Positions 1-64,000 of a stretch of DNA of 64,000 nt are shown in pieces. The notes beneath the pieces were generated by a model. It did no database searches. It was not told the origin of the DNA and saw nothing but the letters and a program-made list of their open reading frames with translations. The translations under genes and the position numbers were made by a program. This stretch comes from Salinivibrio sp. ES.052 (lineage in GTDB: Bacteria > Pseudomonadota > Gammaproteobacteria > Enterobacterales > Vibrionaceae), in the NCBI RefSeq assembly GCF_900141775.1, contig NZ_FSRI01000001.1, forward strand, positions 652,251-716,250, given 5' to 3'. How positions within the stretch are numbered: the stretch's first letter is position 1; each line of letters begins with the position of its first letter.

Positions 1-2
1 TC

Positions 3-749
3 TTTATCGGCATGGCGATTCTTGCTGTGACCGTCACCATTTTGATCTCGTGTCAGCGCCCCCAAGCTCCCCTTGTTCCTGATTTCCAATCTTTTGCCGC
101 GGGGGCAGAGCGAAAGCAGGCGTTTTTTGATTACTTCACCCCTGTGGTTAATGCCATTAACAGCCAAGTACTGGCGGATCGCACCGCATTAATGGCATGG
201 CATGCGCGTAAAAGTGAGCTAAGTAGCCGAGAAATAAAACGTATCCGAGCGCTCGCTGAACAGTATGAGCTTAAAGACTTTAACGTCGGCCAAGAAGCAG
301 ACTGGATGGCATTGATCCAACGGGTGGATATTATTCCTCCGTCGTTGGTGTTAGCGCAGGCGGCGAACGAGAGTGCGTGGGGCACGTCGCGGTTTGCACG
401 GGAAGGGAATAACTACTTCGGCCAGTGGTGCTTTAGTAAAGGATGTGGGCTGGTCCCTAATCAACGAGCGGAAGGGAAAGTGCACGAAGTGGCAGCGTTT
501 GATAACCCGCAAGCCTCGGTACAAAGCTACATCAATAACTTAAATACTCATGCCGCGTACCAAGGGCTACGCGAGATCCGCGCCAACCTGCGTGAGCAGA
601 ATAAACCACTGTCAGGCGCAGCACTCGCCAATGGGCTGGGTCGCTATTCAGAGCGTGGTCAGGCCTATGTGGACGAGTTGCAAGCGATGATCCGCCACAA
701 CCAATTGGATAGGCTCGACCAGCCATCATCCTCATCCAATAACGACTAG
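3..749 (+). CDS. Bax-like glucosaminidase-family lipoprotein (5' end probably outside window)
   Basis: The protein resembles Bax and other exported glucosaminidase-domain proteins that cleave or bind peptidoglycan. The first methionine in view (position 12) is followed at once by a hydrophobic stretch ending in LISC, a lipobox-like sequence, but has no positively charged n-region. The frame is open to the left edge, so the true start is probably a few codons upstream. Residues 100-225 hold the glucosaminidase-like core: an ESAWGTSRFA motif with the presumed catalytic Glu, then NNYFGQWCF. The C-terminus is Ser/Asn rich. Its stop overlaps the ribosome binding site of the next gene. Family assignment is fairly secure; activity is inferred. 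Confidence 0.8.
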   Translation, partial: FIGMAILAVTVTILISCQRPQAPLVPDFQSFAAGAERKQAFFDYFTPVVNAINSQVLADRTALMAWHARKSELSSREIKRIRALAEQYELKDFNVGQEADWMALIQRVDIIPPSLVLAQAANESAWGTSRFAREGNNYFGQWCFSKGCGLVPNQRAEGKVHEVAAFDNPQASVQSYINNLNTHAAYQGLREIRANLREQNKPLSGAALANGLGRYSERGQAYVDELQAMIRHNQLDRLDQPSSSSNND

Positions 750-757
750 GAAAGCCA

Positions 758-1441
758 ATGATTACCCGTTTGCCTCGGTGGGTTGAAGCCGGGGCGTTTG
801 TGTTAGCGCTGATCGCCGGTACCATCAATGCGATCGGTTTGTTGGGCTTTGAACATCAAGCCGTCTCACACGTGTCAGGCACCGCGACGCAATTTGGCTC
901 GGGGTTGTTTGCAGGCCAATGGACACAAGTTATCCAACTGGGTGGCTTATTGTTGGCTTTTTTCCTCGGTGCCGCGATTTCCGGGTGCTTATTGCATGGC
1001 AGCACGCTTAAATTGGGCCGCCATTATGACTCGGCACTGTTTGTCGAAGCTGGGCTGATTATGGTGGCGTTTTATTTTCTTTCTCGCGGTTTTGCCATCG
1101 GTCAGTTAGCAGCCTCGGCAGCGTGCGGCTTGCAGAATGCGATGGCGACGACCTACAGCGGCGCGATCGTGCGCTCAACCCATTTAACTGGCATCTTTAC
1201 CGATTTAGGATTAATGCTAGGGGGCAAGCTGCGCGGCAATTCAGTGGATAAGCGCAAACTGATGCTCTTTTTACTGATCGCATCTGGCTTTATCGTCGGC
1301 GGGGTAGTGGGTGCGGCGCTCTTTGCGCACTTCCATTTTGCAGCCCTGCTGTTTCCCGCAGGGTTATGTTTTGTAGTGGCACTGTGTTACCGCGGGTACA
1401 TGACACGCCAGCGTTTAGTGACTGGCACCAGCAGTAAGTAA
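758..1441 (+). CDS. YoaK/DUF1275-family membrane protein
   Basis: A 227-residue integral membrane protein with about six hydrophobic segments. It matches the YoaK (DUF1275) family: an N-terminal GTINAIGLLGF helix, a conserved THLTGIFTDLG motif around residues 146-157, and GLQNAM before it. These proteins sit in the inner membrane and have no established substrate. The ATG has an AGGA sequence 6 bases upstream that overlaps the stop of the preceding gene, so the two may be co-transcribed. A strong hairpin terminator follows. Confidence 0.8.
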   Translation: MITRLPRWVEAGAFVLALIAGTINAIGLLGFEHQAVSHVSGTATQFGSGLFAGQWTQVIQLGGLLLAFFLGAAISGCLLHGSTLKLGRHYDSALFVEAGLIMVAFYFLSRGFAIGQLAASAACGLQNAMATTYSGAIVRSTHLTGIFTDLGLMLGGKLRGNSVDKRKLMLFLLIASGFIVGGVVGAALFAHFHFAALLFPAGLCFVVALCYRGYMTRQRLVTGTSSK

Positions 1442-1458
1442 CCATACAACTTATTAAC

Positions 1459-1485
1459 AATGCGCGTTTTCGCGCATTTTTCTAA
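1459..1485 (+). terminator. Rho-independent terminator after the yoaK-like gene
   Basis: AATGCGCG, a TTTT loop and CGCGCATT form a perfect 8-bp stem followed by a T-rich run. It ends the first two-gene unit. Confidence 0.75.
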
Positions 1486-1610
1486 TGTATTTGTTGTGCA
1501 TCGTATCGACTTAGCCAACTTGACGGAGTCTTCGGTGCGATCGTCGGGCCTTTCCCTTGTAGCGGTGGCTTCCCGTGTCACCATTCGCGCGTCTTTTCAG
1601 CGCTAAAAGT

Positions 1611-1624
1611 TTGTCTTAAATCAA
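1611..1624 (+). promoter_or_regulatory. Candidate FNR box upstream of glpA
   Basis: TTGTC-TTAA-ATCAA matches the FNR consensus TTGAT-N4-ATCAA at 8 of 10 positions with exact spacing. In E. coli glpABC is activated by FNR under anaerobiosis, so the site is where it would be expected, about 110 bases before the start codon. An imperfect TTCG-TTT-CGAA element at 1637-1647 resembles a GlpR operator half-pair but its spacing is one base short. Confidence 0.45.
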
Positions 1625-1732
1625 ACAAGTGTGAGTTTTCGTTTCGAATTCGCGCATTGTGTGATGATCTCGCCGTCTTTGTGACACGGAAAATGCCACA
1701 CTCCCGTTACGATACAGTAACAAGGAGGCCCC

Positions 1733-3427
1733 ATGCCAAATAGCCAGTATATTGAAACGGATGTGGTCATCATCGGTGGGGGTGCAACCGGCACCGGCAT
1801 CATGCGAGATTGCGCACTGCGTGGCATCTCATGCATTTTGCTCGAACGTGACGATATTGCGGCAGGCACATCGGGGCGCAATCATGGATTGCTGCATTCT
1901 GGGGCTCGTTACGCGGTCACAGATACCGAATCGGCCCGTGAATGCATTCAAGAAAATACTATCCTTAAATCCGTTGCCCGCCACTGCGTAGAAGATACCA
2001 GCGGACTCTTTATCACCTTGCCGGAAGATGATTTAGCGTACCAAGACACCTTTATTGCCAGTTGCGATAAAGCCGGTATTCCGACCCAAAAACTGACACC
2101 ACGTGAAGCGTTAGCGTTCGAACCCAACGCGAATCCAGCGATGATTGGCGCGGTACAGGTTCCGGATGGCATCATCGATCCGTTTCGCTTGTGTGCCGCG
2201 AATGTACTGGACGGCAAAGAGCACGGCGCCAAGGTGTTTAACCATACCCGAGTGACGGGGTTAATTCGTCAAGGGGCGACGGTGCAAGGTGTCCAGTGTT
2301 TGCATACCCTCACCGGCGAGCGTTTTGCCATTATGGCAAAGCAAGTGATCAATGCCGCAGGGATTTGGGGGCAGACAATCTGTGAGTATGCCGATCTGAA
2401 TATCAAAATGTTCCCCGCCAAGGGCTCATTGCTGATCCTCGACTATCGGATTAATAACCGTGTGATCAACCGCTGTCGGAAACCGGCAGACGCTGACATC
2501 TTGGTGCCCGGTGATACCATTTCCTTAATCGGCACCACCTCTGAGCACATCGAGTACGATCAGATTGATAAGCTCGCGGTGACGCCACAAGAAGTGGATG
2601 TGCTGATGCGCGAAGGGGCTAAGCTCGCTCCCATCATGGCCAATACACGCGTGTTGCGCGCCTATGCGGGCGTGCGGCCGTTGGTCTCGGTAGATGACGA
2701 CGGCAGTGGCCGTAATATCAGTCGCGGCATTGTGTTACTCGATCACCAAGCACGCGATGGGCTGGAAGGCTTGATCACCATCACCGGTGGTAAACTCATG
2801 ACCTATCGTTTGATGGCCGAGCAAGCCACAGACTTGGTGGCTGAAAAGTTGGGTAACCGCAACCGTTGCCAAACTGCGACCCGTCCGCTGCCGGGCTCTG
2901 AGCCTTCTAAAGGGATCCGTAAAGCCAGTGCCAGCTTGGTGAAACCTGTCTACCAATCCGCCTATTACCGCCACGGTGAGCGCGTTAGCCATTTTTTAGA
3001 TGAAAGTGACGACAGCCAAGCGGTGATTTGCGAATGCGAAATGGTGACCAAGGGCGAGGTGAACTATGCGATTCAATCTCTGGATGTGAAAAATCTCACC
3101 GATCTGCGTCGGCGCACTCGTCTGGGTATGGGGCCTTGTCAGGGCGAACTGTGCAGCTATCGTGCCGCTAGCTTATTCAGTGAACTGGCAGGGATAGATG
3201 GCCAAGCCAGTGCAGGGCTGCTGGTGGACTTTCTCGAAGAGCGCTGGAAAGGCGTGAAACCGATTTTTTGGGGCGATGCGCTACGCGAAGCCGAATTTAG
3301 CTATTGGATTTATCAAGGATTGTTTGGCGCCGGTGAGGTGCCAACGCCGCCGAAGGCACCGCGCAGTAGCGCTGAGATAAAGCGTGCTGCACCGACGTCA
3401 GCGGCTGATCAGGAGGTATCACAATGA
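1733..3427 (+). CDS. glpA: Anaerobic glycerol-3-phosphate dehydrogenase subunit A
   Basis: Catalytic flavoprotein subunit that oxidises sn-glycerol-3-phosphate to dihydroxyacetone phosphate and passes electrons through GlpB/GlpC to quinone during anaerobic respiration. At 564 residues it is of normal GlpA length. A Rossmann FAD motif GGGATGTG lies at residues 14-21. SGRNHGLLHSGARY, typical of glycerol-3-phosphate dehydrogenases, lies near residues 47-60. A C-terminal BFD-like [2Fe-2S] domain has the cysteine pairs CEC (about 430) and PCQGELC (about 468). AAGGAGG sits just upstream of the ATG. The gene overlaps glpB by 4 bases (ATGA), indicating translational coupling. Confidence 0.95.
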   Translation: MPNSQYIETDVVIIGGGATGTGIMRDCALRGISCILLERDDIAAGTSGRNHGLLHSGARYAVTDTESARECIQENTILKSVARHCVEDTSGLFITLPEDDLAYQDTFIASCDKAGIPTQKLTPREALAFEPNANPAMIGAVQVPDGIIDPFRLCAANVLDGKEHGAKVFNHTRVTGLIRQGATVQGVQCLHTLTGERFAIMAKQVINAAGIWGQTICEYADLNIKMFPAKGSLLILDYRINNRVINRCRKPADADILVPGDTISLIGTTSEHIEYDQIDKLAVTPQEVDVLMREGAKLAPIMANTRVLRAYAGVRPLVSVDDDGSGRNISRGIVLLDHQARDGLEGLITITGGKLMTYRLMAEQATDLVAEKLGNRNRCQTATRPLPGSEPSKGIRKASASLVKPVYQSAYYRHGERVSHFLDESDDSQAVICECEMVTKGEVNYAIQSLDVKNLTDLRRRTRLGMGPCQGELCSYRAASLFSELAGIDGQASAGLLVDFLEERWKGVKPIFWGDALREAEFSYWIYQGLFGAGEVPTPPKAPRSSAEIKRAAPTSAADQEVSQ

Positions 3428-4737
3428 TCCACTACGATATCGCAGTGATTGGTGGCGGCATTGCCGGGTTTACTGCCGCATTGCGGTCACTGGAAGCGGG
3501 CAAGAAAACCGTAATGATTAGCGCCGGACAAAGCGCGCTACATTTCTCGTCAGGCTCAATTGATGTATTGGGCCATTTTCCCAATGGTGAGTCGGTCAGT
3601 CAGCCTTTTGAAGCGATTCCGAAACTGGTGCGCCAGCACCCTGAGCATCCCTATGCCAAAGTCAGTCTAGATGAGATCACCCAGTCACTCGCTTGGTTCC
3701 AACATCAATTGAGTGCGCAAAAGGTGTGTCTGTATCATCAAGAAGACAACGCCAACCACGGCCGTATTACGCCATTGGGCACCGTACGCCCGACTTGGCT
3801 GTCGCAAGGGCATGTGTATCAGCATCGGGGCCCGCGTCGTTTCTCTGGTTTGTGTTTTGTGGCCATTGAAGGCTATCGCGATGCGCAACCGACGTTAGCG
3901 AAAGACACCATTACCGCCCAGCGTGATTTTGCATCCTGCCCAAGTCGCACCATTACGCTGTCGATTCCGGGAGCCGAGCGATTACGCCGTAACCGCAATG
4001 AGTTGCGCTCGGTGGACCTTTCTCGTTTATTGGCTGAGCCTGATGCCTTTGACAGTCTGTGCGAGCAACTAATCGCGCAGTCCGGCCCAGATGAGCTGGT
4101 GATTTTACCCGCCATCATTGCCGATGTGGCCGGCGAGCGGGGGATGGATGCGCTTAAACAGCACACCGATCGCTGTTTTCACGAAGTGCCGACCATGCCG
4201 CCTTCTCTGCTCGGGATCCGCATTGAGCGTGCGTTACAGCGGGCCTTTGCTAGCGCGGGTGGGGTATTGCTGCGCGGCGATCAAGTCACTGGCGGTGAAT
4301 TTGACGACAACGGTCGCCTTACCGCTTTGCATACGCGTCAACTCGAAGATATTCCGTTAACCGCAGAGGCAGTGATCTTGGCCACGGGCAGCTATTTTAG
4401 TCGCGGTCTCAATGCCGACCGCACTCAGGTGAGCGAACCGACGTTGGGATTAGATATGGTGCAAAGCCCTGATCGCAGCGAGTGGCGCAACGACGACTTT
4501 TTCAGTCAGCAAAGCCACCCCTTTATGGCCTTTGGCATCAACACCGACAACCAACTACGTCCCACCGCTCGCGGCAAGCGCTGCCAAAACCTGTTTGTGT
4601 GTGGTGCGGTACTCAGTGGTTACGATCCCGTCTATGAAGGCTGTGGCGGTGGCGTCGCGATTGCAACCGGCTACGCCGCCGCGCAACGTGCGCTCGCTGT
4701 GATGGCGAACGCTAAGGAGGCGTCCCATGCTAACTGA
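3424..4737 (+). CDS. glpB: Anaerobic glycerol-3-phosphate dehydrogenase subunit B
   Basis: Flavoprotein subunit that forms the soluble GlpAB dimer with GlpA and links it to membrane-bound GlpC. The 437-residue length fits the family. The N-terminal dinucleotide-binding motif GGGIAGFTAAL starts at residue 10, and the C-terminus has VYEGCGGGVAIATGYAAA, the second half of the FAD site. The start overlaps the end of glpA by 4 bases and its end overlaps glpC by 11 bases. Such tight coupling of all three genes fits stoichiometric production of the complex. Confidence 0.94.
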   Translation: MIHYDIAVIGGGIAGFTAALRSLEAGKKTVMISAGQSALHFSSGSIDVLGHFPNGESVSQPFEAIPKLVRQHPEHPYAKVSLDEITQSLAWFQHQLSAQKVCLYHQEDNANHGRITPLGTVRPTWLSQGHVYQHRGPRRFSGLCFVAIEGYRDAQPTLAKDTITAQRDFASCPSRTITLSIPGAERLRRNRNELRSVDLSRLLAEPDAFDSLCEQLIAQSGPDELVILPAIIADVAGERGMDALKQHTDRCFHEVPTMPPSLLGIRIERALQRAFASAGGVLLRGDQVTGGEFDDNGRLTALHTRQLEDIPLTAEAVILATGSYFSRGLNADRTQVSEPTLGLDMVQSPDRSEWRNDDFFSQQSHPFMAFGINTDNQLRPTARGKRCQNLFVCGAVLSGYDPVYEGCGGGVAIATGYAAAQRALAVMANAKEASHAN

Positions 4738-5983
4738 ATGGCTGAAACAGCGCGACTATAGCGACCATGCGCCGCAACCCACCAGTTTTGACCAATGCAT
4801 TAAATGCACGGTCTGTACTGTGTATTGTCCGGTATCAAAAGCGAACCCAGCGTATCCTGGCCCCAAAGAGTGCGGCCCAGATGGTGAGCGCCTGCGGATC
4901 AAAAACCCTGAGTATTATGATGACCTGCTCAAGTTATGCACCAACTGCAAACGCTGTGAGACCGCCTGTCCTTCCGGGGTAAAAATTGGCGATATCATTG
5001 CGGTAGCGCGCGGTAAACACGGCAAGAAAAACATCAATCCTAAGCTGATGCGTGATTACGTGCTGAGCCATACCGACTTGTTTGGTACGCTTGCCAATCC
5101 AATGGCACCGTTGGTGAACATGATGACGGATCTGAAACCGGTGAAAGCGGTGATGCATGCCACGATTGGGGTGGATAAACATAAATCTCTACCCAAGTAT
5201 TCTTTTGGCACCTTTCGGCGTTGGATGAAAAGCCAAGCGGCGGCGCAAGCGGATTATCCTAAACAAGTCAGTTACTTTCATGGCTGCTATGTGAATTTTA
5301 ACAATCCGCAGCTTGGTAAAGACTTGGTGAAAGTGATGAATGCGATGGGGTACGGCGTGCAATTGCTCGAGAAACATAAATGCTGTGGCGTGCCTTTAAT
5401 TGCCAATGGCTTTTACGATAAAGCGCGCCGTAACGCGACCGCTAATACAGCGATGATTGCCGATGCGGTTGCCGAGCATCGCCCTGTAATAGCCACCTCC
5501 TCATCGTGTGCGCTGACGTTAAAAGAAGAGTACCCCCACGTACTGGGAGTGGATAACGCCCACGTGGCAGGGCAAATCAGCTTTGTGACTCGCTTTTTAC
5601 TCAAAGCGGCCATGAATGGCGAGATGCCCAAGCTCAACCCAATTAATAAGCGGGTGGTTTACCATACCCCTTGTCACTTGGAGCGCAGTGGTAATGCGAT
5701 GTTTACCATTGAGCTGTTACGAATGATCCCAGGCTTAGAGGTGATTGTGCTCGATAGCGAGTGTTGTGGCTTGGCAGGTACCTATGGGTTTAAAACCGAG
5801 AACTATCAAACCTCGATTGCCATCGGTAGTGGCTTGTTTGCTCAGATTGAAGCTGCGCAGGCGGACTTTGCGATCACCGACTGTGAAACCTGTAAATGGC
5901 AAATTGAAGAAAACACATCGCTGGAAGCTTTGCATCCGGTGAGTGTGCTAGCGATGGCGGTTGGAGAGCCCGCAGCGGCTTAA
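4727..5983 (+). CDS. glpC: Anaerobic glycerol-3-phosphate dehydrogenase subunit C
   Basis: Membrane-associated iron-sulfur subunit that carries electrons from GlpAB to menaquinone. Two ferredoxin-type 4Fe-4S motifs are visible near the N-terminus: CIKCTVCTVYCPVSKANP around residue 23 and CTNCKRCETACPSG around residue 71. Two CCG (heterodisulfide-reductase type) motifs follow: KCCGVPL and ECCGLAGTYG. Length (418 residues) is normal. It is the last gene of glpABC and is followed by a strong bidirectional terminator. No glpT, glpQ or glpK lies alongside in this window. Confidence 0.94.
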   Translation: MLTEWLKQRDYSDHAPQPTSFDQCIKCTVCTVYCPVSKANPAYPGPKECGPDGERLRIKNPEYYDDLLKLCTNCKRCETACPSGVKIGDIIAVARGKHGKKNINPKLMRDYVLSHTDLFGTLANPMAPLVNMMTDLKPVKAVMHATIGVDKHKSLPKYSFGTFRRWMKSQAAAQADYPKQVSYFHGCYVNFNNPQLGKDLVKVMNAMGYGVQLLEKHKCCGVPLIANGFYDKARRNATANTAMIADAVAEHRPVIATSSSCALTLKEEYPHVLGVDNAHVAGQISFVTRFLLKAAMNGEMPKLNPINKRVVYHTPCHLERSGNAMFTIELLRMIPGLEVIVLDSECCGLAGTYGFKTENYQTSIAIGSGLFAQIEAAQADFAITDCETCKWQIEENTSLEALHPVSVLAMAVGEPAAA

Positions 5984-5994
5984 TATTCGCCGCA

Positions 5995-6032
5995 AAGAAA
6001 AAAGCGCCACCGAGTCAGGTGGCGCTTTTTTG
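5995..6032. terminator. Bidirectional terminator between glpC and the BCCT gene
   Basis: AGCGCCACC at 6003-6011 pairs with GGTGGCGCT at 6018-6026 around a 6-base loop. An A-run lies on the left and a T-run on the right, so it can stop transcription from both converging genes. Confidence 0.85.
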
Positions 6033-6048
6033 GGTGAGCGAAACTGGC

Positions 6049-7722
6049 TTAGTTATTCGCTTGCGATGGCGTCGAGGTGGTGGATTGACCCATCGATTCT
6101 GCCAGTAAAGACTTCATCACGCTGATGGTCATCAAGATAACCAACACACTGATTGGCAAGGCGGTCACCATGTTCGCCGTTTGTAGGGCTCGTAACCCAC
6201 CAGCGACCAATAACACCGCCGCGACGGCACCGATCATGGTGCCCCAGAAAACACGAAAGCGTTTGGGCGGATCATCATTGCCCATCGATAAAATCGTGGT
6301 CAGCACCAAGGTGCTTGAATCAGAGGAAGTGATAAACCAGCTAAACAGCAAGAAGATCATCATCGCGTTGAGTACCCAGCCCCAGATCCCGCCACCGGTA
6401 ATGCCATCGGCCGTGGCAAACAACGCAGCGGGTAAGTCCCAGCCATTGACCAAATCAATAATCCCCGCGGTGCCAACTCCGGCGTCGGCAACAAGCTCCT
6501 GATGTAGTGCATTACCACCAAAAATGGCCAGCCAAGCAAAAATCATCAGCGTTGGCGCACACAAGACGCAAATAATAAATTCTCGCAAGGTCCTGCCGCG
6601 AGAAATACGCGCAATAAACAAGCCAATAAAGGGGGCCCAGCCAATCCACCAGCCCCAATAGAAAATAGTCCAGGCATTTTGCCACGCCGCTGGGCCTGGC
6701 TTATCAGGGAACCAGAACCCCATAGGGATAAAACGGGCCAAATAATCGCTCAGTGAGGCGCCAAAGATCTGGATTAACCAAGCGGTAGGACCACCAAAAA
6801 GAAAGTAGGCGATCACTAAGGCAGAGACGATAATGTTCCACTCTGAAATGATGCGGATCCCTTTACCTACCCCGGATAGGGAAGACAGGATCGAGGCCAC
6901 CGAAATCAGTGCAATAAGGATAACTTGGGTGGCGATACCTGGGTCGATGCCAAACAAGCGGTCGAGCCCCACGGCAATCTGACTGACGCCTAACCCCAGC
7001 GAGGTCGCGACGCCGAATACGCAGCCAAGCACCCCTAAAATGTCAGTAATATGACCAATGGGGCCATAAATGCGGTCGCCAATAAGTGGATAAATCGTCG
7101 ATCGCAGTGCGAGTGGCAGTTTTTTACGGAACGAAAAATACGCAAGGGCGAGACCCACAATCACATACACGGCCCAGCCGTGAAAGCCCCAGTGGAAATA
7201 GGTGACACGCAACGCATCGGCGGCGCGATCAAAGCCCATGGTGGTGGCACCGGCCATATCTGCATATGGGTTGTTGGGGTAGCCGAACGCACCACTTGTA
7301 TCAAAGTAGAGCGTGGGTTCGGCTACCCCAAAAAACAATATGCCAACGCCAACACCAGCAGAAAATAACATCGATAACCACGAGAAGGTGCTGAATTCGG
7401 GTCGGTCGTCGTCATCACCTAAACGAATATTACCAAAACGGGTGACAGCGATAATAAAGCTGGCGGCCAGTAATAGGACAAGAACCAGCATGTAGTACCA
7501 ACCGAACGTCGACTCTACCCAGCCGCGAGCAGCGGCAAATACACGGGCGGCTAAATCGGTATTAAACCCGGTGAAAAACACGAACAGACAAACCAGTAGG
7601 GTGGCGGCGATCATCATATTTTTATGAACGCCTTTAAACAGGCCGGTTTGAGTGACGCAATCTGCAAACGGATGCTGCAATGCACTGGCATTGCTCGCAT
7701 CCGACGTACTTCGCGTTGACAT
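6049..7722 (-). CDS. BCCT-family betaine/choline/carnitine transporter
   Basis: Inner-membrane secondary transporter of the betaine-choline-carnitine family, taking up compatible solutes or their precursors. The start at 7722 (MSTRSTSDA...) is chosen because AAGAGGAT lies just upstream and the N-terminal hydrophilic segment then precedes the first of about 12 membrane helices. The open frame extends 55 codons further but that extension is cysteine-rich and unlike the family. Diagnostic motifs are GVGVGILFFGVAEP and the helix-8 signature WWIGWAPFIGLFIARISRGR. At 557 residues it is of usual length with no long C-terminal osmosensory tail. The exact substrate cannot be read from the sequence. 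Confidence 0.9.
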   Translation of the reverse strand: MSTRSTSDASNASALQHPFADCVTQTGLFKGVHKNMMIAATLLVCLFVFFTGFNTDLAARVFAAARGWVESTFGWYYMLVLVLLLAASFIIAVTRFGNIRLGDDDDRPEFSTFSWLSMLFSAGVGVGILFFGVAEPTLYFDTSGAFGYPNNPYADMAGATTMGFDRAADALRVTYFHWGFHGWAVYVIVGLALAYFSFRKKLPLALRSTIYPLIGDRIYGPIGHITDILGVLGCVFGVATSLGLGVSQIAVGLDRLFGIDPGIATQVILIALISVASILSSLSGVGKGIRIISEWNIIVSALVIAYFLFGGPTAWLIQIFGASLSDYLARFIPMGFWFPDKPGPAAWQNAWTIFYWGWWIGWAPFIGLFIARISRGRTLREFIICVLCAPTLMIFAWLAIFGGNALHQELVADAGVGTAGIIDLVNGWDLPAALFATADGITGGGIWGWVLNAMMIFLLFSWFITSSDSSTLVLTTILSMGNDDPPKRFRVFWGTMIGAVAAVLLVAGGLRALQTANMVTALPISVLVILMTISVMKSLLAESMGQSTTSTPSQANN

Positions 7723-7931
7723 GAATAGATCCTCTTTTAAACACCAACAAAACGCGCAACAATTTACGCAACACAGCTTTCCTTTGCAAAAAAAAGAGCT
7801 TTTAATCACATTATATTGAGTTGAAGTGCTGAGAAAAGCAGCGAAATATGCCCAAAAGACGGCCAAGTGGTCATTGTCTTCGTACACTTAGAACCGATAA
7901 CAATCTGAATAATCTGTCTAGGAGTCAGGTA

Positions 7932-8390
7932 ATGAAACCACAGTCCGCTTCACGCGATACCATGCTGCAACTGGGCTACCTGGGCTTAGTTCCTTTTGTT
8001 GGTGGGGTGTTGGTCACTTGGGCCGATCTGACCTTATTTGGCCTCAGTGGTGAGCAGCTCTTTTTAAGCTACAGTGCGGTGATCTTGAGCTTTTTGTCCG
8101 GCGTCTTATGGGGTAATGGCATCGATCATTTTTCTCATAAGCTGAGCCGAAATGCGTTACTGCTGAGTAATCTGTTTGCACTCTTGGCGTGGGGGGCGCT
8201 GATTCAAGGCGCGACCCAATACGTGATTGCCACCGGACTGCTTACCATCGGTTATTTAGCAGCATGGCTGGCGGAAAAATGGATCCGAAAAAGCGAGAGT
8301 GCAGACACGTCCTCCGCCTATCAAACCATGCGTGGTCGCTTGACGGTGGCTGTTGTGGCCTGTCATGGATTGCTGCTTCTTGTGGTGTGA
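7932..8390 (+). CDS. DUF3429-family membrane protein
   Basis: A 152-residue protein with about five hydrophobic helices resembling the DUF3429 family, whose role is unknown. The start at 7932 is preferred over an upstream in-frame ATG at 7848 because AGGAG lies directly before it. After it the sequence begins with a short polar segment and enters a membrane helix (LGYLGLVPFVGGVLV). The conserved core FLSGVLWG is present. It is divergently arranged from the BCCT gene and has its own promoter region. Confidence 0.7.
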   Translation: MKPQSASRDTMLQLGYLGLVPFVGGVLVTWADLTLFGLSGEQLFLSYSAVILSFLSGVLWGNGIDHFSHKLSRNALLLSNLFALLAWGALIQGATQYVIATGLLTIGYLAAWLAEKWIRKSESADTSSAYQTMRGRLTVAVVACHGLLLLVV

Positions 8391-8518
8391 ACAGCAAAAA
8401 GGCGACAAAGAAAAACCCTACCGTGAATGAACCTATTACAGCAATAGGCCGTACCCGTTACTTCGTGTACAAAAAAACAATTAACTTAATAATGAGATTA
8501 AGGGCTGCGGGGTAACCA

Positions 8519-10135
8519 ATGACGATTATACAGTATTTACGCGTGGTGTTTCTTGCACTAGGTATTGCGGTCGCGGCAAGCGGGATGTACTTGTTCAGCG
8601 AAATAAACGCCGTCAAGGCACAGTTTAATGATGTGGTAGAGCGTAACGTTCGCCTGCTGAGCACCGTGTCTGATCTCCGCTATTTTACCGTCACCTATCG
8701 CCGCTTCGCGCTGGATTACGGTTTAACCGATGACAAACAAGCGCACCGCGATATTCTGGTGAAAATTAAGCGCAACGATCAAGAAGTAGGAGAAGCGCTC
8801 GAGGGAATGAAAGCACTCACGGTGAGTGACAATAATACAGAGGCCGTGGCCACCATAGAGACGCGTCTGAATAACTACCGTGAAATGCAAAACGATTACA
8901 TTTCGCTTATCGATAATGGCCGATTGGATGATGCACGCCGCAAAATGTTGGGCCCCATGTTAGCGCCGTTTGACCAGATAGTCGCAAACTTGGCCACGTT
9001 ACAAGAGACGCTGGAAGATCAAGCCAATGCGATAAAGACGCGAGAATCGGAAAAAATCGAGCGATTAATTTATATCGGTATTGCCGTAATTGTTGCACTG
9101 ATTGTGCTGATGGCGGGTGTGGCGTTATTGCTACAACAGCGTATACGTGGACCACTGGCGCAGCTGGTTACTCAGATGCAGCGTGTGGAAAGCGGTGATC
9201 TTACCCAACGTTTGGATCTGGACACGTTTAACCGCGACGAGCTGGGGCAAGCAGCCAATACCTTTGCGCAAATGCAAGAAAGCATTACAGCGCTGATTGG
9301 ATCCCTAGTAAAAGGCACCCAGCGTTTACAAACAGTGAGTGATGAGCTGTCGACGCAGGTGAGCCACACCGTGAACAGTGTTGAGCAGCAGCGTGGTGAG
9401 TTATCACAGCTTGCGAGCGCAATGACACAAATGGAGTCGACCTTTGGTGAAGTGGCGAGTAATACGGTGAATGCTGCAGAGCATACCGATAAAACACGTG
9501 AGTACGCGGAGCAAGGCCGACAAACCTTTGAGGAATCTTATCAGCAAAGCGTGGCGGCAAAAGATCAAGTTAATGAAGCATCACAAGTGATCGAGGCCTT
9601 AACCGAAGACAGCGAGAACATTGGCAAAGTCTCGGAAGTGATCAGCACGATTGCCGAGCAGACTAATTTGTTGGCTTTAAATGCGGCCATTGAAGCGGCG
9701 CGTGCCGGCGAAGCGGGTCGAGGCTTTGCGGTCGTGGCTGATGAAGTACGTGGCTTGGCCACCAAAACCCAATCATCGACCGATGAGATCAACCAGATCA
9801 TTGAAGGGCTACAAACCAAAGCGCGCCAAGCGTATCAAGTGATGAGCGATAGCCAAACGCTTACCCAAAAAGGCTTGGATGATGCCAAACGCGCGGCGGA
9901 AGCGATTGACACCATCAATGATGCCACGCAGCAAGTGTCAGAAATGACCGGTGCGATTGCAACGGCGACCGAAGAGCAAACCACGGCAGCAGCGGATTTG
10001 AATCAAAACGTGTCGGTGATTCACCGTGCAGCAGAGTCGCTCGCCGAGACCGCGGATCAAACTCGCCAAGCATATAAACGGTTGGAAAAAGAAAATGCTA
10101 GCATAAAAGAGCAAGCACAGGCGTTTAGACTCTAG
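8519..10135 (+). CDS. Methyl-accepting chemotaxis protein, helical ligand-binding domain
   Basis: Transmembrane chemoreceptor signalling through CheA/CheW. Residues 7-27 form the first membrane helix and 180-205 the second. The periplasmic part between them is predicted all-helical (four-helix-bundle type) and contains [25 protein letters not shown] domain follows (about 207-260). The signalling tip [19 protein letters not shown] lies near residues 380-398. Length 538 is normal. No CheB/CheR-tethering pentapeptide is evident at the C-terminus. It stands alone, with a terminator right after it. The ligand is unknown. Confidence 0.92.
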
Positions 10136-10158
10136 CCATGACAGTTTGATATCCCCTA

Positions 10159-10186
10159 AGGCGCGCCAACACATGGCGCGCTTTTT
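10159..10186 (+). terminator. Terminator after the chemoreceptor gene
   Basis: GCGCGCC at 10161-10167 pairs with GGCGCGC at 10175-10181 and is followed by TTTTT. Confidence 0.8.
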
Positions 10187-10218
10187 ATTTCTTCATACAA
10201 CTCCTTTCACACCCGCCC

Positions 10219-10689
10219 TCAGCGGAACAAGTACAAAGACAAAAAATAATTAATGTTTTGATTTACTGCTCGGAGTACGGCAGCCAAACCTGCCTCACTA
10301 TGCTCCGTCACATCCCAAGGCACAAACTTGCCATAATCGGGTAAAGGTAACCCGGATTGCACCGCGGCGGGATTCACCGCAACCAGGTAATCAACATAAG
10401 CCAGTGTCAGCTCGGACAATGGAAAAGGCGTGAGCCCCGAAGTTGATATTTGAAATTGAATGAGCGCTTTTGAGGCTTGTTCAGTTCGCATGGTGTGTGC
10501 TGTATGCGCACAATGAATATCAAAAAAACTCCCAGCCTTATGTTTCATCACCGCAGCGGCCATCAAAGAAGCACCGTGGATGCCGTCACATAAAAACAAA
10601 ACAATTGGCTTGCTGGGAGCGATATCGCGGCGCATATTCTCATCGACGCAACACGCGTCTAACGACACATTGTCTTTGGCATCTATCAT
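10219..10689 (-). CDS. Degenerate low-molecular-weight phosphatase/ArsC-like protein
   Basis: A 156-residue protein whose fold pattern resembles LMW protein-tyrosine phosphatase/ArsC arsenate reductase. It has a beta strand leading into a P-loop-like IVLFLCDGIHGASLMAAA, a central helix, and a late YVDYLVAVNPAAV strand followed by FVPWDVTEHSE, recalling the W-x-D segment of ArsC. The CX5R catalytic loop keeps the Cys (residue 34) but has Ala where the Arg should be, so classical phosphatase chemistry is unlikely. It is divergent from pstS and shares its Pho-box intergenic region. A phosphate- or arsenate-binding regulatory role is a guess. Confidence 0.55.
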   Translation of the reverse strand: MIDAKDNVSLDACCVDENMRRDIAPSKPIVLFLCDGIHGASLMAAAVMKHKAGSFFDIHCAHTAHTMRTEQASKALIQFQISTSGLTPFPLSELTLAYVDYLVAVNPAAVQSGLPLPDYGKFVPWDVTEHSEAGLAAVLRAVNQNINYFLSLYLFR

Positions 10690-10839
10690 GGCCTGTACTC
10701 ATCTTAAAGGTGGAAGACAAGCGCTCAGTGACGCATTCAGCTTAAGCGCATCAGCCTTGGGTGACTCTATCCTAGCCCCCTCACCACACAGCGCTAGCGC
10801 GGAAAAAATAACTTTTGAATTCGTTACCAATGCGCCCCG

Positions 10840-10879
10840 CTGTCATTAAACCTTCATCATTGCATCAAGGAACTGTCAC
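10840..10879 (+). promoter_or_regulatory. Pho boxes upstream of pstS
   Basis: A CTGTCAT at 10840 is followed by CCTTCAT at 10851 (11 bases later) and CTGTCAC at 10873 (33 bases after the first). All lie on the same 11-bp phase used by PhoB tandem half-sites. This predicts PhoB control of pstSCAB during phosphate starvation and possibly of the divergent ArsC-like gene. Confidence 0.75.
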
Positions 10880-10980
10880 TTTGTGCTCTTAATGTGTCTC
10901 CCCGTTAACCGAGTTCTTCGTTATGTGTAGATGATTGGATTTGCACAGCACTAACTTAAACAATCGACTTGGAGGTTGAT

Positions 10981-12021
10981 GTGAAACTTAAAGCTCTCTT
11001 TGCAGCTACGACAGTATCAATGGCCGTGCTGGCCTCAGGTAGCGCAACGGCCGCAAACCGTGATTACATTAGCATCGTTGGCTCTTCTACCGTTTACCCT
11101 TTTGCTACTGTTGTCGCTGAGCGCTTCGGTCGCACGTCGCAATACTCAGTGCCAAAAATCGAATCAACCGGTTCAGGCGGCGGCTTAAAGCTGTTCTGTG
11201 CAGGGGTTGGTGAAAACACCCCAGATATCACTAACGCATCACGAAAAATCAAAAGCTCGGAAATCGACCGTTGTAAGTCAAACGGTGTTGACGACATTGT
11301 TGAAATCAAAATTGGTTACGACGGTATCGCGTTGGCTAACTCTAAAGTGTCGCCACAGTACGACGTCAGCTTGAAAGACATCTATACCGCGTTGGCCAAA
11401 ACCGTACCTGATGGTAACGGCAACTTTATCGATAACCCGAATGACACGTGGAAAGACGTGAACCCATCACTGCCGAACACCAAAATTGAGGTGCTCGGTC
11501 CACCACCAACGTCTGGCACGCGTGACGCCTTTGTTGAGCTGGCCATGGAAGCGGGTTGCTCGGAATATCCGGAAGTAGCAGCATTGGAAGACAGCAACGA
11601 AGACAAGTTTAAAGCGATTTGTCACGGCATGCGTGAAGATGGTGCTTTCATTGAAGCGGGTGAGAACGACAACCTTATCGTACAGAAGCTTGAAGCCAAC
11701 CCAGACGCACTTGGCATCTTCGGTTACAGCTTCCTAGAGCAAAACGCAGACAAGGTACAAGGCTCAAAAATTGCAGGCGTATTGCCTACCTTTGATGCCA
11801 TTGGCAGCGGAGACTACCCAGTCTCGCGCTCATTGTACTTCTACGTGAAGAAAGCACATGAGAACGTCATTCCTGGTCTTAAAGACTATGTTAAAGCCTT
11901 CACGGCGGAAGATGCTATCGGCAACATGGGCTACCTGGCTGACCGTGGACTTATCCCATTGGCGAGCCAAGAATGGGACAGCGTACGCACTGCAGCGGTT
12001 AACCTTAACCCTAACTTGTAA
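10981..12021 (+). CDS. pstS: Phosphate ABC transporter, periplasmic phosphate-binding protein
   Basis: Periplasmic receptor delivering phosphate to PstCA. The GTG at 10981 is chosen because GGAGG lies 5 bases before it; it yields a clean signal peptide (VKLKALFAATTVSMAVLASG, cleavage after ATA or nearby). The mature chain begins with the family motif IVGSSTVYPF, which forms part of the phosphate pocket, and has STGSGGGLKLFC and PPPTSGTRDAF farther along. At 346 residues it belongs to the longer PstS subgroup. First gene of pstSCAB under Pho boxes. Confidence 0.93.
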   Translation: MKLKALFAATTVSMAVLASGSATAANRDYISIVGSSTVYPFATVVAERFGRTSQYSVPKIESTGSGGGLKLFCAGVGENTPDITNASRKIKSSEIDRCKSNGVDDIVEIKIGYDGIALANSKVSPQYDVSLKDIYTALAKTVPDGNGNFIDNPNDTWKDVNPSLPNTKIEVLGPPPTSGTRDAFVELAMEAGCSEYPEVAALEDSNEDKFKAICHGMREDGAFIEAGENDNLIVQKLEANPDALGIFGYSFLEQNADKVQGSKIAGVLPTFDAIGSGDYPVSRSLYFYVKKAHENVIPGLKDYVKAFTAEDAIGNMGYLADRGLIPLASQEWDSVRTAAVNLNPNL

Positions 12022-12087
12022 GCGCAGTGTGAACACGAAAGGGTGGCACATAAGAGGTGCCACCTTTGTGCGTGTTCAGGAGGAACA

Positions 12088-13470
12088 ATGACAACACCTA
12101 TGCTGATGACCGTCATTGCTATTATTGCAATTTCTGGCTTCTTTATTGCTCGAGCGCGCTCAATCAAGCTGGCTGACATGGCCGGTGGATTAAGTAAGCT
12201 TCACTCTCGACCGAACTATTATGGCTCTTATGTCGCAATTCTTGCGGCTATTCCGGCACTGGTTCTTTTATTGTTGTGGCAAGCGATAGAACCTAACTTG
12301 ATCCACAGTTTGGTGATGGCACAAATTTCCGACACCTATATTACGCAGTTCGGTAACGCCGATTTGCTGTATAGCCAAGTTGGTAACATTGCCCGTGGCA
12401 TCACCCAAACTGACGATGCTGTCTTGTTAGCAGCGGCTGACCATTACCAAGCCTTGAATAACCTTGGCACGACATTGCGCTTTACCGCGATGACGGCGCT
12501 GGCGTTAGCAGGGTTGGCGTTTGGTTGGCGCTCACTGCGTCTGCGACTTCGTGCCCGTAACCGAGTCGAGAACGTGATGCAGGGATTTTTGTTATTTTGC
12601 TCAACTCTCGCGATTTTAACCACGTTGGGCATTGTGCTCTCCGTGTTATTCGAGGCGCTGCGCTTTTTCCAAATGATCCCCGTCACTGAGTTTATCTTTG
12701 GTACTGAGTGGTCACCACAAATTGCACTGAGAGCGGATCAACAAGCGGCAAGCGGTTCGTTCGGCGCGATCCCGCTGTTCACTGGCACCTTGATGATCTC
12801 CTTTATTGCGATGTGTATCGCCGCACCTGTAGGACTGATGAGCGCCATTTACTTGGCCGAGTATGCGTCGCCACGGATTCGTGGTGTGGTAAAACCTATT
12901 CTAGAAATCCTCGCTGGGATCCCAACCGTGGTTTATGGCTTTTTTGCTGCTTTGGTCGCGGCACCGTTTATTCGCGACGTCGCAGAGGTCATTGGCTTTA
13001 CCAGTGCGTCGTCGGAAAGCGCATTGGCTGCTGGTGCAGTGATGGGGATCATGATTATCCCGTTTGTATCATCACTATCTGACGATGTGATCACAGCCGT
13101 GCCGCAGTCGCTACGTGACGGCTCGTTAGGGTTAGGCGCGACCCCTTCCGAAACGGTGCGTCAGGTTGTGATCCCCGCAGCGTTACCTGGGATTGTTGGT
13201 GGCTTGCTATTGGCTGTATCACGCGCGATTGGCGAAACCATGATTGTGGTGATGGCGGCGGGACTGTCTGCTAATTTGACCGCAAATCCATTGGACTCCG
13301 TCACCACGGTAACGGTTCAAATCGTAACGTTATTAGTCGGTGATCAGGAGTTTGATAGCCCTAAAACCCTGGCTGCGTTTGCTTTGGGTCTGACGCTATT
13401 TGTTGTGACGCTAGCGCTCAACTTTGTTGCGCTACGCATCGTGAAGAAATATCGAGAGCAATATGACTGA
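12088..13470 (+). CDS. pstC: Phosphate ABC transporter permease PstC
   Basis: Inner-membrane permease subunit pairing with PstA to form the phosphate channel. The ATG at 12088 follows AGGAGG; an open frame extends 15 codons upstream but lacks a binding site. The N-terminus carries extra membrane helices and an extracytoplasmic segment typical of the large PstC variant (460 residues). The C-terminal half holds the BPD permease domain, with an EAA-like loop at SLGLGATPSETVRQVVIPAALPG (part shown as GLGATPSETVRQVVIP). It overlaps pstA by 8 bases. Confidence 0.92.
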   Translation: MTTPMLMTVIAIIAISGFFIARARSIKLADMAGGLSKLHSRPNYYGSYVAILAAIPALVLLLLWQAIEPNLIHSLVMAQISDTYITQFGNADLLYSQVGNIARGITQTDDAVLLAAADHYQALNNLGTTLRFTAMTALALAGLAFGWRSLRLRLRARNRVENVMQGFLLFCSTLAILTTLGIVLSVLFEALRFFQMIPVTEFIFGTEWSPQIALRADQQAASGSFGAIPLFTGTLMISFIAMCIAAPVGLMSAIYLAEYASPRIRGVVKPILEILAGIPTVVYGFFAALVAAPFIRDVAEVIGFTSASSESALAAGAVMGIMIIPFVSSLSDDVITAVPQSLRDGSLGLGATPSETVRQVVIPAALPGIVGGLLLAVSRAIGETMIVVMAAGLSANLTANPLDSVTTVTVQIVTLLVGDQEFDSPKTLAAFALGLTLFVVTLALNFVALRIVKKYREQYD

Positions 13471-14767
13471 TAAAATCGAAAAAATTGCGCAGGAAAAGCG
13501 CGCAAGGGTGAAAGCCGGTCTAGAAAAGCGCCGCGGAAAAGAAGGACGTTTCCGTTGGTACGGGATCGGTTCTATTCTTCTGGCGTTTACCTTCTTGGTG
13601 CTATTGATTGGCTCGATTGTGTCACAAGGATATACCGCATTTTATACGACGGAAATCCGTCTAACAGTCGATCTGAGTGAACAAAATCTTGGGATCGAGG
13701 GAGAGCCACTGAACGATGAGACGCTTAAATACCTGAGTTACCGCTCGGTGCTGGCTGACGCAATATTTGAGACGATGCCAGCAGTGACCGCTCGCGGTGA
13801 CAAGCGTGATTTATTCCGTTTCTTATCGACAGGAGCCGAATATGATTTGCGTGATCGTGTCGCCGCTAATCCAGAGCTGGTTGGTCAAAAAATCGAGATT
13901 TGGGCATTGGCAGGCGATAACGTCAACCAATTCAACAAAGGCAATATTGACGGTAGCCTGCCAGAATCTTATCGCCAATTTAAAGATAAGCATATTGGCT
14001 GGTTCAACCAACTCAAAGATGATGATCGTGTTCGTACCGTATTTAACACGCGCTTTTTCACCAATGGTGACAGCCGTGATGCAGAGCTCGCGGGTATTTG
14101 GGGCGCGACCGTGGGTTCTTTCTATACCTTGCTGGTGACACTGGCGTTAAGCTTCCCCATTGGTGTGGCCGCTGCGATTTATCTGGAAGAATTTGCGCCG
14201 CGCAATCGTGCGACTGAAATCATCGAAATCAACATTAATAACCTCGCGGCGGTGCCGTCGATCGTGTTTGGTTTGCTGGGGTTGGCCGTGTTCTTGAACT
14301 TTGCCGACTTGCCACGTTCGGCACCGGTGGTCGGTGGTTTGGTGCTGACGTTAATGACACTGCCCACCATTATTATTTCAAGCCGCTCTGCGATTAAAGC
14401 CGTCCCGCCCTCGGTACGTGACGCGGCATTGGGGGTGGGGGCGTCTAAAATGCAAATGGTGATTCATCATGTCTTACCACTTGCCATGCCTGGCATGCTA
14501 ACCGGTACGATTATTGGTATGGCGCAAGCACTAGGCGAAACTGCACCGCTACTGATGATTGGCATGGTGGCCTTTATTGTGGATATCCCCTCTGGGCCCC
14601 TTGATGCAGCGACGGCTTTGCCGGTTCAAATTTACTTATGGGCAGAGAACCCTGAAAAGGGCTTTGTCGAAAACACCTCTGGTGCAATCATGGTATTGCT
14701 GGCATTCCTAGCGTTTATGAATGCCTGTGCCGTGATTATGCGTAAGCGTCTAGAGCGGCGCTGGTAA
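13463..14767 (+). CDS. pstA: Phosphate ABC transporter permease PstA
   Basis: Second permease subunit. The N-terminal 40 residues are highly charged and cytoplasmic, followed by one membrane helix and a roughly 180-residue extracytoplasmic insertion (about residues 65-205). Then comes the canonical permease domain with the EAA-like loop [21 protein letters not shown]. At 434 residues it is the large variant that matches the enlarged PstC. Overlap with pstC (8 bases) indicates translational coupling. Confidence 0.92.
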
Positions 14768-14781
14768 GTCGGGAGAGAATC

Positions 14782-15651
14782 ATGACGACGACAACAATGA
14801 ACAACCTAACCATGACTGAAGATGTAGTGAAAGCGGCACCACAAAGCACAGAAGCACCGAGCGAAACCTGTGGCATTCCGTTTGTCGATACACCCCGTAT
14901 GACGGCACGAAACGTGTTCGTTAATTATGACAACGGATCTAAGCCGGCGATTAAAAACGTGAGTCTCGATATTGGCGAGAAAGAAGTGCTCGCGATGATC
15001 GGTCCATCAGGCTGTGGCAAGTCGACCTTTTTGCGTTGCTTAAATCGTATGAATGACACTATTCCCGGCTGCGAGGTGACGGGAGATATCATTTTGGATG
15101 GTGAAGACATTCACCACCGCGACAGTGAAATCGTCGAGCTACGTTCGCAAGTTGGAATGGTGTTTCAGCGTCCTAATCCGTTCCCCAAATCGGTCTATGA
15201 CAACGTTGCCTATGGCCCGCGGATCCACGGTTTAGTCGATCATAAAGCTGACTTGGATGAGCTGGTGCAGCAATCTTTGACCCGTGCCGGGCTTTGGAAT
15301 GAGGTGAAAGATCGCCTTGATCAGCCAGCGACTGGCTTATCTGGGGGCCAGCAGCAGCGCCTATGTATCGCGCGCACCATTTCTGTCGCGCCTGAGGTTA
15401 TTTTGATGGACGAGCCATGCTCGGCACTCGATCCCATTGCGACTGGTATCATTGAAGAGCTGATTGCCGATCTGAAGAAAAACTTTAGCATTGTGATTGT
15501 CACGCACTCTATGCAGCAAGCCGCGCGAGTATCCGACCGCACTGCGTATTTTCACCTTGGCAGCTTGGTAGAGGTTAATACCACGAAAAAAATCTTTAAT
15601 GACCCTGAACACAAACTAACGTCTGACTATATCAATGGTCGTTTTGGTTAA
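14782..15651 (+). CDS. pstB: Phosphate ABC transporter ATP-binding protein
   Basis: Cytoplasmic ATPase driving phosphate uptake. Walker [10 protein letters not shown] begins near residue 74, the ABC signature LSGGQQQR near residue 186, and Walker [14 protein letters not shown] near residue 207. An N-terminal extension of about 30 residues rich in Thr/Met precedes the core. It ends the operon. No phoU follows, unlike enterobacterial pst operons; the next gene is a tRNA. Confidence 0.95.
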
Positions 15652-15741
15652 GTAGACGACGGGGTAGAGTCGGATCAAACCTATTAAAATAGAGTTTTGC
15701 TGATAATTTAAGCGCTTAAGCATGAAAAAGTAAAAAGATAC

Positions 15742-15770
15742 TTTACATCAGATTAAGCAGCCTCTACTAT
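15742..15770 (+). promoter_or_regulatory. Sigma-70 promoter for tRNA-Ser
   Basis: TTTACA (15742-15747) and TACTAT (15765-15770) are separated by exactly 17 bases, with the tRNA beginning 13 bases after the -10 element. Confidence 0.7.
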
Positions 15771-15782
15771 ACGCCCCGTTCT

Positions 15783-15873
15783 GGAGGGATGGCTGAGCGG
15801 TTGAAAGCACCGGTCTTGAAAACCGGCAAGGGTTAATAGCCCTTCTAGGGTTCAAATCCCTATCCCTCCGCCA
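15783..15873 (+). tRNA. tRNA-Ser(UGA)
   Basis: Class II tRNA with a long variable arm. The acceptor stem is GGAGGGA paired with TCCCTCC, the anticodon stem CCGGT/ACCGG encloses the loop CTTGAAA (anticodon TGA), and the T-arm is GGGTTCAAATCCC. The CCA end is encoded. It reads UCA serine codons. It borders the cassette array on the left. Confidence 0.97.
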
Positions 15874-15883
15874 AACACCGAAA

Positions 15884-15912
15884 AGCCGCTGAGAAATCAG
15901 CGGCTTTTTTCG
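15884..15912 (+). terminator. Terminator after tRNA-Ser
   Basis: AGCCGCTGA pairs with TCAGCGGCT around a GAAA-type loop, followed by a T-run. Confidence 0.85.
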
Positions 15913-16335
15913 TTCATGCCCCGCAAACACTCAAACCCTGACCTTGCCAACATTTTAGGCGCTTGTGTCTAAACAGCTATTCGGCACTCTGGTATTCTAA
16001 CCCTTTATATTTCTTCCTTTTATATGGCCTTTTGGACGCCGCTAACCGAAGGGCGGTAGCGTGGAACGCAACAAAAGCGCCCACATGGATGCACGCTTTC
16101 TCATGACCGATTCACACTTTCCCTAGGCGAAAAAATAAAAAACACGAATAATCAATCGGTTAAAAGTACAAGCGCGGGGATAATGTGAATACCTCAACCG
16201 GGATAGGCGGCATGCACACTATCACCGAAGAGAGCTTGATGAGATAGATGGAAAAACCACATGCGTATCATGAGGTTATGAATAAAACAGGGCGTATAAC
16301 GATTTTGGCAAATCGAGCACGCACACTAATACAAT
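15913..16335. other. Non-coding stretch between tRNA-Ser and the first cassette
   Basis: About 420 bases without a convincing gene. No integrase, no duplicated tRNA 3' end and no clear attC were seen. It ends at a GTTATGA (16335-16341) that matches the core of a cassette recombination site, so the left boundary of the array, possibly an eroded attI or attC, probably lies here. Confidence 0.5.
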
Positions 16336-16367
16336 GTTATGAGTTCATTCAATGAGGGAGCATAGAT

Positions 16368-16667
16368 ATGTCGAAGTCAGCACAAGAAGCATATGACGAG
16401 ATTTTGGCCCACATTAAGCAGCAGGGAGGTGCATTTTCAAAGTGGTATTGTGGCATCACTGAAAACATCAATAATCGACTCCATGGCGACCACAAGGTAC
16501 CGGAAAAGGAACATTGGTTTATACATAGAAAGTGTGTGAGCGATGAGGCCGCGCGAGCTGTTGAGAAAGCATTCTTAGAGCACGGTTGCGATGGTGGTGA
16601 TGGCGGTGGAGATAACGATGCCGTACATGTATACGCTTATCTTAAAACCTCAATCACTGAGCCGTGA
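16368..16667 (+). CDS. Small GIY-YIG-like cassette protein, function unknown
   Basis: A 99-residue protein in the first cassette. The segment FSKWYCGITENINNRLHGDH at residues 22-41 resembles the start of a degenerate GIY-YIG fold (Tyr, Gly, Thr, then Arg in a helix). The canonical GIY and YIG triplets are not intact and a catalytic Glu is uncertain, though EKAFLEHGCDGG near residues 66-77 could supply one. The C-terminal half has a Gly/Asp-rich loop. GAGGGAG precedes the ATG. Nuclease activity is not established; a DNA-binding or defence role is speculation. Confidence 0.5.
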   Translation: MSKSAQEAYDEILAHIKQQGGAFSKWYCGITENINNRLHGDHKVPEKEHWFIHRKCVSDEAARAVEKAFLEHGCDGGDGGGDNDAVHVYAYLKTSITEP

Positions 16668-16677
16668 TAGCCGCTGC

Positions 16678-16761
16678 TCATAACAAGGCCAAGCACCGCG
16701 ACGTATTTTTCGTTCCGCCTGCGGCTCCACAAAAAATACGCGCGTGTTGGCGGCGTTATGG
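16678..16761 (+). repeat. attC site 1
   Basis: TAACAAGGCCAAGCACCG and downstream bases to 16710 pair imperfectly with the strand ending GTTGGCGGCGTTA at 16758; the inner arms ACGTATTTTT and AAAAAATACG are nearly perfect. The site ends in the core GTTATGG. Length (~84 bases) and architecture are those of a cassette attC. Confidence 0.85.
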
Positions 16762-16776
16762 TGCTAAGGAGTTTCA

Positions 16777-17694
16777 GTGTCACCTATAGATGAAATGTTT
16801 AAAGAGATATTTGGTGAAGCTCCCAACAAGGCAGGAACAGCATATGAAATGCTAGCTTGCATTGCGGAACATCTGATGAGCCAAGGTGATGTGAAGCATG
16901 ATGACAAAATTAGAGGCGCATTCTCAAATTCTCTCTATCAGATTGACGTCTTGTCTGAAGATGGCTCAGACAAATCAATGGGTGAGGCAAAAGACTACAC
17001 TATTCAAAACAAGAAAGTGGGTCGAGGTGATATGCAAAAACTTGTAGGTGCGCTTCCTGATCTTCCGGATATAAACAAAGGAAAATTCTTTTCAGCAACC
17101 GGTTATACGGATCCCGCAAAGAAATATGCGGCAGCAAGCGAAAACTTCCCGTCGGGGAAGCCTATAGATATATTTGAGTTTAGGCCCAGTACCGAGCGAG
17201 ATGAAGAAGGGACTATACAAACAATCGTGATCCATATGCACTTCATTATCCCTCACCCTCAACAAGCTAAGTGGAAACCTCACCTAACAGAGGCAGGCAT
17301 TGAAGCTTGTAAAGCATTGGTTGCAGAAGGTGAAAGCGAGTATCAATACAGTCTAAATTTAGAGAAATTTTACGATTGTTCTGGGAATGAGATACTTTCT
17401 GTTCAGGAACTTACAAGTCAAAACTATGGGGAAGTAAATTCTGATACAAAGTCCGCTCACGGCTCCTTCGTTCTCAAAGACCATTACATTTATATTGATA
17501 GCGTATTAGCGGAATTGAAAGGTCTTGAGTATGAAGTTCCGCATGCTGAAGTGCATGAAACCATGGAAATAACGGATAACAGTAAGTGTCGGTTTGTTCT
17601 AAAAGATTCTAGCGGTGAAATAATACGGTTTATCACTGATGGACAAATTAAAGGCTATGGCTTTGATGCTAATGGCAATATTTTCGCACCATAA
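16777..17694 (+). CDS. PD-(D/E)XK (Mrr_cat-like) nuclease-like cassette protein
   Basis: A 305-residue protein whose N-terminal half looks like a restriction-endonuclease fold. It has a leading helix AYEMLACIAEHL, a strand YQIDVL containing Asp (about residue 55), then MGEAKDY with the Glu-x-Lys of the PD-(D/E)XK active site (residues about 69-72). A helix-rich stretch and SATGYTDPAKKYA, typical of Mrr-like domains, follow. The C-terminal ~130 residues are unfamiliar. Translation starts at GTG 16777 behind TAAGGAG. It has no methylase partner in the array. A DNA-restriction or anti-phage role is inferred from fold only. Confidence 0.65.
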   Translation: MSPIDEMFKEIFGEAPNKAGTAYEMLACIAEHLMSQGDVKHDDKIRGAFSNSLYQIDVLSEDGSDKSMGEAKDYTIQNKKVGRGDMQKLVGALPDLPDINKGKFFSATGYTDPAKKYAAASENFPSGKPIDIFEFRPSTERDEEGTIQTIVIHMHFIIPHPQQAKWKPHLTEAGIEACKALVAEGESEYQYSLNLEKFYDCSGNEILSVQELTSQNYGEVNSDTKSAHGSFVLKDHYIYIDSVLAELKGLEYEVPHAEVHETMEITDNSKCRFVLKDSSGEIIRFITDGQIKGYGFDANGNIFAP

Positions 17695-17779
17695 CAAGCC
17701 GCTCAAATTCGTTCCGGCCACAAAAAAGCGTGGCCTCCACCGGACTCGCTAGCGCTCGCCGTTTAGCGGAGCGTTATGA
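17689..17779 (+). repeat. attC site 2
   Basis: ATAACAAGCCGCT at the left pairs with AGCGGAGCGTTAT at the right. The inner CCGGCCAC and GTGGCCTCCACCGG also pair. It ends in the GTTATGA core, at which the next reading frame begins. Confidence 0.82.
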
Positions 17780-18231
17780 GGCATATGGATATTCAACTAA
17801 TACAAATAGAAAATGATGAGTTTGAAAGTCTGTTCTCTGTTGTGAAACAGGGACTTTATTCGCATGTTGATGCCGTCTTTGGCTGGTGTGATGACTTCCA
17901 AGTCAATCGTTTAAAAAATGACTACGAGCCGCATTGGTTTCACTGGGTTTATCTCAATAACACGCAAGTTGGAATGCTATGCTTCAAGCCTTACGAAAAC
18001 GCATTTCATGTACATTTACTCATTGTGTTTCCTGAATTTCAAAATCAGAAACTGGGTGAAAGGGTCATGAACATGATTCACGAAATGGCGCGTGAGCAAG
18101 GGCGTAGTTGCGTAACCTTATCAAGTTTTACTAGAAACGAGCCTGCGGTAAGGTTTTACAAATCCCTTGGCTATCAGGTGACTGAAAGCGATGAAAACTT
18201 CCTTTCTTTGACGCTTCAAGTTGCCTCATAA
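17776..18231 (+). CDS. GNAT-family N-acetyltransferase (cassette)
   Basis: A 151-residue acetyltransferase-fold protein. The acetyl-CoA-binding motif A region is LLIVFPEFQNQKLGERVMNMI (central FQNQKLGERV, about residues 84-93), and motif B is NEPAVRFYKSLGYQVTE near the end. The first ATG overlaps the attC core GTTATG; a second in-frame ATG nine bases later is an equally possible start. The stop codon lies at the very beginning of the composite repeat. The substrate is unknown; such cassettes are often resistance or detoxification genes. Confidence 0.75.
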   Translation: MRHMDIQLIQIENDEFESLFSVVKQGLYSHVDAVFGWCDDFQVNRLKNDYEPHWFHWVYLNNTQVGMLCFKPYENAFHVHLLIVFPEFQNQKLGERVMNMIHEMAREQGRSCVTLSSFTRNEPAVRFYKSLGYQVTESDENFLSLTLQVAS

Positions 18232-18422
18232 CACATATGAGCCCTTCTCCGGTCAATAGGCAATAGCATTTTTTGGCTGCGCCAGCAGCCAATGCTCTCG
18301 AACAACAAAGTCGTCTACTTCGCTCTGTCATTTCCGCCATTAAGTCATTGCTTACGGCAAACACATATAGAAGGTCTCTTACTGCGGTCTCACCGCTGCC
18401 TGCCAATCATATGACAGGGCCA

Positions 18423-18557
18423 TTAGACATTACTTCCCGTTCCCACGCAGGAGCGTGGGAACGAGTTATAGAGAATGACTTTTCCGTGGTCATCCACCGC
18501 GTGAAGAGAAAAGTGGTGCTTGGCGATATCAACGCCACAAAGTAATTGAGTAGACAT
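18423..18557 (-). pseudogene. IS110-family transposase 5' fragment, copy 1
   Basis: Reading the minus strand from the ATG at 18557 (preceded by CGGAGG) gives GVDIAKHHFSLHAVDDHGK, an excellent match to the N-terminus of IS110/IS1111-type DEDD transposases, including the first catalytic Asp. Similarity stops after about 34 residues, where the frame runs into the palindrome and ends at codon 45. Full-length transposases of this family have 300-400 residues, so this is a remnant. Copy 1 is the best preserved. Confidence 0.75.
18438..18463. repeat. REP-like palindrome in copy 1
   Basis: CGTTCCCACGC, an AGGA loop and GCGTGGGAACG: 11-bp perfect arms. It resembles the widespread proteobacterial REP-type palindromes. 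Confidence 0.85.
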
Positions 18558-18652
18558 GGTTACCTCCGGTATTAAAGGCCGCACCTAAGTGTGGCGTGTG
18601 GCAGATTTTCAAGAGGGGGAGTCCATGTCATTCGTTAGGTGAAGAGGTTCAG

Positions 18653-19339
18653 ATGTACGATACAGTGATTTTTGATTATGGAAATACCTTGTGTGAAATG
18701 GGTAGTCTTTCAGGTTCGTTGAAAGCCATTCTTAAATCGCAGCATGCTGAGAAAATTGGTGATTTGATAGAGCGAAGTATTCAAGAGCTGTATATACCCG
18801 AACAAGTGGAGCAACCAAATTGGATTGATGTATGGCAAAAGGCATTTCATGAGTACAAACTAGAATTTGACAAATCGATTGGTTTGAAACATTTGAATCA
18901 CTTTGTAGATAGCGGTCGTCTTTATCAATACTCAATCCCCCTACTTGAAGCTCTTCATAATCAGGGGACAAAACTCATATTGCTGTCTAATGTAACGGGT
19001 AGTACAGAAGTGTTTCAACGTGACTTAATAAACCGAGGACTGGCTAAATATTTCGATAGCATAATTTGGTCTTCAGAAATTGGCTATAGGAAACCTAGCC
19101 GTCAGGCTTTTGAAATTGCATTAGAAAGTGTTGGGAGTTTGGCGAAAAATAGCATTATGGTTGGGGATAGTGAAATTGCCGATATTCGTGGAGCTCAACT
19201 AGTAGGTATTTCGACAGTGCTTATCTCAGATCTTAAAAACACAGAAAGCAGGGCAAGTCACGTGGTTAATCAAGCCAATATTCTGGATCAACTAATTCGC
19301 CTAACACATATGAGCCCTTCTCCGGTCAATAGGCAATAG
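18653..19339 (+). CDS. HAD-superfamily hydrolase (cassette), C-terminus extended into repeat
   Basis: A 228-residue haloacid-dehalogenase-fold hydrolase, probably a phosphatase. Motif I FDYGNTL at residues 6-12 supplies the Asp nucleophile, motif II is LILLSN, and motifs III/IV are GYRKPSRQAFE and VGDSEIADIRGA. The start at 18653 follows GAAGAGG; an upstream in-frame start lies inside the repeat and is rejected. The last 12 residues (LTHMSPSPVNRQ) are read from the start of composite repeat copy 2, so the original stop was probably lost when the repeat joined the gene. Confidence 0.78.
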   Translation: MYDTVIFDYGNTLCEMGSLSGSLKAILKSQHAEKIGDLIERSIQELYIPEQVEQPNWIDVWQKAFHEYKLEFDKSIGLKHLNHFVDSGRLYQYSIPLLEALHNQGTKLILLSNVTGSTEVFQRDLINRGLAKYFDSIIWSSEIGYRKPSRQAFEIALESVGSLAKNSIMVGDSEIADIRGAQLVGISTVLISDLKNTESRASHVVNQANILDQLIRLTHMSPSPVNRQ

Positions 19340-19703
19340 CATTTTTTTGCTGCGCCAGCAGCCAATGCTCTCGAACAACAAAGTCGTCTACTTCGCTCTG
19401 TCATTTCCGCCATTAAGTCATTGCTTACGGCAAACTCATATAGAAGGTCTCTTACTGCGGTCTCACCGCTACTTGCCAATCATATGACAGGGCCATTAGA
19501 CATTACTTCCCGTTCTCACTCAGGAGCGTGAGAACGAGTTATGGAGAATAACTTTTCCGCGTTCACCCACTGCGTGAAGAGAACAGTGGTACTTGGCGAG
19601 ATCAACGCCACAAAAGAATTGAGTAGACATGGTTACCTCCGGTATTAAAGGCCGCACCTAAGTGTGGCAGATCTTCACGAGGTGGAATCCATGTTATTCG
19701 TTA
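19302..19703 (+). repeat. Composite attC-position repeat, copy 2 (402 bp)
   Basis: Same order of parts as copy 1: TAACACATATGAGCC start, first hairpin, palindrome (19511-19536), IS110 fragment and hairpin GCCGCAC/GTGTGGC, ending at TTCGTTA. The palindrome arms have changed on both sides (CCC to CTC and GGG to GAG), a paired change that keeps the stem, with one new mismatch elsewhere. Confidence 0.9.
19520..19630 (-). pseudogene. IS110-family transposase 5' fragment, copy 2
   Basis: From ATG 19630 the minus strand reads GVDLAKYHCSLHAVGERGK, then stops after 36 residues inside the palindrome. It retains the family Asp but has more substitutions than copy 1, as expected for independent decay. 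Confidence 0.7.
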
Positions 19704-19720
19704 TATTCACACGAGGAGAT

Positions 19721-20188
19721 ATGGAAATTTGTTGCAAAATATTGAGTTCTAAAGACAGTCATATGTATCGTGATTTGCGACTGGAAAGTCTGAAGTTGTA
19801 CCCTGAGTCCTTTGGTTCATCCTACGAAGAACAGTCACAGCTTCCTAAGTTGTTCTTTGAAAAGCTTATTGAGGAACAGTGTGAGACTCACGTGATGATC
19901 GGTGCTTTCAAAAATGGTCAACTTGTTGGTTTATGTGGCTTAATTCCTACCGGTAGTGGTGATTCTTTAGAAGTGGTTCAAATGTATGTGTCAACGAGTA
20001 CTCGTGGACAATCAGTAGGGCAACAGCTGTTGTCTAAAGCTTGCTCAATTTTAAGCTCGAGGCGAGAAGGCAAGCTAGAACTAACGGTTTACGTTAACAA
20101 TGATGCTGCTATCGCCTCATACGAGAAGTTTGGCTTTAAACAGGTGTCTAAGATAGACCAAGAAATTGTCATGAATTTTGAGCCATGA
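19721..20188 (+). CDS. GNAT-family N-acetyltransferase (cassette)
   Basis: A 155-residue acetyltransferase. The typical GNAT N-terminus MYRDLRLESLKLYPESFGSS resembles RimI-like proteins. Motif A is VVQMYVSTSTRGQSVGQQLL (residues ~88-107), and motif B is ELTVYVNNDAAIASYEKFGF. The start at 19721 follows CGAGGAGAT and lies just after the repeat boundary; an upstream in-frame ATG lies inside the repeat and is rejected. Substrate unknown. Confidence 0.8.
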   Translation: MEICCKILSSKDSHMYRDLRLESLKLYPESFGSSYEEQSQLPKLFFEKLIEEQCETHVMIGAFKNGQLVGLCGLIPTGSGDSLEVVQMYVSTSTRGQSVGQQLLSKACSILSSRREGKLELTVYVNNDAAIASYEKFGFKQVSKIDQEIVMNFEP

Positions 20189-20287
20189 ACATAAAAAACG
20201 ATTTAAATCTGATTTGCATACGCGCGCCACTTTCGCTTAGCTCCAATTTTGGTACACGTTCACTCACAGTTTAAGCGTGCGTTATGT
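20187..20287 (+). repeat. attC site (less perfect)
   Basis: CATAAAAAACGATTTAAA at the left end pairs with TTTAAGCGTGCGTTATG at the right (outer CATAA, ACG and TTTAAA segments match). It ends in a GTTATGT core; the central part has only weak structure. Confidence 0.6.
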
Positions 20288-20300
20288 GCTTAGAGGGAAA

Positions 20301-20735
20301 ATGGCATTGATTAGAGAAATGGATATCTCAGATTACTCTCAAGTTATTGAGTTATGGTCTGAAACAGAAGTTATGTTGCTGCGTGATGCAGACTCTAGAG
20401 AAAACATAGGCAAATACTTAGAACGTAACCCCAATCTCAGCTTTGTCGCTGTAGATGGTGACACTATTGTAGGTGCAATTTTAGTGGGTACAGACGGTCG
20501 TCGAGGTTACGTGCAACATTTGGCTGTAAACCCGAATTGTCGAGGTAAAGGAATTGGTGTCAAACTAATATCTTCAGCGGTCGATGCATTATCTAAAATT
20601 GGTATAGCTAAAACTCACTTATTTGTCGCCAATGAAAACCTGAATGCTCAATATTTCTATGAGAAACTAGGTTGGTTTCCACGTGATGAAGTGCGTATGT
20701 TTTCCTTTAACTCGTCTTGCAGTGGTAATGTTTAG
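20301..20735 (+). CDS. GNAT-family N-acetyltransferase (cassette)
   Basis: A 144-residue acetyltransferase with the full set of motifs. The N-terminus is IREMDISDYSQVIELW, motif A VQHLAVNPNCRGKGIGVKLI lies around residues 73-92 with the R-G-K-G-I-G acetyl-CoA loop, and motif B is FVANENLNAQYFYEKLGW. The start at 20301 follows AGAGGG; an earlier in-frame ATG overlaps the attC core. It is closest in pattern to single-domain YpeA/RimI-like proteins; the target is unknown. Confidence 0.82.
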   Translation: MALIREMDISDYSQVIELWSETEVMLLRDADSRENIGKYLERNPNLSFVAVDGDTIVGAILVGTDGRRGYVQHLAVNPNCRGKGIGVKLISSAVDALSKIGIAKTHLFVANENLNAQYFYEKLGWFPRDEVRMFSFNSSCSGNV

Positions 20736-20740
20736 TACGC

Positions 20741-20867
20741 ATATAACAATAAAATTTAAGGGTGATTCACAACGCTAGGCACTCTCGCTTCAAGCAAGTT
20801 TAGTGTTTATGGCACAATGCTTTAGGCAGGTGGTTAGCGTTGTTCGCATCTTAATTTGGCGTTATGG
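20741..20867 (+). repeat. Long Vibrio-type attC site
   Basis: About 127 bases, the length of Vibrio VCR-type sites. ATAACAATAAAATTTAAG and CACAACGCT on the left pair with AGCGTTGTTCGCATCTTAAT and TTGGCGTTAT on the right. It ends in the GTTATGG core. Confidence 0.82.
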
Positions 20868-20897
20868 CGCAGGGCAAAATTTAGCTAAGGGAACTAG

Positions 20898-21380
20898 ATG
20901 AGTGATAAAGTTAAAGTAGTTTTGCAGTGGCTCAAAGAGATCTTGGATGCAGAGGTTGTGGAGTATCAAATAGTAGGTGGATTAGCAGCAACAATTCATG
21001 GTGGAAGTCGGGAAATTGCAGATGTAGATCTTTATATTCGAAACTCAGACGCAGACAAAGTTCTATCGCATGTAGCAAAATACATATCCAAACCGTTAAC
21101 TCATTATGCCGAATATGGTTGGGATCTAGAGTATTTCCAATTGGTTTACCAAAATCAAAAAATTGAAATCGGTTTGTCTGAAAATACTAAGATACAATCA
21201 TGTCAAGATGGCTCTTGGTACCAGTTTGAAATTTACTTCTCAGAATCAGTTATTAAAGATTATCAAGGTATCGAGTTGCCAGTTATCCCAGTACATCGTT
21301 TAGTCGAGTACAAGCGGATATTGGGCAGGGAAGTAGACCAAATTGACATACAAGAGCTAACGTTGAGTGGAACGCCATAA
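20898..21380 (+). CDS. Nucleotidyltransferase-fold protein (cassette)
   Basis: A 160-residue protein with the minimal nucleotidyltransferase (pol-beta) signature. IVGGLAATIHGGSREIADVD at residues 22-41 includes the GG start, His and paired Asp of a DVD metal site, and a later strand (IEIGL) could supply a third acidic residue. The tail VHRLVEYKRILGREVDQIDI is typical of stand-alone transferases of the lincosamide-resistance/AbiEii-like type. AAGGGAAC precedes the ATG. Its stop codon is made by the first bases of composite repeat copy 3. A toxin, resistance or tRNA-modifying role cannot be told apart from sequence. Confidence 0.7.
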   Translation: MSDKVKVVLQWLKEILDAEVVEYQIVGGLAATIHGGSREIADVDLYIRNSDADKVLSHVAKYISKPLTHYAEYGWDLEYFQLVYQNQKIEIGLSENTKIQSCQDGSWYQFEIYFSESVIKDYQGIELPVIPVHRLVEYKRILGREVDQIDIQELTLSGTP

Positions 21381-21780
21381 CACATATGAGCCCTTCTCCG
21401 GTCAATAGGCGATAGCATTTTTTTGGTTGCGCCAGCAGCCAATGCTCTCGAGCAACAAAGTCGTCTACTTCGTTCTGTCAGTTCCGCCATTAAGTCATTG
21501 CTTACGGCAAACACATATAGAAGATCTCTTACTGCGGTCACACCGCTGCCAGCCAACCCTGTGACAGGGCCATTAGACATTACTTCCCGTTCCCACGCAG
21601 GAGCGTGAGAACGAGTTATGGAGAATGACTTTTCCGTGGTCATCCACCGCGTGAAGAGAAAAGTGATGCTTGGCGAGAACAACGCTGAAAAAGAACTGAG
21701 TAGACATGGTTACTTGCGGAGCTAAAGGCCGCACCTAAGTGTGGCAGATCTTCACGAGGTGGAATCCATGTTATTCGTTA
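21378..21780 (+). repeat. Composite attC-position repeat, copy 3 (403 bp)
   Basis: Same structure as copies 1 and 2. The palindrome (21588-21613) is intermediate between them: left arm as in copy 1 (CCC), right arm as in copy 2 (GAG), leaving one unpaired position. It ends at TTCGTTA followed by divergent sequence. Confidence 0.9.
21573..21707 (-). pseudogene. IS110-family transposase 5' fragment, copy 3
   Basis: From ATG 21707 the minus strand reads SVVLAKHHFSLHAVDDHGK. The first catalytic Asp of the DEDD set has become Val, and the ribosome binding site upstream has decayed. It ends in the same place as copy 1 (44 residues). Confidence 0.72.
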
Positions 21781-21816
21781 GTTTGCTACAAAGAATCGCG
21801 AAGTATTAAGGAACAT

Positions 21817-22350
21817 ATGAAAGTAGATATAAGACCAGCCAAGGAAGACGAACTGGAATTCCTCCATTCTTTGGTTGTTTCAAACGATGAATGGACAAAG
21901 TTTAATGGCCCTTACTTTCCTTACTCACATCCATCACTAGAACAGTTTGAGAAATCTTCATTTCAAAGATTATTAAATGGTTCAGACTTACGGTTAGTCA
22001 CTGTAGATGATGTACCTGTTGGGACAGTGAATTGTTACTGGGAATGTGAAGAAACTCGCTGGCTTGAAGCTGGTATTATCATCTATGATTCAGCATATTG
22101 GGGGAAGGGTATCGCAGCACGAGCCATTCCTCTCTGGGTTTCGTACTTATTTAATACTAAAGAAATTGAGCGTGTTGGTATGACAACCTGGTCGGGTAAC
22201 CCTCGCATGATGTCGCTAGCATTGAAATTAGGTTTCCAACAAGAAGCTAGATTGCGGAAAGTTCGTTACTACGAGGGCAAGTACTACGATTCAGTTAAAT
22301 ATGGGATGCTGCGTTCGGAGTGGTTAGAACGCAACTGGCAAAGTTTTTAA
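21817..22350 (+). CDS. RimJ/RimL-type GNAT acetyltransferase (cassette)
   Basis: A 177-residue acetyltransferase of the RimJ/RimL type. The motif A region is IIIYDSAYWGKGIAARAIPL (about residues 88-107), followed by the signature IERVGMTTWSGNPRMMSLAL and KLGFQQEARLRKVRYYEGKY. The start at 21817 follows AAGGA; longer in-frame starts lie in composite repeat copy 3. Members acetylate N-termini of ribosomal proteins or small molecules; which one is not evident. Confidence 0.82.
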   Translation: MKVDIRPAKEDELEFLHSLVVSNDEWTKFNGPYFPYSHPSLEQFEKSSFQRLLNGSDLRLVTVDDVPVGTVNCYWECEETRWLEAGIIIYDSAYWGKGIAARAIPLWVSYLFNTKEIERVGMTTWSGNPRMMSLALKLGFQQEARLRKVRYYEGKYYDSVKYGMLRSEWLERNWQSF

Positions 22351-22479
22351 GAGAAATCTTCAGCGCCTGGCATTTTCAGTTTTAATCAGCTTTGGTACTT
22401 ACGTACAGTGGATTAGCTAAGGGATAAGCGTTGTTCACACCTTAATTTGGCTCACTTTATTGGAATATTGAACGTTATG
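22348..22479 (+). repeat. Eroded attC site
   Basis: The right arm AGCGTTGTTCACACCTTAAT is almost the same as that of the Vibrio-type site at 20741, but the core GTTATG that should follow TTGGC is replaced by TCACTT. A GTTATGG occurs 30 bases later at the next gene start. The left arm is weak. Probably inactive. Confidence 0.5.
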
Positions 22480-23076
22480 GATGATACTTCAGCAACTTGG
22501 CGTCAGTACTACGAAAAATCATTGTTACGCCCCCACAATTCACGCACTGAACTCGCCATTGAGTTGGATCAGTCTGGACTGAAAACCGCTGTTGATTGCG
22601 GTTGTGGAACCGGAAGTGAGATAGCGTATCTAGAGCAGCAAGGCTATCGGGTGTATGGCTTTGATATTAATCCAGACTCTATTGCGATATGTTCAGAAAG
22701 GTTTAGTTCAAAGCCGCTGGTTAAACTTTCAGAGTGCTCATTTGAGTCTTTCAATTATCCTTCTACTGGCATAGTGATAGCAAACTCAAGTTTGTTCTTT
22801 GCTGATCCGATAGAGTTTAAAAATACATGGCGAAAACTTGCTTCTTCTATCGCGGTTGGTGGTGTTTTTGTAGGTGATTTTATGGGGCCTAGAGATACTT
22901 GGGCAACGAATTTTCGGTTACCGACGGCTCCGTTGAGTAAAGAACAAGTTGAGCTCTTATTTGAAGAGTTTGAAATAGTCAGTTTCAAAGAACGTGATGA
23001 GCCTGGCGCGACAATGGTTGGAGCCCCTAAGCATTGGCATATTTTTTCAGTGATTGCTGTAAAACGTACATCATAA
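22477..23076 (+). CDS. Class I SAM-dependent methyltransferase (cassette)
   Basis: A 199-residue methyltransferase. Motif I AVDCGCGTGSEIAYL lies near residues 36-50, and the acidic residue binding the SAM ribose is in VYGFDINPDSIAI. NSSLFFADPIEFKNTW marks the post-motif region. The start at 22477 lies within a GTTATGG core-like sequence and gives a better N-terminus than the upstream in-frame ATG at 22447, which is within the eroded attC. The resemblance is to TehB-like small-molecule methyltransferases; the substrate is unknown. Confidence 0.75.
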   Translation: MDDTSATWRQYYEKSLLRPHNSRTELAIELDQSGLKTAVDCGCGTGSEIAYLEQQGYRVYGFDINPDSIAICSERFSSKPLVKLSECSFESFNYPSTGIVIANSSLFFADPIEFKNTWRKLASSIAVGGVFVGDFMGPRDTWATNFRLPTAPLSKEQVELLFEEFEIVSFKERDEPGATMVGAPKHWHIFSVIAVKRTS

Positions 23077-23272
23077 TATGGTCATGTGATATACAACATT
23101 AGTAATGTAAGCTTTTTTATTAGATTGTAATGCTGGGCATTTTTCTTGTGCGTTGGCATTAGTGATAGATATAAAAAAGTATACGGTTTCTTTACTATTG
23201 CGTTTCTCCTTTTTCCACAGAGAAGAATGGTAACGAGCCCCACATTACTTTCAAGTACAAGGGAAAGAGTTT

Positions 23273-24025
23273 TTGAAGCAGAGTAGAAGTGAGTTTTGGT
23301 CAGGTGAGGAATACGATGCCCAGTATGGTAATTACTATTCGGATGAAATATCGTTCTTTCAGGATTTAATGCTTCATCGAAATATCTTATCCCTACTAGA
23401 TGTCTGCTGCGGGACTGGCCTAGCAACAATTCCATTATCAAAGAAGTTATCTCATGCAGTAGGTATTGATTTTTCTCGTTCAATGGTTGATTTTGCGAAG
23501 TCTAAGTCATCAAATATTAGTAATGTCACGTTTTATGAAAAGGATGCCGTAAGTTTCGACTTAAAAAGCGTCTTTGATCTGATTATTATGACGGGAAATG
23601 CCTTTCAAGCATTTCTTTCAGATACAGACCTTCCATCCATGCTCGAAAATGTAAAAAAACACATGCACGGAAATAGTTTTTTTGTATTTGATTGTCGACT
23701 TCCATGTCCTAAGTACTTTGAAAAAACACATAATTACGAATATTGGTCTTCCTACACGAGTTACAGCGGAGAAAACGTCGATGTATATGGTTTGGACAGC
23801 AGGCACCCAACATTAAGTAATACGATGTTGCATCGTGTAAGAAGAGAATATGAAAATGGTATGCAATATCAAAGCTATATCGAGCTGAAATATCGTTCAA
23901 TTGACGAGATAGGCGATCGCCTTGAGCAACACGGTCTGCAGTTAGTAGAACGTTACGCAGATTGGAAAAAGACGACTTTGACTGAATCATCGACAAGCTT
24001 TGTGGGGGTTGTTAGGCCGCTATAA
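23273..24025 (+). CDS. Class I SAM-dependent methyltransferase
   Basis: A 250-residue protein with motif I LLDVCCGTGLATIPL (about residues 40-54), VGIDFSRSMVDFA for the SAM ribose contact, and DLIIMTGNAFQAF as motif IV. The C-terminal half is the beta-rich substrate region typical of small-molecule methyltransferases. Translation probably starts at TTG 23273 behind AAGGGAAAGAG; no ATG lies near a ribosome binding site. It is AT-rich like the cassette genes. No attC separates it from the preceding methyltransferase, so the two may belong to one cassette or to a decayed end of the array. Confidence 0.72.
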   Translation: MKQSRSEFWSGEEYDAQYGNYYSDEISFFQDLMLHRNILSLLDVCCGTGLATIPLSKKLSHAVGIDFSRSMVDFAKSKSSNISNVTFYEKDAVSFDLKSVFDLIIMTGNAFQAFLSDTDLPSMLENVKKHMHGNSFFVFDCRLPCPKYFEKTHNYEYWSSYTSYSGENVDVYGLDSRHPTLSNTMLHRVRREYENGMQYQSYIELKYRSIDEIGDRLEQHGLQLVERYADWKKTTLTESSTSFVGVVRPL

Positions 24026-24100
24026 CGAGATCATTGAGATCTCGCTGGACTTGTTCCTTTTCTTCAAAAGGTAGCTTTAGGCTGATTGAAGTTGATGGTT

Positions 24101-24240
24101 ACGATGTCATCCACCACTTGAGCACAGACTGGCGTATAGAAAGTGCAACGCCAAAAATAGTGATATGTCTCACCTCGAGATGCAAAGCCTCATCTTAATA
24201 TGACAGCGTTGTAAGAGGGGGATTCATGCCATTTTTATGC
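24101..24240 (+). repeat. Decayed fourth copy of the IS110/composite-repeat right end
   Basis: GTCATCCACCAC (24106), then GGCGTATA...CAACGCC, TATGTCTCACCTC, and AAGAGGGGGATTCATGCCATT (first 20 shown to 24232) follow the order and spacing of the right half of the composite repeats, with many substitutions. On the minus strand one frame reads VVDDIVTIN where the intact copies have AVDDHGKVIL. It suggests a former cassette boundary just before the gene at 24264. Confidence 0.45.
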
Positions 24241-24263
24241 AATAAGGCAAGGAAATCAAATAG

Positions 24264-24518
24264 ATGCAATACCTAGAGGTAAATGTCAAGACAGCGATTA
24301 TCGTTCACGGTTATGACGAGAATCATAAAGAAATTACAGAAACAGTGAATGAGGAGCAGTACGTCACAAAGCTCGTTGCGATCGAGAGGCTGCAGTCTGT
24401 TAGTGAGCAATATCTTTTAGTGACTGGATCGCACGGTCGTATGATGTACTGGGAATATGACGAGTCAATCGACAGCATCCGTCAAAAACTGGAAAAAGTA
24501 GGTGTACGCGTCGCGTAG
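24264..24518 (+). CDS. Small hypothetical protein (84 aa)
   Basis: A short acidic protein not recognised as a known family. It alternates beta-like segments (VKTAIIVHGY, QYLLVTGSHGRMMYWEY) with a C-terminal helix IDSIRQKLEKVGV, suggesting a small alpha/beta fold. AAGGAAATC precedes the ATG. It lies right after a decayed composite repeat and may be a former cassette gene. Real but uncharacterised. Confidence 0.55.
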   Translation: MQYLEVNVKTAIIVHGYDENHKEITETVNEEQYVTKLVAIERLQSVSEQYLLVTGSHGRMMYWEYDESIDSIRQKLEKVGVRVA

Positions 24519-24530
24519 CAAACATCAGGA

Positions 24531-24556
24531 GCTAGCACCGACTCTCGTGTGCTAGC
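24531..24556. repeat. Inverted repeat between two small genes
   Basis: GCTAGCAC (24531-24538) and GTGCTAGC (24549-24556) form an 8-bp perfect stem around a 10-base loop. There is no T-run, so terminator function is doubtful. Confidence 0.5.
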
Positions 24557-24582
24557 ATCTGTAGGTAGGTGGAGTCTAGCTT

Positions 24583-24789
24583 ATGTCACTTTATGACAAA
24601 CAGAAGCATATAAAGAATCAGGAAGATACAATGTTAGTTGCTTCGGATTCTTGGTTGACAGTTAAATTTTCCCAAGAAGCAGCAAAGTCTTGGAAACGTA
24701 TTCTATTGCTATTCGTTCTTGCAATTCTATGTTTGTTTGCACCAGCATTGGGTTTGATTATATCAACCATAAATGCATTTTTTTCGTAA
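24583..24789 (+). CDS. Small single-pass membrane protein (68 aa)
   Basis: The first 40 residues are polar and the last 25 form one strong membrane helix (ILLLFVLAILCLFAPALGLII). GGTGGAG lies upstream of the ATG. No family is recognised. It could be a small accessory membrane protein; short length and isolated position keep confidence low. Confidence 0.45.
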   Translation: MSLYDKQKHIKNQEDTMLVASDSWLTVKFSQEAAKSWKRILLLFVLAILCLFAPALGLIISTINAFFS

Positions 24790-24978
24790 ACAACTAGTGA
24801 GTCGCGGGTTCAACTGCGAAGTGCCCATGAAATACCCACGGTTTTTGATGGTTACAGTGTCTGTAAAAGCGATGGTATGAGAATTTTAGAAACACTTAGG
24901 GGTAATTAACGTAGAAGTTAAAACAGATAAGACAAGTATCCATGTTGGTAGGGGAAAAACTATTCACAAGAGAACATA

Positions 24979-25491
24979 ATGCATACAATAAATATCCAGT
25001 ATTATAAACATCCTTATGCCGAATTTATCCTTGGCTCTTATCAAGGTAAGCTTTGCTTGTGTGACTTCCGATATCGCAAGATGAGAAGGGCCGTTGATGA
25101 GCGCATTAAACGGATTCTTAACGCTGAGTTTGTAGAAAAAAGCGATGATGTTTTGGCCGCTACTCGCGTTCAGCTCGAGGAATATTTTTTGGGTGAGCGA
25201 CAAGTTTTCGATTTGCCTTTACTTTTGGCGGGTACCGATTTTCAACAGTCGGTATGGAATGCATTAAGCAACATTCAGTACGGTGACAGGGCGACGTACC
25301 AAGAGCTGGCAGTATCGATTGGTAATGAAGCCGCAGTGCGCGCGGTTGGCAATGCTAATGGAGCAAATGCGTTGGCGATTATCATTCCTTGTCATAGGGT
25401 TATCGGCACCCAAGGGGAGCTTGTTGGCTATGGTGGCGGTTTGTCACTGAAAAAGCGCCTTTTAGAATTAGAGCAGAACTTATTCATTTAA
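24979..25491 (+). CDS. ogt: Methylated-DNA--protein-cysteine methyltransferase (Ogt-type)
   Basis: Suicide DNA-repair enzyme that removes alkyl groups from O6-alkylguanine onto its own Cys. The active-site motif IIPCHRVIG is at about residues 134-142, preceded by YQELAVSIGNEAAVRAVGNA, the helix-turn-helix that binds DNA. QSVWNALSNIQYGDRATY is also characteristic. At 170 residues it matches the single-domain Ogt/MGMT length, without the Ada regulatory domain. It starts a small run of same-strand genes. Confidence 0.92.
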   Translation: MHTINIQYYKHPYAEFILGSYQGKLCLCDFRYRKMRRAVDERIKRILNAEFVEKSDDVLAATRVQLEEYFLGERQVFDLPLLLAGTDFQQSVWNALSNIQYGDRATYQELAVSIGNEAAVRAVGNANGANALAIIIPCHRVIGTQGELVGYGGGLSLKKRLLELEQNLFI

Positions 25492-25508
25492 GGATAGAGT
25501 AGGGGCGT

Positions 25509-25727
25509 ATGAGAGCGGAACTGAGAGCAAAAATCTTGGCAGTATGTGATCAAAAAATCAAAGCGAAAGGCGAGAATGTCGGCGTGTCATTTTATGCGTT
25601 CTTCAAAAACAAAAATGACGATCCGGAGCAATTGATGGAAACCGCAACCTGGTGGATACAGACCCATCAGTTAGATCATTTTGTTAAGGCAAGAACCATC
25701 AAAGAGATGGTGGAAAATAATTTATGA
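25509..25727 (+). CDS. Small DUF6500-like protein
   Basis: A 72-residue protein, mostly helical, with FYAFFKNKNDDPEQLMETATWWIQTHQLDHF in the centre (key residues F29, W47, W48). It resembles a small family of unknown function (DUF6500) by memory of this pattern; I am not certain. It starts 18 bases after ogt and may be co-transcribed with it. Confidence 0.55.
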   Translation: MRAELRAKILAVCDQKIKAKGENVGVSFYAFFKNKNDDPEQLMETATWWIQTHQLDHFVKARTIKEMVENNL

Positions 25728-25785
25728 CAGCGTTATCGCGGCAGGGCGACTGCCTCCCACACTGCGTTTCAATAATTAAGGAAAT

Positions 25786-26208
25786 ATGTCAATGGCTTAT
25801 TCTCAAGCAAGCTGCCTATGCGGTGCAGTAAAAATCACCGCCGAAAATGTAAACCCCAACTTCACAGTTTGTCACTGCCAATCATGTCGCGGCTGGGGTG
25901 GTGCGCCATTTTTTGCGGTGAAGTGTGGAACACAAGTCACCTTTGAGGGTGATGAAAAGATAAAAATGTACCCATCATCGTCGTGGGCGTCACGTGGTTT
26001 TTGTACTGAGTGTGGCACGCATTTGTTTTATAAATTCAAAGAAACTGGTGAGTACAATATGCCAGTAGGCTTGTTCCCTGATCTTGAAGGCCTAGAAATG
26101 GAGATGCAGTATTTCAGTGACATGCGCCCCAGTTACTATTGCTTTTCCAACCAAACGAAGGAAATGACTACTGCAGAAATCATGGCCTATTTTGCCGACA
26201 AGGTGTAA
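25786..26208 (+). CDS. GFA (glutathione-dependent formaldehyde-activating)-family protein
   Basis: A 140-residue zinc-binding beta-tent protein. The ligand set is complete: CLCGAV near residue 10-15, CHCQSC near 34-39, and CTECGTHLF near 72-80. Proteins of this family either join glutathione to formaldehyde or handle other small thiol-reactive compounds; most are uncharacterised. AAGGA lies upstream of the first ATG; an ATG two codons later is an alternative. Confidence 0.85.
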   Translation: MSMAYSQASCLCGAVKITAENVNPNFTVCHCQSCRGWGGAPFFAVKCGTQVTFEGDEKIKMYPSSSWASRGFCTECGTHLFYKFKETGEYNMPVGLFPDLEGLEMEMQYFSDMRPSYYCFSNQTKEMTTAEIMAYFADKV

Positions 26209-26342
26209 CTCAGGTTCACAAGGATGGCAGTGGGTAGCGAGGCACTGGCCCAGACAGCCGGACTGGCTTGGGCACACGGATGTTAGAAATCCCGCGACGG
26301 TTGAGGTAGCATTGCCGACTTTTTCAGCGGTGAGAGGCATTT

Positions 26343-27695
26343 ATGTATATCGGCTTTGACTATGGTACAGCCAATTGTTCGGTGGCGAAAATTGAAAACG
26401 GTCAGCCGACGCTGTTACGTCTGGAAGGGGATAGCACGTTTATTCCTTCCTCCCTTGCCGCACCTACGCGCGAATCGGTGTCTGAGTATCTGTTTCGTCA
26501 TCGGGGCATCAAGCCGCTAGATACGATTGGCGAGCAGGTGTTGCGCCGCGCTATCCATGTAAACCGAGAGGAAAGCATTGAACTTGAGGCGGAGGACATG
26601 GCGTTTGGTCAAGCGGCGCTCGATCGCTATCTCGATGATCCGCGCGATATGTACTACGTGAAATCGCCTAAATCTTTCCTTGGCGCGTCAGGTTTACGTG
26701 ATGCCCAACTGCGCTTTTTTGAGGACCTAGTATGCGCAATGATGGACAACATCAAAACGCAAGCCGAACACCAAACCCAACAGAGTATTCATGATGCGGT
26801 GATCGGTCGGCCTATCAACTTTCAAGGCCGTGGAGGCGAGACGGCAAACCGCCAAGCCGAAGGTATTTTGCTCAATGCGGCTAAGCGGGCAGGCTTTAAA
26901 CAGATTGAATTTCAGTTTGAGCCAGTCGCTGCCGGCTTAGATTATGAAGCGACACTGAGCGAAGACCAAATTGTTCTGGTGGTCGATATCGGTGGGGGAA
27001 CCACAGACTGTTCGTTGATTGAGATGGGACCATCATGGCGCGGTAGTCGCGATCGCAGTGCAAGTTTATTAGCGCATAAAGGCCAGCGTATTGGCGGCAA
27101 TGACTTAGATATTGCGTTGGCATTCAAACAAATGATGTTCCCGTTTGGGATGGGCAGCAAAATGGAATCTGGCATTGAGATGCCGATTACGCAGTTTTCC
27201 AACCCTATCGCGATTAACAACGTGCAAGCACAAAACGATTTCTATGCGTTTGAAAATTTGGCTGTGCTCAAAGGGCTGCACAAGCAAGCGCAAGAGCCAC
27301 ATAAACTGGCCCGTTTGCTTGAGGTCTATTACGAATCACTGGGGCACAACATTGTCCGTCGTGCGGAAGAGGCAAAGATCGCGTTGTCGGATCAAGCCGC
27401 TTACCGAGCGGGTATTAAGCTGTTCTCAGAGCGTGTGGACGTTGATATATCGCGCGATAACATGATTGATGCGATTGAGGCGCCCAAACGTAAGATGGTC
27501 GCCTTAGTTCACGATGTGGTCGCTCAGGCTGGTGTAAAGCCTGACGTGATTTTTATGACAGGTGGCTCGGCACGCTCGCCCTTCTTGCGGGAAGCTGTAC
27601 AAGCAGAGTTACCGAACATACCTGTGGTGAGTGGCGACTACTTTGGCTCAGTCACCGCAGGCTTAGCGCGTTGGGCGGAAGTTTGCTTTAAGTAA
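26343..27695 (+). CDS. yegD: YegD-like Hsp70-family chaperone
   Basis: A 450-residue actin-fold ATPase of the YegD subgroup. The phosphate-1 motif IGFDYGTANCSVA is at residues 3-15, phosphate-2 VVDIGGGTTDCSLI near 217-230, and the adenosine motif IFMTGGSARSPFLREAV near 402-418. The DnaK-type substrate-binding lid is absent, as in YegD. GAGAGGC lies before the ATG. The cellular role of YegD is poorly defined. Confidence 0.9.
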   Translation: MYIGFDYGTANCSVAKIENGQPTLLRLEGDSTFIPSSLAAPTRESVSEYLFRHRGIKPLDTIGEQVLRRAIHVNREESIELEAEDMAFGQAALDRYLDDPRDMYYVKSPKSFLGASGLRDAQLRFFEDLVCAMMDNIKTQAEHQTQQSIHDAVIGRPINFQGRGGETANRQAEGILLNAAKRAGFKQIEFQFEPVAAGLDYEATLSEDQIVLVVDIGGGTTDCSLIEMGPSWRGSRDRSASLLAHKGQRIGGNDLDIALAFKQMMFPFGMGSKMESGIEMPITQFSNPIAINNVQAQNDFYAFENLAVLKGLHKQAQEPHKLARLLEVYYESLGHNIVRRAEEAKIALSDQAAYRAGIKLFSERVDVDISRDNMIDAIEAPKRKMVALVHDVVAQAGVKPDVIFMTGGSARSPFLREAVQAELPNIPVVSGDYFGSVTAGLARWAEVCFK

Positions 27696-27739
27696 GCCTA
27701 ATGGCCGTTTCGGCTCGTTCGAAACATTAAGGAATAACT

Positions 27740-28297
27740 ATGATTCAGGATGAAATAAACGGACAACACTTGCCTTTGCAGCAGGCATTGATTGAATCGG
27801 CCTGCGCCGCGTTTGCGTCAGAACAGGATGTGATCGCGGCAGTATTGGTCGGATCTCTCGCCGCGGGCAAAGGCGATCGCGTGTCCGATGCGGATATTGT
27901 CGTGTTTACACAGCACGGCTTTCATCGTTCTGCAGCGTCATGTTTTGCGCGCTTTGAGGCCGGAAAAGACATTTTCTATTTCTTGTCCGGTGATCACAAT
28001 GAACAGGCGATGTTTAAAAAATATATTTTCACGGACCTAACCAGTGCCGAAATCCATTGTTTGGACGTGAGCGAGCCATTTCAGCTCTCAACGCCCTTTG
28101 CCGTTTTGTTTGATAAAGCGGGGATCATTCCAGCGCGAGTGACCGATGAGCCAGCCCCAAAGCACGAGAACTTTCCTGTTTACACTAGCGGCGATCAGGG
28201 GCTGATTTGGGAGCTGTTTGATTGCATAAAATGGCTGAGCCGAGGGCAATACGATTTAGCCAAAAGCTACTTGAAAAGGCTTGCTGAGCAACTGTAG
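27740..28297 (+). CDS. Nucleotidyltransferase-domain protein
   Basis: A 185-residue protein with the pol-beta nucleotidyltransferase motif LVGSLAAGKGDRVSDADIVV at residues 34-53 (Gly-Ser and Asp-x-Asp). FHRSAASCFARFEAGKDIFYF and a predicted four-helix C-terminus follow. AAGGAAT precedes the ATG. Possibly an aminoglycoside-type or unknown-substrate transferase. No HEPN partner is adjacent, so a MNT-HEPN toxin pair is not supported. Confidence 0.7.
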   Translation: MIQDEINGQHLPLQQALIESACAAFASEQDVIAAVLVGSLAAGKGDRVSDADIVVFTQHGFHRSAASCFARFEAGKDIFYFLSGDHNEQAMFKKYIFTDLTSAEIHCLDVSEPFQLSTPFAVLFDKAGIIPARVTDEPAPKHENFPVYTSGDQGLIWELFDCIKWLSRGQYDLAKSYLKRLAEQL

Positions 28298-28340
28298 CTG
28301 GGCGAGTGCCTATGTCACAGGGCGGGGCGTCGTTTCTCAC

Positions 28341-30122
28341 TCAAGATATTTGGCTTTGCCTTTGCTTAATATGCTCAGCGCTTTTTTGATTTTGTAACCA
28401 TTCAACAAATTGGTTTTCCGGCATCGGCTTGGCGTAATAAAAGCCCTGGGCAATGTGAACGCCTAATTTTTTCAAATAATTGGCTTGATCCGCGTTTTCG
28501 ACGCCTTCTGCAATCGTCTGTAACTGAAAGGTTTTTGCAAGCCAGATGATGCTTTTAGTGATGGCAACATCATTTTCGCTGGTCAGGATGCTGTTGATGA
28601 ATGAGCGATCGATCTTAAGAATTGAAATGGGCAATGTGTGTAAATAACTCAACGAGGAATAACCCGTACCAAAATCATCAACTGCAATATTGATCCCGCG
28701 TTGACGAAGATGGCTTAGCTTTTCAAGGTTTTGTGACTTTGAATGAAAGAACACCCCCTCGGTTATCTCTAGCTCTAAGTTAGGAGGGGGGATTTGATTC
28801 TTTTTTAAAATATCATCAATGAAGCTGACAAAGTCATCTTCTTCCACATCACACGCGGTCACATTGACTGCCACGCGTTCAATGCCTAACGCCTGTTCTT
28901 TCCAACGTGCCATGGTTTCACATGCCTGAATGATCACCCATCTGTCAATTTGTGTAATGAGCCCCGTTTTCTCTGCGATTGGAATGAAGTCCCCCGGTGA
29001 GACGAGGTTACCATTAGGTAACCGCCAACGAACCAACGCCTCGACACTCTTTACTTCACCCGTCGCAAAGTCTATTTGCGGTTGGTACCAAAGCTCAAAT
29101 TGCTCTTTGGTTATCGCTTGTCGTAGCAGTGTTTCAGTCCGAATATAGCGCAGGGCATCCTTTTGGAGTCGTCTTGAATAGAAATGGGGGACGTTTGCTT
29201 CTGTATGTTCAATGGCGTTAATCGCGGCATCGAGTAGTTGGCGGGTATTGACGGCATCGTCTGGGTAATGGCTGACCCCGATAGCGATATCAATATGGAT
29301 CAGATCATGTTCAATATTGACTGGCGCACTAATGGTATGAATCATCTGTTGGCAGACGGATAAAGTGTGAGTCAAGCTATGATGCCCCGGTGGTGTCACC
29401 AGGCACCAGGTATCTGTGGTAAGGCGAAAGAGTCTATCGTTGTCTGTCACTGCCCTGACTGCTCGTTGAGAGCATATCACCGCGGCTTGATCGAGCCCAG
29501 AATGCCCGAAAGATTTAAAAACCTGATCGAGGCTTATCGAGAAAACAACCACATAAACAGGTTGATTCAATACTGACGCCGCGAGAATGGTGTCGGTGAG
29601 ATGCTCAATGCAACGCTGTTCATTGGGTAAGCCGGTTACCCTGTCATGAGTGGCGAGGTAATAGAGCTTATCTCGTTGACTAATGGCTAAAAAACGCGCC
29701 CTAAGAAGCATCACCACGCGTTCCATAAACTCCACTTTATCAATGGGCATGGTAATAAATTCATCCACCAGTGCCAGGTAAGGGCGAAGTTTGTGTTTGA
29801 GATCGCGCTTAGAGATCATGAGCATAACAGGCAACAGTGTGGGCTCGCATCGGCTCTTTTTGTCTTGCAATGCGTCTTTATATTGCTCGAGAGAGGGGAT
29901 ATCGATGATCGCAAGATCAAACTCGATATTGTCTATGTCACTTGGATTTTCATAAATTTGGAAGTTGCTGCTCAGTTGTTCGCGCAGTAGCGCCAAGTTG
30001 TTAGGGTTATGGATAGCCAATAAAACGTTGGCACCCTGAATACGCTGGAACCCATCATCTTTGCGTTCAGCTGCCTGATCGGGACTTACCATTACTGGCA
30101 ACGTTCTAACCGTACTGGTCAT
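28341..30122 (-). CDS. Receiver / degenerate GGDEF / EAL phosphodiesterase
   Basis: A 593-residue c-di-GMP-related protein. Residues ~30-150 form a receiver-like domain with the likely phospho-acceptor in LAIIDIPS. Residues ~160-325 are a GGDEF domain whose active-site loop reads FRLTTDTW, so cyclase activity should be lost. Residues ~335-580 are an EAL domain with EALVRW (about 357), NVTACDVEED, the metal-binding ELEITEG, and DDFGTGYSS (about 485) intact, so it should hydrolyse c-di-GMP to pGpG. It is last of three genes and begins 2 bases after the receiver gene ends. Confidence 0.88.
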   Translation of the reverse strand: MTSTVRTLPVMVSPDQAAERKDDGFQRIQGANVLLAIHNPNNLALLREQLSSNFQIYENPSDIDNIEFDLAIIDIPSLEQYKDALQDKKSRCEPTLLPVMLMISKRDLKHKLRPYLALVDEFITMPIDKVEFMERVVMLLRARFLAISQRDKLYYLATHDRVTGLPNEQRCIEHLTDTILAASVLNQPVYVVVFSISLDQVFKSFGHSGLDQAAVICSQRAVRAVTDNDRLFRLTTDTWCLVTPPGHHSLTHTLSVCQQMIHTISAPVNIEHDLIHIDIAIGVSHYPDDAVNTRQLLDAAINAIEHTEANVPHFYSRRLQKDALRYIRTETLLRQAITKEQFELWYQPQIDFATGEVKSVEALVRWRLPNGNLVSPGDFIPIAEKTGLITQIDRWVIIQACETMARWKEQALGIERVAVNVTACDVEEDDFVSFIDDILKKNQIPPPNLELEITEGVFFHSKSQNLEKLSHLRQRGINIAVDDFGTGYSSLSYLHTLPISILKIDRSFINSILTSENDVAITKSIIWLAKTFQLQTIAEGVENADQANYLKKLGVHIAQGFYYAKPMPENQFVEWLQNQKSAEHIKQRQSQIS

Positions 30123-30124
30123 CG

Positions 30125-30526
30125 TTACGCCTCACTTGTAAAACCAGCTATCAGCTGCATTAAGGCTTTTTTAGCGACCGGTTTTTGCATGACGCTGACC
30201 GCGCCATATTGAGTCGCATGGCTGGAGCGTGTCAGCATTTCTTGCGGTGAGAGAACAATGAATGCAGTGTTCATGTGTTGCAGTTTTTCGCACAAACGCC
30301 ACACGTTCGAGCCAAAGCCGCTAGTGTCGACGAGTGCAAGTTTTTTACCTGCAATCGCTGCTGCCGCCTGCATGTCGGCTTCGCTATTGAGAGGCCGACA
30401 GTGGTAACCCGCGTCTTCAAGAGAGGCAGCCAACACTTTTTGATTCCCTGGCGACTTGACACATAATAAAATAGTCAATGGTTCTGAGCTTTGGTTTGTC
30501 ACCTCTCTTACCTCATTCTTTATCAA
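30125..30526 (-). CDS. Stand-alone receiver-like domain protein, degenerate
   Basis: A 133-residue protein with the CheY-like fold pattern. The likely phosphorylation Asp is in LALVDTSGFG (about residue 67). The Lys is in SVMQKPVAKKAL and a Ser/Thr precedes it (FIVLSP). The acidic pair normally after strand 1 is missing (LLCVKSPGN), so metal binding and phosphorylation may be impaired. It overlaps the KaiC-like gene by 4 bases and may be its dedicated output partner. Confidence 0.72.
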   Translation of the reverse strand: MIKNEVREVTNQSSEPLTILLCVKSPGNQKVLAASLEDAGYHCRPLNSEADMQAAAAIAGKKLALVDTSGFGSNVWRLCEKLQHMNTAFIVLSPQEMLTRSSHATQYGAVSVMQKPVAKKALMQLIAGFTSEA

Positions 30527-31902
30527 ATGGTGATTGCTTGTACCTTTTTCGGGCCGATAAGATATTGGTGAGGCTTGCGGTCAAAATCACTCAATCGTTT
30601 TTTCATCACCGAAATCTGCGAGTGAGTCGTGTCGTTTGCGTAGTATGACAGTGAGATAATCGTATCCGACAAGTAACTGATGCCTTTTTCAGAAATGCTG
30701 TCTTCGCCGTAAAGCGCAAACGTCTCATTTACCAGGATCACCGAGACATTGATCCTCGATAAGCCTTTGGCTAAGGCATGTAGGCGGTTTTGGATTGATT
30801 CTTCGCGCAACGTCAGTTTAAAACCGGCTGTGCTATCAAGCACCACTAGGCGAGTGTTATTTTGAACAACATCCTTGTACACCTTAGCTGCAAACTCATC
30901 GGCTAAATATTGCAAAGGCTCGATCTGTTCGATGGTTAAACATCCTGCCTCCGCTTGGTGTTGCAGTGTGATGTTGAGTTGTCGTGCCCGGTGGAGATAT
31001 GAGGAGATTTCTTCCTCGAACAGGTAGATATTTACGTGACCTAGGCTATGGCTATATTGCTCGGCAATACAGCTGCTTAAGGTCGACTTTCCAATCCCTG
31101 AGGGGCCAGTAATCATGGTCACTGTGCCCATCTCTAGCCCACCGCCAAGCAGGTTATCGATAGATGCAATACCCGTCGAGATGGGTTCAAACCGTCCTGG
31201 TACCAGCTCTTCGTTGGGAGGAAGTGGCCGAGGGAACACTTCAACCCCATGAGCGCCATTGCGCATCTGGTGAGAGCCTTTTAAGAAATCAGAGCCGCGA
31301 AACTTTTCAACGCAAATTTCTTGTCCCATCGGGGTTTGGCTAAGCGAGATGACGCCATCCGATAAGAATCTTAAATCATCATCGGGTGAGGAGTCGCTAT
31401 GCTCAGAGGTAAACAAAACGGTGGCGCCGCGTTCGGTGAGGTAATTGATAAACGACAGTACTTCTTTGCGATATTGAAAAACATCCGCGGTAAGAAAGCG
31501 TAGATGAGTAAAGGAGTCGACAAAAACTCGAGTCGGTTTGAGTGCCTCAATGGTCTCGACAATGGCTTTGGTGACCGGCTCATGTTCGACGTCACTGGAG
31601 GCGAATATATCGTAGGACTCGTGCTCCCTAAAAAAAGAGTCGTCTGGCGCTAGGCTGAGAAAAGCAATGTTTGAGACGTCAATGCCAATCGCTGTCGCAT
31701 TGGTTTTTAGCTGCTCTTCAGCTTCCTGAAAACCGATAAACAAGCTATCGCCTTCTCTTGAAGCTGCAGACAGAAACTGCAAGCCTGTCGTCGTTTTGCC
31801 TAAACCTGGCCCGCCTCTCACCAATACTGCCGTTGAAGGGAGGAGGCCGCCATTGAGGACTTGATCAAGCCCAGGAATACCTGAGGAGACTCTCTCTTTC
31901 AT
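30523..31902 (-). CDS. KaiC-like double-domain RecA-superfamily ATPase
   Basis: A 459-residue protein with two KaiC/RadA-type ATPase domains. The first has Walker A GGPGLGKTT at residues 30-38 and the catalytic acidic pair in GFQEAEEQL. The second has ITGPSGIGKSTL at about 262-273, the acidic cluster in LFEEEISSYLHRA, and Walker B RLVVLDSTAGF. It is about 60 residues shorter than cyanobacterial KaiC and lacks the C-terminal KaiA-binding tail. No kaiA or kaiB lies alongside. It heads an operon with a receiver and an EAL protein, suggesting it gates c-di-GMP turnover. Confidence 0.88.
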   Translation of the reverse strand: MKERVSSGIPGLDQVLNGGLLPSTAVLVRGGPGLGKTTTGLQFLSAASREGDSLFIGFQEAEEQLKTNATAIGIDVSNIAFLSLAPDDSFFREHESYDIFASSDVEHEPVTKAIVETIEALKPTRVFVDSFTHLRFLTADVFQYRKEVLSFINYLTERGATVLFTSEHSDSSPDDDLRFLSDGVISLSQTPMGQEICVEKFRGSDFLKGSHQMRNGAHGVEVFPRPLPPNEELVPGRFEPISTGIASIDNLLGGGLEMGTVTMITGPSGIGKSTLSSCIAEQYSHSLGHVNIYLFEEEISSYLHRARQLNITLQHQAEAGCLTIEQIEPLQYLADEFAAKVYKDVVQNNTRLVVLDSTAGFKLTLREESIQNRLHALAKGLSRINVSVILVNETFALYGEDSISEKGISYLSDTIISLSYYANDTTHSQISVMKKRLSDFDRKPHQYLIGPKKVQAITI

Positions 31903-32183
31903 GTCGCTTCCCCTATTGTATTTATTTTTTATACCTAACCTGCCCAGAAATGCACCCTTTTAAGGTGCTTTTAGGCATTACCGTCTAAAAAGGTAGTAGA
32001 GGTACACGCAACTGTCATGGCAGGTGTAAGGAAAAGCAGTATTTCCGTCTCAAAACGACCAGAATGCAGTACGCTGTGCGTTTGAGCGCGGGCCGTATAC
32101 GATTGCCTGTGTTACTACCGTCTGCGATGATGATGCCCGTCTAAACTGCAAAAAAACGGTGTGCATGTTGAAAGGAGAACTGC

Positions 32184-32558
32184 TTGGATCACTCTACATT
32201 TAATCAATACTGCCGCGCGTTTACGGCCGCGACACATGTGGTGCAGTGGGGCAACTCAGACGTCTGGAAAGTGGGTGGGAAAGTCTTCGCCATTGGCACC
32301 CGCAGTAAAAGCGGTCAACCGGCGTTTACCTTCAAAACCTCGCCGATAAATTATGCCTTTTTGTGCGATCTTGAAGGTTACGTACCGGCGCCGTATTTTG
32401 CTAACCGGGGTATGAAATGGATTCAACAAACTCACACCACCGGGGAGCTTGATGAAGACTTAACGTACTATGTGGCGCAATCGTATCAGCTTGTTTGTCA
32501 GGGCTTGAGCAAAGCGAAACGAGCCGAGCTCGGCGTCGAAGAGAAAAGTCGTCGTTGA
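32184..32558 (+). CDS. MmcQ/YjbR-family protein
   Basis: A 124-residue protein of the YjbR (double-wing CyaY-like fold) family: VVQWGNSDVWKVGGKVFAIG at the N-terminus, PYFANRGMKWIQ in the middle, and a C-terminal helix YYVAQSYQLVCQGLSK. Members bind DNA or act as small partner proteins; function is unsettled. Translation starts at TTG 32184 behind AAAGGAG, with no better ATG in frame. Confidence 0.8.
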   Translation: MDHSTFNQYCRAFTAATHVVQWGNSDVWKVGGKVFAIGTRSKSGQPAFTFKTSPINYAFLCDLEGYVPAPYFANRGMKWIQQTHTTGELDEDLTYYVAQSYQLVCQGLSKAKRAELGVEEKSRR

Positions 32559-32639
32559 CTGTCGGTAGGCAAGCAGCACAGATTTGGCAAACATCCGCAA
32601 TAATAGGAACCCACCTACGCGAACACTTCCGTATTTTGA

Positions 32640-33023
32640 TTAGAAATCATGCACCAAGGTGGGGGTGTTGGCGCGAAATAGCTTGGTCAGGACAGATTTA
32701 TATTGCCAACCGAGTGTGAGCAATCGCCTCGCTAGGCAAAGGTTTTGGATGGTGGCGACTTCAATGCCACGATAGTGATGTGGGTGCGCCTGAATATAAT
32801 CGATAAACGCCGTCAGCACCCCTTGGCCGCGAACGCTGGGGGCAAATTGTAACGAGACAATCGCGAATCGCTGGCTACCAATAGGGCAGTGAACCAGACA
32901 ATAGCCGAGCGGGTGCTTGATAGCGGTGGAGAGCTCGGGAAAAGCGCGCGTCTGGTGACGTTGGGCTAATCGGTCATAGCCTTGGCATAGGTGGTCAAGT
33001 AATTGCCGAGCGTTATCATCCAT
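32640..33023 (-). CDS. GNAT-like protein
   Basis: A 127-residue protein with a partly degenerate GNAT pattern: AIVSLQFAPSVRGQGVLTAF with the R-G-Q-G acetyl-CoA loop (about residues 65-84) and IQNLCLARRLLTLGW resembling motif B. The start at 33023 (MDDNARQLL) is chosen because the 64-codon upstream extension is not conserved-looking and overlaps the promoter of the divergent gene. Function unknown. Confidence 0.6.
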   Translation of the reverse strand: MDDNARQLLDHLCQGYDRLAQRHQTRAFPELSTAIKHPLGYCLVHCPIGSQRFAIVSLQFAPSVRGQGVLTAFIDYIQAHPHHYRGIEVATIQNLCLARRLLTLGWQYKSVLTKLFRANTPTLVHDF

Positions 33024-33209
33024 CGATGTGTCTCTGGAGAGGCCGAAACGTAGCCACCATATTAAAGACTTTATTTTTTCGAAAAACAGAAAGGTCCAAG
33101 CCACGTATTTGCCTCTTTTGGGCACAATAATCGCGCATAAATAGACCTTATGGCAGGCGCATGAACGCGTGCATATCAAGCAAAGCTGATAGGTTAAAAA
33201 AGGATTTTT

Positions 33210-33620
33210 ATGCAAGAGATAGAACAGTCACTTTATGATGCGGCGTTGGCGTTACTGCAAACCCGTTATCCTACGGGGTGGGGAGGCGCTGCTGCCGTCA
33301 GGCTAGCATCTGGTGACATTGTAACCAGTGTGGCGCCAGATGTGAAAAATGATGCACTATCGCTGTGTATGGAAGTCGGTGCCTATTTGGAAGCACACAA
33401 ACGCGATGAAGTTGTTACACATTCTTTATGTCTTTGTCGTGAGGACGAACATAGCCAAGTTTTGATACTTAGCCCTTGTGGCGTTTGTCAAGAACGCTTA
33501 GTGCATTGGGGCGGAGATGTAAAAGCCGCGATTTCTACGCCAGACAACCAGCTAGTTTTTAAAACTGTGCGCGAGCTCATGCCGCACCATTGGTCGTTAG
33601 TGAATGACGAGTTTTTATAA
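33210..33620 (+). CDS. Cytidine-deaminase-like protein
   Basis: A 136-residue protein with the zinc-binding set of the cytidine/blasticidin-S deaminase fold: LCMEVGAYLEAHKR (Cys and catalytic Glu, residues ~52-65) and ILSPCGVCQERL (~90-101). In standard Cdd the first motif is CAE; here it is CME. Length matches tetrameric-type deaminases. AAAAAGGA precedes the ATG. Nucleoside substrate is likely but not certain. Confidence 0.78.
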   Translation: MQEIEQSLYDAALALLQTRYPTGWGGAAAVRLASGDIVTSVAPDVKNDALSLCMEVGAYLEAHKRDEVVTHSLCLCREDEHSQVLILSPCGVCQERLVHWGGDVKAAISTPDNQLVFKTVRELMPHHWSLVNDEFL

Positions 33621-33702
33621 ATTTATCAATCATGTACATTACGTGCTGATTTTTTAACACGGACGTTTAACGATTACGACAATCAACAAGATTATTTCTG
33701 CG

Positions 33703-34921
33703 GTGGCGATGTATAAAGGATTGCACCGCAATATTTACTACGTTGCACTGGCCCGCATGATCCTCGGGATGGGCAATTTTATTATTCCTTTCCTCGTGTT
33801 GTTGTTTACCGATAAGCTCGGCTACTCCGCGTCGCTGGCGGGTACATTGGCGATGAGTATTACTGGCTTGTACCTGCTGGGGAGTTTTATTGGTGGCAAG
33901 CTTTCTGATTGGATAGGCCATAAAAACACCATGGTGGCGGGGGAATTTGTTGGTGCCATCTTGCTACTGGTGTGTGGGTTTGCGCCCGATGCCCCAGTGA
34001 TGGTGCCGGTGTTATTATTCGCTGCGTACTTTTTTATTGGTGTTGCGTTGCCGGCCAGTAATGCACTGGTGGCAGATTTATCTCATGCAGGTAATCGTGA
34101 TGCCGTGATGTCGCTTAGCTACCTTGCCTATAACTTGGGTTCAGCGATGGGCCCCATCTTGGCGGGTTATTTGTTTTGGCAGCACACTGAGTGGATTTTC
34201 TTTGGTAACGGGCTTGCCGTCTTGGTGGGTATTCTTGTCGTTGCCTTTTTGGTCAATGTGACCGAGCAAGCCGTCCCCGAGTCGGACTCTGAACTTGAGC
34301 GCGCGGTAGAAGGCAGTGTGTGGTCGGTGCTCGGTGCTTAAATCACGTCCTTATCTCATTGTGTTCACTTTGCTTTGCGGCATGCTTTGGTTTGCGTTGA
34401 ACCAAATGACGATGGCTAGCCCGCTTTATTTGAGTCATTTATTTGGCCAAGAAGGGCCCGTGCGTTTTGGTCAACTGATGACGTATGCGTGCGTGTTGGT
34501 GGTGATCATCACGCCGCTATTGCTCCGCGCCACATCTGGACACACCGAGACCATGGCGTTGGCCTATGCAGGACTTTTATTTGTGCTGGGGTATGGTCTT
34601 GTGATGTTGGCACCTACGATTCCCGTTCACTTTTTAGCGTGGTTTTTTCTTTCCGCCGCTGAAGTGTTGGTCCTCACCAAAGAGGGCGTGTATCTCGCGA
34701 ACAAGTCGCCGGCGAGCCATCGCGGTCGTATTCAAGGGGTATTGATCACGCTGCGTAGCTTATTGCTGATGCCAAGCTTTGTATTGATTGGCTATGTCAT
34801 CGATACGTTCGGTTATTCGGTGACTTGGTCGCTTGTTATCGCTATGACAATGTGTGCCAGCATCGGTATGCTTTTATTATCGATGCATGAGAAAACGCGC
34901 CTCGCGGCCACGTCGTCATAA
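33703..34921 (+). pseudogene. MFS transporter gene broken by a 7-bp tandem duplication
   Basis: Two overlapping frames together encode one 12-helix major-facilitator transporter of about 400 residues. The N-half (33703-34341, start GTG or the ATG at 33709) has the motif GKLSDWIGHKN; the C-half (from about 34324) is in the next frame. The switch point is TCGGTGC repeated twice in tandem (34324-34330 and 34331-34337). Removing one copy restores the continuous reading SVWSVLKSRPYL. Both halves are otherwise undamaged, so the break is recent or reversible. A drug- or sugar-efflux role is likely. Confidence 0.85.
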
Positions 34922-35014
34922 GATTGATGGCTTTGTGACCCATGCTGACTCATCATCCATACAGTTAAGGTAGGTTAAAAGGTATACCATCAATACACCT
35001 GTGTGGAGGTGAAT

Positions 35015-35776
35015 ATGGCCTACCTAACCTTAACCCCAGAAACCTTGGAAGATGCGCACATCTGCTGTGCGTTCTCGGATAAAAAGTGCCAAGCCAGCTA
35101 TCAGGCGAAAAAGCAGTGGCTAAAGCAGGAGCATCAGCACGGATACCGTTTTCGCCGTTTGGATGAACGCGCCAAAGTCTTCATTGAATATGGCCCAGCA
35201 GAGACCGCTTGGCAGCCTATACAAGCTGATGGTTATCTGGCTCTGGGTTGCTTTTGGGTCTCTGGGAAATACAAAGGGCATGGACACGGCAAGCAACTGT
35301 TAGCTGACGCCATTGAAGCGGCTAAGCAGCAAAATAAGCAAGGCTTAGTCGCGGTGGTTGGTAAAAAGAAATACCACTTTATGAGCGATACAAAATGGTT
35401 AAAAGGCCAAGGCTTCAGCGTGGCGGATGAAGCCCCTAATGGCTTTGTGCTGTTGTATTATCCAGTCCAAGACGCAGCCGAAGTACCGCAATTTAGAGAA
35501 TCCGTTCATACCGCCAATGTATCAACTGAAGGGTGTGTGGCGTATTACTCCCATCGTTGTCCTTATGCGGAATACCATGTGCTGAACTCGCTACAACGAA
35601 GCTGTGCGCAGCGCGGTATCCCGCTTGAAGTGCATCATTTAGAGACATTGAGCCAAGCACAAGCATGTCCTTCACCGGCCACCATTTTCAGTTTGTATTA
35701 TCAGGGCGAGTTTATCACCACCGATATCAGTGCCTGTATGGAGAGCCGCTTTGATAAGTTTATTCCTGATCATTAA
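35015..35776 (+). CDS. GNAT acetyltransferase with C-terminal YoaP-like domain
   Basis: A 253-residue two-domain protein. The first ~150 residues are an acetyltransferase with motif A LALGCFWVSGKYKGHGHGKQ (G-H-G-H-G-K loop). The last ~100 residues (VAYYSHRCPYAEYHV ... ATIFSLYYQGEFITTDIS) resemble the YoaP domain, with CPYAEYHV in a thioredoxin-like context. ATG 35015 is preferred because GGAGGTG lies just before it; a GTG start at 35003 would swallow the binding site. Substrate unknown. Confidence 0.78.
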   Translation: MAYLTLTPETLEDAHICCAFSDKKCQASYQAKKQWLKQEHQHGYRFRRLDERAKVFIEYGPAETAWQPIQADGYLALGCFWVSGKYKGHGHGKQLLADAIEAAKQQNKQGLVAVVGKKKYHFMSDTKWLKGQGFSVADEAPNGFVLLYYPVQDAAEVPQFRESVHTANVSTEGCVAYYSHRCPYAEYHVLNSLQRSCAQRGIPLEVHHLETLSQAQACPSPATIFSLYYQGEFITTDISACMESRFDKFIPDH

Positions 35777-35807
35777 CCCAACACTTACATGGATGTAATA
35801 ACAAACG

Positions 35808-36380
35808 ATGAATATTGGTATTTATGTGTATGAGCACGCAGAGGTGCTCGATTTTGCTGGCCCCTTTGAGGTGTTTAGCACCGCAAAACGTTTGGGCGCG
35901 GACAGTTGGCAGGTTGGACTGATTGCTGAACGAGACTCACCTTTGCTCGCGCGCGGCGGTTTGCGTATCGTGCCGGATTATGATCTCGCCAATCATCCCA
36001 CACTGGATGTGCTGCTGGTTGTCGGCGGCGTTCACCATGAGCAAGTCACGAATCCGTCGGTGATCGATTGGGTGAAGCAACAAGATGCGATCACTCAATG
36101 TACGGCCTCTGTCTGTACGGGGGCGTTCATACTCGCAGAGGCCGGACTACTCGATGGTCGAAAAGTGATCACACATTGGGAAGATATGGACGACCTCAGC
36201 CGTGCTTATCCGTCATTAAGTGTGGTATCAGGTAAGCGCTGGGTGAGGGATGGAAAATATCTCACCTCCGCAGGTATCTCTGCGGGCATTGATATGAGTT
36301 TGCAGCTGGTGGCTGATCTGCACAGCGAAGATTTAGCCTTGCGCGTAGCAAAGCAAATGGATTACCACTGGCAGCGTTGA
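35808..36380 (+). CDS. DJ-1/PfpI-family protein
   Basis: A 190-residue protein of the DJ-1/PfpI superfamily. The nucleophile elbow is TASVCTGAFILAEAGLL (Cys near residue 103), and the N-terminus reads IGIYVYEHAEVLDFAGPFEV, a typical substrate-pocket region with Glu. It is most similar in pattern to isocyanide-hydratase-like or AraC-N-terminal-type members; no DNA-binding domain follows. Exact reaction unknown. Confidence 0.85.
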   Translation: MNIGIYVYEHAEVLDFAGPFEVFSTAKRLGADSWQVGLIAERDSPLLARGGLRIVPDYDLANHPTLDVLLVVGGVHHEQVTNPSVIDWVKQQDAITQCTASVCTGAFILAEAGLLDGRKVITHWEDMDDLSRAYPSLSVVSGKRWVRDGKYLTSAGISAGIDMSLQLVADLHSEDLALRVAKQMDYHWQR

Positions 36381-36416
36381 GTGCAAACCGACAGGTAAAC
36401 CATTTGCGGTACCATG

Positions 36417-38135
36417 CTAGTGATTTGAGCGAGCCTCTGGCGCCGTCGAGCCCCAATTCAGATGGACGTCTTGTTGAGGGAATGGAATCGAGATGCCTTC
36501 TTCATCAAAGCGCAATTTGACCGTTTTGGTGACATCCCAGTAGACGTCCCAATAATCATCGGTTTTCACCCATGGTCGGACAATAAAATCTACCGAGGAG
36601 GTATTCAGAACATGTACTTTGATCATGGGCTCCGGTGTACGAAGTACCGCAGGATGTGATTGGACAATCTCGGTGAGCACGGCTTCTGCTTTAAGTAGGT
36701 CATCTTTATAGCCGATACCAAACACCATATCCACCCGCCGAATCCGTTCTCGAGTGACGTTTTTAATCACATCGCCCCAAATTTTGCTGTTAGGCACAAT
36801 GATAATTTGATTATCAAATGTGCGAATCGTGGTATTCACCAAGCTCATATTGCCTACTTTGCCATCCACGCCACCGGCGTAGACAAAATCACCCACATCG
36901 AAAGGGCGGTAGATCAGTAGCATCATCCCTGCAGCAAAGTTTGATAGCGTATCTTGCAGCGCAAAACCGATAATGACCCCAGCGATACCAAAGCCAGTGA
37001 GTACCGGAGTAAGATTGACCCCGATCTGGGAGAGACCGACCAAGATCCCAATCATCCACACAGCTTTGCCAGACATCGAGACGAAAAAGTCTTGCATCAA
37101 CTGCGAAAACTTAAAGTTCTTGTTGGCGACAGTCGATTTCACCACGGAGCGCGTGAGTCTCGCGAGCAGTTTTGCCACCAACAAAATCAGCACCAAAATG
37201 ATGAGCTGAAAAACTAACTGTGGCGCATTGTCTTCAGCCCAAGAAAGCGTGTTCGTAGACCAATGAGAGAGGATCGAATACGCGACATCCATATCCAGAA
37301 TATCTTGAGTGATGTTGCCGGTCACGCCAAAGAGTTGGCGTTTGTATTCTGCCGTTTCGATCCCTAATTCATCAGCGATTTGATAGGTGCGCTTTAGGCT
37401 ATCGGTGGCGATCGTGAGGCGTTGTTGCGTATTTAACTGCGTCAGCTGCAATGCGGGTTTTTCGGAATCGGGGCTCGATTTGATTTGCTTTTCTTGCACC
37501 GTGTATTGCTGACGCAGATAGTCGATAGACGCAGAAAGGAGTCGTAAACGCTGGTTAAGACGTTGCTCTAAGGTGTTTCGCGCTTCACGTGCGGGCTGAT
37601 CGAGCTGCTCGAGCCAGCGTATGTTTTCCCAGCTGGCTTCAAAGGTGGTGCTTAAATAATGTTGCAGTTCCGCATACTCATTAATCAATGGTAAGCGTTG
37701 TTCTTGGCTGGCTTGAGTGATTTGCTCATTGAGACTATTAAGACGGGTTGTGATGTATTGATACGCATCTTGGGTATACCGCCGCTGTGCCGTGACCAGT
37801 TGAATCAACTGCGGGTTATCTAGGCTTTGCTGATTGATGGCGTCGGCGAGCAGCTCTCGCAGCTCTTCATTTTTGGTAAATAGCTGCAATTGGATTGCAT
37901 CTTTGTCATCGCCTTTTGCCTGTTTAAGGCTTTCTACCAAGGTTTGAATGTATTGTTTGGTGCGCGCTATTTGATGCGCTAATGAGGTGGTGTCGCTCGA
38001 TGTGACATTTGGTTCGGTGGGCGCCGGCGCTTGGTCGGCATGGGCCAACGGAAGAAACAGAAGGGTGGTCACCAGTACTAACATGACTGTATTCATGCGT
38101 TGACGATGATGCGATAACGTTTTTATCCAATTCAC
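36417..38135 (-). CDS. MscS-family mechanosensitive channel with coiled-coil periplasmic domain
   Basis: A 572-residue channel. GTG 38135 follows AAGAGGAAAC and gives a signal peptide (MNTVMLVLVTTLLFLPLAHA region). Residues ~45-260 are glutamine/leucine-rich helices predicted to form a periplasmic coiled coil. Membrane helices follow from about 285, ending with the pore helix GFALQDTLSNFAAGMMLL. The beta domain begins with RPFDVGDFVYAGG, and the C-terminus has the MscS-type soluble vestibule. It should open on hypo-osmotic shock, fitting a halophilic lifestyle. Confidence 0.9.
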   Translation of the reverse strand: MNWIKTLSHHRQRMNTVMLVLVTTLLFLPLAHADQAPAPTEPNVTSSDTTSLAHQIARTKQYIQTLVESLKQAKGDDKDAIQLQLFTKNEELRELLADAINQQSLDNPQLIQLVTAQRRYTQDAYQYITTRLNSLNEQITQASQEQRLPLINEYAELQHYLSTTFEASWENIRWLEQLDQPAREARNTLEQRLNQRLRLLSASIDYLRQQYTVQEKQIKSSPDSEKPALQLTQLNTQQRLTIATDSLKRTYQIADELGIETAEYKRQLFGVTGNITQDILDMDVAYSILSHWSTNTLSWAEDNAPQLVFQLIILVLILLVAKLLARLTRSVVKSTVANKNFKFSQLMQDFFVSMSGKAVWMIGILVGLSQIGVNLTPVLTGFGIAGVIIGFALQDTLSNFAAGMMLLIYRPFDVGDFVYAGGVDGKVGNMSLVNTTIRTFDNQIIIVPNSKIWGDVIKNVTRERIRRVDMVFGIGYKDDLLKAEAVLTEIVQSHPAVLRTPEPMIKVHVLNTSSVDFIVRPWVKTDDYWDVYWDVTKTVKLRFDEEGISIPFPQQDVHLNWGSTAPEARSNH

Positions 38136-38541
38136 GTTTGTTTCCTCTTGCCTGTTGGCGATTATGATGGGCATCGATGGCGGCAACCTAACGCCTGAGC
38201 GAGCCCTGCACCCTGAGCTTTAATAGCGTAGCGAGTTTAGCCTTAACTGCCTATCCCGTCTGCAATTTTTGTGACGTATTAGTGTTTACCATGCGTTGGC
38301 TTATTACTTGTGGGTCGCATAGTGATGGTGGCCGTTTCGCATCGCTTGTGTCGGTGTCTGCCAACGGGCAATGAGAGCGATGGTTTAGTGAACCACGTGA
38401 GGCTGCTTTTTTAATACGATCTCGATATGCGCAATGCTAGTTAGTATGTGTATGATGAATCACGCTGATGTCAGTCATCGACGGGCGCTAGCGGCTCATA
38501 ATTAATGGCAGTCATGGGATTGAATTGAAAGGAATAGGAAC
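38136..38541. other. Intergenic region between divergent genes
   Basis: About 400 bases upstream of both the mscS-like gene and a GNAT gene. No gene, repeat or strong hairpin was recognised; it presumably holds the two promoters. Confidence 0.5.
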
Positions 38542-39084
38542 ATGTTTCCAGCAACATGGCGGTCTGAACGCCTATGTTTTAGTGCGTTTGAGTACAGTGA
38601 TGCAAAGCGTGTTAAAGCGCTGTTTGAGCAAAACCAGCATCTGCAATATCAAGATCCCACGTTTAAACCTTGGTCGTTATCGACCTATCAAGCATTGATA
38701 GCGGATAGTGCGGAGAAAAAGGCGCCCGATGTAGAAGAGGCTTTTTACCTTCGCCGTATTCAAACCCATGACGGTAAAGATATCGGCTATTTGCAAATCT
38801 CGCTCAATGCACCTGACACACAGAGTGTTTGGCTCCCCATGCTCACTATTTCTCCAAGATATCAAAAACATGGCTATGGCAGCGAAGCGGTTGCGAGCGT
38901 GATTGAAACCGTGCAAGCTTATGGGGACTATCGACGCATGGGGGTGAATGTTTATGCCGAAAACATTCGCGCGTTTCGATTCTGGTATCAGCAAGGGTTT
39001 TGTCGTATTACCCATTTTGAACCCGAGCAAGACGAGGGGCGTGATTATCACTGTGTGGTGCTCTATCGAGACCTTATGTCGTGA
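38542..39084 (+). CDS. RimJ-like GNAT acetyltransferase
   Basis: A 180-residue acetyltransferase. WLPMLTISPRYQKHGYGSEA is motif A (about residues 94-113), and VNVYAENIRAFRFWYQQGF is motif B. N-terminus TWRSERLCFSAFEYSDAKRV fits the RimJ subgroup. GAAAGGAATAG lies before the ATG. Not clearly linked to its neighbours. Confidence 0.82.
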   Translation: MFPATWRSERLCFSAFEYSDAKRVKALFEQNQHLQYQDPTFKPWSLSTYQALIADSAEKKAPDVEEAFYLRRIQTHDGKDIGYLQISLNAPDTQSVWLPMLTISPRYQKHGYGSEAVASVIETVQAYGDYRRMGVNVYAENIRAFRFWYQQGFCRITHFEPEQDEGRDYHCVVLYRDLMS

Positions 39085-39158
39085 ACAGTGCATGTCTTTT
39101 CGGGAATCGACAAGATTACGTCGCTTGAGCCATGTTATGGAAGGAATTAGGTAAACGA

Positions 39159-41243
39159 ATGATGATAAATAAACCAGTCAATCGAGTGCGATTAAAACGC
39201 GCCGCGATGGGGGTCGCGTTTGCACTAGGTGTGATGAGCTTGGTGCCTAGCCAGGTGTACGCTGCTGACACCACACACGCTGAAGTGCAGCGCGAATCAG
39301 GTCTGTATCTACAAGACTTTGATCGTTCGGTTCGCCCGCAAGATAACTTGTTTCGTCACGTCAATGGCACTTGGTACGACCAAACCCAAATCCCCAGTGA
39401 TATGTCCAGCTATGGCGCATTCCGTCTCTTGGCCGAAGAGAATGAAAAGCGCCTTAAAGGCATCATTGATGAGCTGGTGGCGCGTGATGATCTCAAGCCT
39501 GGCTCCAACGAGCAAAAGCTGCGTGATTTTTATCTTAGCTATATGGACCAAGATAAAATTGATGCCCTAGGGGTGACGCCAATCAAACCTGAGCTCGATC
39601 GTATTGCCGCGATTACTTCGAAGCCTGCGCTGATTTACGCGATGGCCGATTTGCGACAAGTTGGCGTTGGGATCCCGTTTAGTTTTTATGCGTGGGCCGA
39701 TGCGAAAAATCCTGACTATAACGCCCTGTATCTAAGCCAAAGCGGGTTGGGCCTGCCGGATAGAGACTATTATTTCCGCGACACCGAGGATGCTGAGCGT
39801 ATCCGCACCGCTTATAAACGCTATCTCGAAGATATGCTGCGCTTAGCGGATTACGATCAGGCAAAGCAACGCGCTGCCCGTATTTATCAGTTAGAAAAAA
39901 CGCTGGCAGAACACCACTGGACACGCGCTAAACGCCGTGACGCGCAAGCAACCTATAACAAAATGCCGATTGAGGCGCTCAATCAGTTGATGGGCGGGTT
40001 TGATTATGCGCGCTTTGCCAAACGCGCGGGTATCGACAAAGCCGATGAGGTTGTGGTGCGCATGCCATCTTATTTTGAGGCGCTAGGGCAGGTGTTTGAG
40101 CAAACCAGCCTGCAAGCGTGGCAAGATTATCTCACCATTCGTACCCTCAATGCGTTTGCACCGCGCCTTAACCATGAGTTGGTTGAACGTCAATTTGCGT
40201 TCTACTCCAAAACCCTCAATGGTATTCCTGAACAGCGTGACCGTTGGAAGCGGGGCGTACAAGCCACCGAAGGGGTGTTGGGTGAAGCGCTCGGCCAAGA
40301 ATATGTCGCGCGCTACTTTCCACCGCAAGCCAAAGCGCGTATGGAAACCATGATTGATAACCTACGTGCTGCGTTTAAGGACTCGATTGAATCGTTAACC
40401 TGGATGAGTGATGAAACCAAAGCGAAAGCGTTGGATAAGCTGAGTAAATTCACGCCCAAAATCGGCTACCCAGAGAAATGGGAAGATTACAGCGCGCTGA
40501 CCATCAACGCCGATGACTTGATTGGCAATAGCAAACGTGCCGCACGCTGGGGCTATCAAGATATGTTGTCGCGGATTGGTGCGCCGGTTGATCGCAAAGA
40601 GTGGGGCATGACCCCGCAAACGGTCAACGCCTATTACAGCCCAACCGCCAACGAGATTGTGTTCCCTGCAGGGATCTTACAACCGCCGTTTTTTGATATG
40701 AATGCGGATGATGCTGTGAACTATGGCGGTATCGGTGCAGTGATTGGTCATGAAATGGGACACGGTTTTGATGATCAGGGCTCGCGTTATGATGGGGATG
40801 GTAACCTTGCAAATTGGTGGACAGATGAGGATCGCGCGCGCTTTGATGCTCGCACCCAAAAGCTCGCTGAGCAATTTAGCCAGTTTGAGCCTTTGCCGGG
40901 CTTGTTCATTGACGGCAAAGTGTCCTTGGGCGAGAACATTGGTGACTTAGTCGGTTTGACCACCGCCTTCCGCGCTTATCAAAAATCGTTGCACGGTGAA
41001 CCTTCTCCTGTGATGAACGGGTATACCGGCGAGCAGCGATTCTTCCTCAGCTGGGGGCAGATTTGGAAAATGAAAATGCGTGAAGATGCGCTGCGTGAGC
41101 GCGTGTCACTGGGCCCGCATGCGCCACCAAAGTATCGAGTGCTGGGTGCGCCGCGTAATGTGCCTGCGTTCTATGAAGCCTTTGATATTAAAGAAGGTGA
41201 CGGCATGTATTTACCCGAAGATCAGCGGGTGAATATCTGGTAG
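39159..41243 (+). CDS. M13-family (neprilysin/PepO-like) zinc metallopeptidase
   Basis: A 694-residue exported endopeptidase. A signal peptide spans about the first 35 residues (VAFALGVMSLVPSQVYA then cleavage). Zinc-binding HEMGHGFDDQG lies near residue 530, and ENIGDLVGL with the third ligand Glu lies near 591. The substrate-binding NAYYSPTANEIVFPAGILQP sequence is at about 490-509. The C-terminal Trp (VNIW) is conserved in the family. Start ATG 39159 has AGGT 6 bases upstream; an ATG at 39132 is in frame but lacks a site. It degrades peptides of a few kDa in the periplasm or outside. Confidence 0.92.
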   Translation: MMINKPVNRVRLKRAAMGVAFALGVMSLVPSQVYAADTTHAEVQRESGLYLQDFDRSVRPQDNLFRHVNGTWYDQTQIPSDMSSYGAFRLLAEENEKRLKGIIDELVARDDLKPGSNEQKLRDFYLSYMDQDKIDALGVTPIKPELDRIAAITSKPALIYAMADLRQVGVGIPFSFYAWADAKNPDYNALYLSQSGLGLPDRDYYFRDTEDAERIRTAYKRYLEDMLRLADYDQAKQRAARIYQLEKTLAEHHWTRAKRRDAQATYNKMPIEALNQLMGGFDYARFAKRAGIDKADEVVVRMPSYFEALGQVFEQTSLQAWQDYLTIRTLNAFAPRLNHELVERQFAFYSKTLNGIPEQRDRWKRGVQATEGVLGEALGQEYVARYFPPQAKARMETMIDNLRAAFKDSIESLTWMSDETKAKALDKLSKFTPKIGYPEKWEDYSALTINADDLIGNSKRAARWGYQDMLSRIGAPVDRKEWGMTPQTVNAYYSPTANEIVFPAGILQPPFFDMNADDAVNYGGIGAVIGHEMGHGFDDQGSRYDGDGNLANWWTDEDRARFDARTQKLAEQFSQFEPLPGLFIDGKVSLGENIGDLVGLTTAFRAYQKSLHGEPSPVMNGYTGEQRFFLSWGQIWKMKMREDALRERVSLGPHAPPKYRVLGAPRNVPAFYEAFDIKEGDGMYLPEDQRVNIW

Positions 41244-41249
41244 TCTCTG

Positions 41250-41275
41250 ATGCCGCCTCCAAGGCGGCATTTTTT
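41250..41275 (+). terminator. Terminator after the M13 peptidase gene
   Basis: ATGCCGCC pairs with GGCGGCAT around a 5-base loop, followed by a T-run. Confidence 0.85.
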
Positions 41276-41323
41276 ATAGAATTAGGTACTGTCCGTCGCG
41301 CCAATCGATGCAAGGAGGCCCAA

Positions 41324-41869
41324 GTGCTGAGCACGCCAAGGACGAAATTAGTTTTACTTCCCCCAGAAAAAGCCGACATGATGGCGCAGTTTTATCAGCG
41401 AAATCGTGCTCACCTTTCCCCATGGGAGCCGATACGTCCTGCCGCATTTTACCGCGAAGACTATTGGCATAGCGCGCTGCAAGAGGCGAAAGACTTGTTT
41501 CAACAGCAGCAAGCCTTCAAGTTTGTGATTTTGCATCATGAACGGGACGATGTGATAGGGGTGTGCAATTTCACCAACGTGATTCACGGCGCCTTTCAAG
41601 CGTGTCTGTTAGGTTATGCCGCTGACAAGCATTATCAAGGCCAGGGCTACATGCACGAAGCCATCCAAGCAGGCATCCGTTTTGTGTTTGAGCAGGTTGG
41701 GTTGCACCGTGTGATGGCCAACTATATTCCCGACAATACGCGCAGTGAGCGGCTACTTACCAAGCTAGGGTTTGAGCGCGAAGGCTATGCTCGCCGTTAC
41801 CTCAAAATCAACGGCCGTTGGCAAGACCATGTGCTCACTGCCAAACTGAACCCCTTAGTGGAAGCGTGA
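41324..41869 (+). CDS. rimJ: Ribosomal-protein-alanine N-acetyltransferase RimJ-like
   Basis: A 181-residue acetyltransferase with the RimJ hallmarks. CLLGYAADKHYQGQGYMHEA is motif A (about residues 88-107), VMANYIPDNTRSERLLTKLG is the helix-strand that follows, and the tail FEREGYARRYLKINGRWQDH is highly characteristic. GTG start 41324 follows GGAGG. RimJ acetylates the N-terminus of ribosomal protein S5. Confidence 0.87.
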   Translation: MLSTPRTKLVLLPPEKADMMAQFYQRNRAHLSPWEPIRPAAFYREDYWHSALQEAKDLFQQQQAFKFVILHHERDDVIGVCNFTNVIHGAFQACLLGYAADKHYQGQGYMHEAIQAGIRFVFEQVGLHRVMANYIPDNTRSERLLTKLGFEREGYARRYLKINGRWQDHVLTAKLNPLVEA

Positions 41870-41928
41870 GTCGTGGAATAGCCAGCCGGAAAATCCGTTT
41901 TATCTATTTATACTGTCAGGAGAAAAAA

Positions 41929-42144
41929 ATGAGTCAGTTTACCGAGTACAAAGTCGTTCACATTGTTGAAGGCGGCTGCGGCACCTTATTGCTGGGATCA
42001 AGTGGCTTGCCGTTGCAACGCCTTGAAGCCGAGCTCAATCAATACGCGCAAGACGGCTGGCAAGTTGTTTTTCAAGTGATTGAAAAAAAACGCTATATGC
42101 TATTTTGGCAGCGTGAGGCAGTGATTGTCACCCTAGGTCGCTAA
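41929..42144 (+). CDS. DUF4177-like small protein
   Basis: A 71-residue protein. TEYKVVHIVEGG at the N-terminus and LEAELNQYAQDGWQVVFQVI in the middle give the helix-strand pattern of DUF4177. AGGAG precedes the ATG, which was chosen over a longer in-frame start inside the preceding gene. Its stop overlaps the yidD start by one base, so the three following genes probably form one transcript. Confidence 0.72.
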   Translation: MSQFTEYKVVHIVEGGCGTLLLGSSGLPLQRLEAELNQYAQDGWQVVFQVIEKKRYMLFWQREAVIVTLGR

Positions 42145-42368
42145 TGCTCAAGTATTTGTCGCTTACGTTGATCCATCGTTACCAAGCTAAAGGTGGATCA
42201 AAGAAACTATTCAATATTGAGTGTAATTTCGAGCCGAGCTGCTCGGAGTACACGCGCCAAGCGATCGAAAAGTACGGCACCATTCGAGGCTGGCAACTCG
42301 GATTGGCGCGCATTCGCCGCTGTAATAATCCCAATGCGATTGAAAAAATTCACGACGAGGTGCCTTAA
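42144..42368 (+). CDS. yidD: YidD-type membrane protein insertion factor
   Basis: A 74-residue basic protein with the YidD core CNFEPSCSEYTRQAIEKYG (residues ~27-45) and two invariant Cys residues, then GWQLGLARIRRCNNP. YidD aids insertion of inner-membrane proteins near YidC. In most gammaproteobacteria yidD sits between rnpA and yidC; here it is elsewhere, coupled to a DUF4177 gene and a TM2-like gene, so it may be an extra copy. Confidence 0.85.
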   Translation: MLKYLSLTLIHRYQAKGGSKKLFNIECNFEPSCSEYTRQAIEKYGTIRGWQLGLARIRRCNNPNAIEKIHDEVP

Positions 42369-42760
42369 TGCGTTTTACCCAACCGATAGAAGCGCTGGAT
42401 GCGCAAGAAGAAGCACTGAGAAAGCAGGTGAATGGCTTGACCCAAAGCCAGAAAAAACGTTATTTTGCCGAGCAAACCAGACAACTCAAGGATCCTGATA
42501 CCTATGCGGCGCTAAATTGGGCATTCTTAGGGGGATTCCATCATCTTTACTTGCGAAAGTACCGGTTGTTTATCGTAGAATGTACCTTGTTGGTCATTGC
42601 CGTTATCGGCCTAGTGATGAGTCAGCCTTATTTTGCTTTGATTTTGGTTGGCTTAGTGCTATTTGAATTACCACAGCTGTTTTTTGCCCAGAAGATTGCC
42701 AGGCAGTACAACTACCATGTATCACGCAAAATATTTGAATACGTCCGCTGCGGTGGTTAA
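42368..42760 (+). CDS. TM2-domain-like membrane protein
   Basis: A 130-residue protein. A charged N-terminal 50 residues (including LTQSQKKRYFAEQTRQL) precede ALNWAFLGGFHHLYLRKY, which has the glycine-loop-Tyr pattern of TM2 domains, and two to three membrane helices. Starts on the last base of yidD's stop. Function unknown; the pairing with yidD suggests a membrane-biogenesis link. Confidence 0.7.
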   Translation: MRFTQPIEALDAQEEALRKQVNGLTQSQKKRYFAEQTRQLKDPDTYAALNWAFLGGFHHLYLRKYRLFIVECTLLVIAVIGLVMSQPYFALILVGLVLFELPQLFFAQKIARQYNYHVSRKIFEYVRCGG

Positions 42761-42763
42761 CCC

Positions 42764-43396
42764 ATGAAGCGTCGTCGGATCCGTAAACGTCACCAGCACC
42801 AATTCTTTTTATGCCAGAAGACATATCGACGCGCCTTGATTGACTTGATTGAGGCTGATCCCGTTAGGATGCGTGCGCTTCGTTGTGTTCAAGCCTTAAA
42901 CCTCCCACAGTGTTATATCGCCGCCGGGTTTATCCGTAACCTTGTTTGGGATGCGATGCACAAGTACGCGCCCAGTGCGCTCAACGATATCGACGTCATT
43001 TTCTTTGACCCAGATGACACCAGTAAAGCGCGTGAACAGTATCTTGAGAGCCTATTACAAAAGACCATGCCGGAGATGACCTGGCAGGTGCGTAACCAGG
43101 CACGGATGCACGAGAAACATCAAGATCGCCCTTACGCAAGCACGCTGGATGCGATGCGCTTTTGGCCTGAGAAAGAAACCGCGATTGCTGTTCGCCTTGA
43201 TATGAACCAACGCTGTGAAGTCATCGCCGCCTTTGGGGTTCAATCTTTGTTTGAACTGAAACTCAGCCACAATCCCGCCCGCCCTTGGACGATATTCCAA
43301 CAGCGAATTGATGACAAAAAATGGCTCAGCCATTGGCCAAAGTTGACGATAACCACGCAATGTTCGGTGGCCGCTAAGCCGATTGATGATGAATAA
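42764..43396 (+). CDS. Nucleotidyltransferase-family protein (COG3575-like)
   Basis: A 210-residue protein of a family of predicted nucleotidyltransferases. CYIAAGFIRNLVWDAMH (residues ~46-62) provides the Gly-Phe-Ile-Arg-Asn loop, LNDIDVIFFD the Asp-x-Asp, and FWPEKETAIAVRLD the third acidic residue. The C-terminal NPARPWTIFQQRIDDKKWL is characteristic. It begins 4 bases after the TM2-like gene. Substrate not known. Confidence 0.8.
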   Translation: MKRRRIRKRHQHQFFLCQKTYRRALIDLIEADPVRMRALRCVQALNLPQCYIAAGFIRNLVWDAMHKYAPSALNDIDVIFFDPDDTSKAREQYLESLLQKTMPEMTWQVRNQARMHEKHQDRPYASTLDAMRFWPEKETAIAVRLDMNQRCEVIAAFGVQSLFELKLSHNPARPWTIFQQRIDDKKWLSHWPKLTITTQCSVAAKPIDDE

Positions 43397-43483
43397 AAAC
43401 CCATAGAGTGCGCGGTGGCACAGATTGGGTGGGATCGACAAGGCATACTGTTGTGATCTGCTGATCAGTAAAGATGGACAACA

Positions 43484-43903
43484 ATGAAATACTGCATGGA
43501 CGCAAAACCCAGTGAGGATGACATTACTGCCATTCGTCGAGGGTTGAAACACAGCAACCAACCGTTTTTGGCCAGTATCCCTGAAGGATCTCTGGCGGGT
43601 TACGCCTACAACGATCACGATGAGCGTGTTGGCGGTATTATTGCCAATACCTGGGGGCAATGGCTGTTGATTAAGTATTTGTGGGTTGATGAGGCCTTTC
43701 GCCATCGCCGAGTGGGTAGCCACTTACTGAGCAATTTAGAAGAATATGCTAAAGAAGTTGGCTGCCATGCGGCCTTTGTCGATACCTTCAGCTTCCAAGC
43801 CAAGCCTTTCTACGAAAAGCACGGCTATCAGTGTCAAATGACATTAGAGGATTATCCTGTTGATCATGCCCTTCACTTCATGACCAAGGTACTTCGCAAA
43901 TAG
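43484..43903 (+). CDS. GNAT-family N-acetyltransferase
   Basis: A 139-residue acetyltransferase. LIKYLWVDEAFRHRRVGSHL contains motif A (R-H-R-R-V-G, residues ~67-82), and VDTFSFQAKPFYEKHGY is motif B. Resembles small GNATs that acetylate unknown low-molecular-weight compounds. Stands alone. Confidence 0.82.
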   Translation: MKYCMDAKPSEDDITAIRRGLKHSNQPFLASIPEGSLAGYAYNDHDERVGGIIANTWGQWLLIKYLWVDEAFRHRRVGSHLLSNLEEYAKEVGCHAAFVDTFSFQAKPFYEKHGYQCQMTLEDYPVDHALHFMTKVLRK

Positions 43904-44122
43904 CCTTAACGCTGTCATAAAATTATTTGTGAATGCCTACTGCTGGGGGAGTGCGATCTCTCACTACCGTGTATAAGGGGATGACTTTCCGAATCGATCA
44001 GTGACAATGATTCCAAAATGGGGTGTTATTATATTTGTTGCTTAACCTTTTACGAGGGAGATCAATATACTCGCCCAGAGCGCGATTAGACTCACTGGTT
44101 TTACCGACAGTAGAAAGGAATC

Positions 44123-44965
44123 ATGAACTCTTCACTCTCTCTCGCCACACTAGCGCTGGGCGTGTTTGTTACGTATGCATCGCTAGCGGCTTCGCAATCG
44201 ACCGATCCTCTAGAATCTCAGCGTGAGGCACTGGCCAATGCCACGCTAGATAAAGGGTTTGGCCCCCAATCACCACGAAATATTGATGCGATTTTTGGCA
44301 CTAACCCTCAACATTTCAATTACGCGCCACCTGCCCCAAAAATGAATCTGTGCAATATCCACTTCCATAAAAACGCAGAACACAAAGGGGGAGAATTTAC
44401 GCGCTTTGCTGGCGTAGGTAATGGCCATGGCTACCATTCAGGTTATCTATATACGGGGACGTTGTCGGCGCAAGAGTCGGCGTCTTATGATCAGCCGGTG
44501 TGTGGCAGTGAGTATCAACGTGTACAGGTCGGTGACACGCTAGAACTCCACTATGTTTACAGCACAGCTTCCGTCGCGCCGGGACCGACGTTAGGCGCGT
44601 GTCTGAGTGATGCGACGGTGAATCCACAGTTGCGTGTTGAAGCGCAAGTATTAGTGGTGGTGAATGATCAGCAAGCAAACAACTTTTCCCAACTGACCAA
44701 AGTCGGGCAGCGAAATGGCCGCTATCAAGCGATACACTTACCCGACAACAGTGGTCAACCAGTGACGTATTTGGGCTCAACGACAGGGCCAGGATATAAC
44801 CAAAAAGGGTCCCCCTATCAGGTAACATGGCGCGTACGTCCTCATGTACAGAAAGTCGATATTGCCAGTGTACAGCGCTGGTGTCAGGCTAATGTATTTA
44901 ATGAGCGACATGCCCATGGTGTTCGAAACCTTGTGACTAATCCGGCGCTGCTTTCAGCACAATGA
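44123..44965 (+). CDS. Delta-class carbonic anhydrase
   Basis: A 280-residue exported protein resembling the delta-class carbonic anhydrases first known from diatoms. A signal peptide covers about residues 1-25. The core motif NLCNIHFHKNAEHKGGEF (residues ~76-93) supplies His residues for the zinc site, and VGDTLELHYVYSTA and the Cys pair LGACLS/RWCQ are also family-like. It would interconvert CO2 and bicarbonate in the periplasm. Assignment rests on motif memory; no gamma- or alpha-class features are present. AGAAAGGA precedes the ATG. Confidence 0.75.
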   Translation: MNSSLSLATLALGVFVTYASLAASQSTDPLESQREALANATLDKGFGPQSPRNIDAIFGTNPQHFNYAPPAPKMNLCNIHFHKNAEHKGGEFTRFAGVGNGHGYHSGYLYTGTLSAQESASYDQPVCGSEYQRVQVGDTLELHYVYSTASVAPGPTLGACLSDATVNPQLRVEAQVLVVVNDQQANNFSQLTKVGQRNGRYQAIHLPDNSGQPVTYLGSTTGPGYNQKGSPYQVTWRVRPHVQKVDIASVQRWCQANVFNERHAHGVRNLVTNPALLSAQ

Positions 44966-44999
44966 GATGACTCTCTGTGCAATAACCAGGAGGACACAC

Positions 45000-45452
45000 A
45001 TGGCATTTGCCGATTCATATTCTCTGACGCTACGTCGAATGCGTCCAGCGGACACTGAACGTGTGCTTGATATTTGGCTTAACGCATCATTACAAGCGCA
45101 TCATTTTGTTGATGATGAATTTTGGCATCAGCAACGAGAGGCAATGCGGTCAGCGTATTTGCCCATGGCAGATGTGTGGGTGGCCGAAAGTCATACCACA
45201 ATATACGGGTTTTACGCGTTACATGACGATACGCTCGCCGCGATTTTTGTCTGCCCAGAGGATCAAGGTCAAGGGGTAGGGAGCCTGCTTCTCGATCATG
45301 CGAAGCAACAAAAATCCGCCATTAATTTAACGGTTTACCAAAAAAATAAAGCCAGCTATGCGTTTTACTTACGCCATGGGTTCAGTGTCGATCGAGAGCA
45401 AACCGATCCCCATACCGGAGAGCGTGAGTGGCGAATGGTTTACCAGCGCTAG
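45000..45452 (+). CDS. GNAT-family N-acetyltransferase
   Basis: A 150-residue acetyltransferase. AAIFVCPEDQGQGVGSLLLD holds motif A (D-Q-G-Q-G-V-G), and LTVYQKNKASYAFYLRHGF is motif B. N-terminus LTLRRMRPADTERVLDIWL is typical of YjaB/YafP-like proteins. Start 45000 follows CCAGGAGG; an earlier in-frame ATG is rejected. A terminator follows at once. Confidence 0.85.
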   Translation: MAFADSYSLTLRRMRPADTERVLDIWLNASLQAHHFVDDEFWHQQREAMRSAYLPMADVWVAESHTTIYGFYALHDDTLAAIFVCPEDQGQGVGSLLLDHAKQQKSAINLTVYQKNKASYAFYLRHGFSVDREQTDPHTGEREWRMVYQR

Positions 45453-45474
45453 CTGTTGATGATTTCTTTTAATG

Positions 45475-45508
45475 ATCCCGCCTTAGTGAAAACTGGGCGG
45501 GATTTTTT
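45475..45508 (+). terminator. Terminator after the GNAT gene
   Basis: ATCCCGCC pairs with GGCGGGAT and is followed by TTTTT. Confidence 0.85.
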
Positions 45509-45562
45509 ATTTTTATATTACTTATCAATTTTTTACGCGTTATTGATGTTCAGATTAAAGGT

Positions 45563-45633
45563 ACTACCAAACTGGCTATATCAATATATATTTGACTACC
45601 AAATGAAATATTTGCTAGTTTGGTAGGACCAAA
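45563..45633 (+). promoter_or_regulatory. Operator cluster for the GntR regulator
   Basis: A perfect palindrome TTTGGT-AGG-ACCAAA lies at 45619-45633, ending 15 bases before the regulator's ATG. Two ACTACCAAA half-sites (45563 and 45595) lie upstream in inverted relation to its TTTGGTAG half. This layout predicts autoregulation by the FadR/GntR protein. Confidence 0.7.
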
Positions 45634-45648
45634 TGCGAAGGGGTAATC

Positions 45649-46383
45649 ATGACAACATCCACCAGTAGCTTGTTTCATCCGGTGCAAATGGGCCGGGCCA
45701 GTGAAGACGTCGCATTACAAATAGAGTCAGCGATTTTGTCTGAGGCGCTAAAGCCAGGCGACAAACTACCCAGTGAGCGTGACCTGCAACAGCAGTTTGG
45801 TACCGGGCGTGGTGTCGTCCGAGAAGCCATTCAGTCACTCAAACAAAAAGGCTTGATTGAAATTCGAAAAGGCCAGAAAGGTGGTGCGGTGGTACGCCAA
45901 GTGGATGTGCACAACATTAGCGAATCGTTAGCGTTATTCCTAAAACAAAGCCACGTCAAGGCAGATAAAGTGGCGGAGTTTCGTGAAACCGTTGATCACA
46001 GCTTAGTACTGCTAGCCATTAGCCGTGGAACGGCAGAGCAAAAAAAACAGCTGAGTGACAAAGCCATAGAGCTGGAGGCGCTTGCCGCGGAGGAAGACCC
46101 CGATCTTGATCGTTTAGGCGAGTTAGATCGCGCTTTGAATCTACTGATTGCTGCGATGTCAGGCAATCCCATTTTTGAGTGGGTGATGCATGCTATTCAA
46201 CAAGGGTTTAGTTCGCATGACTATGCCCTTTACCAGGCGGCGGATTACCGTCGTCAAACCGTGGAAAATTGGCAACAGACCGTTAACCACATTATCGATG
46301 CGGAGCCGTTTAAGGCACAAGCAACGATTAGCCACCATTATCGGTTGCTACAACAATGCATTGATGCACAAGCATCAAGCTAA
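45649..46383 (+). CDS. FadR-subfamily GntR transcriptional regulator
   Basis: A 244-residue repressor. The winged helix is at residues ~17-75 with KPGDKLPSERDLQQQFGTGR and the recognition helix GVVREAIQSLKQKGLI. The C-terminal all-helical FCD ligand domain includes FRETVDHSLVLLAI and the Zn/ligand His-rich end ATISHHYRLL. It lies directly before the GMC oxidoreductase gene (110-base gap) and most likely controls it in response to the substrate or a product. Confidence 0.9.
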   Translation: MTTSTSSLFHPVQMGRASEDVALQIESAILSEALKPGDKLPSERDLQQQFGTGRGVVREAIQSLKQKGLIEIRKGQKGGAVVRQVDVHNISESLALFLKQSHVKADKVAEFRETVDHSLVLLAISRGTAEQKKQLSDKAIELEALAAEEDPDLDRLGELDRALNLLIAAMSGNPIFEWVMHAIQQGFSSHDYALYQAADYRRQTVENWQQTVNHIIDAEPFKAQATISHHYRLLQQCIDAQASS

Positions 46384-46492
46384 TTATAAAAAACATCAAA
46401 AAGGAAACCTCTACACAATCATTTCCATCACCCGTGTTGCGCTTGTTCCGGGCATCGGCCCAGCACGCGGGAGGACAAAAACTGGAGGTTTT

Positions 46493-48184
46493 ATGGGACA
46501 GCAACAAAACTACGATTACATCATTGTCGGTGCGGGCTCAGCAGGTTGCGTATTGGCGAACCGTTTAAGTGCAAACCCAGATAACAACGTATTGTTGCTT
46601 GAGGCCGGTCGGCCAGATTATCGGCTTGATTTTCGCATTCATATGCCTGCGGCCTTAACATATTTGCTCACTGACAGCACCTATAACTGGCTTTATGAAT
46701 CTGAGCCAGAGCCAAATATGCACAACCGGCGCATTGCCCAGCCGCGCGGTAAAGTGCTTGGTGGTAGCAGTAGTATTAATGGCATGATCTATATTCGTGG
46801 TAATGCGTTGGATTACGAAAAATGGGCTAACGATCATGGGCTGAAAAAATGGGATTATGCCCATTGTCTTCCGTATTTCCGTAAGTGTGAAACACGATTA
46901 AAAGGCCAAAACGATTACCACGGGAACAATGGCCCGCTTGCGATTGAAACCGCACAATGTGACAACCCTCTGTTCAGTGCTTTTTTTGAAGCGACTCAAG
47001 AAGCGGGTTATCCGTTGACCGATGATGTGAATGGCTATCAGCAAGAAGGCTTTGGTATTTTCGATCAAAATATCTATCGAGGTCGTCGCCATAGCGCCGC
47101 ACGAGCGTATTTACACCCGGTGATGAACCGTAAAAACTTAACGGTACTGACGGGTGCAACGACCGATAAAGTTTTGTTTGAAGACAAAACTGCGATTGGG
47201 GTGGAATACCGCAAGTGGGGGCGTAAAAAAACCGCTTACGGTACCGAAATCATCAGCTGTGGTGGCGCGATTAATTCACCTAAGTTATTGCAACTCTCAG
47301 GGGTAGGTAATGAAAACACGCTGAAAAACTTAGGTATTAAGCCGGTGCATCATTTACCCGGTGTGGGTGAAAACTTGCAAGATCACTTGGAGCTCTACGT
47401 TCAGTATGAATGTAAAGAGCCGGTGAGTATGTATCCTGCGCTTAAGTTTCATAATCAACCCAAAATTGGTTTTGATTGGCTTTTCCGTCGTAAAGGCGCC
47501 GCCGCTACTAACCACTTTGAAGCGGGCGGTTTTGTGCGCGGTAATGATGAGGTGGCGTATCCGAACCTACAGTTCCACTTTTTGCCACTGGCTATCCGTT
47601 ATGACGGATCCGCACCCAACAAAGGACATGGTTTCCAATTGCATGTTGGCCCAATGAATACCGATGTGCGTGGTCACGTGAAAATTCGCAGCACCAACCC
47701 GGATGAGAAGCCAGAGATCTTCTTTAACTATCTCTCTACGCCGCAAGAGCGTAAAGAGTGGGTCGAAGCCATCCGTGTATCCCGTGATATTATCGCCCAG
47801 CCGGCCTTTGATCATCTACGTGGCAAAGAACTCTCGCCAGGGAGCGCAGCGCAAACAGATCAAGAGATCCTCGATTTTGTGGCACGCGAAGGGGAAAGTG
47901 CTTATCACCCAAGCTGTACCTGTAAAATGGGCTTGGCGAGCGATGAAATGGCGGTGGTCGATGAGTCACTCAAGGTACATGGCGTCAATAACCTGCGTGT
48001 GGTCGATGCTTCCGTGTTCCCCGCGATCACCAACGGCAACTTGTACGCGCCGACGATTATGGTGGCGGAAAAAGCAGCGGACATGATCATGGGGCACACG
48101 CTTTCACCAGCGAAAGATGCGGAATACTACCGCTACCTGCCTGACCATACTCCGGTACCGGAAAAAGACGCGGCGCTTGTCTAA
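46493..48184 (+). CDS. GMC-family choline-dehydrogenase-like oxidoreductase
   Basis: A 563-residue flavoprotein of the glucose-methanol-choline family. FAD motif IIVGAGSAGCVLANRL is near residue 9, and PRGKVLGGSSSINGMIYIRG near 81-100 matches choline dehydrogenase (BetA). The C-terminal catalytic His/Asn region includes YHPSCTCKMG and TNGNLYAPTIM. Start 46493 follows GGAGG; the 101-codon upstream extension overlaps the regulator gene in another frame and is not real. No betB or betI lies nearby, so the alcohol oxidised may not be choline. Confidence 0.85.
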   Translation: MGQQQNYDYIIVGAGSAGCVLANRLSANPDNNVLLLEAGRPDYRLDFRIHMPAALTYLLTDSTYNWLYESEPEPNMHNRRIAQPRGKVLGGSSSINGMIYIRGNALDYEKWANDHGLKKWDYAHCLPYFRKCETRLKGQNDYHGNNGPLAIETAQCDNPLFSAFFEATQEAGYPLTDDVNGYQQEGFGIFDQNIYRGRRHSAARAYLHPVMNRKNLTVLTGATTDKVLFEDKTAIGVEYRKWGRKKTAYGTEIISCGGAINSPKLLQLSGVGNENTLKNLGIKPVHHLPGVGENLQDHLELYVQYECKEPVSMYPALKFHNQPKIGFDWLFRRKGAAATNHFEAGGFVRGNDEVAYPNLQFHFLPLAIRYDGSAPNKGHGFQLHVGPMNTDVRGHVKIRSTNPDEKPEIFFNYLSTPQERKEWVEAIRVSRDIIAQPAFDHLRGKELSPGSAAQTDQEILDFVAREGESAYHPSCTCKMGLASDEMAVVDESLKVHGVNNLRVVDASVFPAITNGNLYAPTIMVAEKAADMIMGHTLSPAKDAEYYRYLPDHTPVPEKDAALV

Positions 48185-48207
48185 CTGCCCGTGTACGCGT
48201 TAACGAC

Positions 48208-48241
48208 AAGAGCCAGTCTTGTGCTGGCTCTTTATTGTTTT
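48208..48241. terminator. Terminator after the GMC gene
   Basis: GAGCCAG and CTGGCTC pair around a TCTTGTG loop, followed by TTTATTG. It lies at the convergent end of the NrtS-like gene. Confidence 0.7.
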
Positions 48242-48453
48242 TGTTTGTCTAGCTGATGTTTAGCAGCACTATAGCTGGCAACGCAATAAGGCACTAAATA
48301 GTTGAGCAGTGCGTGACCTATACGCAAGTCTGCCTCGCCCCAAATAGCCTCGCTTTGATTAATAAGATTCAGCAAGGTACCCACGACGAGGGCAATTTTC
48401 AGTGCATTAATCACCACGCTGGGTTGAATTAACGTACGTAAGAGCTGTTTCAT
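48232..48453 (-). CDS. NrtS-like nitrate/nitrite transporter, small
   Basis: A 73-residue membrane protein with two hydrophobic helices: VVINALKIALVVGTLLNLIN and ALLNYLVPYCVASYSAA. The pattern (ALK-ALVVGT, NQ, W, YLVPYCV) matches the small NrtS family linked to nitrate/nitrite transport. It lies downstream of a tiny ORF in the same direction. Confidence 0.72.
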   Translation of the reverse strand: MKQLLRTLIQPSVVINALKIALVVGTLLNLINQSEAIWGEADLRIGHALLNYLVPYCVASYSAAKHQLDKQKQ

Positions 48454-48475
48454 TTAACGGCCACCTTCAGCACGT

Positions 48476-48619
48476 TCAAGCAGCGCCTGTGTAGGGATGG
48501 AGGAAATGTCTCTGGATAACGCGTTTAATCATACCGGTATCAGGTTTACGTCTTAGTTGTGAGGCTGGGATATGAACGCTGTCCACATCGGAACGAAACC
48601 ACTTTGTTAACCATTGCAT
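48476..48619 (-). CDS. Small basic ORF (47 aa) upstream of nrtS-like gene
   Basis: ATG 48619 preceded by AAAGGAT at good spacing; reads 47 codons to TGA. The product starts MQWLTKWFRSDVDSV, contains LRRKPDTGMIKRVIQRHFLH and is basic. No family recognised. A clean binding site and its position between two same-strand genes support a real small protein, but a chance ORF remains possible. Confidence 0.4.
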   Translation of the reverse strand: MQWLTKWFRSDVDSVHIPASQLRRKPDTGMIKRVIQRHFLHPYTGAA

Positions 48620-48660
48620 CGTTTTATCCTTTGTTGTGCGCCTTTGTGAATAGACAGGGA

Positions 48661-50619
48661 CTACTCGGTAGAACTTTCAGTGTGTGGCGTTGGCGTTTCT
48701 ATTAAAAACTTAGGCAGGCTGAGTACCACGGTAACGCCTTGATTGATGTTGGAATCGAACTGCAACTTCCCTCGTAATTTTTGATGGACCAAATTAAAAA
48801 CTAAATTTAATCCAAGCCCCGATCCACCCTTGCCACGTTTGCTGGTGTAGAAGGGCTCAAAAATACGCTGGTGGAGTTCAGGGGGAACCCCGACACCGTT
48901 ATCGGTATAGGTGATTTCCACAATCTCACCTTTATCGACAATGCGGACATAAATGCGGGGATCCGGCACATTTTCAAAGGCATGGCGGACACTGTTCATC
49001 ACCAAATTGGAAACAACCTGGGTAAGCACACCGGGTAGGCTATTCATTGCAAGATTAGGATCCCCGTCGACAACGGGTGTCACAGGCACTTTTTTGGTTT
49101 CGGGACGCAAACTTCCCATGAGTGCTTCAAGTGTTTGAACAGGGCGGAATTGACTACGGCTTTCAGATATTTGGTCAACCGCTGTTTGTTTGAAGTCACG
49201 AATTAATCGCGCAGCGCGATTGAGGTTGCTTTCCAGCATATGGGTGCCATCTGTCACTTGCTTCATCACGGTGGCATATTGCTGGCTCGTTAAGGTTTTT
49301 TGTTCAAACGCGCCATTCAGTGTTGATACCGCCTCTTTGATCACTGAATTGGCGGTCACCGCGATACCCAGGGGGGTGTTCACTTCGTGTGCGACGCCGG
49401 CGACTAAGCTACCCAGCGCGGCGAGCTTTTCGGATTCTACCAGTTGATTTTGCGCGGCTTTGAGGTTTTCCATACTCTGCGCTAAATCTTGGGTACGCGC
49501 CTCAACGGTGGCCTCCAAGCTTTGATTTAGTTGCTTGAGTTCCAACTGGGTCGTCTTCAGTTCGGTGATATCAATCGCGGTCCCACGAAAGCCCGTGAAA
49601 CCTCGCTCTGTGAAGTGAACAATACCTTGGAATACAAAATAGTAGGTGTGTTTACCAAAGGTGATTTGCTCTTCGCACATGGTGAAATCATCACAGGCAT
49701 CTATATGGTATAAAAGCGAAGCGCAGTGATTCAATGCGGGCACCGACTTTACTTTCGGCGTGTTTTCTATGGGGATCGCTAATGCCGACTGCATCGCCTC
49801 AGAGCAAAAGGTAAACCGCTGTGTAGCATCCGTTTCCCACAACCAGTCAGAAGCCGCGCGAGTGAAGTCGGTCAACCTTTCTTGCTCTAAGGCGATATTC
49901 TGGTAAAGGTTGGTCATTCGCAGGGTGATTTTATTTGTTTCTTCCGCTAACCAATCCAGCTCATCGTTGTGCCCCATGATGAATTTACGGTGTTTTAATA
50001 ACAATGGCTCGTGGATTGGTTCAGTTGGGTTGAAATGGGACAAGTGTTTAGCGATAGCAAACACCCGCTGGCTGACACTTTGATGGAATACCCATAAAAT
50101 CAGTGAACAGACGACAAGCGTTTTTATCCCGTTCAGCAGTAGCGTAACGAGAAATTGCTTCAACAAGAGGTCATAGATTTTTTGTGCGTCAGATTCCACC
50201 TGTAGGGTGCCTAGCTTAATTCGGCGATTGGTATCGGAATGGAAATAACTGAGCGTCGTTTGGCTGACCACGTTGCTTTTTGAGAGTGGCTTGCCGGCAT
50301 CCAGCACCACGCCATCAAACTCAATTGATAGGTAATCGATATAAGGTAGGTTGACCAGGCCATCCAGCCTGTTTTGCGCGCTAACCAGGTCAAACACCCA
50401 TAAAGAAGACGCAATCAAGTCGGCATGAACGTTCTTAATCTCCGCATGTCGCTGGTCAATATTGTCGAATGCTTCCTCATAGTCCCACGAAAGCTGTAAA
50501 AGTGTGGTTAATACAGTGAAAAACCCACTGAGTAAGACCATCATTAGAATGATTCGGCGGCCAACAATACTAAAAAGAGGGTGTTTTAGGCCCTGTTCAA
50601 ATCTTTCTAGTTTTTCCAT
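48661..50619 (-). CDS. Membrane sensor histidine kinase, paralogue 1
   Basis: A 652-residue kinase. Membrane helices lie at about 22-45 and 180-200, flanking a periplasmic sensor with ASSLWVFDLVSAQNRLDGL. A HAMP-like linker and a PAS-like segment (DWLWETDATQRFTFCSE ... FTGFRGTAIDITELK) follow. The phosphorylated His is in GVAHEVNTPLGIAVTA (about residue 409). ATP-binding N box QVVSNLVMNSVRHAF, G1 DNGVGVP, F FEPFYTS and G2 GGSGLGLNLV are intact. It begins 15 bases after the second kinase ends, indicating one operon. Confidence 0.92.
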   Translation of the reverse strand: MEKLERFEQGLKHPLFSIVGRRIILMMVLLSGFFTVLTTLLQLSWDYEEAFDNIDQRHAEIKNVHADLIASSLWVFDLVSAQNRLDGLVNLPYIDYLSIEFDGVVLDAGKPLSKSNVVSQTTLSYFHSDTNRRIKLGTLQVESDAQKIYDLLLKQFLVTLLLNGIKTLVVCSLILWVFHQSVSQRVFAIAKHLSHFNPTEPIHEPLLLKHRKFIMGHNDELDWLAEETNKITLRMTNLYQNIALEQERLTDFTRAASDWLWETDATQRFTFCSEAMQSALAIPIENTPKVKSVPALNHCASLLYHIDACDDFTMCEEQITFGKHTYYFVFQGIVHFTERGFTGFRGTAIDITELKTTQLELKQLNQSLEATVEARTQDLAQSMENLKAAQNQLVESEKLAALGSLVAGVAHEVNTPLGIAVTANSVIKEAVSTLNGAFEQKTLTSQQYATVMKQVTDGTHMLESNLNRAARLIRDFKQTAVDQISESRSQFRPVQTLEALMGSLRPETKKVPVTPVVDGDPNLAMNSLPGVLTQVVSNLVMNSVRHAFENVPDPRIYVRIVDKGEIVEITYTDNGVGVPPELHQRIFEPFYTSKRGKGGSGLGLNLVFNLVHQKLRGKLQFDSNINQGVTVVLSLPKFLIETPTPHTESSTE

Positions 50620-50634
50620 TCGATGCCTGTCACC

Positions 50635-52593
50635 TTAATCTTTATTTTCGCTGACGTAGCGCGTTACTTGGCTGGATAAACTTAATGGGATCAAAAACAT
50701 AAACTTGACACCTTGTCCGGGTGCTGATTCGAATTGCAGTTCGCCTCCTAGTTTTTGCTTGACCAAGTTGAAGACGAGATTAAGCCCTAGCCCTGAACCG
50801 CCACGGCCTCGTTTACTGGTATAGAAGGGTTCGAAAATTCGATGGTGAAGGGATTGTTCTACACCGCTGCCATTGTCTTGGTAGCATAGGTAGAGGTGGT
50901 CCCCTTGCTTTTCAAATTCGATCGTGATTTTAGGTTTGTCGGTCTCGTCAAACGCATGATTGATGCTATTCATCACTAAGTTGGAGATTACTTGGGTGAT
51001 AACCCCAGGCAAACTATACATGATGATTCCACTCTCACCGTTGACGTCGGGGGTGACTGGCACCTTACGGGTTTCTGGATGGAGGCTGGCCACTAACGCA
51101 TCTAATGTTTGTTTGACATCAAACTCGGCGAGTGCTTCTGACACTTGGTCAACTGCGGTCTGTTTAAAGTCGCGAATAAGGTGAGTCGCGCGCTTGAGAT
51201 TATGCTCAAGCATGACCACACTGTCGTTAACTTGTTTGAGCAATGAGGCAAATTGTGTGCTGGTAAGGGTTTGTGCCTCAAAGGCTTGATTAAGGGTCTG
51301 AGTGATATCTTTAATCACCGATGAAGCAGTGACGGCAATCCCTAGAGGCGTGTTCACCTCGTGGGCGACACCTGCCACTAGGCTCCCCAGAGCGGCAAGT
51401 TTTTCTGACTCCACCAATTGCTCTTGCGCGGCTTTTAGGTGTTCCATGCTCTCTTGAAGCTCGCGCGTTCGCTCATCCACGGTCTCTTCCAAGTTTTGAT
51501 TGAGCGCTTCTAGCTCAAACTGTGCGGTTTTTAATGCCGTCATATCGATACCCGTTCCACGAAACCCCCGAAATCCATTTCCCCCATGGTGAGCAAGTGC
51601 TTGAAAAACAAAATAACGGCTTTCTCCTGCTAATGGGATAATTTCTTCACACATTGAAAAGTCTTTCTGACGATTTAGGTTGGCGACAAATTGATGGCAG
51701 CCAATGGCGATCAGTAGTTCATTCAAATAGGGAGGGTGGCTGATATCGAGGGATAAGGCATCGCGCATCGGTTCAGAACAGAAGGTAAGCTTGAGGTCGG
51801 CATCGGTTTCCCACAGCCAGTCTGAAGAGACGTGGGTAAAGTCGGATAAACGCTCCCGCTCTAACATAATGTTGCGGTAAAGCGTCGACATATTATTCGT
51901 GATCTTATTCGTTTCTGCGGCTAACCAATCTAGCTCATCTTCTTTTGCCATAATGTAGCGTTTACGCGGCAATTCCAGCTTTTCTTCCTTAGGATCAAGG
52001 GGGTTATAGTGACGTAAAAATTGTGCGACTTTAAATACTCGTTGGCTAACGGTGTGGTGAAACACCAGTAAAATGAGATAACAAACTAATAAGGTTTTGA
52101 TCGCATTTAATAGTAAGGTGATAAAAAAGCGCTCAATCAATTCGTTGTATATCGCATAGGTATTTGACTCAACATAGATGGTACCCACTCGCTGGGGGTT
52201 CCCAGTGTCTGGGTCGGCGTATTTTAACGGGTACTCGTTCACCATTTTGCTGACATTGAGTGGTTCGCCCGCCTCAAAAAAGTAACTCTCAGAGCGCACG
52301 GCGAGGTAGTTAATATGAGGGAGGTTGACTAACCCGTCTATTCGCTCTTGGACGCTCACCAAATCATAGATCCACAGTGAACTTGCGAGTAAGTTAGCGT
52401 GAATATGCTCAATCTCGTAGTGGCGGCTTTCTACTTGATCAAAAGCTTCATCGTAGTCCCAAGAGGTTTGCAGTAGCGTGGTGAATAGGGTGAAAAGGGC
52501 ACTTAGCAAAATCATAATCAGCAGAATACGCCGGCCTACCAGACTGAAGAATGGATTACGAATGCTCTCTTCAAATTTGTGGTTTCGACTCAT
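50635..52593 (-). CDS. Membrane sensor histidine kinase, paralogue 2
   Basis: A 652-residue kinase of the same length, domain order and motifs as its downstream neighbour. It shares long identical stretches (such as GVAHEVNTPLGIAVTA and RHLIRDFKQTAVDQ-type positions) but has diverged in the periplasmic sensor (ASSLWIYDLVSVQERIDGL; ADPDTGNPQRVGTIYVES). The two clearly arose by tandem duplication. Divergent sensor domains with conserved kinase cores suggest different signals feeding one regulator. Confidence 0.92.
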   Translation of the reverse strand: MSRNHKFEESIRNPFFSLVGRRILLIMILLSALFTLFTTLLQTSWDYDEAFDQVESRHYEIEHIHANLLASSLWIYDLVSVQERIDGLVNLPHINYLAVRSESYFFEAGEPLNVSKMVNEYPLKYADPDTGNPQRVGTIYVESNTYAIYNELIERFFITLLLNAIKTLLVCYLILLVFHHTVSQRVFKVAQFLRHYNPLDPKEEKLELPRKRYIMAKEDELDWLAAETNKITNNMSTLYRNIMLERERLSDFTHVSSDWLWETDADLKLTFCSEPMRDALSLDISHPPYLNELLIAIGCHQFVANLNRQKDFSMCEEIIPLAGESRYFVFQALAHHGGNGFRGFRGTGIDMTALKTAQFELEALNQNLEETVDERTRELQESMEHLKAAQEQLVESEKLAALGSLVAGVAHEVNTPLGIAVTASSVIKDITQTLNQAFEAQTLTSTQFASLLKQVNDSVVMLEHNLKRATHLIRDFKQTAVDQVSEALAEFDVKQTLDALVASLHPETRKVPVTPDVNGESGIIMYSLPGVITQVISNLVMNSINHAFDETDKPKITIEFEKQGDHLYLCYQDNGSGVEQSLHHRIFEPFYTSKRGRGGSGLGLNLVFNLVKQKLGGELQFESAPGQGVKFMFLIPLSLSSQVTRYVSENKD

Positions 52594-52762
52594 AAATAGA
52601 CTAACGCGCTGATCATTACGATTATCTTTAAGTGTAGATGAAAAGTTTGAATACGAAGGCTTTTAGAACGCTGGTTAACTGTTTGAGACAATGAAGAATA
52701 ATGGAATAAGTGATGAGCCAATAGAGCCGACTCATCACGATAGGGCGCTACATCTATTGCTT

Positions 52763-54307
52763 TCAATCTGGATATTCGGATCGAATAGCAATAAATTCCC
52801 CCCAGTGCTCGAGGAGTAAATCGACAAGCTTAGGCTCAAAGTGTTTTCCGCGTTGGGCCACGAGTTCGTTGCGAATATCATCATCGGTCCACGCTTCTTT
52901 GTAGGATCGTTTGGAGCCGAGGGCATCAAAAACGTCGGCCAGTGCCGATATTCGACCACTAATCGGAATAGTTTCGCCGGCGAGTTGGTTGGGGTAACCA
53001 CTACCATCCCACTTTTCATGGTGTGTGGCCGCAATTTCTTTGGCTTCGACAATGAGACGCCGTTTGGAGTGGCTCAGGATTTCCACACCGTATTCGACAT
53101 GTTTCTGCATGACTTCCCATTCCTCAGCATCTAATTTCCCTGGTTTGTGTAAGATGGCATCGGGAATTGCGACTTTGCCCACATCGTGAAGTGGCGAGCC
53201 ATGTTTGATTAACATGGTCTTATGTTCATCCAAACCATATAGTTGCCCCAGCTTTTCACAAAACAGTGATACCCGTTGAACGTGCGCCCCGGTTTCTTTG
53301 CTACGGGCCTCGACAGCATTTGCTAGGTTGTAAACCAGTTCTTTGGAGGTTTCACGTAGATCGACCATCAAGCTCAGGTTTTCAAAGGTGAGCCCAATAT
53401 TTTGCATATAGATCTTGAGCAGATTCTGGTCGAGTTCAGAGAGTGTGGTCTCATGGTTGACGTATAACAAGAATTCGACATCTTCATCGTCACGGTGGAA
53501 AAGCACAAATCCGTCGTCGAATTGGATACTTTTCTGTGCTTCAAGCGCTTGCTTGCAACGGTTTGAAACATTGCTAGGGAGTTTATCAAAGGCGCATTCG
53601 GTGTAGCAGTTTACATACTCCCCAGTCGCAGCCAGGGTGAGTGCTCGGGATTCTTCTGCCCCTGGGCGAGGTTGTACCACACAATAAAACGCAGAGTCGT
53701 GGATATAAAGAAGCGATGTGAGCTGCTCGAGCACCGCGGTGGCGTAATGTTGAAGATTGGTGGTGTTTTGAACATTTGCCGATGCCTCAATCACGCGTTT
53801 CAACCCTTCTTTCTGCTCGTCAATCATGCACAGATCGCGGTAAGAGCGCAGCATCGAATACAGTAATGTTTTGAGTTTTTGGGTGGTTAGCTCCGTTTTT
53901 TCTTTGTAATCGTCAATGTCATATTCACGGATCACGCGATCTTCTGGTGCTTGGCCAGCTTGACCAGTACGCAGCACTAACCGAATAACATGGTTGTTCA
54001 TTTCATCACGGATGTAGCGCACAAGATCTAATCCAGCATGCTCGGTTTCCATGACTACATCGACAAGAGCGAGGGCGATATCTTGTTCCTTTTCTAATAT
54101 ATCTCTCGCTTCCTGCCCTGATAAGGCCGATAAGATTTCCAACGGGCGTCCTTGAAAGGTGAACCCAGTCAGCGCTAGCCGCGTTACTTCATGCATCAGG
54201 TCATCGTCATCAATCAGCAGTATCCGCCATGGTGTTGCAGTCGATGCTGAGTGGGTATCGATAGACTTGGGCGATGCGCCGTCACGTTGATCTGCAAACA
54301 AGTCCAT
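52763..54307 (-). CDS. HD-GYP response regulator (c-di-GMP phosphodiesterase)
   Basis: A 514-residue RpfG-like regulator. The receiver (residues ~25-150) has the acidic pocket LLIDDDDLMHEVT and the phospho-acceptor in ALVDVVMETEHAG. DUF3369-type sequence follows (GEYVNCYTECAFDKL, ~170-315). The C-terminal HD-GYP domain has HDVGKVAIPDAIL (about 374) and HHEKWDGSGYPNQL (about 430), with metal-binding residues intact. It lies upstream of the two kinases on the same strand, and likely receives phosphate from them to hydrolyse c-di-GMP. Confidence 0.92.
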   Translation of the reverse strand: MDLFADQRDGASPKSIDTHSASTATPWRILLIDDDDLMHEVTRLALTGFTFQGRPLEILSALSGQEARDILEKEQDIALALVDVVMETEHAGLDLVRYIRDEMNNHVIRLVLRTGQAGQAPEDRVIREYDIDDYKEKTELTTQKLKTLLYSMLRSYRDLCMIDEQKEGLKRVIEASANVQNTTNLQHYATAVLEQLTSLLYIHDSAFYCVVQPRPGAEESRALTLAATGEYVNCYTECAFDKLPSNVSNRCKQALEAQKSIQFDDGFVLFHRDDEDVEFLLYVNHETTLSELDQNLLKIYMQNIGLTFENLSLMVDLRETSKELVYNLANAVEARSKETGAHVQRVSLFCEKLGQLYGLDEHKTMLIKHGSPLHDVGKVAIPDAILHKPGKLDAEEWEVMQKHVEYGVEILSHSKRRLIVEAKEIAATHHEKWDGSGYPNQLAGETIPISGRISALADVFDALGSKRSYKEAWTDDDIRNELVAQRGKHFEPKLVDLLLEHWGEFIAIRSEYPD

Positions 54308-54687
54308 TCACTACGTCCCTAATCGTGTTTATCTCAATTAGTTAAAGCGTAGTTTAAGTCATTTAAAGTTGCGAGATGTACGCCGAGTATTGACACTTTA
54401 GTTATCCGCTTTGTTTTTGGTTTGTTACATTTCTCTGATCTGGCGCAGCATACGAGGCAGTACGGTTGCTAACCTAGGAGGCGACAGGCCAGTACTCAGG
54501 TATTTAAACGCAGGACTGTTGCATGGGGCTGGCTAGTTTATCAACAATTAACAACAGCTTGAGTAATCCTCTTGTAGAATTGTTGTGATATACCTATCAG
54601 TTGTATGGCGCTTATTTTGCGGGTTGCAAATAACGCTGTTTTACTGAAACCATTATTAAAACAATGTGACAGACAAACAAGGCAGTT
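54308..54687. other. Divergent intergenic region
   Basis: About 380 AT-rich bases between the HD-GYP gene and the next chemoreceptor. No gene or repeat recognised; presumably two promoters. Confidence 0.5.
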
Positions 54688-56571
54688 ATGTTTAAAAAAC
54701 TATCCCTCAAACACAAGCTCGCGCTTTCCGCAAGCGTAGCCATTATTATCGGCGGCTTGCTTGTCGAAGCGCTTTCTTTCCGCGCCTCATTGTCGCGACT
54801 GGATACGGAAGTCGCGCAACGACTAGAGAGTACGACAGCGTCATATAATCAGTATGTATCAGACTGGGTCGCGTCAAAAGAGCGAGCGATGACCTCACTG
54901 ACCAGTGAAGCCGATCCGAATAACATGGTAACGCACCTCAAACAGGTTCGTGACGCGGGTGGGTTTGACAATGTTTTCCTCGCGTACCCAGATGGCAGTC
55001 AAAACAATGCCAATGGCGTGGTGTTGCCACCCGGTAATGATGATCCGCGACAATGGGGTTGGTACACCAATGCCATGGCGGAACCGTCAAGCGTGTTTAT
55101 GGATAACCCGACCGTGGCGGCAGCAACGGGTGCCAATGTGGTTTCGTTAGGTAAAGCGCTCCAGTTCAACGGCGATACCTTGGTGCTTGGGGCGGATGTT
55201 GAAATTGGTGACATCATCGAAGGTCTCGAGAAGGTCATCTTGCCTGGCAATGGCTATATGTTTATTGCCAACCAAGACGGCAATGTCTTTACGCACGCGA
55301 ATACAGATCTACTGAATCAATCAATTAATCAATTAGGCTTGTCGTTTAGTACGGTAAAATCGGCGATGAACTCCGGTGAAAGCGTGATAGCCGACGTGGG
55401 CGGCAAAGAAAGCGTCGTTTATGCCAAGCCAATCAAAGGGACAGGGCTGATTACTGTTACTGTCATCAATTATGACTCACTGGTCGCGCCTTTGTTTGAT
55501 GCTGTTTGGGGGCAAATTGCCGTCACGATTGCGGTCGTTGTGGTGTGTACACTGCTCTTTAATTTGCTGGTGAACATTCTGTTTAGGCCACTGACAAATG
55601 TATCCAATGCGCTTGAGCAAATCGCACATGGTAGCGGTGATCTGACTCAACGTATTGAGGTAGAGAGCGAAGATGAAGTAGGGCGATTGGCGAAAAACTT
55701 CAATACGTTTGTAGGTAGTATGCATCAGTTAATCAGCCACATTCGTGAACAAGCTGAACACTTGACCGCCCAATCCGATAGCAGTACTGAGCGAGCACGC
55801 CGAAACGTTGATGATATTAATCATCAGCAGCAGGAAGTCACTATGGTGGCTACAGCGGTAACTGAACTTGCGTCAGCAACACAAGAAATTGCCTCTCATG
55901 CTGAACATACCGCTAACACTGCTCAAGAGTCGACAGCCAGTACGAATAATGGTCGTACGGTGGTTGAAAACACCAAACAATCGATTACGCGTTTATCGGA
56001 TGAGCTAAAACAAGCGAGTACGATCGTGGCGGAGTTGGATAAACACTCGCAAGAAATCTCCACGGTGCTCTCAACTATCCAAGGCATTGCTGAGCAAACG
56101 AATCTGCTGGCATTGAATGCGGCCATTGAAGCTGCACGTGCGGGCGAGCAAGGCCGAGGTTTTGCGGTGGTGGCCGATGAGGTTCGCATTTTATCGCAAC
56201 GCACACATGCCTCCACAGAAGAGATTAAGTCTACCATCGAGACGTTGCAAACCACGACGGCAAGCGCGGTCTCTACCATGGAGAGCAGTTCGACCTTAGC
56301 GGAGGGGTCGGTTTCAGATGTAGATAAAGCGACGGCAGCGCTCAGTGACATTGATGCGGCGGTGAACCAAATTAGCGACATGGCAACTCAAATCGCAACG
56401 GCGGCAGAAGAGCAAACACATGTTACCAGTGAGATAACCCAGAATATCACGTCGATTAAAGATGTCTCAGATCACTTGGTACACAGTGCAAATGACACCT
56501 CAGAAGAAGCGGATAATTTGCGCAATCAAGCGACTCAGCTGAACAATAAAGTGGCGACTTATAAGCTATAA
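54688..56571 (+). CDS. Methyl-accepting chemotaxis protein with dCache-like sensor
   Basis: A 627-residue chemoreceptor. Membrane helices lie at about 12-32 and 275-300. The ~240-residue periplasmic region has [16 protein letters not shown] and [17 protein letters not shown], typical of double-Cache domains that bind amino or organic acids. HAMP spans ~305-355 ([19 protein letters not shown]). The signalling tip [19 protein letters not shown] is near residue 471-489. No tethering pentapeptide at the C-terminus. Confidence 0.92.
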
Positions 56572-56598
56572 CTGACAAGCGGTAAGGAAAACATGTGC

Positions 56599-56622
56599 CA
56601 ATCGCCCTCATCAGGGCGATTG
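56599..56622 (+). terminator. Inverted repeat after the chemoreceptor gene
   Basis: CAATCGCCCT, loop CATC, AGGGCGATTG: a perfect 10-bp stem without a T-run, just before a second hairpin with a T-run. Confidence 0.6.
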
Positions 56623-56630
56623 AAAGCAAT

Positions 56631-56666
56631 AGCCACCTTTTTTCAATGAAAGGTGGCTGTTTTTTT
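56631..56666 (+). terminator. Rho-independent terminator
   Basis: AGCCACCTTT pairs with AAAGGTGGCT and is followed by GTTTTTTT. Confidence 0.85.
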
Positions 56667-56744
56667 GAAAGAAATGCAAAAAAAATGGAACTTTTGAGAC
56701 AGCCGTCAGTCACAAAGGGTACTGAAGCAACAGAAAAAGGTTTT

Positions 56745-56978
56745 ATGTTAACCCTACTGCGACACTTTCGTACGTCTTTTATTTTCTTCCTACTGGGCAC
56801 TGGTTGCCTACTCGCCTTCGATCTTTCCACGCCGCATATAGCTGCAAATGGTACCTTACACGAGCCTTTCGCATTTATCCCTCTTGCATGGTTGTTTTTA
56901 GGCTTGAGTGCTGTCACCTTTCTCTTGAACATGGTGCAAACCATGCTGGGAATTAAGCGCCAGCATCTCGATTGTTAA
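56745..56978 (+). CDS. DUF3955-like small membrane protein
   Basis: A 77-residue protein with two membrane helices: FIFFLLGTGCLLAFDL and FIPLAWLFLGLSAVTFLL, matching the DUF3955 pattern. Start 56745 is chosen because the upstream open frame crosses a terminator hairpin. It ends 23 bases before the YrhK-like gene, with which it probably forms a two-gene unit. Confidence 0.62.
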   Translation: MLTLLRHFRTSFIFFLLGTGCLLAFDLSTPHIAANGTLHEPFAFIPLAWLFLGLSAVTFLLNMVQTMLGIKRQHLDC

Positions 56979-57001
56979 TACCAAGGTCCAGAGGAGGCAA
57001 T

Positions 57002-57283
57002 ATGATTGAACGTAATGGCCGAGAACTGGATATTGATATTGGTAATAAGCACTTAGTGATCCAGCGTCGTTATGAGGCCTTTGGTGCCTTTAACGACCTA
57101 TTGATTGCGATTTGGTTTTTGATCGGTAGCTTCTTTTTCCTTAATGAAGCTTTGATAGAAAGTGGTACCTGGCTCTTTATCGTTGGCAGTGCGCAACTTT
57201 TGCTTAAGCCAAGCATCAAACTCGTCGGGCTTGTGCATGTCTCTCGCGTGCAGCAACGTTCACAAGAGCAATCCGTCTCTTAG
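57002..57283 (+). CDS. YrhK-like domain protein
   Basis: A 93-residue protein. NKHLVIQRRYEAFGAFNDLL (residues ~16-35) followed by LIAIWFLIGSFFFL and a second helix fits the YrhK domain of unknown function. AGAGGAGG precedes the ATG; a longer frame overlapping the preceding gene is rejected. Confidence 0.72.
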   Translation: MIERNGRELDIDIGNKHLVIQRRYEAFGAFNDLLIAIWFLIGSFFFLNEALIESGTWLFIVGSAQLLLKPSIKLVGLVHVSRVQQRSQEQSVS

Positions 57284-57349
57284 TGACTGAATGTCAGCTT
57301 CTTGCAAATTGCAACGCGTTTCAACATCGCTAACCGATTATTTTTTAAG

Positions 57350-57386
57350 CAGCCTAATCGACCGTTTTTTCGGCTTAGGCTGTTTT
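57350..57386 (+). terminator. Terminator after the yrhK-like gene
   Basis: CAGCCTAA at 57350-57357 pairs with TTAGGCTG at 57375-57382, with further inner CCG/CGG pairing, and TTTTG follows. Confidence 0.7.
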
Positions 57387-57529
57387 GTTATGCAAATTGC
57401 GAATGAATGTTAAAAAAATAAAGCAAAGCCGACTTTTTTTTTGTCTTATCATATCCAGTTAACTTATAACATTTTGTTTTTTATCTGAAATTATCTTATT
57501 TTGGATTGGTTATAAAAAGTCTGATGGTG

Positions 57530-57546
57530 TTGGCACTCTTTTTGAT
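57530..57546 (+). promoter_or_regulatory. Candidate sigma-54 promoter for chemoreceptor gene
   Basis: TTGGCAC at 57530 and TTGAT at 57542 place GG and GA 10 bases apart, close to the -24 (GG) / -12 (GC) pattern, with one mismatch in the -12 element. Expected transcription start is about 40 bases before the ATG. Confidence 0.4.
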
Positions 57547-57596
57547 ATCTCCCTGATGTGCTGGGTCTCCAGCTAGAATCACAGGAGAATAAAGGA

Positions 57597-58757
57597 ATGC
57601 CAAAAGTGTCTATTCGGGCAGTCACCATCGGAAGTTATATCATTATGGTGGGGTTTACTGCGTCATTGATCATTCATTTACCGTGGTTAAATGAGTATGT
57701 GGTACTCGGCTTAAATATCGCGATCGCAGGATCGGCAGCCATTTTTATTGATCGTCGTTTTAAAGCCGGGCTAGCGAAAGTGAATCGATTCGCTAAATCG
57801 TTGGCTCAGGGCGATCTTACCGCCACCATTGATACGCAGGACGGTGATGAATTCGCGGACGTAGCACACTCGCTGAATCATGCGGTTGAAAAGCTTCGTC
57901 ACACCGTTAGAAACATTGAAAAAGCGGCAGAAACATTAGATAGCTTTACCGATTCGTCAGAGAAGCGCGCGAAGAAAGGGGCGACAATTAACGAAGCGCA
58001 AAGCGAGAAAATCGACAGTATCGCGACTGCGATTGAGGAAATGTCCACGACCGTGGGGTCTTTGTCGGAAGACGTACAGGCGATCTCTGAAGAATCAGGG
58101 AAAATAGATTCGAGTTCTCGTCAATCGCAGCAAGAGCTTGGTGACATGATGAATGAGCTGGATGAGCTTGTCTCTTCGATTAAAGTGTCGGCTGAGATGT
58201 TTGACAAAGTGGAGCACAGTGCGGGGCAAATAGAACATTTCCTGTCTGTGATTACGGACGTGGCCGAGCAGACCAACCTTTTAGCCCTCAACGCAGCGAT
58301 AGAGGCCGCGCGAGCAGGCGAGCAAGGGCGTGGGTTTGCGGTTGTTGCGGATGAAGTGAGACAATTAGCGAGTCGTACTCAGTCATCTGCGAGTGAAATC
58401 AATGAGATGACAAAAGAGTTGTTCCGGAGTCTTAAGCAGTCATCAGAGCTCTCTGATCGGACTGAAAAACTGGCAAACAGTGCTTCTTCTCAAGCGAGCG
58501 AGACGTCTCATTCCATTGAGGGCGTATTGGAGAACTTTTCCACCATCAGCGATCGAATTAATTCGTTAGCCAGTGCCATTGAGCAACAAAAAACGGTATC
58601 CACGGATATTGCGGCAAATATTAATCGTTTGACCGAGTCTGGCCAAGAAGCTGCAGAAATTTCAGAAGAGAATAAACGCGATATGATTAAGATCAGCGAT
58701 TTAGCTGAATCATTGAACCAAGATCTTGACGATCTTCAGCTCCGTAATGTTCGTTAA
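57597..58757 (+). CDS. Methyl-accepting chemotaxis protein without periplasmic sensor
   Basis: A 386-residue chemoreceptor with two closely spaced N-terminal membrane helices (residues ~7-27 and ~33-50) and no periplasmic ligand domain. A HAMP-like segment [20 protein letters not shown] follows, then the signalling region with tip [19 protein letters not shown] (about 225-243). Receptors of this kind sense cytoplasmic or membrane-energy cues. ATG 57597 has AGGAG and AAAGGA upstream; an in-frame start at 57558 is rejected. Confidence 0.88.
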
Positions 58758-58782
58758 TCGAGGCCTTTAGGGCTAGGAAGAG

Positions 58783-58808
58783 AGCGGGTCAAATCAACCC
58801 GCTTTTTC
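58783..58808 (+). terminator. Terminator at convergent chemoreceptor/azlD end
   Basis: AGCGGGT (58783-58789) pairs with ACCCGCT (58797-58803), followed by TTTTC. Confidence 0.8.
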
Positions 58809-58812
58809 TATT

Positions 58813-59133
58813 TTATGCCAAAATCCAAAGCTGAAGAGTGACAAAAAAACCAATCGAGAGTCCGACCACTAATAAGGTCGACAAACGGGTACAGGCTAAA
58901 CCGATAGCGACCAAGGCGCCGAGTAAATACGGATTGGTGGTAGAGATAGCTAGCTTATCCTCAGGAAAGAAAACAATCGGCACCCACAGCGCGGTCAATA
59001 CTGCTGGTGCAGAGTAGGTCAGGAGTCGTTGCAATCGCGGACCAATGCGCACCGGGATACTGCGTGCAAGCAGTAGATAACGTACCGAGAAGGTGATCAG
59101 TGCCATGGCGACGATGATTAACCAGTAACTCAT
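58813..59133 (-). CDS. azlD: AzlD-family branched-chain amino acid export subunit
   Basis: A 106-residue protein with four membrane helices. VAMALITFSVRYLLL at the N-terminus and LTYSAPAVLTALWVPIVFF are AzlD motifs. ATG 59133 overlaps the end of azlC by 4 bases; an open frame extending 91 codons upstream runs through azlC in another frame and is rejected. With AzlC it forms an exporter of branched-chain or related amino acids. Confidence 0.88.
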   Translation of the reverse strand: MSYWLIIVAMALITFSVRYLLLARSIPVRIGPRLQRLLTYSAPAVLTALWVPIVFFPEDKLAISTTNPYLLGALVAIGLACTRLSTLLVVGLSIGFFVTLQLWILA

Positions 59134-59852
59134 TTTATCTCCCTCCGTGTCGGCAACGATTCCGCTATCAGCCCCGCGACCATACCTACGCCCGTTGCAA
59201 TGATTAACGCATTGGGGATGTGGTAATAGGTGAATAGCATCATACTGACACCGCTTGCCAAGGCACAGAGCAGCACGGGACGGGTTTTTATACTGGGAAC
59301 GGTCAGTGCGATAAAGGTGGCTGCAATGGCAAAGTCGAGCCCGATCGCTTCCAAGGCTTTCAATTGAGAACCGGCTAGAATCCCCGCCAAGGTCGCAAGA
59401 TTCCAACCAACGTAAAACGCGGCGCCCGTATACAGGGCGTAGTGTTTAAAAAATCTACCGTGCTTGCTGGTGTGTGCGGTTGAAAGCGCATACATTTCAT
59501 CGGTCAGTAAAAAGCCGAGGCCGAGACGCCATTTAAGTGGCAAGGGAGTGATGTGCTGACGAAAGTGGGCACCATAGAGAAGGTGCCGGGCGCTAATCAC
59601 CAGTGTGGAACCGAGCACCGCTGGTAAGCCCGCCGCATTGCCCACCATCATGATGCCCGATAACTGCACTGCCCCTGCAAAAACCAGTAATGACATGGCT
59701 TGTGTTTGCAGCGCACTGAATCCCATTTGCAGCCCTAATGAACCGCAGAGTATCCCCCACGGCAGGACGGCGAGACACAACGGACTGACATCACCCAATG
59801 CGCGCCATAGCGATGTTTCACGCGCATGCACCTCTTGTGCAGCCTTATGCAT
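59130..59852 (-). CDS. azlC: AzlC-family branched-chain amino acid exporter
   Basis: A 240-residue membrane protein with the AzlC signature region: PWGILCGSLGLQMGF, LVFAGAVQLSGI and VISARHLLYGA (residues ~85-95), then FLLTDEMYAL. It is the large subunit of the two-component exporter with AzlD, coupled by a 4-base overlap. No Lrp-type regulator is adjacent. Confidence 0.88.
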   Translation of the reverse strand: MHKAAQEVHARETSLWRALGDVSPLCLAVLPWGILCGSLGLQMGFSALQTQAMSLLVFAGAVQLSGIMMVGNAAGLPAVLGSTLVISARHLLYGAHFRQHITPLPLKWRLGLGFLLTDEMYALSTAHTSKHGRFFKHYALYTGAAFYVGWNLATLAGILAGSQLKALEAIGLDFAIAATFIALTVPSIKTRPVLLCALASGVSMMLFTYYHIPNALIIATGVGMVAGLIAESLPTRREIK

Positions 59853-59998
59853 AGATCACCTTTTTGTTGTATTTGCTTGGTTATAAATTGTTTTTATCGG
59901 TAAGGTGCTAGAAGGTCACATAACGTACTGATTAACAAACTTACAAGATGTTTGTACCACATCACCGCCAAGCCGCAAAGAGATGGAAAGGAAACACG

Positions 59999-60376
59999 AT
60001 GAAAGCACCACATCGCCTGATGGAATCAACATCGCCAAGCGTGCATTTTCTTTATGTTTGGTTAGTGTCAACGATAATAGCCTGTGCCGCTGTTATCGGT
60101 GCGTGGCAGGTGGGATGGATAACATTGACGACCTTTGGGGGTGGTGCATTTTACGTCGGGGGACTCGTTTGGTCGGCGGCGGGTCTTGTGACGTACAGCC
60201 GTTACAAAAGCCGCCATTGGTATCGTGATTCAGTGACACGGCGGGCGCTCACAGCTCACCAACACGTGATGGTGAGCGACTCATCGTCACAGCCCGATGA
60301 CAAGCTCGGACTGTGGCTGTTTTTAAGTGGGCTTCCCGCCATGATACTCAGCGGTATGTTGATGCTGAGGGCTTAG
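59999..60376 (+). CDS. Small membrane protein (125 aa), unknown
   Basis: Three hydrophobic helices: LVSTIIACAAVIGAWQVGW, AFYVGGLVWSAAGLV and a C-terminal LWLFLSGLPAMILSGML. Between the second and third is a charged loop rich in Arg/His/Ser. GGAAAGGAAAC precedes the ATG. No family recognised. Its stop overlaps the stop of the convergent gene by 4 bases. Confidence 0.6.
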   Translation: MKAPHRLMESTSPSVHFLYVWLVSTIIACAAVIGAWQVGWITLTTFGGGAFYVGGLVWSAAGLVTYSRYKSRHWYRDSVTRRALTAHQHVMVSDSSSQPDDKLGLWLFLSGLPAMILSGMLMLRA

Positions 60377-61395
60377 CCAACCCAGTGATAATGATGGTTG
60401 GGTTTTTTGGCGACTAATCCCTGTTGCTGCAAGTGTACAAATAATGTGTCGACGGCCTCTTGGCTGAGTGCATACTCGGCCATCACCGCTTTTTTGCTAC
60501 AGCGTAACGTTTTCGCAGCCAATGCTGCTTTGATTTCCGCATAAGGCGAGTCCGGATCCTCAGTGCTCATTTCAGACGGTGTCGTCGATTCATCGTTCAC
60601 CTTCTGGGCGTGATGAGACACCTCGGTATCTAAGGGGGTGAGGGGAGTTGTACGCGGGTGACGATACCAGTGACGGAAACGCTGCTCCTCGCCAATCACG
60701 CCGACAAAGAAAGCGGCGAACAAATCTAGCAACACAGAGAGAAAAATCACCAGCCAAGATTGGGCCTGATCGGCGCTGACGCCCAAGGTGTTCGCAAGGT
60801 TGCTAATCAGTCCCAAGATGGATCCCTGTGCCACTGCAGGCAAACTATCACGCTCTAACGCGAGTTGCTGTTGCTCTTTGCGTAATTGGTTGTTTTCTTT
60901 TTGTAATCGCGCCACGCCAGTCGCAATTCTATCTAACTCGATATAGCGTTCAGCCGCTTGGTTATTCAGCGCAATTTGCTGCTCAATAGCGTCGATTTGT
61001 CGGTTATAAGCGTCAATCTGCGCTTGGGCTTGGCGCTGCTCACTTTGCGCGGCATTGGTGGCACTGTTAATACCGCCGATACTGCCGCCGATGGAAATCA
61101 AAGCCAGAATGAGATAAAAAACAAGCGCTGAGGCGGCTCCCGTGTAATTACCATGTGCACGCCGTTCGCCAAACTCATACCACGCATAAAACTTCCCTGC
61201 CTCAAAAATAACCGCCAGCGCGCCGAACAACCACTGCATCATGGGATTGTCATCAAGCGACAAGAATAAGAGTAGCGAGAAAATGGTTGAAGCAACAATG
61301 GCGGCGCTGGTAAAGCTATAAACGCTTAACATCGAAAAGCGTCCTTTGGGAAAGCGATAAGCGTGTTGAGGAAGCGATCCGGCGACTGGGTTCAT
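60373..61395 (-). CDS. Membrane/coiled-coil/winged-helix-like protein, unknown
   Basis: A 340-residue protein. Two to three N-terminal membrane helices (about 25-110) precede a long coiled coil (about 115-195: SEQRQAQAQIDAYNRQIDAI and similar). Another membrane segment (about 210-240) and a low-complexity linker follow. The last 55 residues (AEIKAALAAKTLRCSKKAVM ... LFVHLQQQGLV) have the helix-turn-helix-like pattern of a winged helix. ATG 61395 follows CCAGGAT; a longer start is possible. No known family recognised; it could be a membrane-bound regulator. Confidence 0.6.
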   Translation of the reverse strand: MNPVAGSLPQHAYRFPKGRFSMLSVYSFTSAAIVASTIFSLLLFLSLDDNPMMQWLFGALAVIFEAGKFYAWYEFGERRAHGNYTGAASALVFYLILALISIGGSIGGINSATNAAQSEQRQAQAQIDAYNRQIDAIEQQIALNNQAAERYIELDRIATGVARLQKENNQLRKEQQQLALERDSLPAVAQGSILGLISNLANTLGVSADQAQSWLVIFLSVLLDLFAAFFVGVIGEEQRFRHWYRHPRTTPLTPLDTEVSHHAQKVNDESTTPSEMSTEDPDSPYAEIKAALAAKTLRCSKKAVMAEYALSQEAVDTLFVHLQQQGLVAKKPNHHYHWVG

Positions 61396-61691
61396 GCTGT
61401 CTTTTATCCTGGCAAGATTAAGAGGGCGCAAAGACTAGCGCAGATCACAGCGTTTGTGTGTCAGTAAGCGGTGAAAAACTGAATAAGCGATTGATTCATC
61501 GTCAATATGGATTAAAAGGCATCACAAATCTGATACGAGTGGGTTGCATTTCGTTTCCTCTGGGTTGAGGACATGTCATAGTCGGTCTTCTTATGGCGGT
61601 AGCCACTTATCGCTTAATAGCAATCAGCGTCTTGAGTCGGCTTGTGAGTGGAGCATTGCCAAGCGGAATATACAGTAGTGAATGGAGGCAT

Positions 61692-62897
61692 ATGCTAGCG
61701 CGATCGTATGCGATTTTAATCAGAAATCAGTGGCCGTTAATTGCCTTTGGCTTTTTATCGATCTTTTTTGGCAATATTGGCCAGTCATTTTTCATTAGTT
61801 GGTATGGCAGCAGCATTAAAGATGCGCTGCTTTTAAGTGACGCGACCTACGGTGGCATTTACGCCATTGCGACCATGACCAGTAGCGTGTTGGTGATTAC
61901 CTTTGGTGGTGTGGTTGATCGTATTGGTGTGGATAAGCTACTGATCTTTTTCGCCACGTTGCTGATGGTGGCGTGTACTTTGATGTATTCAGTCGATAGC
62001 GTCATTGGACTCCTGATCGCATTCTTTTTATTGCGTTTTTGCGGGCAAGGTTTTTTACCTCACATCGCGCAAGCTACCGTGATTAAACGCGCACAACAAG
62101 ATAAAGGAAAAGCGATCAGCTTGGTGGGCAGTGGTGTTGCCTTCGGCGAGGTAGTTTTACCCTCAATCGTCATTGCATTAATCGCTTTTTTAGGCTGGCG
62201 GGAAAGCTGGCTCTTTCTTGGGGCAACGCTTTTGGTGGTGTTTTTACCACTGGTGCTATTTCTGACCCGAAAAGCAGACCTTAAACGGACGCGTATTGAG
62301 GCAGACAGTGAAAATAAAGCCAGTGATGCCAGCCGACGACAAGTCATTCGAGATTGGCGCTTTTGGATGATCATACCGATAGCGCTGGTGACACCGTTTT
62401 TGGTGACCGGTGTGTTTATTCAACAGGACTTTATTCTGGACGCCAAACGGTGGACACCAGGTGTGTTAGCAGGCAGTTTTGTGTTTTATGGGGCCGTCCA
62501 TTGGCTGAGCTCCGTAGTTTCAGGCAGTCTTATTGATAAATATCGATCGCGAAATGTGCTCATCCTGATCCCCATTCCGCTACTGCTCGGTTTAATGGTG
62601 ATTGCTAACATCAATCACACCCTAGCAGCACCGCTTTTTATGTGCCTATTTGGCCTTGCCATTGGTGCGACTAACCCGGTGATTAACACCTTATGGGCGG
62701 AAATGTATGGTGTCTCACATATTGGCGCTATTCGCTCGCTTGTCACTGGCATGATGATTCTTTCCACCGCGTTAGCACCGTGGATTTTTGGCATCGTGAT
62801 CGATATCGGCTGGACGCTTAACGAGCTGATTTATGCTCTCATCGGGATGATTATTTCTTTTTCCTTATTACTGATTCCTGTATATCGACGTATATAA
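61692..62897 (+). CDS. MFS transporter
   Basis: A 401-residue transporter with 12 hydrophobic helices. Motif GGVVDRIGVDKLLIF between helices 2 and 3 matches the MFS DRxGRR-type loop, and a long charged loop lies between helices 6 and 7 (RKADLKRTRIEADSENK). GGAGG lies three bases before the ATG 61692; the in-frame ATG at 61593 adds an untypical N-terminal extension. Resembles sugar-phosphate/organic-anion or oxalate-formate-type permeases; substrate unknown. Confidence 0.82.
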   Translation: MLARSYAILIRNQWPLIAFGFLSIFFGNIGQSFFISWYGSSIKDALLLSDATYGGIYAIATMTSSVLVITFGGVVDRIGVDKLLIFFATLLMVACTLMYSVDSVIGLLIAFFLLRFCGQGFLPHIAQATVIKRAQQDKGKAISLVGSGVAFGEVVLPSIVIALIAFLGWRESWLFLGATLLVVFLPLVLFLTRKADLKRTRIEADSENKASDASRRQVIRDWRFWMIIPIALVTPFLVTGVFIQQDFILDAKRWTPGVLAGSFVFYGAVHWLSSVVSGSLIDKYRSRNVLILIPIPLLLGLMVIANINHTLAAPLFMCLFGLAIGATNPVINTLWAEMYGVSHIGAIRSLVTGMMILSTALAPWIFGIVIDIGWTLNELIYALIGMIISFSLLLIPVYRRI

Positions 62898-63182
62898 TGC
62901 TTATGTTGGAGTTGTCAGCATGGTATGGGGTGTCAACGTCTCTTCATGGCGAGAAACAGTATAAAAGGCAGGTTTGTGAAAAGGATTAAATAAATTCACG
63001 ATAAAAACATTAAAATAATTAATTAACATGCTGATTTATAATGATTATGCCTTTGCTTGGTAAAAATAGGGTAGTTGACGCTTGGTCAATAAGTGACTAG
63101 GATCACGCGTTTTGATTTTCAGGTGAAATCAGGCCTGAAACGAGCGCGACATCTTTTTTAACCCAATTTTGTAGAGACGTTC

Positions 63183-64000
63183 ATGATAGATAGAATTCAG
63201 CGTGATTGGTTCTCCAATGTACGTGGCGATATCCTAGCGGGTATCGTTGTGGCATTGGCTTTGATCCCAGAAGCGATTGCCTTCTCGATTATTGCCGGTG
63301 TTGATCCGAAAGTTGGCCTTTACGCCTCCTTCAGTATCGCTGTGATCATTGCCTTTGTGGGCGGCCGTCCAGGTATGATTTCCGCCGCAACCGGTGCGAT
63401 GGCACTGCTGATGGTGACTTTGGTTAAAGAGCACGGTCTCGAGTACTTATTAGCGGCCACTGTACTGACAGGGGTATTACAAATCCTCGCGGGTTACCTA
63501 AAGCTGGGTAACTTGATGCGTTTTGTCTCGCGCTCTGTGGTGACAGGTTTTGTCAACGCGTTGGCGATCCTTATTTTTATGGCGCAGTTGCCCGAGCTTA
63601 TCGGTCCAGAGATCATCCGCGAAGGTGAGATCATGTGGCATGTCTATCCGATGACGGCGGCTGGCTTAGGGATCATTTATCTTTTCCCTTATATTCCGCG
63701 TATCGGTAAAGCTGTCCCATCGCCCTTGATGTGTATTTTGATCCTCACTGGTATTGCGATGGTTTATAACCTCGATCTACGTACTGTCGGCGATATGGGG
63801 GAGTTACCGGATACTTTACCTATGTTCCTATGGCCAGATGTCCCGCTTAATTTTGAAACCTTAGCAATTGTCTTCCCCTATTCTGCGGCACTCGCTGTAG
63901 TGGGTCTGTTGGAATCAATGATGACAGCCACTATCGTCGATGATCTGACCGACACGAACAGCGAGAAAAACCGCGAGTGTAAAGGCCAAGGTATTGCCAA
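63183..64000 (+). CDS. SulP-family anion transporter (3' end outside window)
   Basis: The first 272 residues of an inner-membrane anion transporter. [20 protein letters not shown] (about 10-29) and [20 protein letters not shown] hold the SulP signature. Later helices include [19 protein letters not shown] and [20 protein letters not shown] with the conserved Glu. The frame is open at the right edge and the STAS domain, if present, is outside. Such proteins carry sulfate, or bicarbonate (BicA-like); substrate is not decidable here. Confidence 0.9.

What the first reader, a model, noticed from the sequence alone, without database searches (positions are those of the whole stretch)
18229..21780. 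Three ~403-bp composite repeats sitting in the attC position, carrying an IS110 transposase 5' fragment
Each copy starts right at the end of a cassette gene and ends at a cassette core (CGTTA), where sequences diverge. Each holds a minus-strand fragment starting with the DEDD-transposase N-terminus (GVDIAKHHFSLHAV), plus two strong hairpins. IS110/IS1111-family elements that target attC are known (IS1111-attC). Here a truncated element seems fixed inside the attC and travels with cassettes, or acts as a non-autonomous attC-targeting element. That would be an unusual type of mobile unit.
Basis: partly seen in the sequence, partly recalled or inferred. Interest (0 to 1): 0.8.

Follow-up and report, generated by a model that had tools for sequence, protein, structure and literature searches.

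The report
Fused remnants of two cassette-targeting elements
Three 400-base repeats between mobile gene cassettes of a salt-loving marine bacterium look like the fused ends of two different RNA-guided jumping elements that invaded the two ends of one cassette recombination site and then collapsed together, replacing the site and leaving repeats through which neighbouring cassettes can be swapped.

Summary
In detail: three copies (18229-18637, 19302-19703, 21378-21780) run exactly from the TAAC after one cassette gene to the GTTA before the next. The reading needs correcting. The unit is not one truncated IS110 element. It is the right end of one IS1111-type element (IS-B, entering attC at its 5' side) fused, across a REP-like palindrome, to the left end and about 30 transposase codons of another (IS-A, entering at the 3' side). 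The attC between them is gone. Intact precursors exist: three Grimontia hollisae attC sites each carry full IS-B, attC core and full IS-A. If only deletions act, such fusions arose at least four times, in Salinivibrio, Enterovibrio and Photobacterium. The window's type was found as 11 full copies in 5 of 8 Salinivibrio genomes. Copies are mosaics, so homologous recombination explains the spread best. The unit does not fold like an attC, its ends are unmatched, and in its own genome searches found only fragments of IS-A transposase, no IS-B transposase and only a broken integron integrase. Best reading: a dead attC acting as a recombination substrate; a new variant of a known kind.

The parts
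18229..18637 (.). Fused unit, copy 1 (between a GNAT gene and a HAD-family gene)
19302..19703 (.). Fused unit, copy 2 (between the HAD-family gene and a second GNAT gene)
21378..21780 (.). Fused unit, copy 3 (between a nucleotidyltransferase-like gene and GNAT4)
18233..18437 (-). Copy 1: right end of IS-B with the end-proximal part of its non-coding (seekRNA-type) region
   Evidence: matches full-length IS-B in sister genomes; conserved fold
18438..18463 (.). Copy 1: REP-like palindrome at the joint (copy 2: 19511-19536; copy 3: 21588-21613)
   Evidence: the same palindrome occurs alone elsewhere in the genus
18464..18633 (-). Copy 1: left end of IS-A with the first ~30 codons of its transposase (start codon at 18557, minus strand)
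18229..18232 (+). Copy 1: remaining outer half of attC R'' (TAAC)
18634..18637 (+). Copy 1: remaining outer half of attC R' (GTTA)
16681..16758 (+). Ordinary attC of the same cluster (comparison)
17692..17776 (+). Ordinary attC of the same cluster (comparison)
20744..20864 (+). Ordinary attC of the same cluster (comparison)

Best explanation
Each unit is the relic of an attC that was hit twice. IS-B, an IS1111-type element, entered next to the TAAC at the 5' side of attC (R''). IS-A, a second IS1111-type element, entered between GGC and GTTA at the 3' side (R'), in the same orientation. A deletion then removed IS-B's transposase gene, the attC core, and IS-A's non-coding region and most of its transposase, leaving [IS-B right end - REP palindrome - IS-A left end] between the outer attC half-sites. 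The two parents and the intact double insertion are shown; the deletion step is inferred. The fused unit no longer folds as an attC and carries one unmatched end of each IS, so it should be invisible to the integron integrase and to either transposase (inferred). It spread over cassette junctions, and can still exchange flanking cassettes, by homologous recombination among fused units and IS-B or IS-A ends lying in the arrays. Recombination inside copies is shown; that it accounts for the whole spread is inferred.
For: Two parents with their own transposases, each matching one half of the unit. Intact double insertions, full IS-B - about 110 bp of attC - full IS-A, in three attCs of Grimontia hollisae, and a decayed one with about 90 bp of attC in L119. 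Fusions with other joints: an IS-A left end lies within 900 bp of an IS-B right end in the right orientation in 12 of 50 instances, 0 of 50 in the reverse orientation; four fusions (L065, L103, L104, L154) each keep sequence that the other three lack. Recombination: the three copies next to GNAT4 have three different left genes and share exclusive bases at 11 columns, all in the right half; copy 2 is a three-part mosaic, and a PHI-type test gave 1 of 2000 permutations as low as observed. Units do not pair their half-sites. Own genome: no PF01548 match, only short N-terminal IS-A pieces, no IS-B protein match, integron integrase only as pieces with a stop.
Against: No same-locus pair (same two genes with attC in one genome and with a double insertion or fused unit in another) was found. 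Two HAD-family cassettes of the own genome, only 76% identical over the stretch holding gene and unit, both carry a unit, which could also mean that units travel with cassettes. All flanks are cassette boundaries, so recombination and targeted insertion look alike at the edges. Searching with an IS-B end hides fusions that lost that end. Breakpoints come from BLAST alignments to Salinivibrio references and may be a little too short. The empty IS-B protein search had no positive control in the same call.
Confidence: 0.72

Rival explanations
1. The fused unit is a chimeric non-autonomous element (left end of IS-A, right end and guide-RNA region of IS-B) mobilised in trans by a transposase of either kind and placed across the base of the attC hairpin, so that the hairpin is swapped out.
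For: The window's fusion sits at 11 cassette junctions and another fusion type at two junctions of Enterovibrio sp. JCM 19048. The IS-B end keeps a conserved fold, and 8 of the 11 units keep the 9-base guide match.
Against: The outer ends are not inverted repeats of each other. No empty target TAAC|GTTA was seen. The own genome shows no complete transposase of either kind. Other fusions keep as little as 58 bp of the IS-B end (L177). The copies are recombinant mosaics.
Confidence: 0.08
2. The unit is a long but working attC: cassettes carrying it are still moved by an integron integrase.
For: The outer half-sites TAAC/GTTA are kept. The GNAT2 cassette right of copy 2 recurs in G002 behind an ordinary attC with exact cassette boundaries (window 19699-20296). 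Two diverged HAD cassettes both carry a unit.
Against: Half-site pairing at most 0.09 against 0.60-0.99 in three good attCs. In the GNAT4 copies the unit stays with the right-hand gene and the left gene changes, the opposite of what moving [gene + attC] gives. The GNAT2 insertion could predate the IS hits.
Confidence: 0.08
3. The unit is a simple internal deletion (MITE-like) of a single IS110/IS1111 element.
For: One end with the transposase N-terminus clearly belongs to one IS.
Against: IS-A's own right end (GGGGGAATCCATGTA) is missing from the unit. The other end is that of IS-B, a different IS with its own transposase and the other side of attC as target.
Confidence: 0.03

Closest known systems
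IS1111-type elements that target attC (IS1111-attC group; ISKpn4, ISPst6, ISPa25 as described in PMC11187229; Post and Hall 2009 and Tetu and Holmes 2008 seen only as references)
   Same: IS-A and IS-B enter attC at a fixed place and orientation, have subterminal inverted repeats, a DEDD transposase and a downstream non-coding region with guide-like matches.
   Different: Here two different elements use opposite ends of the same attC, occur together in one attC, and survive as fused end-pairs that replaced the attC.
MITEs / internally deleted insertion sequences
   Same: Short, multicopy, no complete transposase, IS ends kept.
   Different: The two ends come from two different IS and are not inverted repeats of each other.
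CALIN (cassette clusters lacking an integrase gene)
   Same: The window cluster has attCs and cassette genes, and none of the seven own-genome integrase-profile matches lies in the window.
   Different: Three of its junctions are fused IS units instead of attCs.

Membership tests
IS1111 family (IS-A, full copies in sister genomes) | Subterminal inverted repeats of about 11-13 bp with extensions of 7 bp (left) and 3 bp (right) | tested here: met
   GAATGAC-ATGGATTCCCCC ... GGGGGAATCCAT-GTA; six copies aligned, one variant base in the left repeat of L072 (criteria from PMC11187229 section 4)
IS1111 family (IS-A, full copies in sister genomes) | DEDD transposase with C-terminal Transposase_20 domain and a long non-coding region downstream | tested here: met
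   PF01548 and PF02371; about 250 bp between stop codon and right end
IS1111 family (IS-B, full copies in sister genomes) | Subterminal inverted repeats with 7/3-bp extensions | tested here: inconclusive
   TGAGCCTTCTCC against GGAGAAGGGCTCA, alike but for one inserted base; the exact insertion point, so the extension lengths, could not be fixed
IS1111 family (IS-B, full copies in sister genomes) | DEDD transposase with Transposase_20 and downstream non-coding region | tested here: met
   PF01548 and PF02371; 434 bp of non-coding region downstream
IS1111-attC group (IS-A, IS-B) | Insertion in attC at a fixed position and orientation | tested here: met
   All six aligned IS-A copies have TAAC on the left, five of six GCC on the right, with an attC body following in at least three; the three aligned IS-B copies have TAAC beside the right end and attC body beside the left end
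IS1111 family (the fused unit itself) | Matched subterminal inverted repeats at both ends and a complete transposase | tested here: not met
   Ends come from two IS; about 30 codons of transposase are left
MITE of an IS | Both ends from one autonomous element that can mobilise it | tested here: not met
   Left part matches IS-B, right part IS-A
attC site | Outer half-sites TAAC / GTTA | tested here: met
   All 11 units start with TAAC; 10 of 11 end with GTTA, the G002 copy with GTTG
attC site | Bottom strand folds so that the half-sites pair | tested here: not met
   P at most 0.09 in the three window units against 0.60-0.99 (bases 3-7) in three attCs
attC site | Recombined by an integron integrase | not testable with these tools
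   Needs an assay

The most novel reading that the evidence does not exclude
The fused unit is a living chimera: a minimal RNA-guided element made of one IS1111's left end and another's right end and guide RNA. Transposases supplied in trans move it onto folded attC sites, where it replaces the hairpin. That would explain why fusions keep arising and why three fusion types occur at more than one cassette junction.
Probability: 0.08. Interest if true: 0.85.

Novelty: new variant of a known kind. Interest (0 to 1): 0.5.

Why it matters
It gives a concrete route by which attC sites die and cassette arrays freeze: two RNA-guided insertion sequences attack opposite ends of one attC and the site collapses. 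It also leaves long dispersed repeats by which cassettes can be exchanged without the integrase. Intact double insertions in Grimontia and fusions in three further genera make the pathway testable. Annotation that looks only for attC sites or for whole IS would miss these junctions.

Tried and rejected
A single truncated IS110: rejected, because the two halves match two different full-length elements. A working long attC: not supported by folding; the unit is 3-5 times longer than the attCs compared, and no length-matched control was folded. Rfam at gathering thresholds gave only the tRNA in 15500-27000. One attC consensus pattern found nothing in the window, and a first attC script with too strict a pairing rule printed nothing; a relaxed rule found three on the + strand and none on the - strand. 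Guide search: eight comparisons were made (four junctions, two strands each); two stood out (14 and 19 of 2000 shuffles), the other six did not, and no correction was applied. Plasmid records: 16 of 72,556 matched, two of them covering at least 80% of the unit (S. proteolyticus, S. kushneri); not followed further. Family-wide search: 50 of 329 genomes and 7 of 13 genera match at E <= 1e-20, but at most two candidates per genome were scored, so this is a lower bound. Fusions L062 3345-3674 and 4314-4532 were not counted as origins because they could be shortened forms of the window type; L105, L172, L174 and L177 were not used for the minimum of four either. Eight paper searches gave no listing whose title or abstract describes fused or paired attC-targeting IS; lists were cut at 4-25 rows and many subscription papers are not held. 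Of PMC11187229 I read sections 4 and 13, half of section 5 and found passages; of PMC11208160, PMC9229058 and PMC12444791 only found passages.
Full report
What is there. Window 16.6 to about 23 kb is a small cluster of gene cassettes near a tRNA-Ser gene (15783-15873), with three good attC sites (16681-16758, 17692-17776, 20744-20864). None of the seven own-genome matches to the integron-integrase profile lies in the window. Three junctions, instead of an attC, hold a unit of 409, 402 and 403 bp (18229-18637, 19302-19703, 21378-21780). Each starts with the TAAC right after a cassette gene and ends with the GTTA before the next. The genome has five full copies, two copies of the left part ending at the palindrome, and one decayed right part; five more matches are the palindrome alone.

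Two parents. In sister genomes the right part of the unit (235-409) is the left end of a full-length element, IS-A. Six copies were aligned. They run GAATGAC-ATGGATTCCCCC ... GGGGGAATCCAT-GTA (one variant base in L072), with TAAC on the left in six of six and GCC on the right in five of six (GCT in L057a). That is an IS1111 layout: 12-bp subterminal repeats with 7- and 3-bp extensions (criteria from PMC11187229, section 4). On the top strand of the array it lies between GGC and GTTA, the 3' side (R') of attC; in at least three of the six an attC body follows the right end. The left part of the unit (1-204) is the right end of another element, IS-B; three copies were aligned, two near full length and one with a large internal deletion. 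IS-B has its own 347-aa transposase, subterminal repeats TGAGCCTTCTCC and GGAGAAGGGCTCA (alike but for one inserted base), TAAC beside its right end and attC body beside its left end, so it sits at the 5' side (R''). Both proteins carry PF01548 and PF02371. The unit therefore has one end of each, with a REP-like palindrome at the joint; that palindrome also occurs alone at many places in the genus.

Precursors. In Grimontia hollisae CIP 101886 three attC sites with different flanks (L165, L178, L182) each carry, in order, a full IS-B (open frame of 369 codons, stop to stop), about 110 bp of attC body and a full IS-A (349 codons), ending in CATGTCATTCGTTA. A decayed double with about 90 bp of attC body is in L119. 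Deleting the middle of such a double gives the window's kind of unit; the REP palindrome at the joint is extra.

Recurrence. An exact scan for IS-B's outer 22 bases in one genome per species gave 41 stretches, all from records named Salinivibrio, Enterovibrio, Grimontia, Photobacterium or Vibrio (records very near the window's genome may be left out there). They hold 50 such ends at up to two mismatches, 44 with at least 900 bp held downstream. In 12 of 50 an IS-A left end follows within 900 bp in the right orientation, in 0 of 50 in the reverse orientation. Together with L065 there are four fusions that cannot derive from one another by deletion: L065 keeps IS-A to base 470 but IS-B only to 215; L104 keeps IS-B to 264 and IS-A to 397; L103 keeps IS-B to 302 but IS-A only to 250; L154 keeps IS-B 1-175 and 450-529 and IS-A to 272. 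So there were at least four origins, in Salinivibrio, Enterovibrio and Photobacterium, if only deletions act and the BLAST ends are right. Searching with an IS-B end biases what is seen: fusions that lost that end are missed.

Spread and recombination. The window's fusion type was found as 11 full copies in 5 of 8 Salinivibrio genomes (5 in the own genome, 3 in G004, 1 each in G002, G003, G006; none full in G001, G005, G007). Left-hand genes all differ, though two are diverged HAD-family relatives. Right-hand genes differ except that copy 3 and the copies of G002 and G003 share GNAT4. Those three share, in pairs or all together, bases found in no other copy at 11 columns, all at columns 293-407 and none further left. 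Copy 2 has 4 differences in 209 from copy 1 on the left, 0 in 154 from an S. proteolyticus copy in the middle, and 0 in 39 from copy 3 at the right end. A PHI-type test on 29 informative sites gave 1 of 2000 permutations as low as observed. So crossovers or gene conversions happen inside the units. Any crossover between two units, or between a unit and an IS-B or IS-A end, would join a new left gene to a new right gene with the break appearing exactly at TAAC or GTTA, as is seen. Against this being the whole story: two HAD cassettes 76% identical over gene and unit both carry a unit, and no same-locus pair was found.

attC or moving element? With DNA parameters, the bottom strands of three good attCs pair their half-sites (bases 3-7) with probabilities of 0.60-0.99, and a decayed attC at 20186-20287 reaches about 0.5 over its first six bases; the three units reach at most 0.09. 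The unit is 3-5 times longer than those attCs, so this is strong but not final. The own genome has no PF01548 match and no match to the IS-B protein (without a positive control in that call); the IS-A protein finds only short N-terminal pieces, five in the units and one in the decayed copy. The integron integrase appears only as two pieces with a stop at C6:1295718-1296192, 3.4 kb from a full unit; three of eight genomes have one over the curated cut-off.

RNA. The IS-B end keeps a predicted fold across 19 sequences, including window units and other fusions: 97.0% of cells paired and 7 pairs with changes on both sides, against a shuffled mean of 3.0 (0 of 500 shuffles as high). Such shuffles ignore relatedness and the structure was predicted from the same alignment, so this is moderate support. 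IS-B's non-coding region contains ATATGTGTT, identical to the junction of its right end and flank (19 of 2000 shuffles as long); IS-A's contains CTAACGAAT, identical to its left junction (14 of 2000); six further comparisons gave nothing. These look like guide matches of seekRNAs (PMC11187229). Of the 11 units 8 keep the IS-B match; copy 2 and one G004 copy have one changed base and the G003 copy lost it. It is thus not strictly kept.

Comparison. That IS1111-type elements enter attC is known (Post and Hall 2009 and Tetu and Holmes 2008, seen only as references; stated in passages of PMC9229058). [quoted passage not shown] None of the listings of eight searches pointed to two such elements at opposite ends of one attC, or to their fusion. 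I therefore rate it a new variant of a known kind.

Shown: the two parents, the intact doubles, several distinct fusions, recombination inside the units. Inferred: the deletion step itself, that recombination explains all of the spread, and that the unit is dead for integrase and transposase.

Noticed in passing
own genome C6:1295718-1296192 (in L145): Integron integrase in two pieces with a stop, close to one full unit and one left-part copy: the likely home integron of the genome is without an intact integrase.
   Followed up: partly
L068, L071 against the window units: In left-part copies a REP-like palindrome follows the same IS-B position (after AGACATTA) as in the window type, but with the loop in the other orientation; either repeated REP insertion at one spot or inversion of the palindrome.
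   Followed up: no
window 24186-24245: A decayed stretch resembling an IS-A left end (GTAAGAGGGGGATTCATGCCATTTTTATG); judged by eye only.
   Followed up: no
window 20186-20287 and 22350-22465: Two decayed attC-like junctions; the first still folds partly, the second lacks a proper GTTA end.
   Followed up: partly
L147, L149, L150, L157, L159, L162 and others: Only about the last 90 bp of the IS-B right end matches, in Enterovibrio, Photobacterium, Grimontia and Vibrio; perhaps other IS that share this end, or more fusions with unknown partners.
   Followed up: no
L145 5893-6962 and window 18633-19704: Two HAD-family cassettes, 76% identical over gene and unit, both carry a fused unit in the same genome.
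   Followed up: partly
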